Shown one piece after another: positions 1-42,152 of a stretch of DNA of 42,152 bases. The notes beneath the pieces were generated by a model. The model was given only the letters and a program-made list of their open reading frames with translations. It was not told the origin of the DNA and did not search any database. The position numbers and the translations under genes were made by a program. Source of the stretch: Myxococcaceae bacterium (GTDB lineage: Bacteria; Myxococcota; Myxococcia; Myxococcales; Myxococcaceae); the NCBI GenBank assembly GCA_019694575.1, contig JAIBBR010000032.1, forward strand, positions 1-42,152, read 5' to 3'. Position 1 is the stretch's first letter; each line of letters opens with the position of its first letter.

Positions 1-99
1 GGCAACCTGCGCGCTCGCGCTCATTGCCGCCTCGAGCGTCGACCACGACTTGATAATCATCGTTCGAAGTTCACTGGCCGCCCGCCATCTCGCCCAGCT
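1..99 (-). other. Edge region after the RHS stop codon
   Basis: Short stretch between the RHS stop and the window edge. On the minus strand the RHS frame stays open after its stop and has an ATG at position 60 (MIIKSWSTLEAAMSASAQVA, running off the edge). Another minus frame reads YQVVVDARGGNERERAGC. Either a new downstream gene begins here or this is the remnant of a longer RHS C-terminus. The window is too short to decide. Confidence 0.3.
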
Positions 100-3000
100 T
101 CATGCGGATCTCAGTAACCAGTCACAGTACGAGTCGACACGCCGTGCAAGCCGGCCCAGGGTGTTGGCTCTCGAGGGGCAATTCGAAGGCGTGGACACGG
201 AGTCATAATACAACTGCCACATGCCTGCCCCAGCTGAGCCAGTCCACGCCACGGCCGACGTGTTTCTTCCCAGCTTGTCGAAGGCGAAATTCGTGTACCA
301 CGACGTGCCACGGCTTATTTGGTCAGGGCTGCGCCGCGTCGTCACATTGCCCAGGGCGTCATACAGGTACAGCCACCGCCCCTTGCCTCCGCTGCCGTTA
401 TTTGTCCACGGCAACTCGGCAAACACCACGTTACCGAAGTCGTCATACTGGTACTGCGCTGCCTTCGAGGGGCCTTGTGCATCACAAATGCCGCTGACGC
501 CTCCGTCGGTGCTGCAGCCCGTCGCGGTACAGCCACTGTGCACGGCGGTGACGTTGCCGTTTCTGTCGTGGCCGAAGCACGTCGTCTGCGAGGTGCCCGA
601 GGTGCCTGTCGGGTATTGCGTCATTGACGCAAGGCGCTCTGCCCTGTCGTACTTCAAGCGAGCACACAGCGCGCTTAAGGGCTCATCAGGGTTGCTGCCA
701 CTGGGGCCTCCGCAAAAGGCAGGCGCCTCATTGAATGCATTGGCCACACCAGAGACATTGTCTGCTCTGTCGTAGAAGGTTGGAGCCTTCACCGCGTTGG
801 CGCCTTCGCCCGTCACCTTTAGCGTCGCCCGCTTGTGCGCGTCGGTGTAGACGGCGGTGCTGGTGCGCACCACGGTTGCGCTGCCATTCCAGTATGAAGC
901 TGTCTCACCCCCATACGTGCCGTCGGCGTTGTATTTGTAGTCAATTCTTTCTGAAAAATTGCCCGTGCAAGTGAAGTTACTCGTTCCGCTGCAGGCCTTT
1001 TTCGCCTTCCACTGCAGAAGCTTGGTGTAGTTGCCTGAAGTGCAGTCGCTATTGCTTGAGGTGCGGTAGCAGTAAACTTCTCCGTTTCCCTCTGGGTACA
1101 TGGCGCGCGCGAGTTTGCCGTTTTCATACGCATACCGAGTGGTGAGGCCACCTATTGTCTTGGTTAGCACTTGGCCTGCGCTGTCATAGGTATACGTCGT
1201 GTCATTGCCGTTTTCGTCGGTGACGGTGCCTGGCTTTCCACTGGCGTCATAGTTGGCATACGTCGTCGTTAAAGGTGTACCAGCCGCGCAGTCGTCGCTG
1301 CCGTTGACGTAGCGCCGCACTTTATACAGCTGGTTGCGGTTAAAGCCGCTGGCGGTATTGGAGTAGTACTCGTAAGTCGTCACCGGGTGCGCTGACGGGC
1401 ACGCGGTGGCGGTGTCTGCGCTGACGAAGCAGGGCCCGCGGACTTCGAGGGTGCGGCCAAGCGCGTCAGCACTACTGCTGCCGCCGCAACTGCGGGTGTC
1501 GGCGTAGAAGGTGGCCGCCACTTTCGGCACCGTGCTTTGGTAAAAGTCAGCGGTGTAGCCAGACTTCGTTACCTTGCTGAGTCGGTTGTTGGCGTCGTAC
1601 CAATTCTTCGTCACTGCGTTGCTGCCGGAAGACATGATGCTGGCCCGTGTCGTCGTCGACAACAGGCGTTCTCCGTTGCTGCCCATTACATATGCGTAGG
1701 CCTCAGACTCGAGGCTGTCGGTACCCGTGAGAGATGACGCCCCGCGCGCCACACCGCGCTTCTCGAGAGACAAATACAGGGCACCAGCGTCTACTGCCGC
1801 CCACGTGTACTGCTCCCAATTGTCGCGTTTGTTCTTACGTGCGCGCTCGTAACCGGGTACGCCGGCGTCTGTGCAGGCCCATGCATTTTGAATAGTGCCT
1901 TCACTGCATGAGCCTCCGGCGGTGCAGTCATCCGTCTGCTGTAACGTACGTGCCTGCATCGTCTGGCCTTGGTTCCAAAGCACAAGAAACTCTTTGGTGA
2001 AGCCTGAGGAGCTTGTTCCGCCGTCACCAATATGAGCCGTGGCAACTGTTTCGGTCACCTTGACTGGCGTTTCTCCGCAACATTCCTGACCTGACGGGCA
2101 TGAGGTTGTCGACCACGAGAAGCCTAACGTACCTTCTTCGCTGGTATCCGTGGTGACGCGCCCAGATGAATACTCGTGGCTGCTCACCGCCGTGCCGCCA
2201 ATCGCGTAGGCAAACCCCGCATCCGAATATGTATAGGTCTCAGTGCGTTCTGCCAGCGTCACCGAAGCCAAGCGGCCCGCAGTCTCAACACCGCCATCAA
2301 GCACATAGGCATACTCAGCGACGGCAGGCGTTAACACGCCCCCATCGACTGGATTTACAACTGAGACACTGCGAATGACGCATTCTTTGTCAGTTGCGGC
2401 CAGCGGTGAAACCACTGGGTTGGGCAATTGCACGTAGCCAAAGCGCAACGTGACTCCTGAAGTTTTTATTTCCTTAATGAAGGGCACACCCGGGTCAGTC
2501 CCAGCACCTGCGCCTCCGGTAAAACACGTCAAGCCCGCAGGAGCTCCGTAAGTCAACTCAGTCTCAGTTGCTCCGGTGGTACCGAGAATGCGCGAAAGAA
2601 ACACTCGGGGAGCGCCCGGCCCCGGCAGTGCCCACTTCGCTTCGAAAACTAAATTATTGCCGTTGGGTTCTCGTACGACGTAGCCCGCGCTTGTGGTTTC
2701 CAGCAGATGTCTCGTTGACTTGTTGAATATTGCGGGGCGATTGACGCACGGCGCCGAGGCACACGCTTCAAAAATCACGAGCTCTCCACCCGGTAGACGG
2801 ACGTAGCGGAGATTTCCAACAGGCACTACCAACGAAACGTAGTTGTGCCACCAGTCTACGGCGCCATTCACGGAACTGTGTCCAGCTCCAAACGGCGTCG
2901 GCACCTGGGCTAACGCCATGTCGGCGACCCAATCTTTTGGGTCGCTGCTGAATCGCCGCGTCAACTCGAACGTGCCAGCCCCTGTGCTCGTCTTAAAATC

Positions 3001-3450
3001 ACTGGCGGCAAAAACAGTTGTCCCCGAAAAGAGCGACACCGGGTCGCCCTCTGTCGGTGAGCACGGGTTGGGAGGTCCTTTGGGGCGTGGTGGCACTCCG
3101 GCGTTAATGCAGTGGGTTTGACCATCAGAATCCATGGCGCATGAGGTGCCGCTCGAGCAGCAGCCGATTCCACCGTACGACTGCTTGCATGGCGTCGTGT
3201 CAGACGTACAACAAGCCATAAACCAAGTGGCGGGAACCCGGTAGTATTGACACGATGTCCCCACGGGACAGGTCGCACATGCGACGCCTGTACCCATGGG
3301 GTTCGTAACACAAACGTACTCGTCATCCGAAATACAAATATTGCAGGTTTCGTCGAACGTTCGGCCCGGGTCTCCACACATCTGTGATTGAGCCGAAACT
3401 GTGAAGGACAAGAGAACAACCACTGCCGCTAAGACTGGGCGGTACGTCAT
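100..3450 (-). CDS. Secreted RHS/YD-repeat protein, short or truncated C-terminus
   Basis: A 1116-residue exported protein. The start is ATG at 3450, which overlaps the stop of the upstream lipoprotein gene (ATGA) and is followed directly by a signal peptide (MTYRPVLAAVVVLLSFTVSA). Residues about 25-120 are very Cys-rich. A segment beginning GDPVSLFSGTTVFAASDF resembles the N-terminal module of RHS proteins (DUF6531-like). The second half carries many YD repeats, such as YTYDSAGQVLTKTIGGLTTR and YLYDALGNVTTRRSPDQ. RHS proteins usually form a large beta-cocoon ending in a conserved DPxGL-type motif and then a variable, often toxic, tip. Neither is visible: the protein stops soon after LGRLARRVDSYCD. 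Third-position bias looks less G/C-strict than in neighbours, which may mean recent acquisition. Function, secretion route and target are unknown. Confidence 0.85.
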   Translation of the reverse strand: MTYRPVLAAVVVLLSFTVSAQSQMCGDPGRTFDETCNICISDDEYVCVTNPMGTGVACATCPVGTSCQYYRVPATWFMACCTSDTTPCKQSYGGIGCCSSGTSCAMDSDGQTHCINAGVPPRPKGPPNPCSPTEGDPVSLFSGTTVFAASDFKTSTGAGTFELTRRFSSDPKDWVADMALAQVPTPFGAGHSSVNGAVDWWHNYVSLVVPVGNLRYVRLPGGELVIFEACASAPCVNRPAIFNKSTRHLLETTSAGYVVREPNGNNLVFEAKWALPGPGAPRVFLSRILGTTGATETELTYGAPAGLTCFTGGAGAGTDPGVPFIKEIKTSGVTLRFGYVQLPNPVVSPLAATDKECVIRSVSVVNPVDGGVLTPAVAEYAYVLDGGVETAGRLASVTLAERTETYTYSDAGFAYAIGGTAVSSHEYSSGRVTTDTSEEGTLGFSWSTTSCPSGQECCGETPVKVTETVATAHIGDGGTSSSGFTKEFLVLWNQGQTMQARTLQQTDDCTAGGSCSEGTIQNAWACTDAGVPGYERARKNKRDNWEQYTWAAVDAGALYLSLEKRGVARGASSLTGTDSLESEAYAYVMGSNGERLLSTTTRASIMSSGSNAVTKNWYDANNRLSKVTKSGYTADFYQSTVPKVAATFYADTRSCGGSSSADALGRTLEVRGPCFVSADTATACPSAHPVTTYEYYSNTASGFNRNQLYKVRRYVNGSDDCAAGTPLTTTYANYDASGKPGTVTDENGNDTTYTYDSAGQVLTKTIGGLTTRYAYENGKLARAMYPEGNGEVYCYRTSSNSDCTSGNYTKLLQWKAKKACSGTSNFTCTGNFSERIDYKYNADGTYGGETASYWNGSATVVRTSTAVYTDAHKRATLKVTGEGANAVKAPTFYDRADNVSGVANAFNEAPAFCGGPSGSNPDEPLSALCARLKYDRAERLASMTQYPTGTSGTSQTTCFGHDRNGNVTAVHSGCTATGCSTDGGVSGICDAQGPSKAAQYQYDDFGNVVFAELPWTNNGSGGKGRWLYLYDALGNVTTRRSPDQISRGTSWYTNFAFDKLGRNTSAVAWTGSAGAGMWQLYYDSVSTPSNCPSRANTLGRLARRVDSYCDWLLRSA

Positions 3451-3821
3451 GGAGTCGCCTCGGCTCTCTGTGAAACCCACGTCGGGCTGGCCACACATGC
3501 ACGCCTCCCGGGGTACCACTCGACGCACTTGAACTGACCATGGCCGCAATCTTCATGTGACTTGCATTCTTTCGAGCAGAACCAGCGCTCCAGAGGAGAG
3601 AGCATCTGCTTCGCATGGTCCATATGCATGCAGATGCCGGTGCGGCAGTCAGAGGCGCCCTCACACGCCTCGCCGTAAAACTTCGTCGCCACCGGCTTCT
3701 CGCCAAAGACAGCAGCTCGGGGAATCTCTTCCACCACGCCTGAACCAGCAGACTGGCCGTCGTCGCCTTCAGAACAAGCACAAATCGACAGCGCGGCCGC
3801 TGCCAAAAACGAGAATTTCAC
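3447..3821 (-). CDS. Small Cys-rich lipoprotein upstream of the RHS gene
   Basis: A 124-residue predicted lipoprotein with a GTG start preceded by AAAAAAGGGGAAAAC, a good ribosome site. The N-terminus MKFSFLAAAALSICACSEG has a lipobox-like end (ICA before Cys16). The rest is a small domain rich in spaced cysteines (GEACEGASDC, RTGIC, WFCSKECKSHEDCG, FKC, RRAC), a pattern typical of disulfide-rich modules in myxobacterial lipoproteins. Its stop overlaps the RHS start by four bases, so the two are probably translated together. It could be a partner or anchoring factor of the RHS protein, which is inference from coupling alone. Confidence 0.8.
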   Translation of the reverse strand: MKFSFLAAAALSICACSEGDDGQSAGSGVVEEIPRAAVFGEKPVATKFYGEACEGASDCRTGICMHMDHAKQMLSPLERWFCSKECKSHEDCGHGQFKCVEWYPGRRACVASPTWVSQRAEATP

Positions 3822-3943
3822 GTTTTCCCCTTTTTTACAGAATTAAAGGGTCTCTTTCATGCTACCTGTCTTCTGGCAATCGCAAAGTTTGTATTTGTTT
3901 GTGCCCGAAGCGACTTGCAAGTCAGACAACAGCAAGTTCACGT
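3822..3943. other. Short intergenic spacer
   Basis: 122 bp between two minus-strand genes. It holds the AAAAAAGGGGA ribosome site of the downstream lipoprotein gene and an A/T-rich stretch that could contain its promoter. No convincing -35/-10 pair, terminator hairpin or small gene was seen. Confidence 0.4.
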
Positions 3944-5491
3944 TCAGGGCCGCCGCGGCTCCGAGCTCGCACCACCCGCCAAACGCGCCCAGATTCCTTG
4001 GTAAGTCGCAATCGTCTTCGACCCATTCTGCCGGTACTCGTCGTAGGTCTTGAAGTTCTCGTACTCGACGCCAATTCGCCCGCCGATACCGGCCGTGTCG
4101 AGAGCCAACGTCACATCGCCCGCGTTCTGCTTCGCGCGCGCCTGCGTGTTGTTCACCTTGAACTCGAAACCCAACGTCGTCGGAGGCCGCGCATGCAACG
4201 GCTGAACAATGGTGTTCGCGTTGAAATACTCATTCCCCGACGCAAGCTCGGCCGGCACCGCTGACTGCTCGAGAAGGCGCAGCTTGCCATCGACGAGAAA
4301 CGGGTTGCCTCCCGCATAACCCTTCTTCTGTGGCACCAACGTGACGCTCACGTCTTTGCCCGCCATCACATGCGCGCCCAACCGCAACAGTAAGTCGTCG
4401 AACACTTCGATGTTCTGAAACATCCAGGTGGTTTTGCCTCGCGACGCCAACTGCGCCGTGCGGCCCGACTGATCTAAATAGGCCTTCGCCTTCCCGGCGC
4501 CCTCGCCGATAGGCGCCGTACCTTTTACTGGCTCACCGGTCGTCGCATGCATTGCCGGCAACCCAATTTGGTACCCGAACAAGTGCGTGTCGCCTGCACG
4601 ATCGGCATTGGCAAAATATTTCTCGAGGGCCGACACAATCGTGGCCTGCACCTTCGCATCGGGGTGAAACTGCCTGGTACGAAAGTTTGCCCTAAATTCC
4701 TGCAAAAACTCTGCAATGGGAGCATGCGTCTGTTCGCTGGTCCATACATCAAACGAAATGTATGTGTTTGCTTTGTGGCTCGCGAGCGCCACGTCGACCA
4801 ACTTCATCACCAACGGGTTGAACGCGCGGGGGTGTGACCTGACCGGCGCCACAATCGATTCAATCACCTGCTCCGCTTCACGCCGCAACACACTTGCCAC
4901 CGCATTCACGTCTTCACCGGCCAACACGTCGCGATTCATCATGAAGAGCACGTCATCAGTATTCTTCGCGTTGACAACCTGGCTGGCATGAACGAGCCGG
5001 TTGAAGTCTGCCGGAGTTATCAACTCAGCCAAGTTGAGAGGCACCATCGCTTTGACCTGCCCGCCTCCGCGCGCCCACAAGCCGGCTCCGCTGCTGAAGA
5101 CGTGCAACGTCGGAGCATGGGCATTTCCCACCGCACTAATCGCTTCTGCCTTCGCCGGGTCAAGGTGATTGAAATCGAGTGACAGCTCGGTCGACCCCAC
5201 CCGCTTGATCTCGCCCGCCGGAGGCTGCGTCAACGTACCGGCGCGCACGGTCTCGAGAAACTGCTTCGAAATCGACGCCACATGCTCTGGCGGTGCATCG
5301 ACGAAATGCCCCAAACGCGATGCATAGGGAGCCAGCACCGCGGTCGAAATTTTCACCGCCGGCTTTGCACGCGCAACCCCGCGTTTCCAGCTGTCGTCGT
5401 GAACAGCAGGCGTCGAAGCATTCGGCTTCGCGCTCCTCGAAGCGGGAGGCGGCAACGGAGGACGTTTCGATAGAACAACTTTTCTGGCCAC
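3944..5491 (-). CDS. Divergent UDPGP-family (UDP-sugar pyrophosphorylase-like) protein
   Basis: A 515-residue protein starting at GTG 5491. After a Pro/Ala/Ser-rich leader (1-50), the order of features resembles UTP:sugar-1-phosphate uridylyltransferases of the eukaryote-type UDPGP family. A loop at residues 133-151 (FSSGAGLWARGGGQVKAMVP) lines up with VAGGLGERLGxxGIKVALP of UDP-sugar pyrophosphorylases and keeps the Lys. A GEGAGKAKAYLDQSG segment (329-343) sits where PPGHGDxYxxxxxSG occurs. FQNIEVFDD (358-366) matches the VxNxDNLGAxxD position. GGNPFLVDGKLRLLEQSAVP (394-413) and FNANTI match GGxxxxxxGKxxLLExxQVP and FNTNN. Known enzymes make UDP-sugars from UTP and sugar-1-phosphate. Several glycines and acidic residues differ here, so activity is uncertain. 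No membrane segment or signal peptide is seen. It is divergent from the ammonium transporter gene. Confidence 0.5.
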   Translation of the reverse strand: MARKVVLSKRPPLPPPASRSAKPNASTPAVHDDSWKRGVARAKPAVKISTAVLAPYASRLGHFVDAPPEHVASISKQFLETVRAGTLTQPPAGEIKRVGSTELSLDFNHLDPAKAEAISAVGNAHAPTLHVFSSGAGLWARGGGQVKAMVPLNLAELITPADFNRLVHASQVVNAKNTDDVLFMMNRDVLAGEDVNAVASVLRREAEQVIESIVAPVRSHPRAFNPLVMKLVDVALASHKANTYISFDVWTSEQTHAPIAEFLQEFRANFRTRQFHPDAKVQATIVSALEKYFANADRAGDTHLFGYQIGLPAMHATTGEPVKGTAPIGEGAGKAKAYLDQSGRTAQLASRGKTTWMFQNIEVFDDLLLRLGAHVMAGKDVSVTLVPQKKGYAGGNPFLVDGKLRLLEQSAVPAELASGNEYFNANTIVQPLHARPPTTLGFEFKVNNTQARAKQNAGDVTLALDTAGIGGRIGVEYENFKTYDEYRQNGSKTIATYQGIWARLAGGASSEPRRP

Positions 5492-5593
5492 GAATGAACC
5501 CTACGCGATTGCACTTCATCGCGCCCGATTTAGAACCCACTCGTTTCTCGCCGTTTGGTGGCCACCGCCGAACGTGACGTCTATGGTCCACGC

Positions 5594-6832
5594 GTGCCTA
5601 ACAACGCCGCCATCGACTCAGGGTCTACCGCTTGGATGCTCGCCAGCTCCGCGATGGTACTGCTGATGGTGCCTGGCCTCGCCCTCTTCTACGGCGGCAT
5701 GGTGCGCCGCAAAAACGTGCTCGCCACGATGATGATGAGCTTCGTGGCGATGGCGATCGTCGGCGTGCAGTGGGTGCTGGTCGGCTATGCGCTCTCATTC
5801 GGGCACAGCCATGGCGGCTTGATCGGCTGGGACAACGAGCTCTTCGCCCTGCAAGGCGTGTCACACCAAAAGCTCTTCGCCGACAAAGCGATACCCGAGT
5901 TGGTCTTCGTCATGTTTCAAGGCAAGTTCGCGATCATCACGCCGGCGCTCATTTCGGGGGCAATCGCCGAACGCATGCGCTTTCGCAGCTTCTTGGTCTT
6001 CACCGTGTTGTGGACCACCCTCGTCTACTGCCCACTGGCGCATTGGGTGTGGGCTGACGGCGGCTGGCTCTTCAAGCTCGGCGTGCTCGACTTCGCTGGA
6101 GGCACCGTCGTGCACATCGCCGCGGGCGTGTCGGCGCTGGTCCTCGCGCTCATGGTGGGCGCGCGCAAAGACGTCGAAAAGGGGCACGCCATTCTTCCCA
6201 ACAATTTGGTGCTCACGCTCACCGGAGCAGGCTTGCTGTGGTTCGGCTGGTTCGGCTTCAACGCCGGCAGCGCGGTCGCGGCAGACCACCCGGTCGCCGG
6301 CGCCGTGGCTGGCTTAGCCTTCGCCACCACCCAATCGGCCGCGGCAGCAGCGGGCATCATGTGGATGCTGGTTGAGCGTTGGCACCACGGGAAAATCACC
6401 TCGCTCGGCCTGGCGTCGGGCATCGTCGCGGGCCTGGTAGCGGTGACTCCCGCAGCTGGCCACATTCGCCCCGCGGCGGCGTTACTGCTGGGCGCCACTG
6501 CGTCGGTGGTTTGCTACAGCGCGGTGCAACTCAAAAGCCGGCTCGGCTTCGACGACAGCCTCGACGCATTCGGCGTTCACGGCGTGGGCGGCATTTGGGG
6601 AGCCCTGCTGGTGGGCGCACTCTGTTTTACGCCAGTGGCTGCGAGCTTGGAGCAAGTGGGCAAGCAGGCGCTCGGCGTGCTAGCGGCCGCGGCATTCGCC
6701 GGCATCGGCACTTTCGTGATTGCGCAAGCGCTTAAACGCCTGTGGGGCCTGCGCGTGAGTGAGCAGCAAGAGCGCGACGGGCTCGACGTACATGTGCATG
6801 GCGAGCGCGGCTACCACTTCGATCAGGTCTAA
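5594..6832 (+). CDS. amt: Ammonium transporter, Amt family
   Basis: A membrane channel for ammonium/ammonia of about 412 residues with around eleven hydrophobic segments. Family marks are clear: PGLALFYGGMVRRKN near the N-terminus, FQGKFAIITPALISGAIAER, the pore histidines in DFAGGTVVHIAAG (about residue 174) and DAFGVHGVGGIWGAL (about residue 329), and NLVLTLTGAGLLWFGWFGFN. GTG at 5594 is preferred because the usual Amt N-terminus begins just before SGSTAWMLAS. TTG 5555 or GTG 5558 in the same frame would add about a dozen polar residues. No strong ribosome site marks any of them. A PII gene follows 12 bp downstream, the usual amtB-glnK arrangement, in which PII blocks the channel when nitrogen is plentiful. 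Confidence 0.93.
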   Translation: MPNNAAIDSGSTAWMLASSAMVLLMVPGLALFYGGMVRRKNVLATMMMSFVAMAIVGVQWVLVGYALSFGHSHGGLIGWDNELFALQGVSHQKLFADKAIPELVFVMFQGKFAIITPALISGAIAERMRFRSFLVFTVLWTTLVYCPLAHWVWADGGWLFKLGVLDFAGGTVVHIAAGVSALVLALMVGARKDVEKGHAILPNNLVLTLTGAGLLWFGWFGFNAGSAVAADHPVAGAVAGLAFATTQSAAAAAGIMWMLVERWHHGKITSLGLASGIVAGLVAVTPAAGHIRPAAALLLGATASVVCYSAVQLKSRLGFDDSLDAFGVHGVGGIWGALLVGALCFTPVAASLEQVGKQALGVLAAAAFAGIGTFVIAQALKRLWGLRVSEQQERDGLDVHVHGERGYHFDQV

Positions 6833-6844
6833 GGAGCGCGGCAT

Positions 6845-7195
6845 ATGAAGATGATCATCGCGTTGATTCGCCCCGATCGCCTAGACGCAGTCGAAAAGGC
6901 ACTCGCCCAGGTGCTCGACGAGGGCGACAACTTTCGCCTCACCATCGACACCGTTGAGGGCCGCGGCCGGCAAGCAGGCGAGGTCGAATATGTACGTGGA
7001 CGCGAAGTGCAAGTGCGCACCGTGCAGAAAACACGCCTTACCATTGCGGTGAATGAGGCTTACGTCGAAAAGACGATCGCCGCGATTGTCGCCGGAGCCA
7101 AAGAAGGCGAAGTGGGCGACGGCAAAATCTTCGTGCTGCCTCTCGACGAAGTGGTTCGCATTCGCACCGGCGAGCGCGGAGCAAAAGCGATCTAA
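6845..7195 (+). CDS. glnB: PII nitrogen regulatory protein without the uridylylated tyrosine
   Basis: A 116-residue PII signal-transduction protein. ATG 6845 is preceded by AAGGAG at good spacing. Family marks are MKMIIALIRPDRL at the start, the B-loop EGEVGDGKIFVLP and the C-terminal RIRTGERG. The T-loop GRGRQAGEVEYVRGREVQV keeps the 2-oxoglutarate-binding Gln (Q43, canonical Q39). It has Val55 at the canonical Tyr51 uridylylation site, Val50 at Tyr46 and Ala44 at Lys40. About four extra residues precede the T-loop. Tyr49 remains but sits one position off canonical 46. GlnD-type uridylylation at the standard residue is therefore impossible; control may be by ligands only. It is co-transcribed with amt. 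Its stop codon interlocks with that of the opposing gene. Confidence 0.95.
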   Translation: MKMIIALIRPDRLDAVEKALAQVLDEGDNFRLTIDTVEGRGRQAGEVEYVRGREVQVRTVQKTRLTIAVNEAYVEKTIAAIVAGAKEGEVGDGKIFVLPLDEVVRIRTGERGAKAI

Positions 7196-7848
7196 GCGCG
7201 TGCGGCCTCGGTGAAGACTTCGTCGAGCGTAAAAATGCGTGTGCCGCCCGAAGCATCGAGCGCCGCGTTGATCATCGCCTTCGCTACGACCGAGCCATGA
7301 ATTTCGCGCCGCCTACGCGCGATGCCGACAGCATTGAGCGCGGCCAGCATGACGCTACCGACCTTTTCGCCGAAGCGGGCGTCTTTGCGATTTCCTCCCA
7401 GCAGGCTGGGCCGCATGATGCGAATCTGGGTAAAGCCAAGCCTTTGCACGTCGCGATCAAGCTCTCCTTTGATGCGGCTGTAAAAAATGCCAGAGGTGGC
7501 ATTTGCCGACGCGGCTGAAACAAGCACGTACACCGGCACCCCATTGGCGGCGGCAGCCTGCGCGAAATCGAGCTGATATTGGTAGTCGACTTTGCGTTGG
7601 GCTTCTTGGCTGCCTGCTGCCTTGATTGTCGTTCCCAGTGAAGAAAAAGCAACGTCGCCTCTTACCAACGACGCCCATGAAGAGGGCGCCGCGAAGTCAA
7701 TAACGTGCTGCTCGAGCTTGGGGTGCGGCAGGTCGACTTTTTTGCGGCCCAGCGAAATCACTTTGCCGAAGCGCTCGTCTGCCAGCAGTTGAGTCAAAAG
7801 CTCCGAGCCAACCAGGCCAGTGGCGCCAATCATCACCGCGGTCTTCAT
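7192..7848 (-). CDS. TIP30/HTATIP2-like NAD(P)-binding Rossmann protein
   Basis: A 218-residue short-chain-dehydrogenase-like protein of the atypical group that includes human TIP30 and the YbjT/NmrA relatives. It begins with the dinucleotide loop IGATGLVGSELL (residues 7-18), followed by FSSLGTT, VYVLVSAASAN and YSRIKGELD (a YxxxK pair), then RPSLLGG. These fit a reductase or epimerase fold that binds NADP. The substrate is unknown. Its stop overlaps the PII stop, tail to tail. The gene upstream on the same strand (CPBP protease) ends 23 bp before its start, so the two are probably transcribed together. Confidence 0.85.
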   Translation of the reverse strand: MKTAVMIGATGLVGSELLTQLLADERFGKVISLGRKKVDLPHPKLEQHVIDFAAPSSWASLVRGDVAFSSLGTTIKAAGSQEAQRKVDYQYQLDFAQAAAANGVPVYVLVSAASANATSGIFYSRIKGELDRDVQRLGFTQIRIMRPSLLGGNRKDARFGEKVGSVMLAALNAVGIARRRREIHGSVVAKAMINAALDASGGTRIFTLDEVFTEAARA

Positions 7849-7871
7849 GACGCGGGTGGTATCACATGCTG

Positions 7872-8759
7872 CTAAAGCGCAGCCACGCGTAATTCACCGT
7901 CGCGCTGTTCCGGTGCACGAAGCGCGACAATGGACCTTCGGGCCACCCAGACCACCAATACAATCTCGACAACGATGTTCACCACGCCACCCTCACCCAC
8001 CCAAAGGCTCTTGCCAGCGGTGGAACGATCAAACACGTTCTGAATGATCGCGTTGTAGGCAGCATGCGCAATCGCCGCGGGCCACACGCTCCCCGAGCGG
8101 AGTCGTAAGTACCCGAAGAAATACGACGCGGCCAATACGCCCACAGTGAACATCGGTATCGCCAGCACGATGTTGGCGCCGACCACGTATTGCCCCGTCA
8201 CAATCAGCGGCAGGTGCCACACAGCCCACAACAAGCCCCCGAGTAAAATCGGCCGGGGAATGCCTGCGTCACGCATTCGCAGCAGCAAATAGCCCCGCCA
8301 GCCCAGCTCTTCGCCCAACGCCACCGAAAGCCCGAAGACAGTGCCAAGGCCGCCGTTGGTCAGAAGCAGAAGCAGAAAGTCGACCAGAGTCGACGACGCC
8401 GCCGGGCCACCTCGCTCGGCCTGAATCTGAAACGTCGCGATGCCCGTTGCCCATGCAAAACCATAGGCCAGAACTCCACTGAGAACCGGGAAGAGAAGAG
8501 CAAGCCCTGCGGCGCGCCAACCTTCATTGCCTCCCCACCGCAAGGAAATGTCTTTGAACCCTTCGTGGCACACCCAGCGGGCTGCGAGGGAAGCAAAAAA
8601 CGGAGTCCACATTAGAGCCGCGACGTAATGAAAACCCAGCGACTCAAGCGGCTTGCCAGTTCGGTAAATCAACCCTTCGACAGTCGCGCTCAGCACGAGA
8701 AGCGCGACCGCAAAAACAATGAGGCTTCGTCGCGCTTGCGCTCGGCTCGGAGGCTTCAT
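7872..8759 (-). CDS. CPBP-family intramembrane metalloprotease (CAAX protease-like)
   Basis: A 295-residue multi-pass membrane protein of the Abi/CPBP family. The three family motifs are present: GEELGWRGYLLLRM (E150, E151, R155), WAVWHLPL (H182) and AHAAYNAIIQ (H232, N236). These residues form the zinc-binding catalytic centre in Rce1-like enzymes. About eight hydrophobic segments are visible. Bacterial members serve in peptide processing, bacteriocin immunity or unknown roles; nothing nearby names a substrate. It probably shares a transcript with the downstream TIP30-like gene. No strong ribosome site was seen before the ATG. Confidence 0.9.
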   Translation of the reverse strand: MKPPSRAQARRSLIVFAVALLVLSATVEGLIYRTGKPLESLGFHYVAALMWTPFFASLAARWVCHEGFKDISLRWGGNEGWRAAGLALLFPVLSGVLAYGFAWATGIATFQIQAERGGPAASSTLVDFLLLLLTNGGLGTVFGLSVALGEELGWRGYLLLRMRDAGIPRPILLGGLLWAVWHLPLIVTGQYVVGANIVLAIPMFTVGVLAASYFFGYLRLRSGSVWPAAIAHAAYNAIIQNVFDRSTAGKSLWVGEGGVVNIVVEIVLVVWVARRSIVALRAPEQRDGELRVAAL

Positions 8760-8890
8760 CGGCTCGCTGGCCTTACACGCCGAAGCGGCCGTTCACAACC
8801 TACGCATTGAGCGGCTGATCTGACGCTATTTGCTGATTGGGAAGAACTTCGCGCCTACCGACTGACATTGGAGCACTTCACGTCAGGCGG

Positions 8891-10294
8891 TCAGCGTGCG
8901 CGACGCCGCGAGGCAAGCAACAGCACCAGGCCCACCAGCGACGCGGCAAAAGCCCCTGCCGTGCTCGACGAACAACCGCAGGCGCGCGGCTGCGCAGGGC
9001 CAAGCTGCCCACCCAGCATCGGCTCACTCTCACTGCCGGCATCGGCTTCGCCACCATCGACCGATTCGCCCGCATCAGCATCGACACCTGCGTCGGTCCC
9101 CGCATCTTCAGTGTCGACACCGGCGTCGACACCCGCGTCGTATTCACCCATGCCCGCATCGAACGGCCAGCCACCGTCATACGTATAACCGGTGGGCAGC
9201 AGGTCACTCTTCAAGAACGCCTCGAAAAAGGCGCACACTTGCGCGTTAGCGTCGGTAGACACTTCATGCAGGGGGCGCGTTGACAACCCCACTCGGCGAT
9301 CGGCCCCCAGCAAGGTGTACACCTCAACCGTGCGGTTCAACGGCCGCCATCGCTCGATTTTGTCTTCGGCGCCGCCTGCCACAAAGAAAGGCCGTGGAGC
9401 AATCAACGCATGAAGCTCGGTGAGATCGTGCCCTCCCTCGAAGAGAATTTTATAAGCACCCGTTCGAGGGTTGGTCGGGGTCACCAGGCCTTCAGTGCGC
9501 TGCATAGGCAAGGCAGGGTCGTAACCCAAATAGTGCGCCTCCCAATAGTTGGCGTTGGGGTGCGACTCGTCCCACACGATGTCGGGGTCAGACACCGCGA
9601 CGGCCGCGAAGGTGTCGTTCAGCGCACCTGCGAACAAAGCCCACTTGGCGCCGAACGAATGGCCCACCACCCCGACGCGCTGCGGGTCAACCTCTACCCG
9701 GGTGGCCAAGAAGTTGTAAAGCGTACCCGCGGCATAGGCGAGAAACGAGAGCGGCTGGCGCACACGAGGCCGCTCGGGGTCACCGGGCCCACCGCCCACG
9801 GCAAGCGCCACGAAGCCACGCTTCGCCAGCTGCCATGAAAAATCGACGCTGCCATTGCTGCTCGGCGCCAACCCCACGCTTTCGGCAGGCGTGTACCAAA
9901 AGTCGACTACGGCGGGAAATGGCCCGGTACCCGGCGGCACCAACAAGTAGCCCACAGTGCGGGCGTCGATAGTGTATTCGATCTCAATTTCATAACGCGT
10001 AATGCCTTCAGGCGTGATGACGGGGTTCTTGAGATCGAAAGCCGGGTGCGTCAGCGGCGCCGGCCACTGGCCCATGATGTCGAGCCAATAACTGCGCAGA
10101 CCTTGGCGGTGGGCGTACCACTCAGCGGGAGTGCTGATCGCGCCATGGTCGGCGTTCCACAGCAGTGTGGGGTAAGCCCCAAAGTCGTTTTGGTATGCAG
10201 CAGGAGTCGAAAAGTACGGCTCAATCACCGGCCAAGCAGCGTGCTCCGTCGGCAGCAATGCCACCGCCAGCCCCAACAAACTCCCGTACATCAT
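8891..10294 (-). CDS. Secreted alpha/beta hydrolase with MYXO-CTERM anchor
   Basis: A 467-residue exported hydrolase. ATG 10294 (or the adjacent ATG 10291) follows AAAAGGGGAACGCAG. A signal sequence is followed by an alpha/beta-hydrolase domain of the acetyl-xylan-esterase/dienelactone-hydrolase type: nucleophile elbow VVGHSFGAKW (S213), candidate acid D311 in GGAEDKIERW, and His343 in STRPLHEVS. Residues about 386-422 are a linker of DAG/DAGVDAG repeats. The tail is RACGCSSS, a hydrophobic helix and SRRRAR, the MYXO-CTERM pattern associated with processing and display at the cell surface. The substrate is unknown, probably an ester. It lies 34 bp downstream of the DUF1552 gene and likely belongs to that operon. 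Confidence 0.87.
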   Translation of the reverse strand: MMYGSLLGLAVALLPTEHAAWPVIEPYFSTPAAYQNDFGAYPTLLWNADHGAISTPAEWYAHRQGLRSYWLDIMGQWPAPLTHPAFDLKNPVITPEGITRYEIEIEYTIDARTVGYLLVPPGTGPFPAVVDFWYTPAESVGLAPSSNGSVDFSWQLAKRGFVALAVGGGPGDPERPRVRQPLSFLAYAAGTLYNFLATRVEVDPQRVGVVGHSFGAKWALFAGALNDTFAAVAVSDPDIVWDESHPNANYWEAHYLGYDPALPMQRTEGLVTPTNPRTGAYKILFEGGHDLTELHALIAPRPFFVAGGAEDKIERWRPLNRTVEVYTLLGADRRVGLSTRPLHEVSTDANAQVCAFFEAFLKSDLLPTGYTYDGGWPFDAGMGEYDAGVDAGVDTEDAGTDAGVDADAGESVDGGEADAGSESEPMLGGQLGPAQPRACGCSSSTAGAFAASLVGLVLLLASRRRAR

Positions 10295-10328
10295 TACTGC
10301 GTTCCCCTTTTGTTTACACGACTAACTT

Positions 10329-11774
10329 TTAGAACAAACCCGGCAGCGTGCCGGAGCTGTCACCGACCGACGGCGCTGCACCAAAAGCGCCCGAGATGGT
10401 CGCTAGCAAGTTTGCGTGGTTTGCGCCACCGAAGTCTCTCAGCTGGCCTGAAAGATGCCCTCCGCCCCGCCCTGCCAGCACGAGGGGAATGCGATCGCGA
10501 TCGTGGTTCTGACCATCGCGCAACCCACAGCCATAGAGACAAAGCGTGTTTTCAATCAACGGGCCATGTGCGTCGCTCGTACTCTTCAGCTTGCCAAGCA
10601 AATATGCGAGCTGGCTCGCTTGCCAGGTGTTGATCGTGTTCATCGCGTCTAAGAGATCGGCTCGCCCAGCGTAGTGGGAGATCTCATGATGCGGACCTAC
10701 CACCGAGGTATAGTTGCTCAGATTCACGTGCGTATTTTCATTGCCCAGCATCAACGATGACACCCGCGTCAGGTCGCATTGAAAAGCGACTACCATCATG
10801 TCGAGCATGTTGCGACAACGGGCCGATAGACTGCCACTTTGAGTGTTGTTGTCGCTGGTGTACCCCGCGTCGGCGAGCGTACTGCAGCTACCAGGCTGAA
10901 TCACCGTGCCCCCGTCGGTACCCCCCATCATGGTGTTGTTCTCGGCCGCCAATTCAGCAGCGACCTTGGCATCGAGCTGTGAAAGCGTGGTCGCGTACTC
11001 ATCGAGCTTGGCCTTGTCGCGCTTGCCGAGCTTCTTCGACAACGCGTCGAGATCGCCTTTCACCGCATCGACAATCGACTTGCGACGCTTGGCACGGGTC
11101 ATCATGCCCGGGTCGGAACCCGGCGGTGGCATCACCGGGTTCACCACGCCGTTGGTGGCGCCAAAGAGCATGTTGAAGACCTTGGCCGAGTTGTCGAGCC
11201 GGTCAGGTTGCGTGGTCTGCGAGCTGTAAGAGATCTGGGTCGCCATGTGCTCTTGACCGAAAAACGCGTCTTGCACGTCTGAACCGTTGGCCGGCTCAAC
11301 GCCCATCACCAACGACTTGATCGGGTTGTTGGTCGTCGCTGCGATCTGCTGGTCAACCGACGCCCCGGGCCGCGCGAGCCGCAACCCGGTGAAACGCCCT
11401 TTCCAGTCGATTGGCTGCCCTGTCAAAAAAGTCGGCGCGGCGTACCAATGTGACTGCGTCATTTCGGCGTTGAAAAGATCTAAATAGCCCTGGTTGGTCA
11501 ACCCGAGCATCGGGCTCACGTATTCTTTGTACGGCGCCAGCGGCTGCAACGCGGTCGAGAGCGCGTAACCTGCGCCCGAGCCAGTGCAGTGAAAGTTCTC
11601 ACCGGTGTCGCTCGACACCACGCCATTGGGAAACATAATTGCCACAAAGCGTTGGGGCGCTCCACTGGTAGCGGCTGAAGCAAAACGCGGCAACATCGCT
11701 TCGAGAAATGGCAGGGCAACGACAACACCTGCGCCGCGCAAAACAGTGCGTCGATGAAGTGGTTTGGTCAGCAC
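10329..11774 (-). CDS. DUF1552 protein with Tat-type leader
   Basis: A 481-residue protein of the DUF1552 family, common in Planctomycetes and Myxococcota. The GTG start has AAGGAG six bases upstream. The N-terminus KPLHRRTVLRGAGVVVALPF has a twin arginine and looks like a Tat signal, suggesting export in folded form. The body contains RFVAIMFPNGV and, near the end, LCLYGCGLRDGQNHDRDRIP and GGHLSGQLRDFGGANHAN, typical of the family. No biochemical role is established. It starts 13 bp after the DUF1592-type gene, its usual partner, and precedes the MYXO-CTERM hydrolase. Confidence 0.92.
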   Translation of the reverse strand: MLTKPLHRRTVLRGAGVVVALPFLEAMLPRFASAATSGAPQRFVAIMFPNGVVSSDTGENFHCTGSGAGYALSTALQPLAPYKEYVSPMLGLTNQGYLDLFNAEMTQSHWYAAPTFLTGQPIDWKGRFTGLRLARPGASVDQQIAATTNNPIKSLVMGVEPANGSDVQDAFFGQEHMATQISYSSQTTQPDRLDNSAKVFNMLFGATNGVVNPVMPPPGSDPGMMTRAKRRKSIVDAVKGDLDALSKKLGKRDKAKLDEYATTLSQLDAKVAAELAAENNTMMGGTDGGTVIQPGSCSTLADAGYTSDNNTQSGSLSARCRNMLDMMVVAFQCDLTRVSSLMLGNENTHVNLSNYTSVVGPHHEISHYAGRADLLDAMNTINTWQASQLAYLLGKLKSTSDAHGPLIENTLCLYGCGLRDGQNHDRDRIPLVLAGRGGGHLSGQLRDFGGANHANLLATISGAFGAAPSVGDSSGTLPGLF

Positions 11775-11787
11775 GGTGGCTCCTTGC

Positions 11788-13461
11788 CTATTCGTTGAAG
11801 GTGTTGAGTTGAAAGAGGTCGCTCTTCACAGTGGCGACGACAAAATCGACAAAGGTTTTGTCTTGCTTCACCGTTTCTACACCAAGCGCTTGGAACGAAC
11901 ATTCATCAGCCAAGGTGACAGCGCGACCAATGGCGTAGACCACCAGGTTACGGGTGATGCAGCGCTTGTAGTCGTCTTGCTCTTTGATGATCGCCACCAG
12001 TTCAGCCGAATTTTTAAAATCAACGCCTCGCAGCGAGCCACCCAAAACGATTTCGCGGCCGTTGGCGTACTTTTCGCGCACCCGGCCCAGTTGATCATAG
12101 TTCTCGAGACCGAGGCCAATGGGGTCCATCTCGGTGTGGCAACCCGCGCACTCCGGCTTGGCGCGGTGAACCGCCATGCGCTCGCGCATCGTGGCATTGG
12201 GGTCGGCCGACTGAGCAAAGAGCTTGGCGACGTCTGCGCTAAAGTCGGGCGTGCGCGGAGGGGTGCAGGTGATCAGCTTCAAGATCTTGTTGCCACGGCC
12301 CACCGGAGCCGAGTCGTCGGGCTTGGCGTTGAGCGTGAGAAACGACGCCTGGGTAATGAGGCCACGGCGGTCAGTGCCTTCAAGGCTGACCTTGGTCAGG
12401 TCGGCGCCAGTCACGCCGGCGATGCCGTAATGATTGGCCAACCGCTCATTGATGAACGAATAGTCAGCACCGAGCAGGTCCATCATGCTTTGATTGTCGC
12501 GAAAAACATGCGAAGCGAGCGCCCGGGTTTCGGCGATGAACTCGGCGCGCATCGTATCGTCGAGGCCGATGCGGCTCACTGAGACCGTCGAAGTGAGGCG
12601 ATCGATGCCGAGCCACTGACCGATGAACGTGTTGACGAACCGGGCCGCGCGCGGGTCAGCCAGCATGCGGGTGATCTCGGCACGCAGCGCCGTGTCATTG
12701 GCGAACAGGTTGGCGTCAGCCGCGTTGAGCAATTGCTCATCGGGTGCGCTGCTCCAAAGGAAATAAGCAAGCCGCGTCGCCAACTCTGAAGGAGCGAGGC
12801 GAACCACGTCACCTTGCACTGCCTCGCCGCCGGTTGCCGTGCGGAACAAGAAACGGGGCGACAACAACGTGCGGGCATAGACGGTGCCGAGCGCGTCGTC
12901 GAAAGAGTCACCCGCGGCGCGCTGTGAGTCGAAGAGCGCCACATGGCTAGAGAGATCGCTTGAAGCCACGGTGGTGCGGTAAGCGCGGCGCATCAACTTG
13001 CTGATCAAATCGCGCGCGCAGGCGGAGTCTTGGGTGCCGCTCACGCACTTGAAAGCCGCGGTATCGGCAGCGGCGGCGGCTGCCACTGCACCTTCGATCG
13101 CCTGCAAGGCCTTCTCGGCGTACTCGGGGCTAAACGTCAAAAAGTCACCGTTGTTGGCGTAGCCTTCGGTGCTGGCCACGTCGGGCGGCAAGTCAGCTGC
13201 CACCGACGACACGCCCAACAAGTCTTGCAGCGAGTAGATCAATTCTGCGTTGCCGAGCTTGCGCAAAGTGGAGTGCACCGTGGGCGCTGGCGGGCGATCA
13301 GCGCAGACCTCAGAGAACGAAATTGGCTTTTCGTCAGTCGGCCCCGTGGCAACCTGCACCGGCGCCACGGGAAAAACCACATTGCCGTTACACGCCGACA
13401 CCAGCATCGCCAGCGCCGCCCACCCACCCCACCTGTCGAGTCTGTTCGCGCTCAAGTGCAT
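11788..13461 (-). CDS. DUF1592/DUF1588 multidomain lipoprotein with CxxCH motif
   Basis: A 557-residue predicted lipoprotein (lipobox VSAC, Cys24). Domains in order, judged by characteristic stretches: DUF1587 (LRKLGNAELIYSLQDLLG, about 66-125), DUF1595 (LMRRAYRTT ... LLSPRFLFRT, about 147-207), DUF1592 (ELATRLAYFLWSSAPDEQLL ... FIGQWLG, about 220-290), DUF1588 (YSFINERLANHYGI ... RRGLITQASFL), and DUF1585 at the C-terminus. The segment PECAGCHTEMDPIGLGLENY contains CAGCH, a possible c-type heme site conserved in this family. The family is usually next to DUF1552, as here. Proposed links to periplasmic redox or polymer breakdown are not established. AGGATCGCT before the ATG is the likely ribosome site. 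Confidence 0.92.
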   Translation of the reverse strand: MHLSANRLDRWGGWAALAMLVSACNGNVVFPVAPVQVATGPTDEKPISFSEVCADRPPAPTVHSTLRKLGNAELIYSLQDLLGVSSVAADLPPDVASTEGYANNGDFLTFSPEYAEKALQAIEGAVAAAAAADTAAFKCVSGTQDSACARDLISKLMRRAYRTTVASSDLSSHVALFDSQRAAGDSFDDALGTVYARTLLSPRFLFRTATGGEAVQGDVVRLAPSELATRLAYFLWSSAPDEQLLNAADANLFANDTALRAEITRMLADPRAARFVNTFIGQWLGIDRLTSTVSVSRIGLDDTMRAEFIAETRALASHVFRDNQSMMDLLGADYSFINERLANHYGIAGVTGADLTKVSLEGTDRRGLITQASFLTLNAKPDDSAPVGRGNKILKLITCTPPRTPDFSADVAKLFAQSADPNATMRERMAVHRAKPECAGCHTEMDPIGLGLENYDQLGRVREKYANGREIVLGGSLRGVDFKNSAELVAIIKEQDDYKRCITRNLVVYAIGRAVTLADECSFQALGVETVKQDKTFVDFVVATVKSDLFQLNTFNE

Positions 13462-13776
13462 AGCGATCCTAATTTCAATAAATGAGCCATCTTACACCCC
13501 CTCAATGCGTCGGCATTTCAATGATTTAGCGCAGAATCAGTGGCGTTGTCGCTACAAGACGTGGTCTCTAAGTTTCCACACCCAAACTGGCTTTACGCAG
13601 TGATCATTTTTTAGAGAGCGTCAAGCGAATGATTTACCAGACGGTCAGCCTTTGCGCATCGTTGTCGGTAGCTCACCCGCATTCGCCCACACACGCGGGC
13701 GCGATGGCATTTTGAGCACTGGCCAACGCCCATCACCTTTAGATATTTTTGGGTGAACAAAGGGGAGAACAAACAC
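13462..13776. other. 315-bp divergent intergenic region
   Basis: The longest gap in the window that lacks a gene on either strand, between the divergent DUF1592 gene and the coiled-coil protein gene. It is richer in A/T than the coding flanks and should contain promoters for both. Apart from the weak minus-strand hexamers and the AAAGGGGAG ribosome site at 13759-13767, no small ORF with a ribosome site, RNA fold or repeat was recognised. The TTTAGATATTTTT stretch (13738-13750) is a candidate plus-strand -10 area without a properly spaced -35. Confidence 0.4.
13477..13505 (-). promoter_or_regulatory. Possible sigma70-type promoter for the DUF1592 operon
   Basis: On the minus strand TTGAGG (13505-13500) and TTTATT (13482-13477) are separated by 17 bp. 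Each matches the consensus at four of six positions. Transcription would begin about 9 bases before the ATG, at the edge of the ribosome site, which is unusually short. Weak evidence. Confidence 0.22.
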
Positions 13777-14292
13777 ATGGCCATCTTTGGATCAAAGAAG
13801 GACAACCCGGGCGGCGGTGGAGAAAACGCGGTCGGTATTCAAACCGGCCGGTTTGAATCTCCGTTCGCGGGCCCTGGCGGTGCAGAGGCGCTGAAGGCAG
13901 CGGCGAAAGCTGCGGCGCAAGCGGCTCCTCCTGCGGCCGCGGCACCGAAAGCGGCGCCGACCTTCGGAATCGAAGAGACCATTCAGCTGATGCGCACCTT
14001 GCCGACCGATCAGAACGTCGACTTGGTGATGATCGTCGTGAAGACCACGCTGGCCAGCCTCAAGGTCAACGTTCAAGACATCATCGCCGATGCGGCCCGC
14101 CGCCAAGGTGAGCTCGAAACGCGCGTGGCCACGTTGAAGAGCGAGATCGCGAATTTTGAAAAAGAGATCGAAAACCGCCGCAAAGAAATTGGCTCACTCG
14201 AGGCGACCCACGCTGAGACCACCAAGGTCAAGGGCCACCTGGAGCGCGCACCTGCCGATGCCGGCCGCCCGTTGAAGGCCGCCGGCACCTAA
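13777..14292 (+). CDS. Conserved hypothetical protein, Ala/Pro linker plus coiled coil
   Basis: A 171-residue cytoplasmic protein without signal or membrane segment. ATG 13777 is chosen because AAAGGGGAG lies just upstream; the in-frame GTG at 13753 would read through that ribosome site. A short N-terminal tail (MAIFGSKKDNPGGGGE) is followed by an Ala/Pro-rich linker (about 36-60), a compact segment FGIEETIQLMRTLPTDQNVD (about 62-81), VKTTLASLKVNVQDIIADAA, and a heptad-like coiled coil (about 105-155) rich in Glu, Lys and Arg. The fold suggests a scaffold or oligomerising protein. I do not recognise a named family. It is monocistronic and faces the beta-propeller gene 6 bp away. Confidence 0.8.
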   Translation: MAIFGSKKDNPGGGGENAVGIQTGRFESPFAGPGGAEALKAAAKAAAQAAPPAAAAPKAAPTFGIEETIQLMRTLPTDQNVDLVMIVVKTTLASLKVNVQDIIADAARRQGELETRVATLKSEIANFEKEIENRRKEIGSLEATHAETTKVKGHLERAPADAGRPLKAAGT

Positions 14293-14298
14293 ACTGTT

Positions 14299-15453
14299 TT
14301 AGTTTTCAGGCTTCGCTGAAATCTGCAGGACGCGAGAGGTCTTCTCGTCGACCACGTACAGGCGGCCTTGGGCGTCAAACTCGATGCCCATCAGGCTGCC
14401 TGGCATCACTTCTGATGACAAATCTAAATAGTCGACCAGCTGGGCGTTGGCGTCAAAAGCCAACACCTGCGAAGTCTCGTTGTCGGAAACGAAAACCAAC
14501 CCATCGCGCAACGCCAAGCCCGACGGCTTTTTCAGGTTCGCGTCGACAAACGTGGCGATCACCGCGTCATTGACGCGGTACTGAGGGCAGCCGTCGTAGT
14601 TGGGGTTGAGCGACGCTCCCGCTTTGCCGCTGTCGGTCTTGAGCACCGCAACGCGGTGGTTGCCGGTGTCAGCGATATAGAGCAGCTTGGTTTTTTGATC
14701 GAACTCCATGTGCGAGCTGACACCGCGCGTGTAGAGAACCTGCCCTTCGACATAGCGGCCAATGAAACCGTCAGAATGATCAGCACCGCCTGGGCCGTGA
14801 TCTGACGCGAAGTCATAACGGGTGATTGAATTGTGGTACCCGTCGAATACCCAGTAAATATTCATGCGCTCCCAAGCGATGCCTACCGCGTTCGGGCTGT
14901 TGTGCAACATGTCGTAGTGCGAGGCATGACCGCCTTCAAACGACGAGTCGGTCGACCACAGCGTGGGCCCCATGAAGTCAGCCGGGGTGCTGGGCTGGGT
15001 GACGCGATCTTCTTCGTGCACCGTCGCCATGCGGCCGGCTTGACCGAACGCCATGGCCGCCGGGCGCGGCATGAAGTGCTCGCTGCCAGGGCCGCTCTTT
15101 TTGAGTTTGGTCTGTTGCGGCGTGCCGGCGTTCTTCAAAATCACCATCGAATTGTCGGCGTAGTTGGGTACCCACAAATCGCTCGGCGACTCGGGGTCGA
15201 ACGCCAAATCACGGGGGTGGTTGAGGCCTTCAGCCGGGCCGGCGAACGGTTTGATCACGACTGAGGCCGCGGTGTGCACGCCTTTACCCAACACCGCGAC
15301 GCCGGTCTTAGGAAGCTGACCTGCATCGAGCACCTTGTCGTTGCCAGCATCAGCGTTGTTACCAGCATCGGCGGTGACGTCGTTCGGCAGCTGTTCGCCA
15401 CATGCCGCAAGAAGCAGCAAAGCAGTGAGACCCACACGTGTGAAAACGTTCAT
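14299..15453 (-). CDS. Beta-propeller (NHL/SMP-30-like) lipoprotein
   Basis: A 384-residue lipoprotein. ATG 15453 has an excellent ribosome site (AAAGGAGG, seven bases away); the TTG one codon earlier is not needed. The leader ends LLLLAACGEQ, a lipobox. A DAG-containing linker follows (ADAGNNADAGN). Repeated strands such as LNHPRDLAFDPESPSDLWVP, FDQKTKLLYIADTGNHRVAV, KPSGLALRDGLVFVSDNETS and GIEFDAQGRLYVVDEKTSRV are blades of an NHL/SMP-30-type beta-propeller. Such propellers bind partners or, in some families, hydrolyse lactones. No catalytic set is evident. It probably sits on the periplasmic side of a membrane. Confidence 0.87.
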   Translation of the reverse strand: MNVFTRVGLTALLLLAACGEQLPNDVTADAGNNADAGNDKVLDAGQLPKTGVAVLGKGVHTAASVVIKPFAGPAEGLNHPRDLAFDPESPSDLWVPNYADNSMVILKNAGTPQQTKLKKSGPGSEHFMPRPAAMAFGQAGRMATVHEEDRVTQPSTPADFMGPTLWSTDSSFEGGHASHYDMLHNSPNAVGIAWERMNIYWVFDGYHNSITRYDFASDHGPGGADHSDGFIGRYVEGQVLYTRGVSSHMEFDQKTKLLYIADTGNHRVAVLKTDSGKAGASLNPNYDGCPQYRVNDAVIATFVDANLKKPSGLALRDGLVFVSDNETSQVLAFDANAQLVDYLDLSSEVMPGSLMGIEFDAQGRLYVVDEKTSRVLQISAKPEN

Positions 15454-15578
15454 CAAGACCCTCCTTTGGGCGCCGACGACGTAGCACGCCCAAGGAGTGA
15501 AAGAACAGTTGGCGCTCGCGTTAAACAGGAGTGATCAGGGGCCTGATTTTGTACCGAGAAAAGCGCTATTGAGAGCCG

Positions 15579-16049
15579 ATGCGCACACCCTTTATCGTTC
15601 ACATCACCGACGTCGCCGAAGAAGAAGGCAGTTACCCTGCCCCCTTCGACCAAGAGAAGCTCTCTCTGGGGCGAAACCTGGGCAAAGCCGCAGGTAGCGT
15701 GAACGTGGGCATGTGGCACGAGCGCATTCCTCCCGGGCGTCGCACCAGCTTCACCCATGCCCATTCGCATGAAGAAGAGCTGATCTATGTGCTTGAGGGC
15801 ACCTGCGCGCTTCTTATCTCTCAGCCGGGCAAAGAGCCGGTTGAAGTGGCGGTGCGTGCAGGTCACACGATCAGCTTTCCAGCAGGTACAGGCATCGCGC
15901 ATTCGGCGATCAACCGCGGCACTGAAGACTGCATGCTGCTTTGTTTCGGAGAACGTAAACCGGGAATCGATCGCTGCCTTTACACTGACGGCGAGTATCA
16001 ACAATGGGCCTTGGCGAACCGGCCCGACCGAACCTGGTCCGGCCCATAG
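15579..16049 (+). CDS. Cupin-domain protein
   Basis: A 156-residue small beta-barrel (cupin) protein. Cupin motif 1 is seen in THAHSHEEELIYVLEG (His, His and Glu metal ligands) and motif 2 in GHTISFPAGTGIAHSAIN (His ligand), so it likely binds a divalent metal. The ending PGIDRCLYTDGEYQQWALAN resembles cupins annotated as sugar- or auxin-binding-like, but no reaction can be assigned. No signal peptide is present. It is a single-gene unit whose stop lies three bases from the stop of the opposing gene. Confidence 0.88.
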   Translation: MRTPFIVHITDVAEEEGSYPAPFDQEKLSLGRNLGKAAGSVNVGMWHERIPPGRRTSFTHAHSHEEELIYVLEGTCALLISQPGKEPVEVAVRAGHTISFPAGTGIAHSAINRGTEDCMLLCFGERKPGIDRCLYTDGEYQQWALANRPDRTWSGP

Positions 16050-16052
16050 GGC

Positions 16053-16571
16053 TTACTTGAACTGCACACTGCCCACGAAGCGCGCGTGCTCGGCGTCGAG
16101 GGGCTTCTTCACGGTGTGAAAGGTGATCAGCTGAAAGAGCCGGCCTTTGTATGTCAGCACCCGGCCCGACATTTTGCGCCCGTCGGTATGGCGAGCGGTG
16201 AAGTCACGCGCCGGCAACGGCTTACCGCTGATAATGAGCGTGATCTCCGCCTCGGTAAGCAAACTGAATTCTTCGGGCACGAGCAGGTCCATCTGCACTT
16301 GGCGCAGCTGTTCGGCTGACAGCTCGCGCGCTTTGCTGCGCACGTCTTCGGGTGGGCTGGTGACCGAAAGCCACGTTTCCCACTTGCGGCCATCGGGCTG
16401 GGTGACAGCCGCTTGGTAAATTGTGGTGCCGGGATCATCAGGCAGCACGCCCGATACCGGCACCTGGGGAAACTGTGCACTGAACACAGCTTCGTCGACG
16501 GTCACCCACTTCGTGGGAGCAGCGCTGACGACGATGGCGGCAAGGAGCATGAGCATGGCAAAAGGTGTCAC
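16053..16571 (-). CDS. Small exported hypothetical protein
   Basis: A 172-residue protein with a GTG start and a cleavable leader (MTPFAMLMLLAAIVVSAAPT). The mature part has alternating strands and helices: WVTVDEAVFSAQFPQVPVSG near the start, a Lys/Arg/Glu-rich helix (about 75-95), and KMSGRVLTYKGRLFQLITFH near the end. The shape, one beta-sheet packed against helices, resembles PsbP/DUF1795-like small periplasmic proteins, which is a guess from pattern. ATG codons at residues 6 and 8 are alternative starts with shorter leaders. Divergent from the lipoprotein gene at 16698. Confidence 0.75.
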   Translation of the reverse strand: MTPFAMLMLLAAIVVSAAPTKWVTVDEAVFSAQFPQVPVSGVLPDDPGTTIYQAAVTQPDGRKWETWLSVTSPPEDVRSKARELSAEQLRQVQMDLLVPEEFSLLTEAEITLIISGKPLPARDFTARHTDGRKMSGRVLTYKGRLFQLITFHTVKKPLDAEHARFVGSVQFK

Positions 16572-16697
16572 ACTTTTTACGCAGAAACGGGCTCACTTTT
16601 CTGAGGAAACTGACGAAAAGCGGGTGTCGCTTCATTCGTCATCTCGAGTGAAATCAGTTGGTTACGTTTGGTTCTGTGCTTGCAAAAACCGGCGACC

Positions 16698-17276
16698 ATG
16701 AAAACCAAAAAATACACCGCGCTGCTGATGCTGGCCATGGGCTGCAGTCCCTTGATCTTGAACAACAACCCCGATGGCGGCCCGCCATGCAACCCCGGAG
16801 AAGTCGTGGCCACCCTGTCTTCAGTGACCATGGCCCAAGACTGCCCAGACCCTGACCCCAAGTCGCTTGCCGATTCCACCTCTGGCGCCTGCGCTCCTGG
16901 AAGCCAGTGCCAACCGATGTGCCGCCAGTCGAGCATGCAGCTTTCATTCGAGTCATCGCAAAGCACCGCGGCGAAAATCGAAATTCATGAAGTGCGGGTG
17001 TTCAACAACGAGACGCACCTCTTTCTCTACAAAATGGCACGCCGCGCTCCCACCCAATGGAAGATCGACAAGTACGTGAGCTGGGACGAGACGGTGCCTG
17101 CCACCACCACGCTGAAGACCAGCTACAAGCTGTCGCCCTTGAACAACGCGTCGTTGCATGACGCGAGCAGGCTCACATTTCCCGGCGTTTTTCTGATCGA
17201 AGTTGATGTGGCGATCGACGGTGTGGTGCAGACCTTGTCGGTTGAAGCGCAGCGCGAACCCGAGATCACAACCTGA
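16698..17276 (+). CDS. Lipoprotein, partner of the downstream cytochrome
   Basis: A 192-residue predicted lipoprotein. ATG 16698 begins MKTKKYTALLMLAMGCSP with lipobox AMGC; upstream in-frame starts would spoil the leader. The first 75 mature residues are Cys/Pro-rich (PCNPGE, DCPDPD, GACAPGSQCQPMCRQ). The rest looks like a beta-sandwich (IEIHEVRVFNNETHLFLYKM; FPGVFLIEVDVAIDG). No family is recognised. The following cytochrome gene begins at or across its stop codon, suggesting joint translation and perhaps a complex in the periplasm. Confidence 0.8.
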   Translation: MKTKKYTALLMLAMGCSPLILNNNPDGGPPCNPGEVVATLSSVTMAQDCPDPDPKSLADSTSGACAPGSQCQPMCRQSSMQLSFESSQSTAAKIEIHEVRVFNNETHLFLYKMARRAPTQWKIDKYVSWDETVPATTTLKTSYKLSPLNNASLHDASRLTFPGVFLIEVDVAIDGVVQTLSVEAQREPEITT

Positions 17277-18580
17277 GCCGCTTCTTAACAACTGCCGCGC
17301 TCTTCGCTGCGTTGTGGTGCGCCTGCAAAGAACGCCCTGCTTCTTCGCCCGCCGAGCCATGGTCTGAAGCATGGGTTGAGTCAGAACGTGAGCAGTACCT
17401 AAGCAGTGCCACCTTTCGCCGGCAGGCACTGCTCGCGTCGTTACAGAACCCGGCAAACACGTATTCTCAGCAGCGCGTCGCCTCTTACGGCGTGGCGGGC
17501 AAAGGGTGGGACGCTCTGCCCGAGTGGAACCCACGAAGCGTTCGGCTGCCTGCAGACCTGTCAGAAGTCAGCGACAACGCAGCTTCATTGTGGAACGGGG
17601 TAAAACCAAAAACACCCACTGAATGGGTCGCTCTCGGCCGTGAAGTGTTTTTCGCTTACCCGCTGAGGGCCGAGCCGCTCGTCGAGTTCGCAGTGAAGCA
17701 CCCCGAGCTGGCGCTTGAAACAGGCCTGGAGCGCGACAAGAGCGGCGCGTACGTCGGTCTGGTGAGCTTCAAAGACATTGACGGCCGCACGCGCACGGGC
17801 ATTACCTGCGCGTTGTGCCACGCCTCGGTTCAAGACGGCGCGGTGGTGACAGGGCAGGCGCGCCGAACGTTTGATTATGGGCGGCTGCGGCTTGCGTATC
17901 ACCAAGAAACGAAAGAGCCGGTAGACCCCGACCTGGCGCGGCGTATGGCTACGTGGGGGCCAGGTCGCGCCGATGTGACTGACGATGTCGATGAAGACCC
18001 GGTGGCGATTCCTGATCTCTTCGGCTTGCGTCAGCAGACCGCGCTGACCCAGGCCGGTACGATTCGACAGACGACTCCGGTCGCGCTGGCGATTCGGCAA
18101 GAGACGCAGCTTTTGCATTCAAACCATGAACGCGTGCGGCCTCCGCGCGTGCTGGCCTGGGCGCTGGCGATGTATCTCTATTCGCTCGAGCCAATGCCGG
18201 TGGCGCACGCACGCACCGCCGAGACCGAACGGGGCGCACGGCTCTTCGCGCGACACTGCGCCGAGTGTCATTCGAACCAAGCGTACGGAGGCCCGCCGAT
18301 GGCCGCCGCGCGCGTCGGCACCGACGCAGCGCTCGCCAATGGAGCTGCACGCGGCACCGGCAATTACCGCCCCCCCGCGTTGATTCGGGTAAGCCAAGCC
18401 GCGCCCTATTTGCACCACGGAGCCGTGCCCACGCTTGAAGATTTGTTCTCACCCGAGCGCTTGTCGGCCAGCTACACGCGCAGCCCGCTTGGCCCAGGCC
18501 CAGTACCTGGCCACGCGTACGGAACAGATTGGCCCCTCGCCGACCGCACGGCGTTGATCGCTTGGCTGCAAACGCTTTAG
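17273..18580 (+). CDS. Diheme c-type cytochrome, predicted lipoprotein
   Basis: A 435-residue protein with two heme-c sites: CALCH (about 179-183) and CAECH (about 329-333). GPPMAAARVGTD after the second site offers a possible axial Met. The layout resembles the diheme cytochrome/MauG-like electron-transfer group. Start choice: the nearest standard codon, TTG 17312, gives MWCACKERP with no leader. Extending to CTG 17273 yields LSRFLTTAALFAALWCAC, a complete lipoprotein-type leader, and overlaps the previous stop as CTGA. A heme-c protein needs export, so the CTG start (or another nonstandard initiation) is favoured. The electron partner is unknown. Confidence 0.82.
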   Translation: MSRFLTTAALFAALWCACKERPASSPAEPWSEAWVESEREQYLSSATFRRQALLASLQNPANTYSQQRVASYGVAGKGWDALPEWNPRSVRLPADLSEVSDNAASLWNGVKPKTPTEWVALGREVFFAYPLRAEPLVEFAVKHPELALETGLERDKSGAYVGLVSFKDIDGRTRTGITCALCHASVQDGAVVTGQARRTFDYGRLRLAYHQETKEPVDPDLARRMATWGPGRADVTDDVDEDPVAIPDLFGLRQQTALTQAGTIRQTTPVALAIRQETQLLHSNHERVRPPRVLAWALAMYLYSLEPMPVAHARTAETERGARLFARHCAECHSNQAYGGPPMAAARVGTDAALANGAARGTGNYRPPALIRVSQAAPYLHHGAVPTLEDLFSPERLSASYTRSPLGPGPVPGHAYGTDWPLADRTALIAWLQTL

Positions 18581-18600
18581 CCGCGTGTTACCCAACCACC

Positions 18601-18951
18601 ATGAGCCAGCTCTCAGAAAAGACGTGCATTCCGTGTCGTGGAGGAGTGCCTCCACTCAATGCTGATCAAATCAAGCCGCTCGAAGAACAGGTGCCTGACT
18701 GGAAGGTGATTGAAAATCACCACTTGTTGGCCGAGTACTTTTTCGTCGACTTCGCCACCGCGCTCGCTTTCGTAAACCGCGTGGGCGCCATGGCTGAAGA
18801 ACAAGGTCATCACCCTGACATCGCGCTGCGCTGGGGCAAGGTAGGCCTCTCGGTGTGGACACACAAGATCGATGGGCTCACCGAGAGCGACTTCATCTTT
18901 GCCGCCAAAGCGAGCGACCTGGCGAAAACCGCCGCCGGGCGCCGGGTCTAA
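18601..18951 (+). CDS. phhB: Pterin-4a-carbinolamine dehydratase
   Basis: A 116-residue cytoplasmic enzyme that dehydrates 4a-hydroxytetrahydrobiopterin, recycling the pterin cofactor of aromatic amino acid hydroxylases. The signature is intact: EEQGHHPDIALRWGKVGLSV followed by WTHKIDGLTESDF, including the active-site His-His pair, Trp and Thr-His. ATG 18601 is 20 bp after the cytochrome stop. An N-terminal CIPCRGG may be a small Cys pair, common in bacterial members. No phenylalanine hydroxylase gene is in view, so the pterin it serves is not shown here. Confidence 0.95.
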   Translation: MSQLSEKTCIPCRGGVPPLNADQIKPLEEQVPDWKVIENHHLLAEYFFVDFATALAFVNRVGAMAEEQGHHPDIALRWGKVGLSVWTHKIDGLTESDFIFAAKASDLAKTAAGRRV

Positions 18952-18967
18952 AAACGCGGCTGCCCCG

Positions 18968-19924
18968 TCAGAACGTCTTTCGCGCTGAGAGTGACGCACC
19001 GAGGTATTGATCAAACGCGCCATTGGCGTTGTAGCGGTCAACCGCCGGGTTTGAACGCAACCTGAACAAATAGCTCGTGTAGTCAAACGAAAGCCGCGCT
19101 TCGAACATGTCTTTCACTTGCATTGCGATGCCGAGCGACCCCTCGAGGCCCACGTTCGAGCCGCCGCTAAAAAATGCACGCGAAAAAATTTCTCCCGAAT
19201 AAAACATCGGCAACACGGCGAGCCGAGTGAAGGCAGTGAATTTTTCGAGAAATGCATATTCGCCACCCAGCCCGACACGCACGCCCAGGTAAGTGGCATT
19301 GGGCAGCGCCCGTACGTCAGTGCCACCCATGCTGTACACGTGGTAGCGCAGCGCCAGCGCGGGTATCAACGTCAGCGGGAGCTTCGCCACAGGTGCCAAC
19401 CGCACATTCGCTCCCGCATCGAGCCTTGCGTTAAAGGTGGCGATCACAGAGGTACCGCTGGGGTCTTGCGTGCGCAACCACGGCGCAATATTGCCCGCAA
19501 TTTCTACCGCCAACTGCGACCACACATCTTTCCGCGCTCGCAGTGGAAAGTATTCTCCCCGCGCCGTCAGCAGTGGGTAGAACGGCATCGCATAGCGGCG
19601 CAACTCGGCTCCCCGCGCTCCGAAATAATCGAAAGAGCGGTTGTAGCCAGACAAGCCCACTTCGGCCGAGAACACATGCTTCGATTCGAGCGGCGATACG
19701 GCACGCGCCACTTCGGGAATATTCGCTACCGGCGGCACGATCACCGGCTTCACTTCGGCAGGCGGAGCCTCAACAGGCGGCGCAGGTGCGGGCTCGCTCA
19801 AGTCTAACGTCGGCGCGGGCTTAACAGGCGCACTGCGTTTCTTCGTGAGCCCCTTCTTGTCAGCTGCGTGAACCAACGACGCCACCAACAGCAACGCCAC
19901 GCACCCCTTCGAGATCTTCAGCAT
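18968..19924 (-). CDS. Predicted outer-membrane beta-barrel protein with Pro-rich linker
   Basis: A 318-residue protein. ATG 19924 has GGGAG upstream and starts a leader (MLKISKGCVALLLVASLVHA). Residues about 25-75 are a Pro/Ala/Val linker. From about residue 85, alternating amphipathic strands (HVFSAEVGLSGYNRSFDYFG, ARLDAGANVRLAPVA, MFEARLSFDYTSYLFRLRS) and a final aromatic residue (LSARKTF) fit an outer-membrane barrel recognised by the BAM machinery. It lies 82 bp downstream of a large lipoprotein gene on the same strand and may be its membrane partner. No named family recognised. Confidence 0.75.
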   Translation of the reverse strand: MLKISKGCVALLLVASLVHAADKKGLTKKRSAPVKPAPTLDLSEPAPAPPVEAPPAEVKPVIVPPVANIPEVARAVSPLESKHVFSAEVGLSGYNRSFDYFGARGAELRRYAMPFYPLLTARGEYFPLRARKDVWSQLAVEIAGNIAPWLRTQDPSGTSVIATFNARLDAGANVRLAPVAKLPLTLIPALALRYHVYSMGGTDVRALPNATYLGVRVGLGGEYAFLEKFTAFTRLAVLPMFYSGEIFSRAFFSGGSNVGLEGSLGIAMQVKDMFEARLSFDYTSYLFRLRSNPAVDRYNANGAFDQYLGASLSARKTF

Positions 19925-20006
19925 CGTTGAGACTCCCAAGTGAAAAACGAGGAGCACGCCCGCCTTTTCGTTTGGCGAGAAGGCGAGCGCACTTTCGATG
20001 CTTTCG

Positions 20007-22814
20007 CTACTTCATGTAGACGCGCAGATCGTCGAGCTGCACGCCGCCGCGCGAACCGCAGGTGTTGGCATCGTCTAACGTGCAGCGAAAACGACCGTTG
20101 CGGCCGATGTTGCTCGACAGGTCAGACGACACCACCTGCCACGCGCGCCCATTGTTGTTGACAATGCTGTGGTAGTTGCTGGGAGTCGTCATCGCCACCG
20201 TGTCGAAGAAGTCGCAGCGGTGCGCGACGTAGCCTGCGCTGTAGTACGGCCAGTAACGGTAGCTGATACGCAGCAACTTGCCGGTGAACGTGGGGCCAGT
20301 GAGATCGAGCGGCGCTCCCATTTGCTGCGTGCCGCACATGCCGTTGGTGGTCGCGTCTCCGAACGCCAGCGCGCACGAGCCGTCGTACGCTGGTTGGTAA
20401 CCCGGGCTGCTGGTGATCGCCGTGGGGGTGTTGGCCAACACTTGAGTGGTGCACGCCACGCAGGTGGTGTTGGGGTCAGCGGTCCACCCGGTCGAAGAGC
20501 ATGCGCCCGCGCCTTCGAAGCCTGCAGACGGCACGAGGGGTTGCTGCAGCACCGGCAGCGTCAACGCGCGACTCAAATTACCGCTGGTGTCGCGCACTTG
20601 AATGGTCACGTTGGCCACCGCCGACAGTGAGCCGTTCAAGGTCAAGATGCCTTCGATGCCACCCACGTTCGCGGGAGGCGTGGGGCGATCTTCGACTGTC
20701 CACGACTTGAAGGTCAGGCCCGCGGGCAAGGTGGTCATCGGAGGGCTCGCGCGATCAAGCGCTTCGTTGGCATGCACCGCGAAACGAACGTCATGCGCAG
20801 CGCCGGCCGCAGGGTCGAGCTGGGCGACGCCGAAGTCGAAGTTCGGCGCAGTGACGTCGCGCAGATCGATGGTTGCTCCCTTCGACGCGTCGGTCTCAAT
20901 GCCACGCGCGTCGACCGGCACCACCAAGAACGAGATGATCTGACCAAAGGCGAATGGTTGCCCCACAATCGGCTCCAAGGTCGAGGTGACGCCCAGCGAG
21001 CCTAAGTTGAAGCTCGATGCCGGGTTGGCCGAAGCGGCAACCGTGTTGAAGCGCACGTAGCTCGGCAGCCGCTGCGTGTTCACCGTGCGCAAATAGAGCG
21101 AATAACTAAACGCGTCGGGCAATGGCGCCCAGCGCAGGGTGATCGGCCGGGTGGTGGCGTCGATGTCGGGGTTGTCGACGCTGATCGCCGCGATCTTGCC
21201 GGTGATATTGGCGGCCTGCAACGAGCTGCGCGCTTGGAAGCTGAACGAGGTATTGAGAAAACCCTGCGGCCCGTTGTTGGCGCGCAAGATCACCTGCAGC
21301 TGGTATTGGCGGTTTTCAGACCACAGGGTGGTGCCCATGCCCACCGAAGGCGTCACGGTGATTTTGCGGTTGTTGTCGGCATATGCCACGGTGAACGGCA
21401 TTGGCTGACCGCTGTTCGAATCGGTCAACGTGAAGCGATTTTCCATTGGCAAAGTGGGCAGCGACACTTGAATTTGCGCCGCTTCGTTGGGGCCGATGAA
21501 GCCGCTGTACGCATTCCACGCGATCAACGCGAGGTTGGCGTTGCTGGTGAGCTGACGCAAGAGCGGCGTGGCCGAACCGGGGTACAGCGCCACGCTCACT
21601 GACTGGCTGGTCGTCTCGGGGAAAAGATCGGGGTCTGCGCTCCACGGCGTAAAGGCCACGTTGACCGACAAACCGTCATACCAACCGGGCAAGTTATCGA
21701 GCGTGAAGTCACCGGTGTCATTCGTCTTCACCACCTTGAAAACGTTGAAGCCGGTGCTGCCGCCCAGAATTTGCCGCAGGTCGATGCGCACCTCGGCTTG
21801 TTTCGCCGGCTGCAAGTTCGCGTACAGCAGGCGGCCGACAATCGACGCGCCGCCCGGGTACATGTTGATCGGCATGTTGGTGTTGCCGCCGCGCCCGAAG
21901 TTCACTTCGCTGTAACCCTCGGCGTACCCGGTCTTGCGGTAAGTGAACTGCGCGAAACGGTTCAGGCTGGTGGTCTTGATGAAATAAAAACCGTTCGTGT
22001 CGGTGGTGACTTTGTCGGCTTCTTTACCCACTTCGAAAACCTCGACACCGGCAATCGGCAAGCGGGTCAAGTTGTCACGCACCACACCTTGAATGGTGTT
22101 CGCGTCTGAATTGTTCAGGTCGACGCGCGAGGGGCGAATCACCACGTAGTTGGTTTGGTTTGGGTAAATCGCCACGTTCGTGCACGCGGGCGCGAAGTCG
22201 ATGATGTCGTCAGTGTTGTCTTTCAAGTTGGTGACGCACACGTTTTGCGAAAGGCTGCCGGTGGGGTGCGACGGCAAGCCGGTGAACGTGAACTCGCCTT
22301 GATCGTTGGTGGTGGTGGAAAGTGAGAGCAGAAAGCTGCCTCCGCCCGCGAAGTCCATCACCACGGTGGCGTTTTTGAGCAATTGAGGCACTTGCCCACT
22401 GTTGATGTATTCAACCCTGCCCTTCACCGTACCGTTGGGCTTCGACATGAACTGGGTACCCAAGTTTGCCACCGGCAGCGCGTCGTACGCGTCTTGAGGC
22501 ACCTGACCAATGCTGGCGCTGAAAATGCGCGGCACATAACCATCTTTGGTGGCTGACAAGCGGTACGTGCCACCCGCGGTCAACTTATCGAGCACGAAGA
22601 AGCCATCTTTCGAATTGCTCGAAACTTCGGCGCCCACTTCTGACGTCTTGACTGCCACGTCAGACATCGGCTGGCCAGTCTCGGCGTCAATCACGAAGCC
22701 TTGAATGCGACCTCGCGCGCCCTTGCGCTCGCCGATACCTGAATTCGGCGTTTCTCCGGTGCAACCCACCAGCAGGCAAACCCCTACCAAGGCTCCCAAG
22801 GCACTGACACGCAT
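20007..22814 (-). CDS. Large lipoprotein with carboxypeptidase-regulatory-like domains
   Basis: A 935-residue lipoprotein. ATG 22814 has AAAAAGGGGATCACACATC before it; the leader MRVSALGALVGVCLLVGC ends in lipobox LVGC. At least three carboxypeptidase-regulatory-like (transthyretin-type) sandwiches are seen: IQGFVIDAETGQPMSDVAVK, IQGVVRDNLTRLPIAGVEVF and IVGRLLYANLQPAKQAEVRI, each followed by a DGFFxLxxL-type strand. The middle has Ig-like stretches. The last 190 residues form a Cys-containing domain (SAGFEGAGACSSTGWTAD ... GGVQLDDLRVYM) resembling a carbohydrate-binding jelly roll. The likely role is adhesion or cell-surface binding. Co-directional with the barrel gene downstream. Confidence 0.82.
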   Translation of the reverse strand: MRVSALGALVGVCLLVGCTGETPNSGIGERKGARGRIQGFVIDAETGQPMSDVAVKTSEVGAEVSSNSKDGFFVLDKLTAGGTYRLSATKDGYVPRIFSASIGQVPQDAYDALPVANLGTQFMSKPNGTVKGRVEYINSGQVPQLLKNATVVMDFAGGGSFLLSLSTTTNDQGEFTFTGLPSHPTGSLSQNVCVTNLKDNTDDIIDFAPACTNVAIYPNQTNYVVIRPSRVDLNNSDANTIQGVVRDNLTRLPIAGVEVFEVGKEADKVTTDTNGFYFIKTTSLNRFAQFTYRKTGYAEGYSEVNFGRGGNTNMPINMYPGGASIVGRLLYANLQPAKQAEVRIDLRQILGGSTGFNVFKVVKTNDTGDFTLDNLPGWYDGLSVNVAFTPWSADPDLFPETTSQSVSVALYPGSATPLLRQLTSNANLALIAWNAYSGFIGPNEAAQIQVSLPTLPMENRFTLTDSNSGQPMPFTVAYADNNRKITVTPSVGMGTTLWSENRQYQLQVILRANNGPQGFLNTSFSFQARSSLQAANITGKIAAISVDNPDIDATTRPITLRWAPLPDAFSYSLYLRTVNTQRLPSYVRFNTVAASANPASSFNLGSLGVTSTLEPIVGQPFAFGQIISFLVVPVDARGIETDASKGATIDLRDVTAPNFDFGVAQLDPAAGAAHDVRFAVHANEALDRASPPMTTLPAGLTFKSWTVEDRPTPPANVGGIEGILTLNGSLSAVANVTIQVRDTSGNLSRALTLPVLQQPLVPSAGFEGAGACSSTGWTADPNTTCVACTTQVLANTPTAITSSPGYQPAYDGSCALAFGDATTNGMCGTQQMGAPLDLTGPTFTGKLLRISYRYWPYYSAGYVAHRCDFFDTVAMTTPSNYHSIVNNNGRAWQVVSSDLSSNIGRNGRFRCTLDDANTCGSRGGVQLDDLRVYMK

Positions 22815-22933
22815 GATGTGTGATCCCCTTTTTGAACGAGCGGCGCAGAGAAGATTGCACCGCCAACGGTTCGTCAACGAAGAACTGCCGCGCCCCTCGT
22901 AAAAAACACGCCAGACGTGCCTGTGCGTGGCCC

Positions 22934-24232
22934 TTAAGCCAGAATGATGCGCGGCCCCTGCAACGCCTGCCGCAGCTGAACCATCGCGGCTTCTCCGCTT
23001 GCCTCACCTTCAGTGAGTCGACGCACGCAGAGGTCTCCGCCAGCGGCCACCACTTTCTTCACGTCGGCAAGTAACACCAACGCGGCATCGAACATTTGTG
23101 CGGCGTCACCTTGAGGCGTCGTGGGGCCCGTGGTGCCCGCCTGGGCCTGAGCATGGGCAATGAAGCGCGACACGGCGTCTTTTGTTTTCACGGGGTCAAA
23201 TGCCGCCACCGCGGCCTTGAGCGCCTCGGTGCTCACTTTCACCAAACGCGGGTTGCCGCCCTTGGCCAGCGCCGGAGCCAACACGTCGAGCGCGTCAGCG
23301 GGAAAGGCTCCGAGCAGCGCTTCTTCAGGCGCGGGGAACTGGTGCGGAACGACTTCTAAATACAAAAAATAGGGGTCGACGCCGCGTTTGAGCAGCTCGA
23401 GCTCTTCACCTTCTAACTTCGGAAAAGTCGACGGCGTGCCGATGAACAGCGTGGGGAAAACCACGTCTTCCCAGAACTCTTCGGGCGCCGCGCCGCTGGT
23501 TTCTTTCGTGCCCCACAGCAAAGCCACCAATTCAGCCACGCGTGGAGCCCGTTCTACCTGCTCGATCAGCGGCTTGGCGGGGTCTAAGCGCTGCATCGCG
23601 CCGAGCAATTGGGCTTCGAGCTGCTGCTTCACTTCAGGCGACAAGCGTGACCCTGCACGCGAGAGCGCATCGCGCAATTCGCTCGAAAGCCGCGGGCCCG
23701 TCATGTTCCACCCCGTCGAGGCCTTGGCAACGTCAACCAACACCAGCTGAACAAAGCCGGGGTCGAACAGGCGCTGATAATCAGCCGGCCCCAACCGCAT
23801 GGGCCCAGCCGCCTGGGCTTGCGGTGAAAACTTCACCTTGGCGAGCGAGGTGCGAATGTCTTGCGACACGTCGTTCAGCCGCTCGAGCTTTGACGACATC
23901 AACGCGTCGAGCACGCCGCCGTACGGCGAGAGCATTATCAGCGCTTCGGGAAAACCGAGCGACGCCGCTTCGGGCGCATCGCGGTTGGGGAACCAGAAGG
24001 CGCCGTGCTCTTTGGCCAGCCGTTCGCCCCAGGAACAAGCCAAGCCCATGGCCACCACGTGATGCTCGGGACGATCGATTCGAAACGGGCCCATCAAAAG
24101 CTTGGCGACCGATTTTTCAATGTCTGGCCACGAGACAGTGACGAGATCAATTTTCTTCTTTTCCAACTGCTCGAGCATCGCGTCGAGCTGCGCGCGAGCC
24201 TGAGCCACTTGCGGGGGCACCCAGTTTTCCAT
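22934..24232 (-). CDS. Conserved hypothetical, mostly helical protein
   Basis: A 432-residue cytoplasmic protein, no leader or membrane segment. ATG 24232 is preferred because GGAG lies six bases upstream; ATG 24244 in the same frame is four codons earlier. The sequence is largely helical: an N-terminal helix pair (VAQARAQLDAMLEQLEKKKI), a segment GLACSWGERLAKEHGAFWFP, and EEFWEDVVFPTLFIGTPSTF. One Cys (DLCVRR) is near the end. No motif for catalysis or nucleotide binding was recognised. It is divergent from the beta-CASP hydrolase gene and could share regulation with it. Confidence 0.78.
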   Translation of the reverse strand: MENWVPPQVAQARAQLDAMLEQLEKKKIDLVTVSWPDIEKSVAKLLMGPFRIDRPEHHVVAMGLACSWGERLAKEHGAFWFPNRDAPEAASLGFPEALIMLSPYGGVLDALMSSKLERLNDVSQDIRTSLAKVKFSPQAQAAGPMRLGPADYQRLFDPGFVQLVLVDVAKASTGWNMTGPRLSSELRDALSRAGSRLSPEVKQQLEAQLLGAMQRLDPAKPLIEQVERAPRVAELVALLWGTKETSGAAPEEFWEDVVFPTLFIGTPSTFPKLEGEELELLKRGVDPYFLYLEVVPHQFPAPEEALLGAFPADALDVLAPALAKGGNPRLVKVSTEALKAAVAAFDPVKTKDAVSRFIAHAQAQAGTTGPTTPQGDAAQMFDAALVLLADVKKVVAAGGDLCVRRLTEGEASGEAAMVQLRQALQGPRIILA

Positions 24233-24312
24233 TCGGCGCTCCATAACCCACTTACGGCCGAAGCGCTTGGCCGAAACTTTCGACCGCCATTTCAGGTAGC
24301 GTGGCGCACTTC

Positions 24313-25707
24313 ATGGCTTCTATTCACTTTCTTGGCGCGGCGGGTACCGTCACCGGCTCAAAATTTTTACTCGAGCATGAACGACACAAAGTGCTCGTCG
24401 ATTGCGGCCTGTTTCAAGGCAAAAAGGAGCTGCGCCTGCGCAATTGGGAGCCGCTGCCAGTCGATGCCAAAACCATCGACGCGGTGGTGTTGACGCACGC
24501 GCACATTGATCACACGGGGGGCTTGCCCCGCTTGGTGCGCGAAGGCTTCAACGGCCCGGTGATCTGCACACCGGGTACACGAGACCTGTGCGGCTTGCTC
24601 TTGCCCGACTCAGCGCACCTGCAAGAAGAAGAGGCCCGGTTCGCCAACCAAGAGCGCTATTCGAAACACTCGCCTGCGCTGCCGTTGTACGGCGAAGAAG
24701 ACGCCAAGGCCGCGTTGCGCCTCTTCGAGAGCTTTGGTTACGATCGCCCAAAAGAAATGTTGCCCGGCATCACGCTCAAGTTCGCGCGCGCGGGTCACAT
24801 TCTCGGCTCGGCGATCTGCATTTTTGATCTCGCGTCAACGCAGCAGCGCGTGGTTTTCAGTGGCGATTTGGGGCGTTACACCGCGCCGATTTTGAAAGAC
24901 CCGCAAACGGTCGAAAAAGCCACCACGCTGATTGCCGAGAGCACGTACGGCGATCGCACCCACGGAGACACGCAACCGGTCGAGGCGCTCGCTGCCGCGG
25001 TGAACGACGTGGCGCGACGTGGCGGAGTGATGGTGATTCCCGCGTTCGCCATTGGCCGCACCCAAGAAGTGCTCTATTACTTGCGCAAACTAGAGGCTGA
25101 AGCGCGCATTCCCGAGCTGCCGGTGTTCGTCGATTCACCGATGGCGTGCGATGCCACCCCGCTCTATTTGGCGCACGCAGAAGATCACGACTTGGTCATG
25201 CAGAGCTTGATTGATCGCGGCGAGTCTCCCCTCGCGACCCGCCGCACCCAATTCACCCGCGGCGTCGAACAGAGCAAGCAGCTCAACCGCTTCAAAGGCC
25301 CGGGCATCATTATTTCAGCCAGCGGCATGGCCACCGGTGGGCGCATTTTGCACCACCTGAAACTCCGTTTGCCTGACCCAAACAACGCAGTGCTTTTTGT
25401 CGGTTATCAGTCTGAAGGCACGCGCGGCCGCCGCATGCTCGATGGCGAAAAAGAGGTGCGCATTCACGGCACCGACGTACCCGTGCGCGCTCAACTGCTG
25501 CAGGTGAGCGGTTTTTCAGCCCACGCTGACTGGCAAGAAATGCTTCGGTGGATGGACGGCTTTTCGGCGCCGCCCAAGCAAACATTGCTGGTGCACGGCG
25601 AAACCGGCGCTCTCGAAGCGCTCAAAGCCCGAGTCTCGGCCAAGGGTTGGAAAACCCACGTGCCCACGCACCTCGAGCGCGTCGAGCTCGACGCAGAGCC
25701 GTGCTAA
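24313..25707 (+). CDS. Beta-CASP metallo-beta-lactamase-fold RNase-like hydrolase
   Basis: A 464-residue metal-dependent nuclease-type enzyme. The zinc motif THAHIDHTGG (H62, H64, D66, H67) is complete, with further ligands in RAGHILGSA and FSGDLGRY. The beta-CASP region follows: AESTYGDRTH, PAFAIGRTQEVLYYL, PVFVDSPMA, IIISASGMATGGRILHHL and VSGFSAHADWQEML. This order is typical of YsgI/CPSF-like RNases that process or degrade RNA. ATG 24313 aligns with the family start (MASIHFLGAAGTVTGS); GTG 24301 would add four residues. A small membrane protein gene follows 11 bp later. Confidence 0.93.
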   Translation: MASIHFLGAAGTVTGSKFLLEHERHKVLVDCGLFQGKKELRLRNWEPLPVDAKTIDAVVLTHAHIDHTGGLPRLVREGFNGPVICTPGTRDLCGLLLPDSAHLQEEEARFANQERYSKHSPALPLYGEEDAKAALRLFESFGYDRPKEMLPGITLKFARAGHILGSAICIFDLASTQQRVVFSGDLGRYTAPILKDPQTVEKATTLIAESTYGDRTHGDTQPVEALAAAVNDVARRGGVMVIPAFAIGRTQEVLYYLRKLEAEARIPELPVFVDSPMACDATPLYLAHAEDHDLVMQSLIDRGESPLATRRTQFTRGVEQSKQLNRFKGPGIIISASGMATGGRILHHLKLRLPDPNNAVLFVGYQSEGTRGRRMLDGEKEVRIHGTDVPVRAQLLQVSGFSAHADWQEMLRWMDGFSAPPKQTLLVHGETGALEALKARVSAKGWKTHVPTHLERVELDAEPC

Positions 25708-25718
25708 GGTGCCCGCCC

Positions 25719-26078
25719 ATGTTTCGCAATGTCAGGTGGTGGGTGTGCGTGGCGCTGGTCGCTTCTTCGCTGGCGTTGGCCCAAAGCAAGGTGAAAGAGT
25801 TCAACGGTGGTCCGGCGAAGTTGTCTGAAGCTGACGTGGCGGCGCTGAAAGAAAAGGCACGCAAGGGCAACGTCAACGACTACCGTGAGGCGGGGCTCAA
25901 GGAGCCCGCACCCATTCCGTGGATGGCCATCGGCCTCGGAGCCATCGCCTTCATCGTGGCCATACCCTTCGCGATGCGCAGCTACCGTGACACCGCCCGC
26001 GAGCTCGCCAATGCCACTGCGTTCGCTTCTCCTCGCCGCTCGGCCTCGAAGTCAGCTGGCGACGCGCCGCAAGACTAA
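25719..26078 (+). CDS. Small membrane protein with signal sequence
   Basis: A 119-residue protein. ATG 25719 has AAGGTG seven bases upstream. A leader (MFRNVRWWVCVALVASSLALAQ) is followed by about 45 polar residues, one transmembrane helix (IPWMAIGLGAIAFIVAIPFA, about 67-86) and a basic, Ser-rich tail. Topology: periplasmic loop with cytoplasmic tail if the leader is cleaved. No family recognised. It is likely co-transcribed with the beta-CASP gene 11 bp upstream. Confidence 0.78.
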   Translation: MFRNVRWWVCVALVASSLALAQSKVKEFNGGPAKLSEADVAALKEKARKGNVNDYREAGLKEPAPIPWMAIGLGAIAFIVAIPFAMRSYRDTARELANATAFASPRRSASKSAGDAPQD

Positions 26079-26358
26079 GCCTTCGTCTCATTGGCCGCGG
26101 GGTCTCGCACTTACCGGGTGAAAACTGACTGCGCGGTAACATTTGACCCACCCCGTTTCGGCGCAATACCTCGAAACCATTAAGCGTAAAGCCAGCCCCA
26201 GGGTAGGCCCTGACCTTGCAGCGCACGGTGACCCATGCGGGCAGACCCGGGTTTCATCCAAGGTTTGAAGAAAGCCAGTTGGAGCTTTTGACCCAAGACA
26301 GCTTTTTCAAAAGTTGAAGTGATTGCTCACCAAGCATGAGGCCAAAAGGGGGCCAGTG
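26079..26358. other. 280-bp intergenic region with possible insertion-sequence remnant
   Basis: This gap holds no convincing gene. At 26111-26156 the minus strand reads GGGTGGGTCA, an A/T-rich spacer, and a second TCAGTTTTCACCC block, resembling repeated transposase-binding blocks near the ends of some IS21-type elements. No transposase or clear terminal repeat remains. The far right (26350-26355) contains AAAGGGGG, the likely ribosome site of the OmpA-family gene. Confidence 0.3.
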
Positions 26359-28128
26359 GTGAAGGGCCATGTTCGGAGCTTCGCCTGTGCCTGTTTGTTG
26401 TGGTGGGGGGGTTGGTACGCACCGGCAGCACAAGCGCAGACGCAGTCGCCGATTCCAAATTTCGAGTTGAGCCGCCTCACGGTCGACCCGGGACTTACCG
26501 ATTCAATAGCCGTGGGGTCTGCCGACCTGCTCCCCACAGGGCAGTTGCGCATCGCCATCGCCGCGGGCTTCGAGTACCTGCCGCTGGTTCTGCGTGATTC
26601 TACCGGAGTGTCTGAGGCAGTCATCACGTCGCGCTACACGGGCTATGGCTCGCTCGCCCTCTCGCCTCACCCGCTGTTTCAGGTGGCCGTCGGTTTGCCC
26701 GCTGTTCTCTACCAACGCGTCGACGGGCAGGCCCTCGCCGCTTGGGGCTACCAGGCCCCCGCGTCGCGCGGCATTGGCATGCCGTGGGTAAGTGCCAAGT
26801 TCGCGCTTGTTCGCCGCACCGAAACACGGCCTTTTGGTTTGTCAGTTGAAGGTGAAGTGGCGTTTCCCGCTGGCCGCGATGCGGCATTGGCCCAAGACAC
26901 CGCCGTACAAGTTCGGCCAAAGCTATTGGCATCGCTTCAGGGGCTTGGGCTGTTGTGGTCGGCCGAGCTGAGCGCCTTGGTGCGGCCACAGCCTTTGAGC
27001 GTCGGCAACCAAACGTTGGCGACGCGGGTAAGAGGCGGCGTCGCAGTTCGCGCTGCGCAGTGGCGCGTACAGCCTGAGCTCGGTGGTTTCGGAGAAGTCG
27101 ACACGGCGTCTGGCCGTGGCTCTTTCGAGGGGTGGCTGGGGGCACGTTATGCCATCGCCCGCCCCTTCGGCGTTTTTGCCCTGGTGGGGAGCGGCTTTAG
27201 CCCTGCGCCGGGAACGCCGGCGCTTCGAGCGCTGCTGGGGCTTGAGCTCAATGTGAACATTTGGTCTGAGTCAGCACCACCGCCGCCACCTGCTCCCGCG
27301 CTCAATGTGTGCTTGGGCAAGCACAGGCCTGAAGAATGCCCCTTGCTCGACGACGACAACGACGGCGTCGCCAACGGTGAAGATCGCTGCCCGTTGCAAG
27401 CGGGTGTCTTGAAAGAATCGGGGTGCCCAGCGCGCGCGGCCGATGGCGACAATGACGGCGTGCCCGACACTGTCGATCGCTGCCCGCAACTGCCCGGCAG
27501 TGAAACGCGGGGGGGCTGCCCCAACGACGATGGCGATGGCGACGGCGTTCTCGACGCGGTCGACGCTTGCCCAGAAGAAGTCGGCCCGGCTGACGCCCGT
27601 GGCTGCGCAACGCGCGATACCGACGCCGACCAGGTGCCCGATCATTTAGACAATTGCCCCCACGACGCCGGCCCGGCGGCCAACCAAGGGTGCCCCGAGA
27701 AGAAGAAGCAGTTGGTGGTGATTACGCGCCAGAAACTTCAAATTCTCGAAAAGGTTCAGTTCGAGTCGGCGAAGGCTCGCCTGCTCAAACGATCGTTCCC
27801 GCTGCTTGATCAAATCGCCAGCATTTTGAAGACGCACCCGGCCTTGGGCAAAATCGCGATTGAAGGCCACACCGACTCGCGCGGCAATGCCACTTCTAAC
27901 CTGCGGCTTTCTGAACAACGCGCCCAGGCGGTGATGGAAGACTTGGTGAAGCGAGGCGGCGTCGACCCCAGCCGTTTAACGTCGTTGGGCTTCGGAGACT
28001 CACGCCCCACCGCCACGAACGAGACCCCCCAAGGTCGCGAGAAAAATCGCCGCGTAGAATTTCGCATTCTCGAAGCTGAACCGTCACCGGTGCCCAAGGG
28101 AGCCACCGACGCCGAAAGCCCGCCATGA
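26359..28128 (+). CDS. OmpA-family outer-membrane protein with TSP3 calcium repeats
   Basis: A 589-residue envelope protein. GTG 26359 is selected because AAAAGGGGG lies immediately before and the following residues (KGHVRSFACACLLWWGGWYA) form a leader; TTG 26323 would add a charged extension. Residues about 30-300 look like outer-membrane barrel strands. Then come Pro-rich SAPPPPPAPA, four thrombospondin type-3 calcium repeats (DDDNDGVANGEDRCP, DGDNDGVPDTVDRCP, DGDGDGVLDAVDACP, DTDADQVPDHLDNCP), and a C-terminal OmpA peptidoglycan-binding domain (IEGHTDSRGNATSNLRLSEQ, LGFGDSRPTATNE, NRRVEFRI). It tethers the outer membrane to the wall. Its stop overlaps the next start (ATGA). Confidence 0.92.
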   Translation: MKGHVRSFACACLLWWGGWYAPAAQAQTQSPIPNFELSRLTVDPGLTDSIAVGSADLLPTGQLRIAIAAGFEYLPLVLRDSTGVSEAVITSRYTGYGSLALSPHPLFQVAVGLPAVLYQRVDGQALAAWGYQAPASRGIGMPWVSAKFALVRRTETRPFGLSVEGEVAFPAGRDAALAQDTAVQVRPKLLASLQGLGLLWSAELSALVRPQPLSVGNQTLATRVRGGVAVRAAQWRVQPELGGFGEVDTASGRGSFEGWLGARYAIARPFGVFALVGSGFSPAPGTPALRALLGLELNVNIWSESAPPPPPAPALNVCLGKHRPEECPLLDDDNDGVANGEDRCPLQAGVLKESGCPARAADGDNDGVPDTVDRCPQLPGSETRGGCPNDDGDGDGVLDAVDACPEEVGPADARGCATRDTDADQVPDHLDNCPHDAGPAANQGCPEKKKQLVVITRQKLQILEKVQFESAKARLLKRSFPLLDQIASILKTHPALGKIAIEGHTDSRGNATSNLRLSEQRAQAVMEDLVKRGGVDPSRLTSLGFGDSRPTATNETPQGREKNRRVEFRILEAEPSPVPKGATDAESPP

Positions 28129-30341
28129 AACACACCCTTCACCGAGCGATACGCATCACCGTTGTCCTGCTGTTTGTCGCGGCTACCGCGCGCGCCGAGC
28201 CCGACGTATTCGCGTTGGGCGACGGCCATTCTGACGCGGGTACGATCAGTGCGCTCAACACCCAGGTGAATGTGTACACGCCGGTGACGGCAACGGTCAT
28301 GCCTGGTGACACCGACGTCAACGTCGGCAGCTCGGCCGGCTTCAAAGTGGGCGATCTGGTGATGTTGTGGCAGTCGAGGTCGCCGACGTTGCAGCCGGCA
28401 GCAGGCGACGGGGGGGGCATCGATCTCGGCGCCGTGCAGGCCGGCTTTTGGGAATTGGGCCGCGTCACGGCTCTGACCGCTACGGTGCTCACGTTTCGGG
28501 CCCCCTTCGAGACCGCGTTCACAGGTGGCGCAGCACAGGCGATTACGGTGCCGGAGTTCACCAACCTCACCATTCAAGCCACCGCCTCGTTGGTGCCCGC
28601 CGCATGGAACGGTTCTTCTGGAGGCGTGCTCGCATTTTTGGCCAATGGCACGGTGCTCAACGATGGCGTCATCAACGCCGTGGGTGCTGGTTTTCGCGGA
28701 GGAGTCGCAGTCAAGGCTTCTTCCGCCACGACGGGCTGTACCGAGCTCAGCACCCCGCCCGGAGGGGCCGATGGAGGCCGGTGGGCAGCAAAAGGTGAAG
28801 GCTTGGCCGGGCCGATGTTCTACGGGCCCGCGTTCGGCGGCCGCGGGAACATGGCGAACGGCGCCGGCGGCGGCAACTGCTTGTCTTCAGGTGGCGGTGG
28901 TGGCGCCAATGCTTCGGCCGGTGGCCAAGGTGGCCGCACTTCGATTCTCGATGGTGCCGGCCGTGCCGTGGGCGGAATGGGCGGCGCCCCGGTCAACGCC
29001 AGCAGCTTGATTAATCGGCTGGTGTTGGGGGGTGGTGGTGGGGCTGGCCAAGGCGCGGCAGGTTCAGCCAGCAGTGGTGGTTCAGGGGGCGGGGCGATTT
29101 TTGTGCGGGCAAAGACGATCAACGGTACCGGGCGGATCACCGCCGATGGCCAGACCGCGAGCGGCTCGCTGCTCGATGGCGCGGGAGGTGGCGGCGCGGG
29201 CGGTACGGTGTCGGTGCGGGCGGCGACGGCGATTCATTGTGGCTTTGCGATCTCGGCGGCGGGAGGCAAAGGCGGCAGTGCCACTGCCGCATTGTCGATG
29301 GGGCCGGGAGGCGGTGGTGGTGGCGGCAATATCTTCGTACAGGCCGCCTCGCTTGACGCCGCGTGCATGCCTTCGGTGATTACCGGGTTGGCAGGTCTCG
29401 ACGTCACGTCGAACACCGGTTGGGGCGCGACCACGGGTCTCACCGGAGGCTTGCTGGTGCAGCTCAACAATGGGTTGTTGGTGCCCCTGGTGCCTTCAAT
29501 AACGTCGGTAACCAATGGCATGGTGTTGATGAATCAGCAGCCGGTGCTGGCGGGAACCACGACTCCACTGGCCGATGTTGATGTGTATGTCGACGGATCG
29601 CTGGCAGCGGTGGTTGCCGCCGACGCGCTGGGCAACTGGTCTTACACACCGTTGGTTCCCTTCAGTTTGGGGCAACACACCGTGCGCGCGCAGGCGAAGC
29701 TTCAAGGGTTGGTGAGTGATTCGAGCGCGGTCGTAAACATCACGATTGGTACCCCTCTTGTCGACGCCGGCAACGGCTCCGACGCCGGCACCAGCTCTGA
29801 TGCAGGCAATGGCTCTGATGCGGGCAACGTCACAGACGCGGGCTCCCTCACAGATGCAGGCAATGGCTCTGACGCCGGCAACGTCACAGACGCGGGCACC
29901 CTCATAGATGCGGGTAACGGCTCTGACGCCGGCAACGTCACAGACGCGGGCACCCTCACAGATGCAGGTAGCGGCTCTGACGCCGGCAACGTCACAGACG
30001 CCGGCAACGTCACAGACGCAGGCACCCTCACAGATGCAGGTAGCGGCTCTGACGCCGGCAACGTTACAGACGCAGGCACCCTCACAGATGCAGGTAGCGG
30101 CTCTGACGCCGGCAACGTTGCAGAAGACGCAGGCACCCTCACAGATGCAGGCATGACCATGCACCCCGACAACGACGGAGGCACTACCGGAACGATCGAC
30201 GCCGGTACCGCGGCCCCTGACTTCCGCAGCGGTTGCGGGTGCAACAGCTCAGGGTTCAGCTCGATGCTGCTGGCGCTGCTGGCCTTCGGGTTACGATTGC
30301 CACTGGGCAAACGCCTGGGCAGGAGGCCGCGTGCACGCTGA
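28125..30341 (+). CDS. Gly-rich surface protein with Ig-like domain, DAG repeats and MYXO-CTERM tail (AgmC-like)
   Basis: A 738-residue exported protein. The leader MKHTLHRAIRITVVLLFVAA is followed by a segment (VTATVMPGDTDVNVGSSAGF and KVGDLVMLWQSRS) that I associate with proteins annotated as gliding-motility AgmC. A Gly-rich region follows (about 230-440: GGGGGANASAGGQGGR, GAGGGGAGGTVSV, GGGGGGGNIFV). An Ig-like domain (about 455-540: QPVLAGTTTPLADVDVYVDG, LGNWSYTP) precedes an 18-residue DAG-repeat linker. The tail is GCGCNSSGFSS, a hydrophobic helix and an Arg-rich end, MYXO-CTERM-like. It is probably displayed on the cell surface. The AgmC link is from memory of the domain layout, not a search. 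Confidence 0.8.
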   Translation: MKHTLHRAIRITVVLLFVAATARAEPDVFALGDGHSDAGTISALNTQVNVYTPVTATVMPGDTDVNVGSSAGFKVGDLVMLWQSRSPTLQPAAGDGGGIDLGAVQAGFWELGRVTALTATVLTFRAPFETAFTGGAAQAITVPEFTNLTIQATASLVPAAWNGSSGGVLAFLANGTVLNDGVINAVGAGFRGGVAVKASSATTGCTELSTPPGGADGGRWAAKGEGLAGPMFYGPAFGGRGNMANGAGGGNCLSSGGGGGANASAGGQGGRTSILDGAGRAVGGMGGAPVNASSLINRLVLGGGGGAGQGAAGSASSGGSGGGAIFVRAKTINGTGRITADGQTASGSLLDGAGGGGAGGTVSVRAATAIHCGFAISAAGGKGGSATAALSMGPGGGGGGGNIFVQAASLDAACMPSVITGLAGLDVTSNTGWGATTGLTGGLLVQLNNGLLVPLVPSITSVTNGMVLMNQQPVLAGTTTPLADVDVYVDGSLAAVVAADALGNWSYTPLVPFSLGQHTVRAQAKLQGLVSDSSAVVNITIGTPLVDAGNGSDAGTSSDAGNGSDAGNVTDAGSLTDAGNGSDAGNVTDAGTLIDAGNGSDAGNVTDAGTLTDAGSGSDAGNVTDAGNVTDAGTLTDAGSGSDAGNVTDAGTLTDAGSGSDAGNVAEDAGTLTDAGMTMHPDNDGGTTGTIDAGTAAPDFRSGCGCNSSGFSSMLLALLAFGLRLPLGKRLGRRPRAR
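29761..30152 (+). repeat. 54-bp tandem repeat coding for the DAG linker
   Basis: Coding tandem array inside the Gly-rich protein gene. The unit is 54 bp, encoding NGSDAGNVTDAGTLTDAG with small changes. About six units are visible, some shortened or with an extra NVTDAG hexapeptide, plus diverged copies at the left end. The last copy carries one extra codon (VAEDAG). All length changes keep the reading frame, so copy number can vary without breaking the protein. The repeat has no stops in several frames, which creates long false ORFs on the other strand. Confidence 0.93.
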
Positions 30342-32391
30342 GTCGTCACAGACTGCAAAGAAGCACCTGGCCAATATTCTCATCGTCGACGACGAGGTGA
30401 ACATTCTCAAGTCAGTCAAGCGGCTCTTGCCGTCGAGTCAGTTCACGGTAACCACCGCTTCAGACGTCGACGTGGCCCTCGAAACATTCAGATCGGCGCT
30501 GCCTGATATTGTGATCTCAGACCTGACAATGCCCAAGATGGACGGGCTCACCTTCCTCAGCCAGTGCCGGAATATCGCGCCCAATGTTCCGCGCATTTTG
30601 ATGACGGGGCAGCATTGCGAACCCGAGATCATTCAACAGGCGATCAACCGCGCCGCAGTGGTGCGGTTTCTGAACAAGCCGCTCAACCCCACTGAATTTC
30701 TTCAGGCGGTGCATACCGGTTTGAAGGCGAGCGGGCAGAGCGCGCCCGATGAAGCGTTCGGCCGGTACCAGTTGCTTCGTCGGCTGGCAGTTGGCGGTAT
30801 GGCCGAAGTCTACTTGGCAAAACTGAGCGGTGTGGCCAGCTTTAGCAAGCAGGTGGTGCTGAAGATGATGCTGCCCGAAGTGTCTCGCTTCGCTGAATTT
30901 CGAGAGATGTTCATCGACGAAGGCCGGCTGGCAGCGCTGTTGACGCACCCCAATGTCGGCCAAGTGTTCGACATGGGCGAAATTGGCGGCCGCTACTACA
31001 TCGCGATGGAATTCATCGACGGTGAACCGCTGAGCCTCTTCTTGCGCAAGGCCAGCCCCTCGACGCCGTTGCCGCTCGGCTTCACGCTGCAGGTGATGAT
31101 GCAGTTGCTCGACGCTCTCGAGTACGTTCACCATCGACGAGACAACGACGGCCACGCGCTGAACCTGGTGCATCGCGACGTCACTCCGTCAAACGTGATG
31201 ATCACCAAACACGGGCATGTGAAGCTGGTCGATTTCGGTATCGCCAAGGCGGCGACCAACCAACACCGCACGCGCGCCGGAGTGGTCAAAGGCAAATTTG
31301 CCTACATGTCGCCCGAGCAGACCGAAGGCAAACACATTGATCACCGATCTGATCTGTTCTCGGTGGGCGCGCTTCTTTACGAAATGCTGGTCGGCCAACG
31401 CGCATTCGATGCCCCAAACGATCTCGATCAGATGCTGGCGGTGCGTTTAGGGCGTTATCGCAAACCGACCCAGGTCAGACCCGATCTGGACCCCGAGCTC
31501 GAAAAAATTGTGATGCGCGCGCTGCACGGTGCGCCCGCTTCACGTTACGCGAGCGCTGCCGAGTTCAAACAAGATCTGGTGCGTGTGGCGCTCGAGCACG
31601 AAGTCATTGCCAACCCCAAGGTGATTACCCAGACGGCGGCGGCGATTCTCGGCTTGCCTGATGACGCACCTGCCGAGCCGATCAGCCCATCGCAACTGGT
31701 TGAAGTCAGCGACGCGCCACCCCTTACCGGCGACATTGGGGCACCGCTCACTCGTTCTGATGGTCCACGAATAGATGCCACGCCGTCGACCCAGAGTGAG
31801 TCTCTGGGCCTACCGTGGCCAAGCACCAGCACCACGGTGTCTACTCCTTGGCGTGCCTATGTCGGGGCCACCCTTGCTGTGCTCTGCGTTGGCGCGGGCG
31901 CCGCGGTAATAGTCACCACCAGGTCAGACAAACAGCCCTCACCTGTTGCGCGGGTGGTAGCGACACCCGCTCCTTTGCTGGTGGCAGCCACGCCCAAGGC
32001 CGAACCGCCGCCTGGCCCCACCGCTCTGGAGCAACCGGCGAAGGCCCTCTCACCGCCGCCAGCGCCGGTGGTCTCTTCGCCGACACCTGTGGCAAGCCAC
32101 ATGCCGCCAACCAAGGCCCGAATGGCCAAACCGTCGGTAACCAAACCGTCAGCCAATGACGCGCCCCTTCAGGCGCCCATTGCGCTCTCTGGAGGACTGC
32201 GGGTGGTGGGCTTGGCGGGCACCCACGTGTGGCTGCAGGGAAAAGACTTGGGTGCGGTGCCCGTGGCGATACAGCTGCCCGCGGGGCGCAAGAGCCTGAC
32301 GTTGATCAATGAAGCCACGGGCCAACGCCAAACGCTCGACGTTGACATTGAGCAAGGCCTCGAGAGCGAAGTAGAGGTGACGTTTCGGTAG
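30331..32391 (+). CDS. Response-regulator receiver fused to a membrane Ser/Thr kinase
   Basis: A 686-residue signalling protein. GTG 30331 has AGGAGG just upstream and overlaps the previous gene by 11 bases. Residues 14-130 are a receiver domain with D20/D21, phospho-acceptor D64 (VISDLTMPKMDG), T92 and K116. Residues 145-405 are a Hanks-type kinase: LAVGGMAEVYLAK, K178, HRDVTPSN (281-288), DFG (301-303), FAYMSPEQ. One transmembrane helix follows at about 507-525, then a Pro/Ala-rich stretch and a C-terminal PEGA-like beta-domain (LAGTHVWLQGKDLGAVPVAI), probably periplasmic. A phosphorelay could therefore control the kinase from inside while the tail senses the envelope. No dedicated histidine kinase gene is in the window. 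Confidence 0.93.
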   Translation: MHAESSQTAKKHLANILIVDDEVNILKSVKRLLPSSQFTVTTASDVDVALETFRSALPDIVISDLTMPKMDGLTFLSQCRNIAPNVPRILMTGQHCEPEIIQQAINRAAVVRFLNKPLNPTEFLQAVHTGLKASGQSAPDEAFGRYQLLRRLAVGGMAEVYLAKLSGVASFSKQVVLKMMLPEVSRFAEFREMFIDEGRLAALLTHPNVGQVFDMGEIGGRYYIAMEFIDGEPLSLFLRKASPSTPLPLGFTLQVMMQLLDALEYVHHRRDNDGHALNLVHRDVTPSNVMITKHGHVKLVDFGIAKAATNQHRTRAGVVKGKFAYMSPEQTEGKHIDHRSDLFSVGALLYEMLVGQRAFDAPNDLDQMLAVRLGRYRKPTQVRPDLDPELEKIVMRALHGAPASRYASAAEFKQDLVRVALEHEVIANPKVITQTAAAILGLPDDAPAEPISPSQLVEVSDAPPLTGDIGAPLTRSDGPRIDATPSTQSESLGLPWPSTSTTVSTPWRAYVGATLAVLCVGAGAAVIVTTRSDKQPSPVARVVATPAPLLVAATPKAEPPPGPTALEQPAKALSPPPAPVVSSPTPVASHMPPTKARMAKPSVTKPSANDAPLQAPIALSGGLRVVGLAGTHVWLQGKDLGAVPVAIQLPAGRKSLTLINEATGQRQTLDVDIEQGLESEVEVTFR

Positions 32392-32403
32392 TGAAGTAGC
32401 CCA

Positions 32404-33228
32404 TCAAATGGGGTCGTCAGGTTTGCTATCGACTGTCTCGTGCGGGCGCTTCACTTCACCCTTGTCGTTCCCCTCGGAGCCAGCCTTCGCGCCGCGCGCA
32501 CCTTCAGGCATCAAGTCTTTCGCAAACAGCTCGGCCACCGCGCGTACCAGCTGCTGCATGTGCTGCCGGTAAATTTGGGGGTTCTTCGCCACGGCAAACG
32601 GGTCGAGCTCGGCGGTCTTCGAAGCCACTTCGTCGACTTCGAAAGCGCGGTACCAAAGATTGCCCCCCCCCTCTAAGCGGAACATGCGGCCATAGCCGAC
32701 CAGGTAAACACCGGCTTTGCCGTCATCGCTGCGCATGCCGTAGTCTTCAACGACGAATTCAACCACCGCGTCAGCGCCATAGGGCTTGAGCAGCTCGTAG
32801 TTGGGCGGGTTGGCGGGCACCTCTTCTACCAAGAAGCTCTCGAGCACGCTGGCCACCGTCACGGGATCAACCACGTTGTTCCAGGGGGCCTCGTTGGGCA
32901 GCAGCGCCAGTGTCGACGCGCGCAGACCGTCGGCGATTTCAAAACGCGTCATCGTAGGTAAGCCGTCGCCCTTACCAAGAGTGCCAGTACCAGCATGCAG
33001 CTTCACCTGCAGACGGCGGTCGGCTTCTTTGGCTTCTAATTTTTTCAGCCGTTCTGAATAGGCCGAGTCGTGGCGAAACACGGTCGACTTGGGGCCCGCG
33101 CCTTCTTCAATGCGCGAAATAAACGCCGGTTGTTTGATCTCGCGAAGCTCTGATGAAGACAGGGCCACGTGCGCGCAACCCCACTGAGTCAAGGCCAGCG
33201 CCACCGCCCAAAACTGAAGTTTTTGCAT
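32404..33228 (-). CDS. Lipoprotein of unknown function
   Basis: A 274-residue predicted lipoprotein. ATG 33228 is preferred over TTG 33234 (GGA seven bases upstream). The leader MQKLQFWAVALALTQWGC ends in a lipobox-like TQWGC. The mature part includes SRIEEGAGPKSTVFRHDSAY, YGADAVVEFVVEDYGMRSDD and YLVGYGRMFRLEGGGNLWYR, a beta-strand-rich core like small outer-membrane-associated lipoproteins, and a charged C-terminal tail (EGNDKGEVKRPHETVD). No known family. It is divergent from the metallophosphoesterase lipoprotein gene, and they share a 79-bp region with an inverted repeat. Confidence 0.77.
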   Translation of the reverse strand: MQKLQFWAVALALTQWGCAHVALSSSELREIKQPAFISRIEEGAGPKSTVFRHDSAYSERLKKLEAKEADRRLQVKLHAGTGTLGKGDGLPTMTRFEIADGLRASTLALLPNEAPWNNVVDPVTVASVLESFLVEEVPANPPNYELLKPYGADAVVEFVVEDYGMRSDDGKAGVYLVGYGRMFRLEGGGNLWYRAFEVDEVASKTAELDPFAVAKNPQIYRQHMQQLVRAVAELFAKDLMPEGARGAKAGSEGNDKGEVKRPHETVDSKPDDPI

Positions 33229-33258
33229 GTGCAATCCATTCTGGACCCACGGGCCCCT

Positions 33259-33277
33259 TTTAAGCTACGAGCTTAAA
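33259..33277. promoter_or_regulatory. Inverted repeat between divergent lipoprotein genes, candidate operator
   Basis: A perfect 8-bp inverted repeat, TTTAAGCT and AGCTTAAA separated by ACG, lies in the 79-bp gap between two divergent lipoprotein genes. It could be an operator for a dimeric regulator acting on both. No T-run follows that would make it a terminator. Confidence 0.4.
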
Positions 33278-33307
33278 GCGAATTGCCGTCAACTTGAGGG
33301 GTTATCG

Positions 33308-34465
33308 ATGCCGCTGCACCTTCGTCGTTACGTGGTTGCGCTCGCCGTTTCGGCGTCGCTTTGGGGCTGTACCGAAAAAAAAGCGGCGCCCCCGCCCGAG
33401 CCCCCAAAGCCCGTTGAGGCCCCCAAACCACCGCCCCCGGTCATGGAAGCGCAAGCCGACCCAGAATGTGCCGCGCCGATTGAACCCGGCCCCGCCACCG
33501 AACTGAAGGTCGGAGACCGCACCGCCAGCCGTGCCGGTTACAAGCTGACCTTCAGCGACGCTGACAAAGACGGCACCTTGACGCTCGGCCTGTTGGGCCC
33601 AATCAATGAAGATTCTGGCCAAAACATGTTGGTGCTGAAAAAGTTTCAGAAATTCTTCGCCGACGAAAAGGTCGACGCGATCATCGTCACCGGCGATGTG
33701 GGCGAAGTGGCCGACGGCATCGCCCGCGTACTGAAGCAGTTGGGTGAGTCGAAAGTTCCGGTGCTCGCCATTGCTGGCAACCGCGAGTGCCGCGCCGAAT
33801 ATACCGACGGAGTCAACGCCGCAATGAAAGCGTCTTCGTGGGTGGTGAACATGAACGCCATGCGCGAGGTGCAGTTTCCTGAATTGACCATCGTTTCGCT
33901 GCCCGGGTACCACGACCCCAACTTCATCACCTGCGCCACTGGTTGCCGGTACGTGAAGAGCACCGTCGACGCGGTGGTCAGCATGGCCAAAGACTCGAAG
34001 GTACCGGTGCTTCTCGTTTCGCACGGCAACCCCAAAGGCAACGGCAACCAGGCCATTGACTTCGCTTCAGCTGGGGGCAACGTGGGCAATGACGACATCA
34101 ACCGGGCGATCACCGAAGCCAACATCGCTTTCGGCGTGTCGTCGAACGTTAAAGAAGCAGGTGGCCGCGCCACGGTCGACGCCGCGGGCACTGCGCTGGT
34201 CAAAGAAAACACGGCTTCGAAGACGCTCTTCATCAACCCGGGCCCCGCTGACACCGTGGGTTGGGAAATGAACGACGGCAACAAGAGCACGGGCATGGCC
34301 GCGGTGATGCACGTTAAAGACGGCCAAGCCTCGTACAAAATGTATCGCGTGAAGGCGCTGAGCGCGGCTGAGAAAGCCGAAGCCAAAAAGATGGACCCAC
34401 CCAACCGCGCCGAGAAGAAAGAAGACACCGCGGCGAGTCCGGCGCCCACGCCCGAGAAGAAATAA
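33308..34465 (+). CDS. Metallophosphoesterase-like lipoprotein with altered metal motifs
   Basis: A 385-residue lipoprotein. ATG 33308 has AGGGG seven bases upstream. The leader MPLHLRRYVVALAVSASLWGC ends in lipobox LWGC, then a Pro-rich linker (about 28-46). The core resembles a calcineurin-type phosphoesterase: VDAIIVTGDVGEVADG (GD at 129-130), VLAIAGNRECRAEY (GNRE, normally GNHE), LPGYHDPNF and LLVSHGNPKG. The usual first DxH metal motif is not obvious (LLGPINEDSG at that place), and the GNHE His is Arg, so catalysis is doubtful. The C-terminal 30 residues are Lys/Glu/Pro-rich. The next gene starts three bases after the stop. Confidence 0.77.
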   Translation: MPLHLRRYVVALAVSASLWGCTEKKAAPPPEPPKPVEAPKPPPPVMEAQADPECAAPIEPGPATELKVGDRTASRAGYKLTFSDADKDGTLTLGLLGPINEDSGQNMLVLKKFQKFFADEKVDAIIVTGDVGEVADGIARVLKQLGESKVPVLAIAGNRECRAEYTDGVNAAMKASSWVVNMNAMREVQFPELTIVSLPGYHDPNFITCATGCRYVKSTVDAVVSMAKDSKVPVLLVSHGNPKGNGNQAIDFASAGGNVGNDDINRAITEANIAFGVSSNVKEAGGRATVDAAGTALVKENTASKTLFINPGPADTVGWEMNDGNKSTGMAAVMHVKDGQASYKMYRVKALSAAEKAEAKKMDPPNRAEKKEDTAASPAPTPEKK

Positions 34466-34468
34466 GCG

Positions 34469-35230
34469 TTGGGGCCGCCCTTTCCCGCCTTGTCGCCTCC
34501 CGGCCGCCGACGGCGTCTGGGTGAGTTGTTGATCGATGCCGGCGTGCTCACCGAAACGCGCCTGCAAGCCGCGCTCGCCGAGCAAAAACGTTGGGGCGGC
34601 CGGCTGGGCCGTACGCTGGTCGAAATGGGCTTCGTCGAAGAATCGGCGATGGTGAACGCGCTCTCGATGCAGCTCGGCTTGCCAGTCGTCGACTTAGACA
34701 GCTTGGTGCTGCCCGCTTCAATCACCCAGCTGCTGCGCGTCGACCTGGCTGAGCGTTACGGCATTTTCCCGCTCGCCGGTGACCCCAAAACACGCAGCTT
34801 GCAAGTTGCGACCAGCGACCCCACCAACTTCGACGCGCTCAAAGAGGTGTCTTTGCAGGCCAATTCGCGGGTACATGCCGCGGTGGCCACCGCCTCACAA
34901 ATTGAGCGCGCCATTCGCCGCTATTACTACGGTGAAAGAACGATTGAGCCGACCCGCACCGCCAACCCGAGCACTTTTGGCGTCTTCGAGCCCAGCTTTG
35001 ATCTCACGGTCTCAGAGCCTTCGCCGCCCAAGCCGCCCCCTCCTTCAGCCAAGCCAATGCCGCCGCTCCCGGGTGCTTCGGCGCCTCGGGCCGACGAAGT
35101 AACAAGCCGGTTAAAGGCGCTCGAAGAAGCCTCTTCGGCGCAAGGCAGCGCCTTGAAAGCCCTGATTGAGCTGCTCGTCGACTCGGGGTTGGTTTCACGC
35201 GATGAGTATCTGCGCAAGCTGAAGCGCTAA
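34469..35230 (+). CDS. Stand-alone MshEN (GspE/PilB N-terminal) domain protein
   Basis: A 253-residue cytoplasmic protein with only the N-terminal domain of type II secretion/type IV pilus ATPases and no ATPase part. RRRLGELLIDAGVLTETRLQ, GGRLGRTLVEMGFVEESAMV and FPLAGDPKTRSLQVATSDPT are hallmark stretches (about 14-150). MshEN domains in other proteins bind cyclic-di-GMP through RxxxQ-like motifs; QAALAEQKRWGGRLG could supply these. A Pro-rich linker (about 185-205) and a C-terminal helix ending in SGLVSRDEYLRKLKR follow. The start is a TTG at 34469, or TTG 34490, since no ATG/GTG fits. Three bases after the metallophosphoesterase-like gene. Confidence 0.83.
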   Translation: MGPPFPALSPPGRRRRLGELLIDAGVLTETRLQAALAEQKRWGGRLGRTLVEMGFVEESAMVNALSMQLGLPVVDLDSLVLPASITQLLRVDLAERYGIFPLAGDPKTRSLQVATSDPTNFDALKEVSLQANSRVHAAVATASQIERAIRRYYYGERTIEPTRTANPSTFGVFEPSFDLTVSEPSPPKPPPPSAKPMPPLPGASAPRADEVTSRLKALEEASSAQGSALKALIELLVDSGLVSRDEYLRKLKR

Positions 35231-35277
35231 GGTGACTGGCTATCGCGCGCGGTTGCCCGTACAAGGAGCCGACACCC

Positions 35278-36654
35278 ATGCGTATCAAGCAAAAGCCTGA
35301 AGACTTTTCGGTGAAGGAGTCGTACCGCTTCGACGAAGACCCCGACGGCTCGTACCGCGTCTACATGATGGACAAGCAGAAGCTGTCGACCTTCGACGCG
35401 ATCGCCATTTTGCGAGAAAAGTTCGGCTTAAGGCCGGGCGCGATTTCGTACTGCGGCTTGAAAGACAAGCAAGGCCGCACCGAGCAGCTGATCGCCGTCG
35501 ATGGCTACGACATCGACATGCAAGAAGAAAACCTGCGCCTGAAGTACTTGGGCCGCAGCAATGAAAAGCTGAGCGCGAAGAACACCACGTCGAACCGCTT
35601 CTCGGTCACGGTGCGCGCGCTCAAGCAGCCCGAGCTCTCGGCGCTCAACGTGGCCACTGCCGAAGTGAACCGCCTGGGGGTGATCAATTATTTCGACAGC
35701 CAGCGTTTCGGCTCGCTCAAGCACGGGCAAGGGTTCATCGCCAAAGACTTGATTCGCGGCGACTTCGAGGCGGCGCTGCGCAATTACCTGGCCAAGCCGT
35801 CTTTGCTAGACCAAAGCGAAGACGCCAAGGTGAAAGCGTTTTGGCAAGAACACTGGGGCGACTGGTTCAAGAAGTGCCCCTTCGCCGCCAACAAGAAATA
35901 CTACCGGGTCATTTCAGCGCTTCGCGATGATCCCAAAGACTTCGTGAAGGCGTTTTTGCAGATCGACTCTGATTACCGGGCGATGCTGATCTTCACCTAC
36001 CAGTCATATTTGTGGAACGAAGGCGTGCGACGCCTGCTGCAGCTCACTTTTCCCCGTGAGCACCTCTTCCCCATGCCGTACCAAGCGGGCACACTGCTCT
36101 TTCACAAAGACTCCACTGGCCCCGCGCTCGACTTTTTGCGTTCGGCGCAATTTCCTTTACTCGCGCCCAATTCACCGCTGCCCGACGGCCGCATCAAAGA
36201 AGCCGTCGAGTGGGTGCTGGGTAAAGAAAAGCTCACCCTCGAAAAGCTGCGCATCGAAGCGGCGCCCCGGCTCTTGTACTTCAAGCACGAAGAGCGCCCG
36301 GTGCTGGTGTACCCAGAAAAATTGGTGCTCGGCAAAGTGTCTCCCGATGAGCTCAACAAGCCGTACCTGAAACTCAACGTGGCCTTTACCCTGCCCCCAG
36401 GCAGCTACGCGACGTTGACCATCAAACGTCTCTTTCAAGCGTCGTACAGCGACAAAGAGCATGAGCACGTGCCGCAGCCGAAGTATCTGGGCAAGAAAGC
36501 CGACGACGGCACCAAGCCTTTGGCCTCTCGTACGCTGGGCGGTGGGGCAATGAAGACACCAGACAAAGCCATGAAACATCAAGGGTTTCGGGCGCGTCAG
36601 GAAGCCAAGAAAGAACGCACCCGCCGGGCCCGGGCCCACAATAAATCGCTTTAA
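35278..36654 (+). CDS. truD: tRNA pseudouridine synthase TruD family, with basic C-terminal extension
   Basis: A 458-residue RNA-modifying enzyme that makes pseudouridine (U13 of tRNA in the bacterial family). AAGGAG lies before ATG 35278. Motifs: KQKPEDFSVKE at the N-terminus, catalytic YCGLKDKQGRTEQ (D63), NTTSNRFSV, NYFDSQRFG and TYQSYLWNEGVRR. It is longer than E. coli TruD (about 350 residues). From about residue 395 a Lys/Arg-rich tail appears, ending FRARQEAKKERTRRARAHNK, which may bind RNA. A single-gene unit. Confidence 0.93.
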   Translation: MRIKQKPEDFSVKESYRFDEDPDGSYRVYMMDKQKLSTFDAIAILREKFGLRPGAISYCGLKDKQGRTEQLIAVDGYDIDMQEENLRLKYLGRSNEKLSAKNTTSNRFSVTVRALKQPELSALNVATAEVNRLGVINYFDSQRFGSLKHGQGFIAKDLIRGDFEAALRNYLAKPSLLDQSEDAKVKAFWQEHWGDWFKKCPFAANKKYYRVISALRDDPKDFVKAFLQIDSDYRAMLIFTYQSYLWNEGVRRLLQLTFPREHLFPMPYQAGTLLFHKDSTGPALDFLRSAQFPLLAPNSPLPDGRIKEAVEWVLGKEKLTLEKLRIEAAPRLLYFKHEERPVLVYPEKLVLGKVSPDELNKPYLKLNVAFTLPPGSYATLTIKRLFQASYSDKEHEHVPQPKYLGKKADDGTKPLASRTLGGGAMKTPDKAMKHQGFRARQEAKKERTRRARAHNKSL

Positions 36655-36707
36655 AAAATCGGCTTTTTCGCCCGCAATCAAAGGGCGACCTTCTCGTACT
36701 GTCTTTC

Positions 36708-37322
36708 GTGACTGCTCAAACACTGACTGGCTCGAATTCACTGCTGCTCTCGATGATGGTGGCCCAACCCGCGCCTACGCTGGCAAATGAAGTGCGCCGC
36801 GCGCGGGCGGGTGATGCGCAGGCTTTTGCCGCGCTGGTACGCACGGCCCAACGCCCGGTGTACGGCTTGTGCCTGCGCCTGCTGCGTTCAGAAGCCGAAG
36901 CCGCAGAAGCGGCGCAAGAGACGTTTTTGCGCGCATACCAGCACTTGGGGCGCTTCGATGAACGGCGCCCCTTCGACTTGTGGGTCATGGCAATTGCCCG
37001 AAACCTTTGCCTTGATCAGCTGCGCCGCCGCCAGAAGGTAAAGACCGAAGACGTCGAAGAACACGCCCACGCGTTGCCTTCGCACGATCTTTCACTCGAA
37101 GAGCGAGCAATTGAAAAGCAAGAGCACGCGTCGCTCGAAGGGGCGCTCTCGACACTGCCCGTCGAAGACCGCGAAGTGCTCGCGCTCTATTACGTGCAAA
37201 AGCGCACCACCAAAGAGATCGCCGAGATTATCGGCGTTGCTCCCGGTACGATCATGGCGCGGCTGTTTCGCGCCCGTGAGAAGCTGCGGCAGCGCCTGCA
37301 ACCCAAGGAACCGCTCGCATGA
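36708..37322 (+). CDS. ECF-type RNA polymerase sigma factor
   Basis: A 204-residue sigma-70-family factor (extracytoplasmic-function type). Region 2 is FAALVRTAQRPVYGLCLRLL and ETFLRAYQHLGRFDERRPFD ... LWVMAIARNLCLDQLRRR. Region 4 is LPVEDREVLALYYVQKRTTK ... EIAEIIGVAPGTIMARLFRA, with a helix-turn-helix. GTG 36708 is the longest start; ATG 36753 is also possible, and neither has a good ribosome site. Its stop overlaps the next start (ATGA), the usual position of an anti-sigma factor. The promoter it recognises was not found. Confidence 0.93.
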   Translation: MTAQTLTGSNSLLLSMMVAQPAPTLANEVRRARAGDAQAFAALVRTAQRPVYGLCLRLLRSEAEAAEAAQETFLRAYQHLGRFDERRPFDLWVMAIARNLCLDQLRRRQKVKTEDVEEHAHALPSHDLSLEERAIEKQEHASLEGALSTLPVEDREVLALYYVQKRTTKEIAEIIGVAPGTIMARLFRAREKLRQRLQPKEPLA

Positions 37323-37798
37323 CCTTGAAGAACGACGAGCTCGACCAACTTCTCGCGGAGCTCACTCCGAATGAAGACGATCGCGCCGAGCTGCTTGAAG
37401 CGCATCGGCTGCTCGAACATGACTTGTCGCGCTTGGCTGATCCGGCACCGCCCGTTGATCTCGTGCAACGGGTGATGGCCCGAGTAGCCGAGGCTCCCGC
37501 GCTCGCTCCCGGTCGCCAAGACGCCTATGTGGCTTTCGTCATTGTCAGCGTCGCTGCGTTGCTCGGCACGCTCGCCCTCGCTTCACAAGGCGTCGCTGCC
37601 GGGGCGTGGGGCGTGTGGCTGACCAAAGGCCTCACCACGGTCAGCGCGATGGTGCTTTCAACCGAAACTGCGCTCGCGGCGCTCTGGCAAAATGCCGCCT
37701 TGCCCACGGCGGTGGCGGCGATGGGCACTTCGCTGGTGCTGGTATGGGGCCTGCGTCGCTTCTCGATACCCGCGGCGGCTACGGGGCGCGCGTCATGA
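37319..37798 (+). CDS. Putative anti-sigma factor, membrane
   Basis: A 159-residue protein inferred from its position (ATGA overlap with the ECF sigma gene) and shape. An acidic helical N-terminal domain of about 65 residues (DELDQLLAELTPNEDDRAEL, LLEHDLSRLADPAPP), likely cytoplasmic, is followed by two hydrophobic helices (about 69-90 and 123-143) with a short periplasmic loop. The zinc HxxxCxxC motif of ZAS anti-sigma factors is absent. Such proteins hold the sigma factor at the membrane until a stress signal. The role here is inference. Confidence 0.75.
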   Translation: MTLKNDELDQLLAELTPNEDDRAELLEAHRLLEHDLSRLADPAPPVDLVQRVMARVAEAPALAPGRQDAYVAFVIVSVAALLGTLALASQGVAAGAWGVWLTKGLTTVSAMVLSTETALAALWQNAALPTAVAAMGTSLVLVWGLRRFSIPAAATGRAS

Positions 37799-39219
37799 AC
37801 TGGGCGGCGATAACCCTGACAGTGGCATTGGCCGCCAGCCCCAAAGTGTCGGTGGAATACCGCGGCACCTTGCGCGACGCGCTCAAAGTCATCGCCCAGA
37901 AGGGCGAGATCAATTTGATCGTGATCGGCGAGTTGACACAGCCGGCCGAGGTGATGCTCAAAGAGGTCTCGGCCGAAGACGCACTCACCACCGTGGCAGA
38001 GGCGTACCAACTCGAGCTCAAGCGCGACGGCAAGATTTGGATGTTGCGCGAACAATCTGCTCGCAGTGCCAGCGACACATTGCGCACCCAGGCAGAAGCG
38101 GTGAAGCAGCAGGCACAAGCCCTTGCCGAGAAGGCGACCGAGGAATTCAAGAACAAGGCCGAGCGCATGAAAGACGCCGCCAGCGGTACAAAGGCGCAGC
38201 TCGACGAAGAAGCCCAAAAACGCGCCGAAGAAATGAAAGAACACGCAGAGGAACTGAAAGAAGCAGCTTGGGAGCGTGCTGAAGAGGTGAAAGAGGCGGC
38301 GATGGAACGGGCCGCGGCATTGAAAGAACACGCCGAGGAAATGGCGGAGCACACGGCCGGTGGGGCGAATGCCCAGCGCGCGTCGTTCGGAGGGCCGATT
38401 GTCGTCAAAGCCGGTGAACGCGTGGAGTCGGCCGTCGCGTTCGGTGGCAACGTCACCATCGAAGAAGGCGCCACGGTTGAAGACGACGCGGTTGCTTTCG
38501 GTGGCGACGTGGTGCTCGAGAAGAATTCACGCGTCGAAGGCGACGCTGTTTCATGGGGCGGCCAAGTACGGCGCGCTGATTCTGCCAAGGTGGGTGGTCA
38601 AATCGTCTCGATGGGCGAAGGCGCCATTGGCAACAAGCTCGCCAACAGCGCCTTCAAAATGAGCGGCCCGGCCGTCAACCCGAAGAATGTGGCCGCAGAA
38701 GCGGGGGCTACCTTCGCCGGGTTTCTGCTCCAGTTCGCGCTCACTTTTGGTTTGGGCTTTTTGTTTCTGATGCTCACACCTCAGCGCATTAAAACAATGG
38801 AAGCCGACATCACCCGTGGGCCAGCGCAGGTGGGCTTGGCGGGGTTGTTGGGCGCCCTGCTCCTCATTCCCATTACCATTGGTTTGGTGGTGACGCTGAT
38901 CGGCATTCCCGTGGCGCTGGTGATGTGGCTGCTCTTGCCCATTGTGTTGGCCATGGGCTTTACCGCCGTCGCCAACGTGGTGGGCATGCACTTGCCATTC
39001 GGCCGTGCGCGGCGAACGCAAGCCTTGGTACTGGCGCTGGGCATCTTGGTGGTTCAGGCGCTGAGCTACATTCCCGTGGTGGGCACGTTGGTTGGCCTTA
39101 CCGCGGCAATCGTCTCGTTCGGTACGCTCATTCGTACCCGTCTGGGTAGCCGTGGCCAAGGGCAACCGGTTCAAGACCTCGGCATGTTTTCGCAAGAGCC
39201 GACGCAGCCGGTTGCTTAA
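37795..39219 (+). CDS. STN / coiled-coil / bactofilin-like / membrane fusion protein
   Basis: A 474-residue protein whose ATG overlaps the anti-sigma stop (ATGA). A leader (MNWAAITLTVALAAS) precedes an STN-like domain (about 17-85: VSVEYRGTLRDALKVIAQKG ... VMLKEVSAEDALTTVAEAYQ), as in secretin and TonB-receptor N-termini. Residues 93-186 are a long charged helix of AEEMKEHAEE-type repeats. Residues 197-275 repeat the pattern AVAFGGNVTIEEGATVEDDA and AVAFGGDVVLEKNSRVEGDA, like polymer-forming bactofilin beta-helices. Four hydrophobic helices (about 307-445) end the protein. The STN domain and leader suggest the first 300 residues are periplasmic. Likely target or sensor of the sigma system; function unknown. 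Confidence 0.82.
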   Translation: MNWAAITLTVALAASPKVSVEYRGTLRDALKVIAQKGEINLIVIGELTQPAEVMLKEVSAEDALTTVAEAYQLELKRDGKIWMLREQSARSASDTLRTQAEAVKQQAQALAEKATEEFKNKAERMKDAASGTKAQLDEEAQKRAEEMKEHAEELKEAAWERAEEVKEAAMERAAALKEHAEEMAEHTAGGANAQRASFGGPIVVKAGERVESAVAFGGNVTIEEGATVEDDAVAFGGDVVLEKNSRVEGDAVSWGGQVRRADSAKVGGQIVSMGEGAIGNKLANSAFKMSGPAVNPKNVAAEAGATFAGFLLQFALTFGLGFLFLMLTPQRIKTMEADITRGPAQVGLAGLLGALLLIPITIGLVVTLIGIPVALVMWLLLPIVLAMGFTAVANVVGMHLPFGRARRTQALVLALGILVVQALSYIPVVGTLVGLTAAIVSFGTLIRTRLGSRGQGQPVQDLGMFSQEPTQPVA

Positions 39220-39243
39220 TCGTTAAAGAACGCCCGAGGTGAG

Positions 39244-39714
39244 TTACCAGCGGTAGTACGCGGGGTGACCCGGTTTCACTGCCACGAAAGTGCCCTTACA
39301 CGTCGCCCGCACCTTTCCGTCGGCCTCGAGCGTGCCTTCCACCACCGCGCGATCATCTGTCGATTTCACCACGTGCGCACGAAGCAGCACTTCAACATCG
39401 GCCGGGCACGGCCGCTTCAAACTGATGGAATAGTCTGCCGTCACCGTGCAGGGCGCCTTGTCGGCCCCACTTTTCACCATCAGGTGATGCAGCGCGGTCC
39501 AGTTGCAGTGGCAGTCGAGCAACGTGCCAATAATGCCCCCGTTGAGCACACCGGGAAATGCGTGATGGTGCGGCTCGGGCTTGAAGCGGCACACCACTTC
39601 ATCGCCTTCGACGAAGCTACGAATGCGCAGACCTTTTTCATTTGTCACGCCGCAGCCGAAACACACGCCGTTGGGCGCGTAGCGCTCTTGCAGTGACTGT
39701 TTTTCGACGCTCAT
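39244..39714 (-). CDS. PaaI/YbgC-type hotdog thioesterase-like protein
   Basis: A 156-residue hotdog-fold protein. Marks: PNGVCFGCGVTNEKGLRIRS near the start (a CxxC pair), HHHAFPGVLNGGIIGTLLDC (the HGG-like active-site region of PaaI-type thioesterases), and TADYSISLKRPCPADVEVLL. It probably cleaves acyl-CoA or binds an acyl ligand; substrate unknown. ATG 39714 overlaps the stop of the sulfatase gene (ATGA), so it is translated with it. Confidence 0.9.
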   Translation of the reverse strand: MSVEKQSLQERYAPNGVCFGCGVTNEKGLRIRSFVEGDEVVCRFKPEPHHHAFPGVLNGGIIGTLLDCHCNWTALHHLMVKSGADKAPCTVTADYSISLKRPCPADVEVLLRAHVVKSTDDRAVVEGTLEADGKVRATCKGTFVAVKPGHPAYYRW

Positions 39715-41774
39715 CGCGTGCCGACCTTTCCCGAAGGGCCCAGCGGTTTAGGGCCAATGACACTGTGTAAAAATTCACGTAACGAGTCGCAGTTGCCGGT
39801 GCACCGCTCTTCGGTGCGGCCGTCGTGCATCGGCGCTTCAATCAGCCAGTGCTCGCCGTCAAAAGCGCCCCGGTCTTTCTCACGCAACACCGCACGGTGC
39901 GCTTCGGCCGTCATCTCGACAACCCCATCTGACAGCACGCGGTACGCCTCGAAGCTGCGCGGCGCACCTGAATAATGCGCGGGGTCGAACACCGACGGAC
40001 TCACATGGGTAAACCCGGTTTCGGCGTAGAGCAGGTTCGCCGGCATATCGTGGCCCTCGAGCAGCGGCATCAGGCTAACGCCTTCGGGCCTGGGCAGTGG
40101 CGGCGCTTGCAGCATGTCCAACACGGTTGGGCCCACGTCGATCAGCCGCACCAGTTCGGCCACCCGGCGCGGCACCGACGAGCCCAGGTGCTCTTTCCAC
40201 GCCTTGGGAGGCTTCACCGCGAGCACGATGTGGTTTTCTATTTCGCCCAGGCGCGCACCGTGCACCGGAGTCGCGCCTGCCAATTCAGGGCGATCTTCAT
40301 GAAAGCTTTCGCCATGGTCTGAGAACACGACGATCCACGCGCTGTCAAACCGGCCGGTGTCTTTGAGCGCCTGCGCCCATTGCCCCCATTGGGCGTCAGC
40401 CTGGGCTATCAACTCGTCGTACAAACCTTCAGCCGCTTGTCGCGCTTTTTCGGGGTCTCGCGGGCCCCGCACGCCCCCCGCACCGTCAACCGGGGCAAAG
40501 CTCATGCGCAGCCGCTGCTCGAGCGGCCATTCGGGGCCCAACTGCGCGCGATAAAACGGGTAGCTGGGGTCTCCGGGAAAGTGCGCCGCGGTGGCGTGCA
40601 CCGCCACGAAAGACGGGCCAGCCGCGCTCGCGTCAAGCAGCGTGTCACCCAAACGCTCGGCGTAGCCCCAAGGCGAATAAATGCCGGCCATGGCGCGGTT
40701 TTCAACCAATTCAGGTAGCCACCAGGCGCCCAACGCGTTGTCGGCGAAAACCCCCACTGCGCGAAAACGCATTTTCTCGAGGGCAAAGTTCACCGCGCCC
40801 CTCGGCGGCTGCCAAGTCTTCATGAAGCCCGATGCCACGCTTTGAAAATTGAAGCGCGAGCAATCAGTGGCGAAATAGGTGGCCACGCCCGCCGCGTTCA
40901 ACACTTGGGGAAAGGTGGTCAACGGCACCATCGCCCCTTCAGACGTGAGCGGGTGCCGCACACCCGTCGACGTGGGCCACTGCGCCGCCAATAAGCTGCG
41001 CCACGCAGGTTCAGTTTGCGCAATGGGCGTATAAGCCTTCTCGAAGACAATCGCCTCTTCGAGCAGCGCATCGAGATGCGGCGCCACCGTGCGCGTCGCC
41101 CCGTAAGCCTTGAGGCGATCAGGCCGCAGCGCGTCGATACCCACCAACCAAACCAACGGCGGTGGCACCGGCCGCGCCCAGGCCCGCAACATGTGCACGC
41201 CCCACCCCACGGCACCCACCGCCAACGCCACCACCCCCCAGCGAGGGTAAAGACGAAGCGTCAAGCCGGCCGTCGAAAGCACCCGTCGCCACCGCCAAGC
41301 CCCCACCGCCATGGGCACGGCGAAACAGGCGAACAGCGCTGCCTGCCCCTGCCACGGCTGACCATGCACCACGAGCCAACCAAGCAGCCCACGCGCCCAG
41401 GCCAAGTCGTCGAACAACGCCGGTCGCTGCACCGCGCGCAGGTACGCCCACGCCGCTGACATGAGAACGAACTGCGCCAGCCACACCACCCATCGATATT
41501 TTTTCACCCCGAGGGCGGCCGTGAGAATGAACACCGTGGCCGCCAACGCCGCGCCCGCGAGCATGTACGCCGCCCCTACCCGCCACATCAGCTCAGTGAG
41601 CGCCGGTTTCACCACGCGCAAGAAGGCAGCAAAGGGCCCCTCGGTGTCGATACCCAAGCCAATCGCTTGGCTCTGCAAAATCAAACGCGCTTCTGCCGCA
41701 AAGAGCGCCAGCCCAAGCACCGCGCCCACCCCCAACGACAAGCCGAACGACTTGCCGGCGCGCACCGCGCTCAT
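39711..41774 (-). CDS. Membrane-anchored sulfatase/alkaline-phosphatase-fold enzyme
   Basis: A 687-residue inner-membrane protein. The first 200 residues contain about five transmembrane helices. A periplasmic catalytic domain follows: VWLVGIDALRPDRLKAYG (metal Asp214), AYTPIAQTEPAWRSLLAAQW with Thr254 as candidate nucleophile (instead of the Cys/Ser that is modified in true sulfatases), and VVFSDHGESFHED (D486, H487). The layout is like lipoteichoic-acid synthase or phosphoethanolamine transferases, so transfer of a head group to an envelope glycan or lipid is as likely as sulfate release. Coupled by ATGA overlaps to both flanking genes. Confidence 0.87.
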   Translation of the reverse strand: MSAVRAGKSFGLSLGVGAVLGLALFAAEARLILQSQAIGLGIDTEGPFAAFLRVVKPALTELMWRVGAAYMLAGAALAATVFILTAALGVKKYRWVVWLAQFVLMSAAWAYLRAVQRPALFDDLAWARGLLGWLVVHGQPWQGQAALFACFAVPMAVGAWRWRRVLSTAGLTLRLYPRWGVVALAVGAVGWGVHMLRAWARPVPPPLVWLVGIDALRPDRLKAYGATRTVAPHLDALLEEAIVFEKAYTPIAQTEPAWRSLLAAQWPTSTGVRHPLTSEGAMVPLTTFPQVLNAAGVATYFATDCSRFNFQSVASGFMKTWQPPRGAVNFALEKMRFRAVGVFADNALGAWWLPELVENRAMAGIYSPWGYAERLGDTLLDASAAGPSFVAVHATAAHFPGDPSYPFYRAQLGPEWPLEQRLRMSFAPVDGAGGVRGPRDPEKARQAAEGLYDELIAQADAQWGQWAQALKDTGRFDSAWIVVFSDHGESFHEDRPELAGATPVHGARLGEIENHIVLAVKPPKAWKEHLGSSVPRRVAELVRLIDVGPTVLDMLQAPPLPRPEGVSLMPLLEGHDMPANLLYAETGFTHVSPSVFDPAHYSGAPRSFEAYRVLSDGVVEMTAEAHRAVLREKDRGAFDGEHWLIEAPMHDGRTEERCTGNCDSLREFLHSVIGPKPLGPSGKVGTR

Positions 41775-42152
41775 CCTCTTCGGGCGGTGGTGATCTGCAT
41801 CGATAAACGCTGCACCGCGAGCTCCGCTGCCCGGCGCTCGCGTTCGGCCTTCTCGAGCTCTTGGTCTTTCGCTGCCAGCTGCCGTCGCATGTCGTCGAGT
41901 TCGCGATCGCGCGCTTGCAGCTGCTGCTGCAATTCGCCCATTTGCATCAGCAAGCCTTGCACCTGAACGATGAGTCGCGGCGAGTCGGGCTGACGGTTTG
42001 CTCCCGGCGCCGAAGGCACTGGCATCACCACCGCCGGCTGCCGGCTCGAAATGCGCACCCCGTCATTCATCGTCGCAGGCAGGGTGCTGTCGTCAGGTTT
42101 TTGCGCTGAGGGGCGTGGCAGCGGCGTTTCGATGGGCGCGGCGGGCGCCGAA
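41771..42152 (-). CDS. Coiled-coil protein, 5' end outside the window
   Basis: The 3' 126 codons of a minus-strand gene that stays open to the window edge, so its start lies beyond it; the internal ATG at 42070 is not needed. The visible part is a Pro/Ser-rich linker (APIETPLPRPSAQKPDDS), then a heptad-patterned coiled coil (LIVQVQGLLMQMGELQQQLQ ... DRELDDMRRQLAAKDQELEK) up to ITTARRG. Its stop overlaps the sulfatase start (ATGA). The role is unknown; a multimeric partner of the sulfatase is possible. Confidence 0.75.
   Translation of the reverse strand, partial: SAPAAPIETPLPRPSAQKPDDSTLPATMNDGVRISSRQPAVVMPVPSAPGANRQPDSPRLIVQVQGLLMQMGELQQQLQARDRELDDMRRQLAAKDQELEKAERERRAAELAVQRLSMQITTARRG

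Follow-up and report, generated by a model that had tools for sequence, protein, structure and literature searches.

A conserved ECF sigma factor operon encoding a predicted periplasmic membrane protein with a bactofilin-like beta-helix

Background

In a contig of a Myxococcaceae bacterium, from the same family as Myxococcus, Archangium and Corallococcus, the genes for an ECF sigma factor, a small membrane protein and a membrane protein with bactofilin-like repeats lie together in one operon (36708-39219 of the window, as the whole 42,152 nucleotide stretch analysed here is called). The locus raises the question of what a protein with a cytoskeletal type of fold does in a sigma factor operon, on which side of the inner membrane it lies and whether it senses stress, forms a scaffold or carries a signal from the outer membrane.

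It is already known that ECF sigma and anti-sigma pairs can have a membrane protein as a third partner. In B. subtilis, the ECF sigma factor SigM is followed by its membrane anti-sigma factor YhdL and by YhdK, a membrane protein that aids inhibition. The operon studied here resembles this arrangement in that its ECF sigma gene is also followed by genes for two membrane proteins, the first of them the anti-sigma factor; YhdK, however, is a small transmembrane protein that is not known to have a beta-helix, an STN domain or a coiled coil. The literature searched contained no report that joins ECF sigma factors with polymer-forming or bactofilin proteins in this way, and a periplasmic bactofilin-like beta-helix as the third partner was not found there either. 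The group of this sigma factor may already have a number in the ECF classification.

Results

Organization of the operon and its promoter

The three genes and the ATGA overlap at both junctions, described in the initial annotation, were confirmed (Table 1). That annotation had also proposed that the three proteins are made in a fixed ratio. The sigma and anti-sigma genes share exactly 4 nt in 36 of 38 loci, while at the second junction the ATGA overlap occurs in 16 of 38 loci, the remaining loci having spacings of -1 to +18 nt, so that a fixed ratio is weakly indicated for the operon as a whole. A TruD gene lies upstream and keeps its place before the sigma gene in most loci of the family. Downstream, a thioesterase gene and a sulfatase gene are encoded on the opposite strand. 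No inverted repeats or terminator-like sites stood out within the operon or 3' of it.

Table 1. Coordinates of the promoter, the genes and the parts of the third protein in the window
Feature	Coordinates	Strand	Remarks
ECF-type promoter GCAAT-N16-CGTA	36674..36698	+	-35 at 36674-36678, -10 at 36695-36698
ECF sigma-70 factor gene	36708..37322	+	204 aa; GTG start
Anti-sigma factor gene (putative)	37319..37798	+	159 aa
Third gene	37795..39219	+	474 aa
Leader	37795..37839	+	residues ~1-15; basic residues absent in the window protein
STN domain (predicted)	37843..38052	+	residues ~17-86; pLDDT ~94 (AlphaFold2)
Charged coiled coil (predicted)	38059..38358	+	residues 89-188; model helices 89-128 and 133-188
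Bactofilin-like beta-helix (predicted)	38374..38613	+	residues 194-273; pLDDT ~95; repeat of ~19 aa (V.FGG.V.I..GA.VEGD)
Membrane domain (predicted)	38680..39144	+	residues 296-450; ~five segments, positive charges cytoplasmic

The GTG start codon at 36708 follows the promoter element by 9 nt, and this short distance suggests that the sigma factor mRNA is nearly leaderless. Translation may instead begin at an internal methionine near 36753. Of 45 Myxococcaceae loci, 36 have the exact element GCAAT-N16-CGTA before the sigma gene, compared with 0.025 expected from shuffled sequences. Two of the inexact promoters have GAAAT, and several others have a 17-nt spacer or CGTT. The order-level relatives have GAAAT-N16-CGTA and the Chloroflexota typically GCAAC-N16-CGTA; at least 8 of the 9 bases were matched in 16 of 17 order-level loci (~3e-15) and in 15 of 25 distant loci (~2e-9), against about 10% of control windows. 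We infer that this sigma factor reads the element and thus its own promoter.

The sigma factor and the anti-sigma factor

The sigma factor matched the Pfam families Sigma70_r2 (E 1.7e-18) and Sigma70_r4_2 (E 1.5e-14), both over the cut-off, and TIGR02937 at 113.1 bits (cut-off 42.9). It has regions 2 and 4 of the Sigma-70 family without region 3, as is the rule for ECF factors. The nearest NCBIfam model was SigW (E 4.4e-36), with a score under the cut-off of that model.

The protein encoded by the second gene in the window had no Pfam match. It has the features of class I (ASDI) anti-sigma factors, namely a small conserved gene right after the sigma gene, an N-terminal domain and, frequently among its orthologs, the zinc motif Hx3Cx2C. 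The motif was present in 31 of the 38 orthologs in the same place, six of which also matched zf-HC2 (best 1.7e-6). Six of the seven orthologs that lack it belong to the clade nearest the window, in which the motif has been lost; anti-sigma groups that contain both zinc and non-zinc proteins have been described (PMC7406223). By homology with such proteins, this small membrane protein probably sequesters the sigma factor and holds it inactive. Hydropathy placed two transmembrane segments at residues ~71-89 and ~127-145, with the N-terminal domain in the cytoplasm, about 37 residues between the segments outside the membrane and a short basic tail inside. The window's anti-sigma factor has no sensor domain and, with so short a stretch outside the membrane and so short a tail, no FecR-like periplasmic domain either.

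Domains, fold and location of the third protein

An AlphaFold2 model of the third protein based on 34 sequences had a mean pLDDT of 83, and a second model of residues 190-455, based on 45 sequences from several phyla, had a mean of 89 and agreed with the first. The STN domain that the initial annotation had placed at residues 17-85 was recovered as a predicted fold and as Pfam STN matches in 22 of 39 relatives (best 2.7e-21), some of them over the cut-off of 28.4 bits (for example, 64.2 bits); the window protein itself scored 17.2 bits (E 0.0047). The region superimposed on secretin N0 domains and on the signalling domains of FecA, FpvA, PupA and PupR with Z scores of 8.5-10.2. The long charged coiled coil that had been read from the sequence was also modelled; it is swapped out or missing in distant relatives.

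The repeats previously assigned to residues 197-275 were predicted to fold into a right-handed beta-helix like that of bactofilins. The core model matched Thermus bactofilin best, with 6rib in first place (Z 9.9; 75 residues superimposed at an rmsd of 1.7) and 6ria in second (Z 9.2), followed by BacA (2n3d) in fifth (Z 7.3), while left-handed helices could be superimposed only at an rmsd of ~10. The window protein had no match to the bactofilin family PF04519 at E <= 1 and was absent among the PF04519 matches of its genome; 11 of 39 relatives matched the family at E <= 0.01, and no relative scanned singly reached the cut-off of 27.9 bits, the maximum being 22.8. A profile comparison of the repeat region with the bactofilins of the same genome gave a weak match (probability 7%), the profiles being shallow. 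That genome has four canonical bactofilins elsewhere (contigs C82 and C111), three of them in tandem on C111, like Myxococcus BacNOP.

The leaders of related third proteins are plain signal peptides, for example MKLLPRILFPALLLGAPLALAQ in Myxococcus xanthus. Because these are so clear, the beta-helix is almost certainly periplasmic, as far as can be judged from the sequences, and together with the positive-inside charge pattern they place residues 17-290 outside the inner membrane, in agreement with the periplasmic location first suggested. The membrane domain had been described as four C-terminal helices. Five segments (residues 296-327, 343-366, 370-398, 409-424 and 429-450) fit the models and the charges better since, if the beta-helix is outside, the net-positive loops are then cytoplasmic. 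Glycine and proline positions in this domain are kept across phyla, and the Pfam family EI24 matched it in 2 of 39 relatives. A search of the PDB for a known fold gave no convincing match (Foldseek best E 0.02, with a poor fit; CysZ E 0.8) and none was assigned.

A 2025 study described bactofilins as cytoplasmic polymers with rare N-terminal transmembrane anchors (PMC12448750). The third protein shares its kind of beta-helix with Thermus bactofilin, BacA and Myxococcus BacM/N/O/P and differs from them in having a signal peptide, a periplasmic location, a C-terminal multi-TM domain and a link to a sigma factor. Whereas cytoplasmic bactofilins lack both a signal peptide and C-terminal transmembrane helices, it has both; because of these and of a Pfam score below the threshold, it resembles a bactofilin in fold and is not a canonical one. 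It is quite unlikely that the protein is nevertheless a true periplasmic bactofilin filament whose end-to-end assembly state sets the activity of the sigma factor. The rank of Thermus bactofilin as the best structural match (6rib, Z 9.9) and the PF04519 matches in 11 of the 39 relatives would fit such a filament, but the beta-helix has only about 4-5 turns, is preceded by a coiled coil and followed by membrane helices, and the members scanned singly stayed at or below 22.8 bits. For the same reasons, the scaffold-building role suggested in the initial annotation found no support as far as a polymeric scaffold is meant.

Conservation of the trio and its modular front part

Among 40 loci collected from the family and the order, 38 had the sigma gene and one exception was cut by a contig end, so that the same three-gene order, which the initial annotation had proposed to look for in other Myxococcota, was present in 38 of 39 evaluable loci. 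A small membrane gene lay between the sigma gene and the third gene in all 38. Myxococcus xanthus (L092) is among the species that have the trio. For more distant relatives, a peptide pattern of the beta-repeat was searched against named genomes and yielded 80 loci. An ECF sigma gene, recognized with a sigma profile, was located shortly upstream in 25 of 34 distant loci; this is beyond chance because the loci were picked by the beta-repeat, blind to sigma genes, and ECF genes are rare. Most of the 25 have a small intervening anti-sigma gene, mostly with Hx3Cx2C. They belong to Chloroflexota (Anaerolineae, Ktedonobacteria), Acidobacteria, Armatimonadetes, Eremiobacterota and other Myxococcota/Deltaproteobacteria MAGs. 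Four of the nine loci without a sigma gene encode short proteins that have no membrane domain, and one is cut by a contig end. The trio is thus a widespread, modular unit.

The signal peptide, the beta-helix and the membrane domain form the constant core of the third protein across the relatives. The front part is variable, consisting of STN (sometimes as two matched stretches), of an acidic/proline-rich stretch in L070-L074 or of nothing in L068; in L060 (G058:C58), PEGA (3.2e-8 in an alignment scan) replaces STN before the beta-helix and the trio is retained. The STN domain is therefore a replaceable add-on, and since it and the coiled coil are lineage-specific additions, neither can be essential.

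These exchanges bear on the possibility of cell-surface signalling of the FecIRA type, in which an outer-membrane receptor would signal through the STN domain to the anti-sigma factor. The gene order of sigma factor, anti-sigma factor and STN-containing protein is that of FecI-FecR-FecA, and the STN fold superimposes on the FecA, FpvA, PupA and PupR domains (Z 8.5-9.7). Secretin N0 domains, however, match the fold equally well, and STN is not conserved: some relatives with an intact trio lack it, and others have PEGA or an acidic linker in its place. The third protein has transmembrane helices of the inner-membrane type in place of a TonB-dependent beta-barrel and had no Pfam match to TonB receptors, and the anti-sigma factor lacks the periplasmic domain of FecR, all of which makes this mechanism very improbable.

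Proteins of about 200 aa that consist of the beta-repeat alone and have no Pfam match were also observed in Myxococcaceae (for example, L044:16188-16784, G022:C1:4792327, G053:C12:247505), in several Myxococcus/Corallococcus genomes at 6-15 kb from the trio; none were seen in the window's genome. In Acidobacteria (L134, L139, L147, L161), secreted proteins of ~180-200 aa have a signal peptide, FGG beta-repeats and a single C-terminal transmembrane helix, with no sigma gene nearby.

Predicted regulon

The regulon was predicted by pattern searches in which candidate targets were first chosen by a motif match. In the window's genome, the exact motif occurred 21 times, compared with 12 in a reversed control, a mild enrichment; some of the 21 matches lie close before gene starts. 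The relatives were more informative. The motif was found upstream of PspC genes in 19 of 23 relatives (0.03 expected), of SPFH/Band_7_1 genes of the YdjI type at 16 of 30 loci (0.08 expected), of GlsB/YeaQ-type genes at 7 of 15 loci (0.06 expected) and of YccF genes at 7 of 25 loci, about a quarter (0.01 expected), where the shuffles behind these expectations preserve base composition and not relatedness and the counts across relatives are not independent. The SPFH and GlsB counts include the window's genome, where the PspC relative did not turn up. In the target promoters the two boxes stay fixed while the spacer sequences vary freely. A genome-wide search in one relative (G018) gave 7 matches against 2 in the control, and four of the seven precede the sigma, SPFH, PspC and YccF genes; the start codons of its sigma, PspC and YccF genes follow the promoter element by 8-12 nt.

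Other matches were noted. Skp/OmpH was considered as a target and rejected, since the motif was present in the window's genome and at none of 29 other loci. In the window's genome, the motif also lies close before genes for a charged helical protein (L169), a DUF1232 protein (L182) and two ABC ATPases (L173, L176), the distance to the start being +10 nt for the charged helical protein and +8 nt for the DUF1232 protein. In G018 (L264), a match that may be due to chance lies 92 nt before a lipoprotein gene; the lipoprotein has a DUF2807 (Toastrack/GIN) domain, which represents a further beta-helix family of the Psp orbit.

PspC and SPFH proteins of the YdjI type are part of the phage-shock and SigW responses to membrane stress (PMC11237479, PMC3498285, PMC8581546); in B. 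subtilis, SigW controls pspA-ydjGHI (PMC3498285), and PspA is connected with the membrane through YdjI (PMC8581546). Because one promoter is common to the PspC, YdjI-type SPFH, YccF and GlsB genes, those with GCAAT-N16-CGTA in the relatives appear to form a SigW/Psp-like membrane-stress regulon, presumably read by this sigma factor. The conserved promoter and its target genes thus lend independent support to the envelope-stress circuit that had been suggested from the operon alone.

Discussion

Several observations suggest that the third protein is the sensory part of the switch, 1) the anti-sigma factor is without a sensor of its own, 2) the third gene keeps its place in the operon across phyla and 3) its front part is exchanged. 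The last of these, in a periplasmic front, resembles what is often the habit of sensor parts. The other predicted targets are scattered in the genome, while the third gene stays with the sigma/anti-sigma pair across phyla. We infer from these observations that the third protein senses the stress or gates the response to it.

The trio is proposed to be an autoregulated ECF module for inner-membrane stress of the SigW/Psp-like type, a reading to which we give about an even chance. In the unstressed cell, the anti-sigma factor with its two transmembrane segments would bind the sigma factor at the membrane. Sensing would probably fall to the third protein because the anti-sigma factor has almost no periplasmic part, and the membrane domain of the third protein would adjoin the anti-sigma factor in a putative contact. 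The periplasmic beta-helix, together with the STN domain and the coiled coil in the window's clade, would monitor the envelope, and on a disturbance the third protein would alter its contact with the anti-sigma factor, so that the sigma factor is freed. The freed sigma factor would then transcribe its own operon from GCAAT-N16-CGTA as well as the membrane-protection genes (SPFH/YdjI-type, PspC, YccF and GlsB).

The main rival, which we consider less likely, makes the third protein an effector, namely a periplasmic scaffold that is anchored in the membrane and produced on stress to stabilise the envelope; its gene would then lie in the sigma operon for the sake of induction alone. The third gene is autoregulated with the sigma gene in the same way as the other targets, PspC, SPFH and GlsB are likewise membrane-associated families, and a bactofilin-like fold suggests scaffolding. 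Against an effector stand the tie of the third gene to the sigma and anti-sigma genes across phyla, while the other targets are elsewhere in the genome, and the lack of a sensor domain in the anti-sigma factor.

The proposed sensing module can be compared with two other membrane-stress systems. In B. subtilis, RsiW undergoes regulated proteolysis and is not known to have a beta-helix gene as its partner, and the -10 element of SigW is also of the CGTA type. SigW is the nearest NCBIfam model of the sigma factor described here; in contrast to SigW/RsiW, the operon has a fixed third member, a periplasmic protein with several transmembrane segments, and the -35 element reads GCAAT or GAAAT. In both cases, a YdjI-type SPFH gene seems to be under the control of the sigma factor (PMC3498285, PMC8581546). 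The Lia/Toastrack proteins (LiaF and others) also combine a multi-TM region with a right-handed beta-helix in membrane-stress operons, which belong to the Psp orbit and sometimes adjoin a sigma factor (PMC11237479); neither bactofilin nor ECF or anti-sigma factors come up in the main text of that study. No Toastrack domain (DUF4097/DUF2154/DUF2807) was matched by Pfam in the window protein or in 38 relatives, and the beta-helix of the third protein matches bactofilin instead.

Conclusions

Tentatively, and with somewhat less than even confidence, the trio may represent a widespread three-component ECF class, undescribed within the literature searched, that spans Myxococcota, Chloroflexota, Acidobacteria, Armatimonadetes and Eremiobacterota and combines a two-TM anti-sigma factor that has no sensor, a bactofilin-like sensor and, in myxobacteria, a Psp-like regulon. 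If so, a beta-helix of the kind known from a cytoplasmic cytoskeleton would be the sensory partner in a sigma factor switch, on the periplasmic side of the inner membrane, and the Psp/SigW-like response of myxobacteria could be assigned to a named regulator and a defined promoter, with a short list of targets. The occurrence of the trio across phyla would then also assign a function to many proteins now recognisable only as 'polymer-forming cytoskeletal'.
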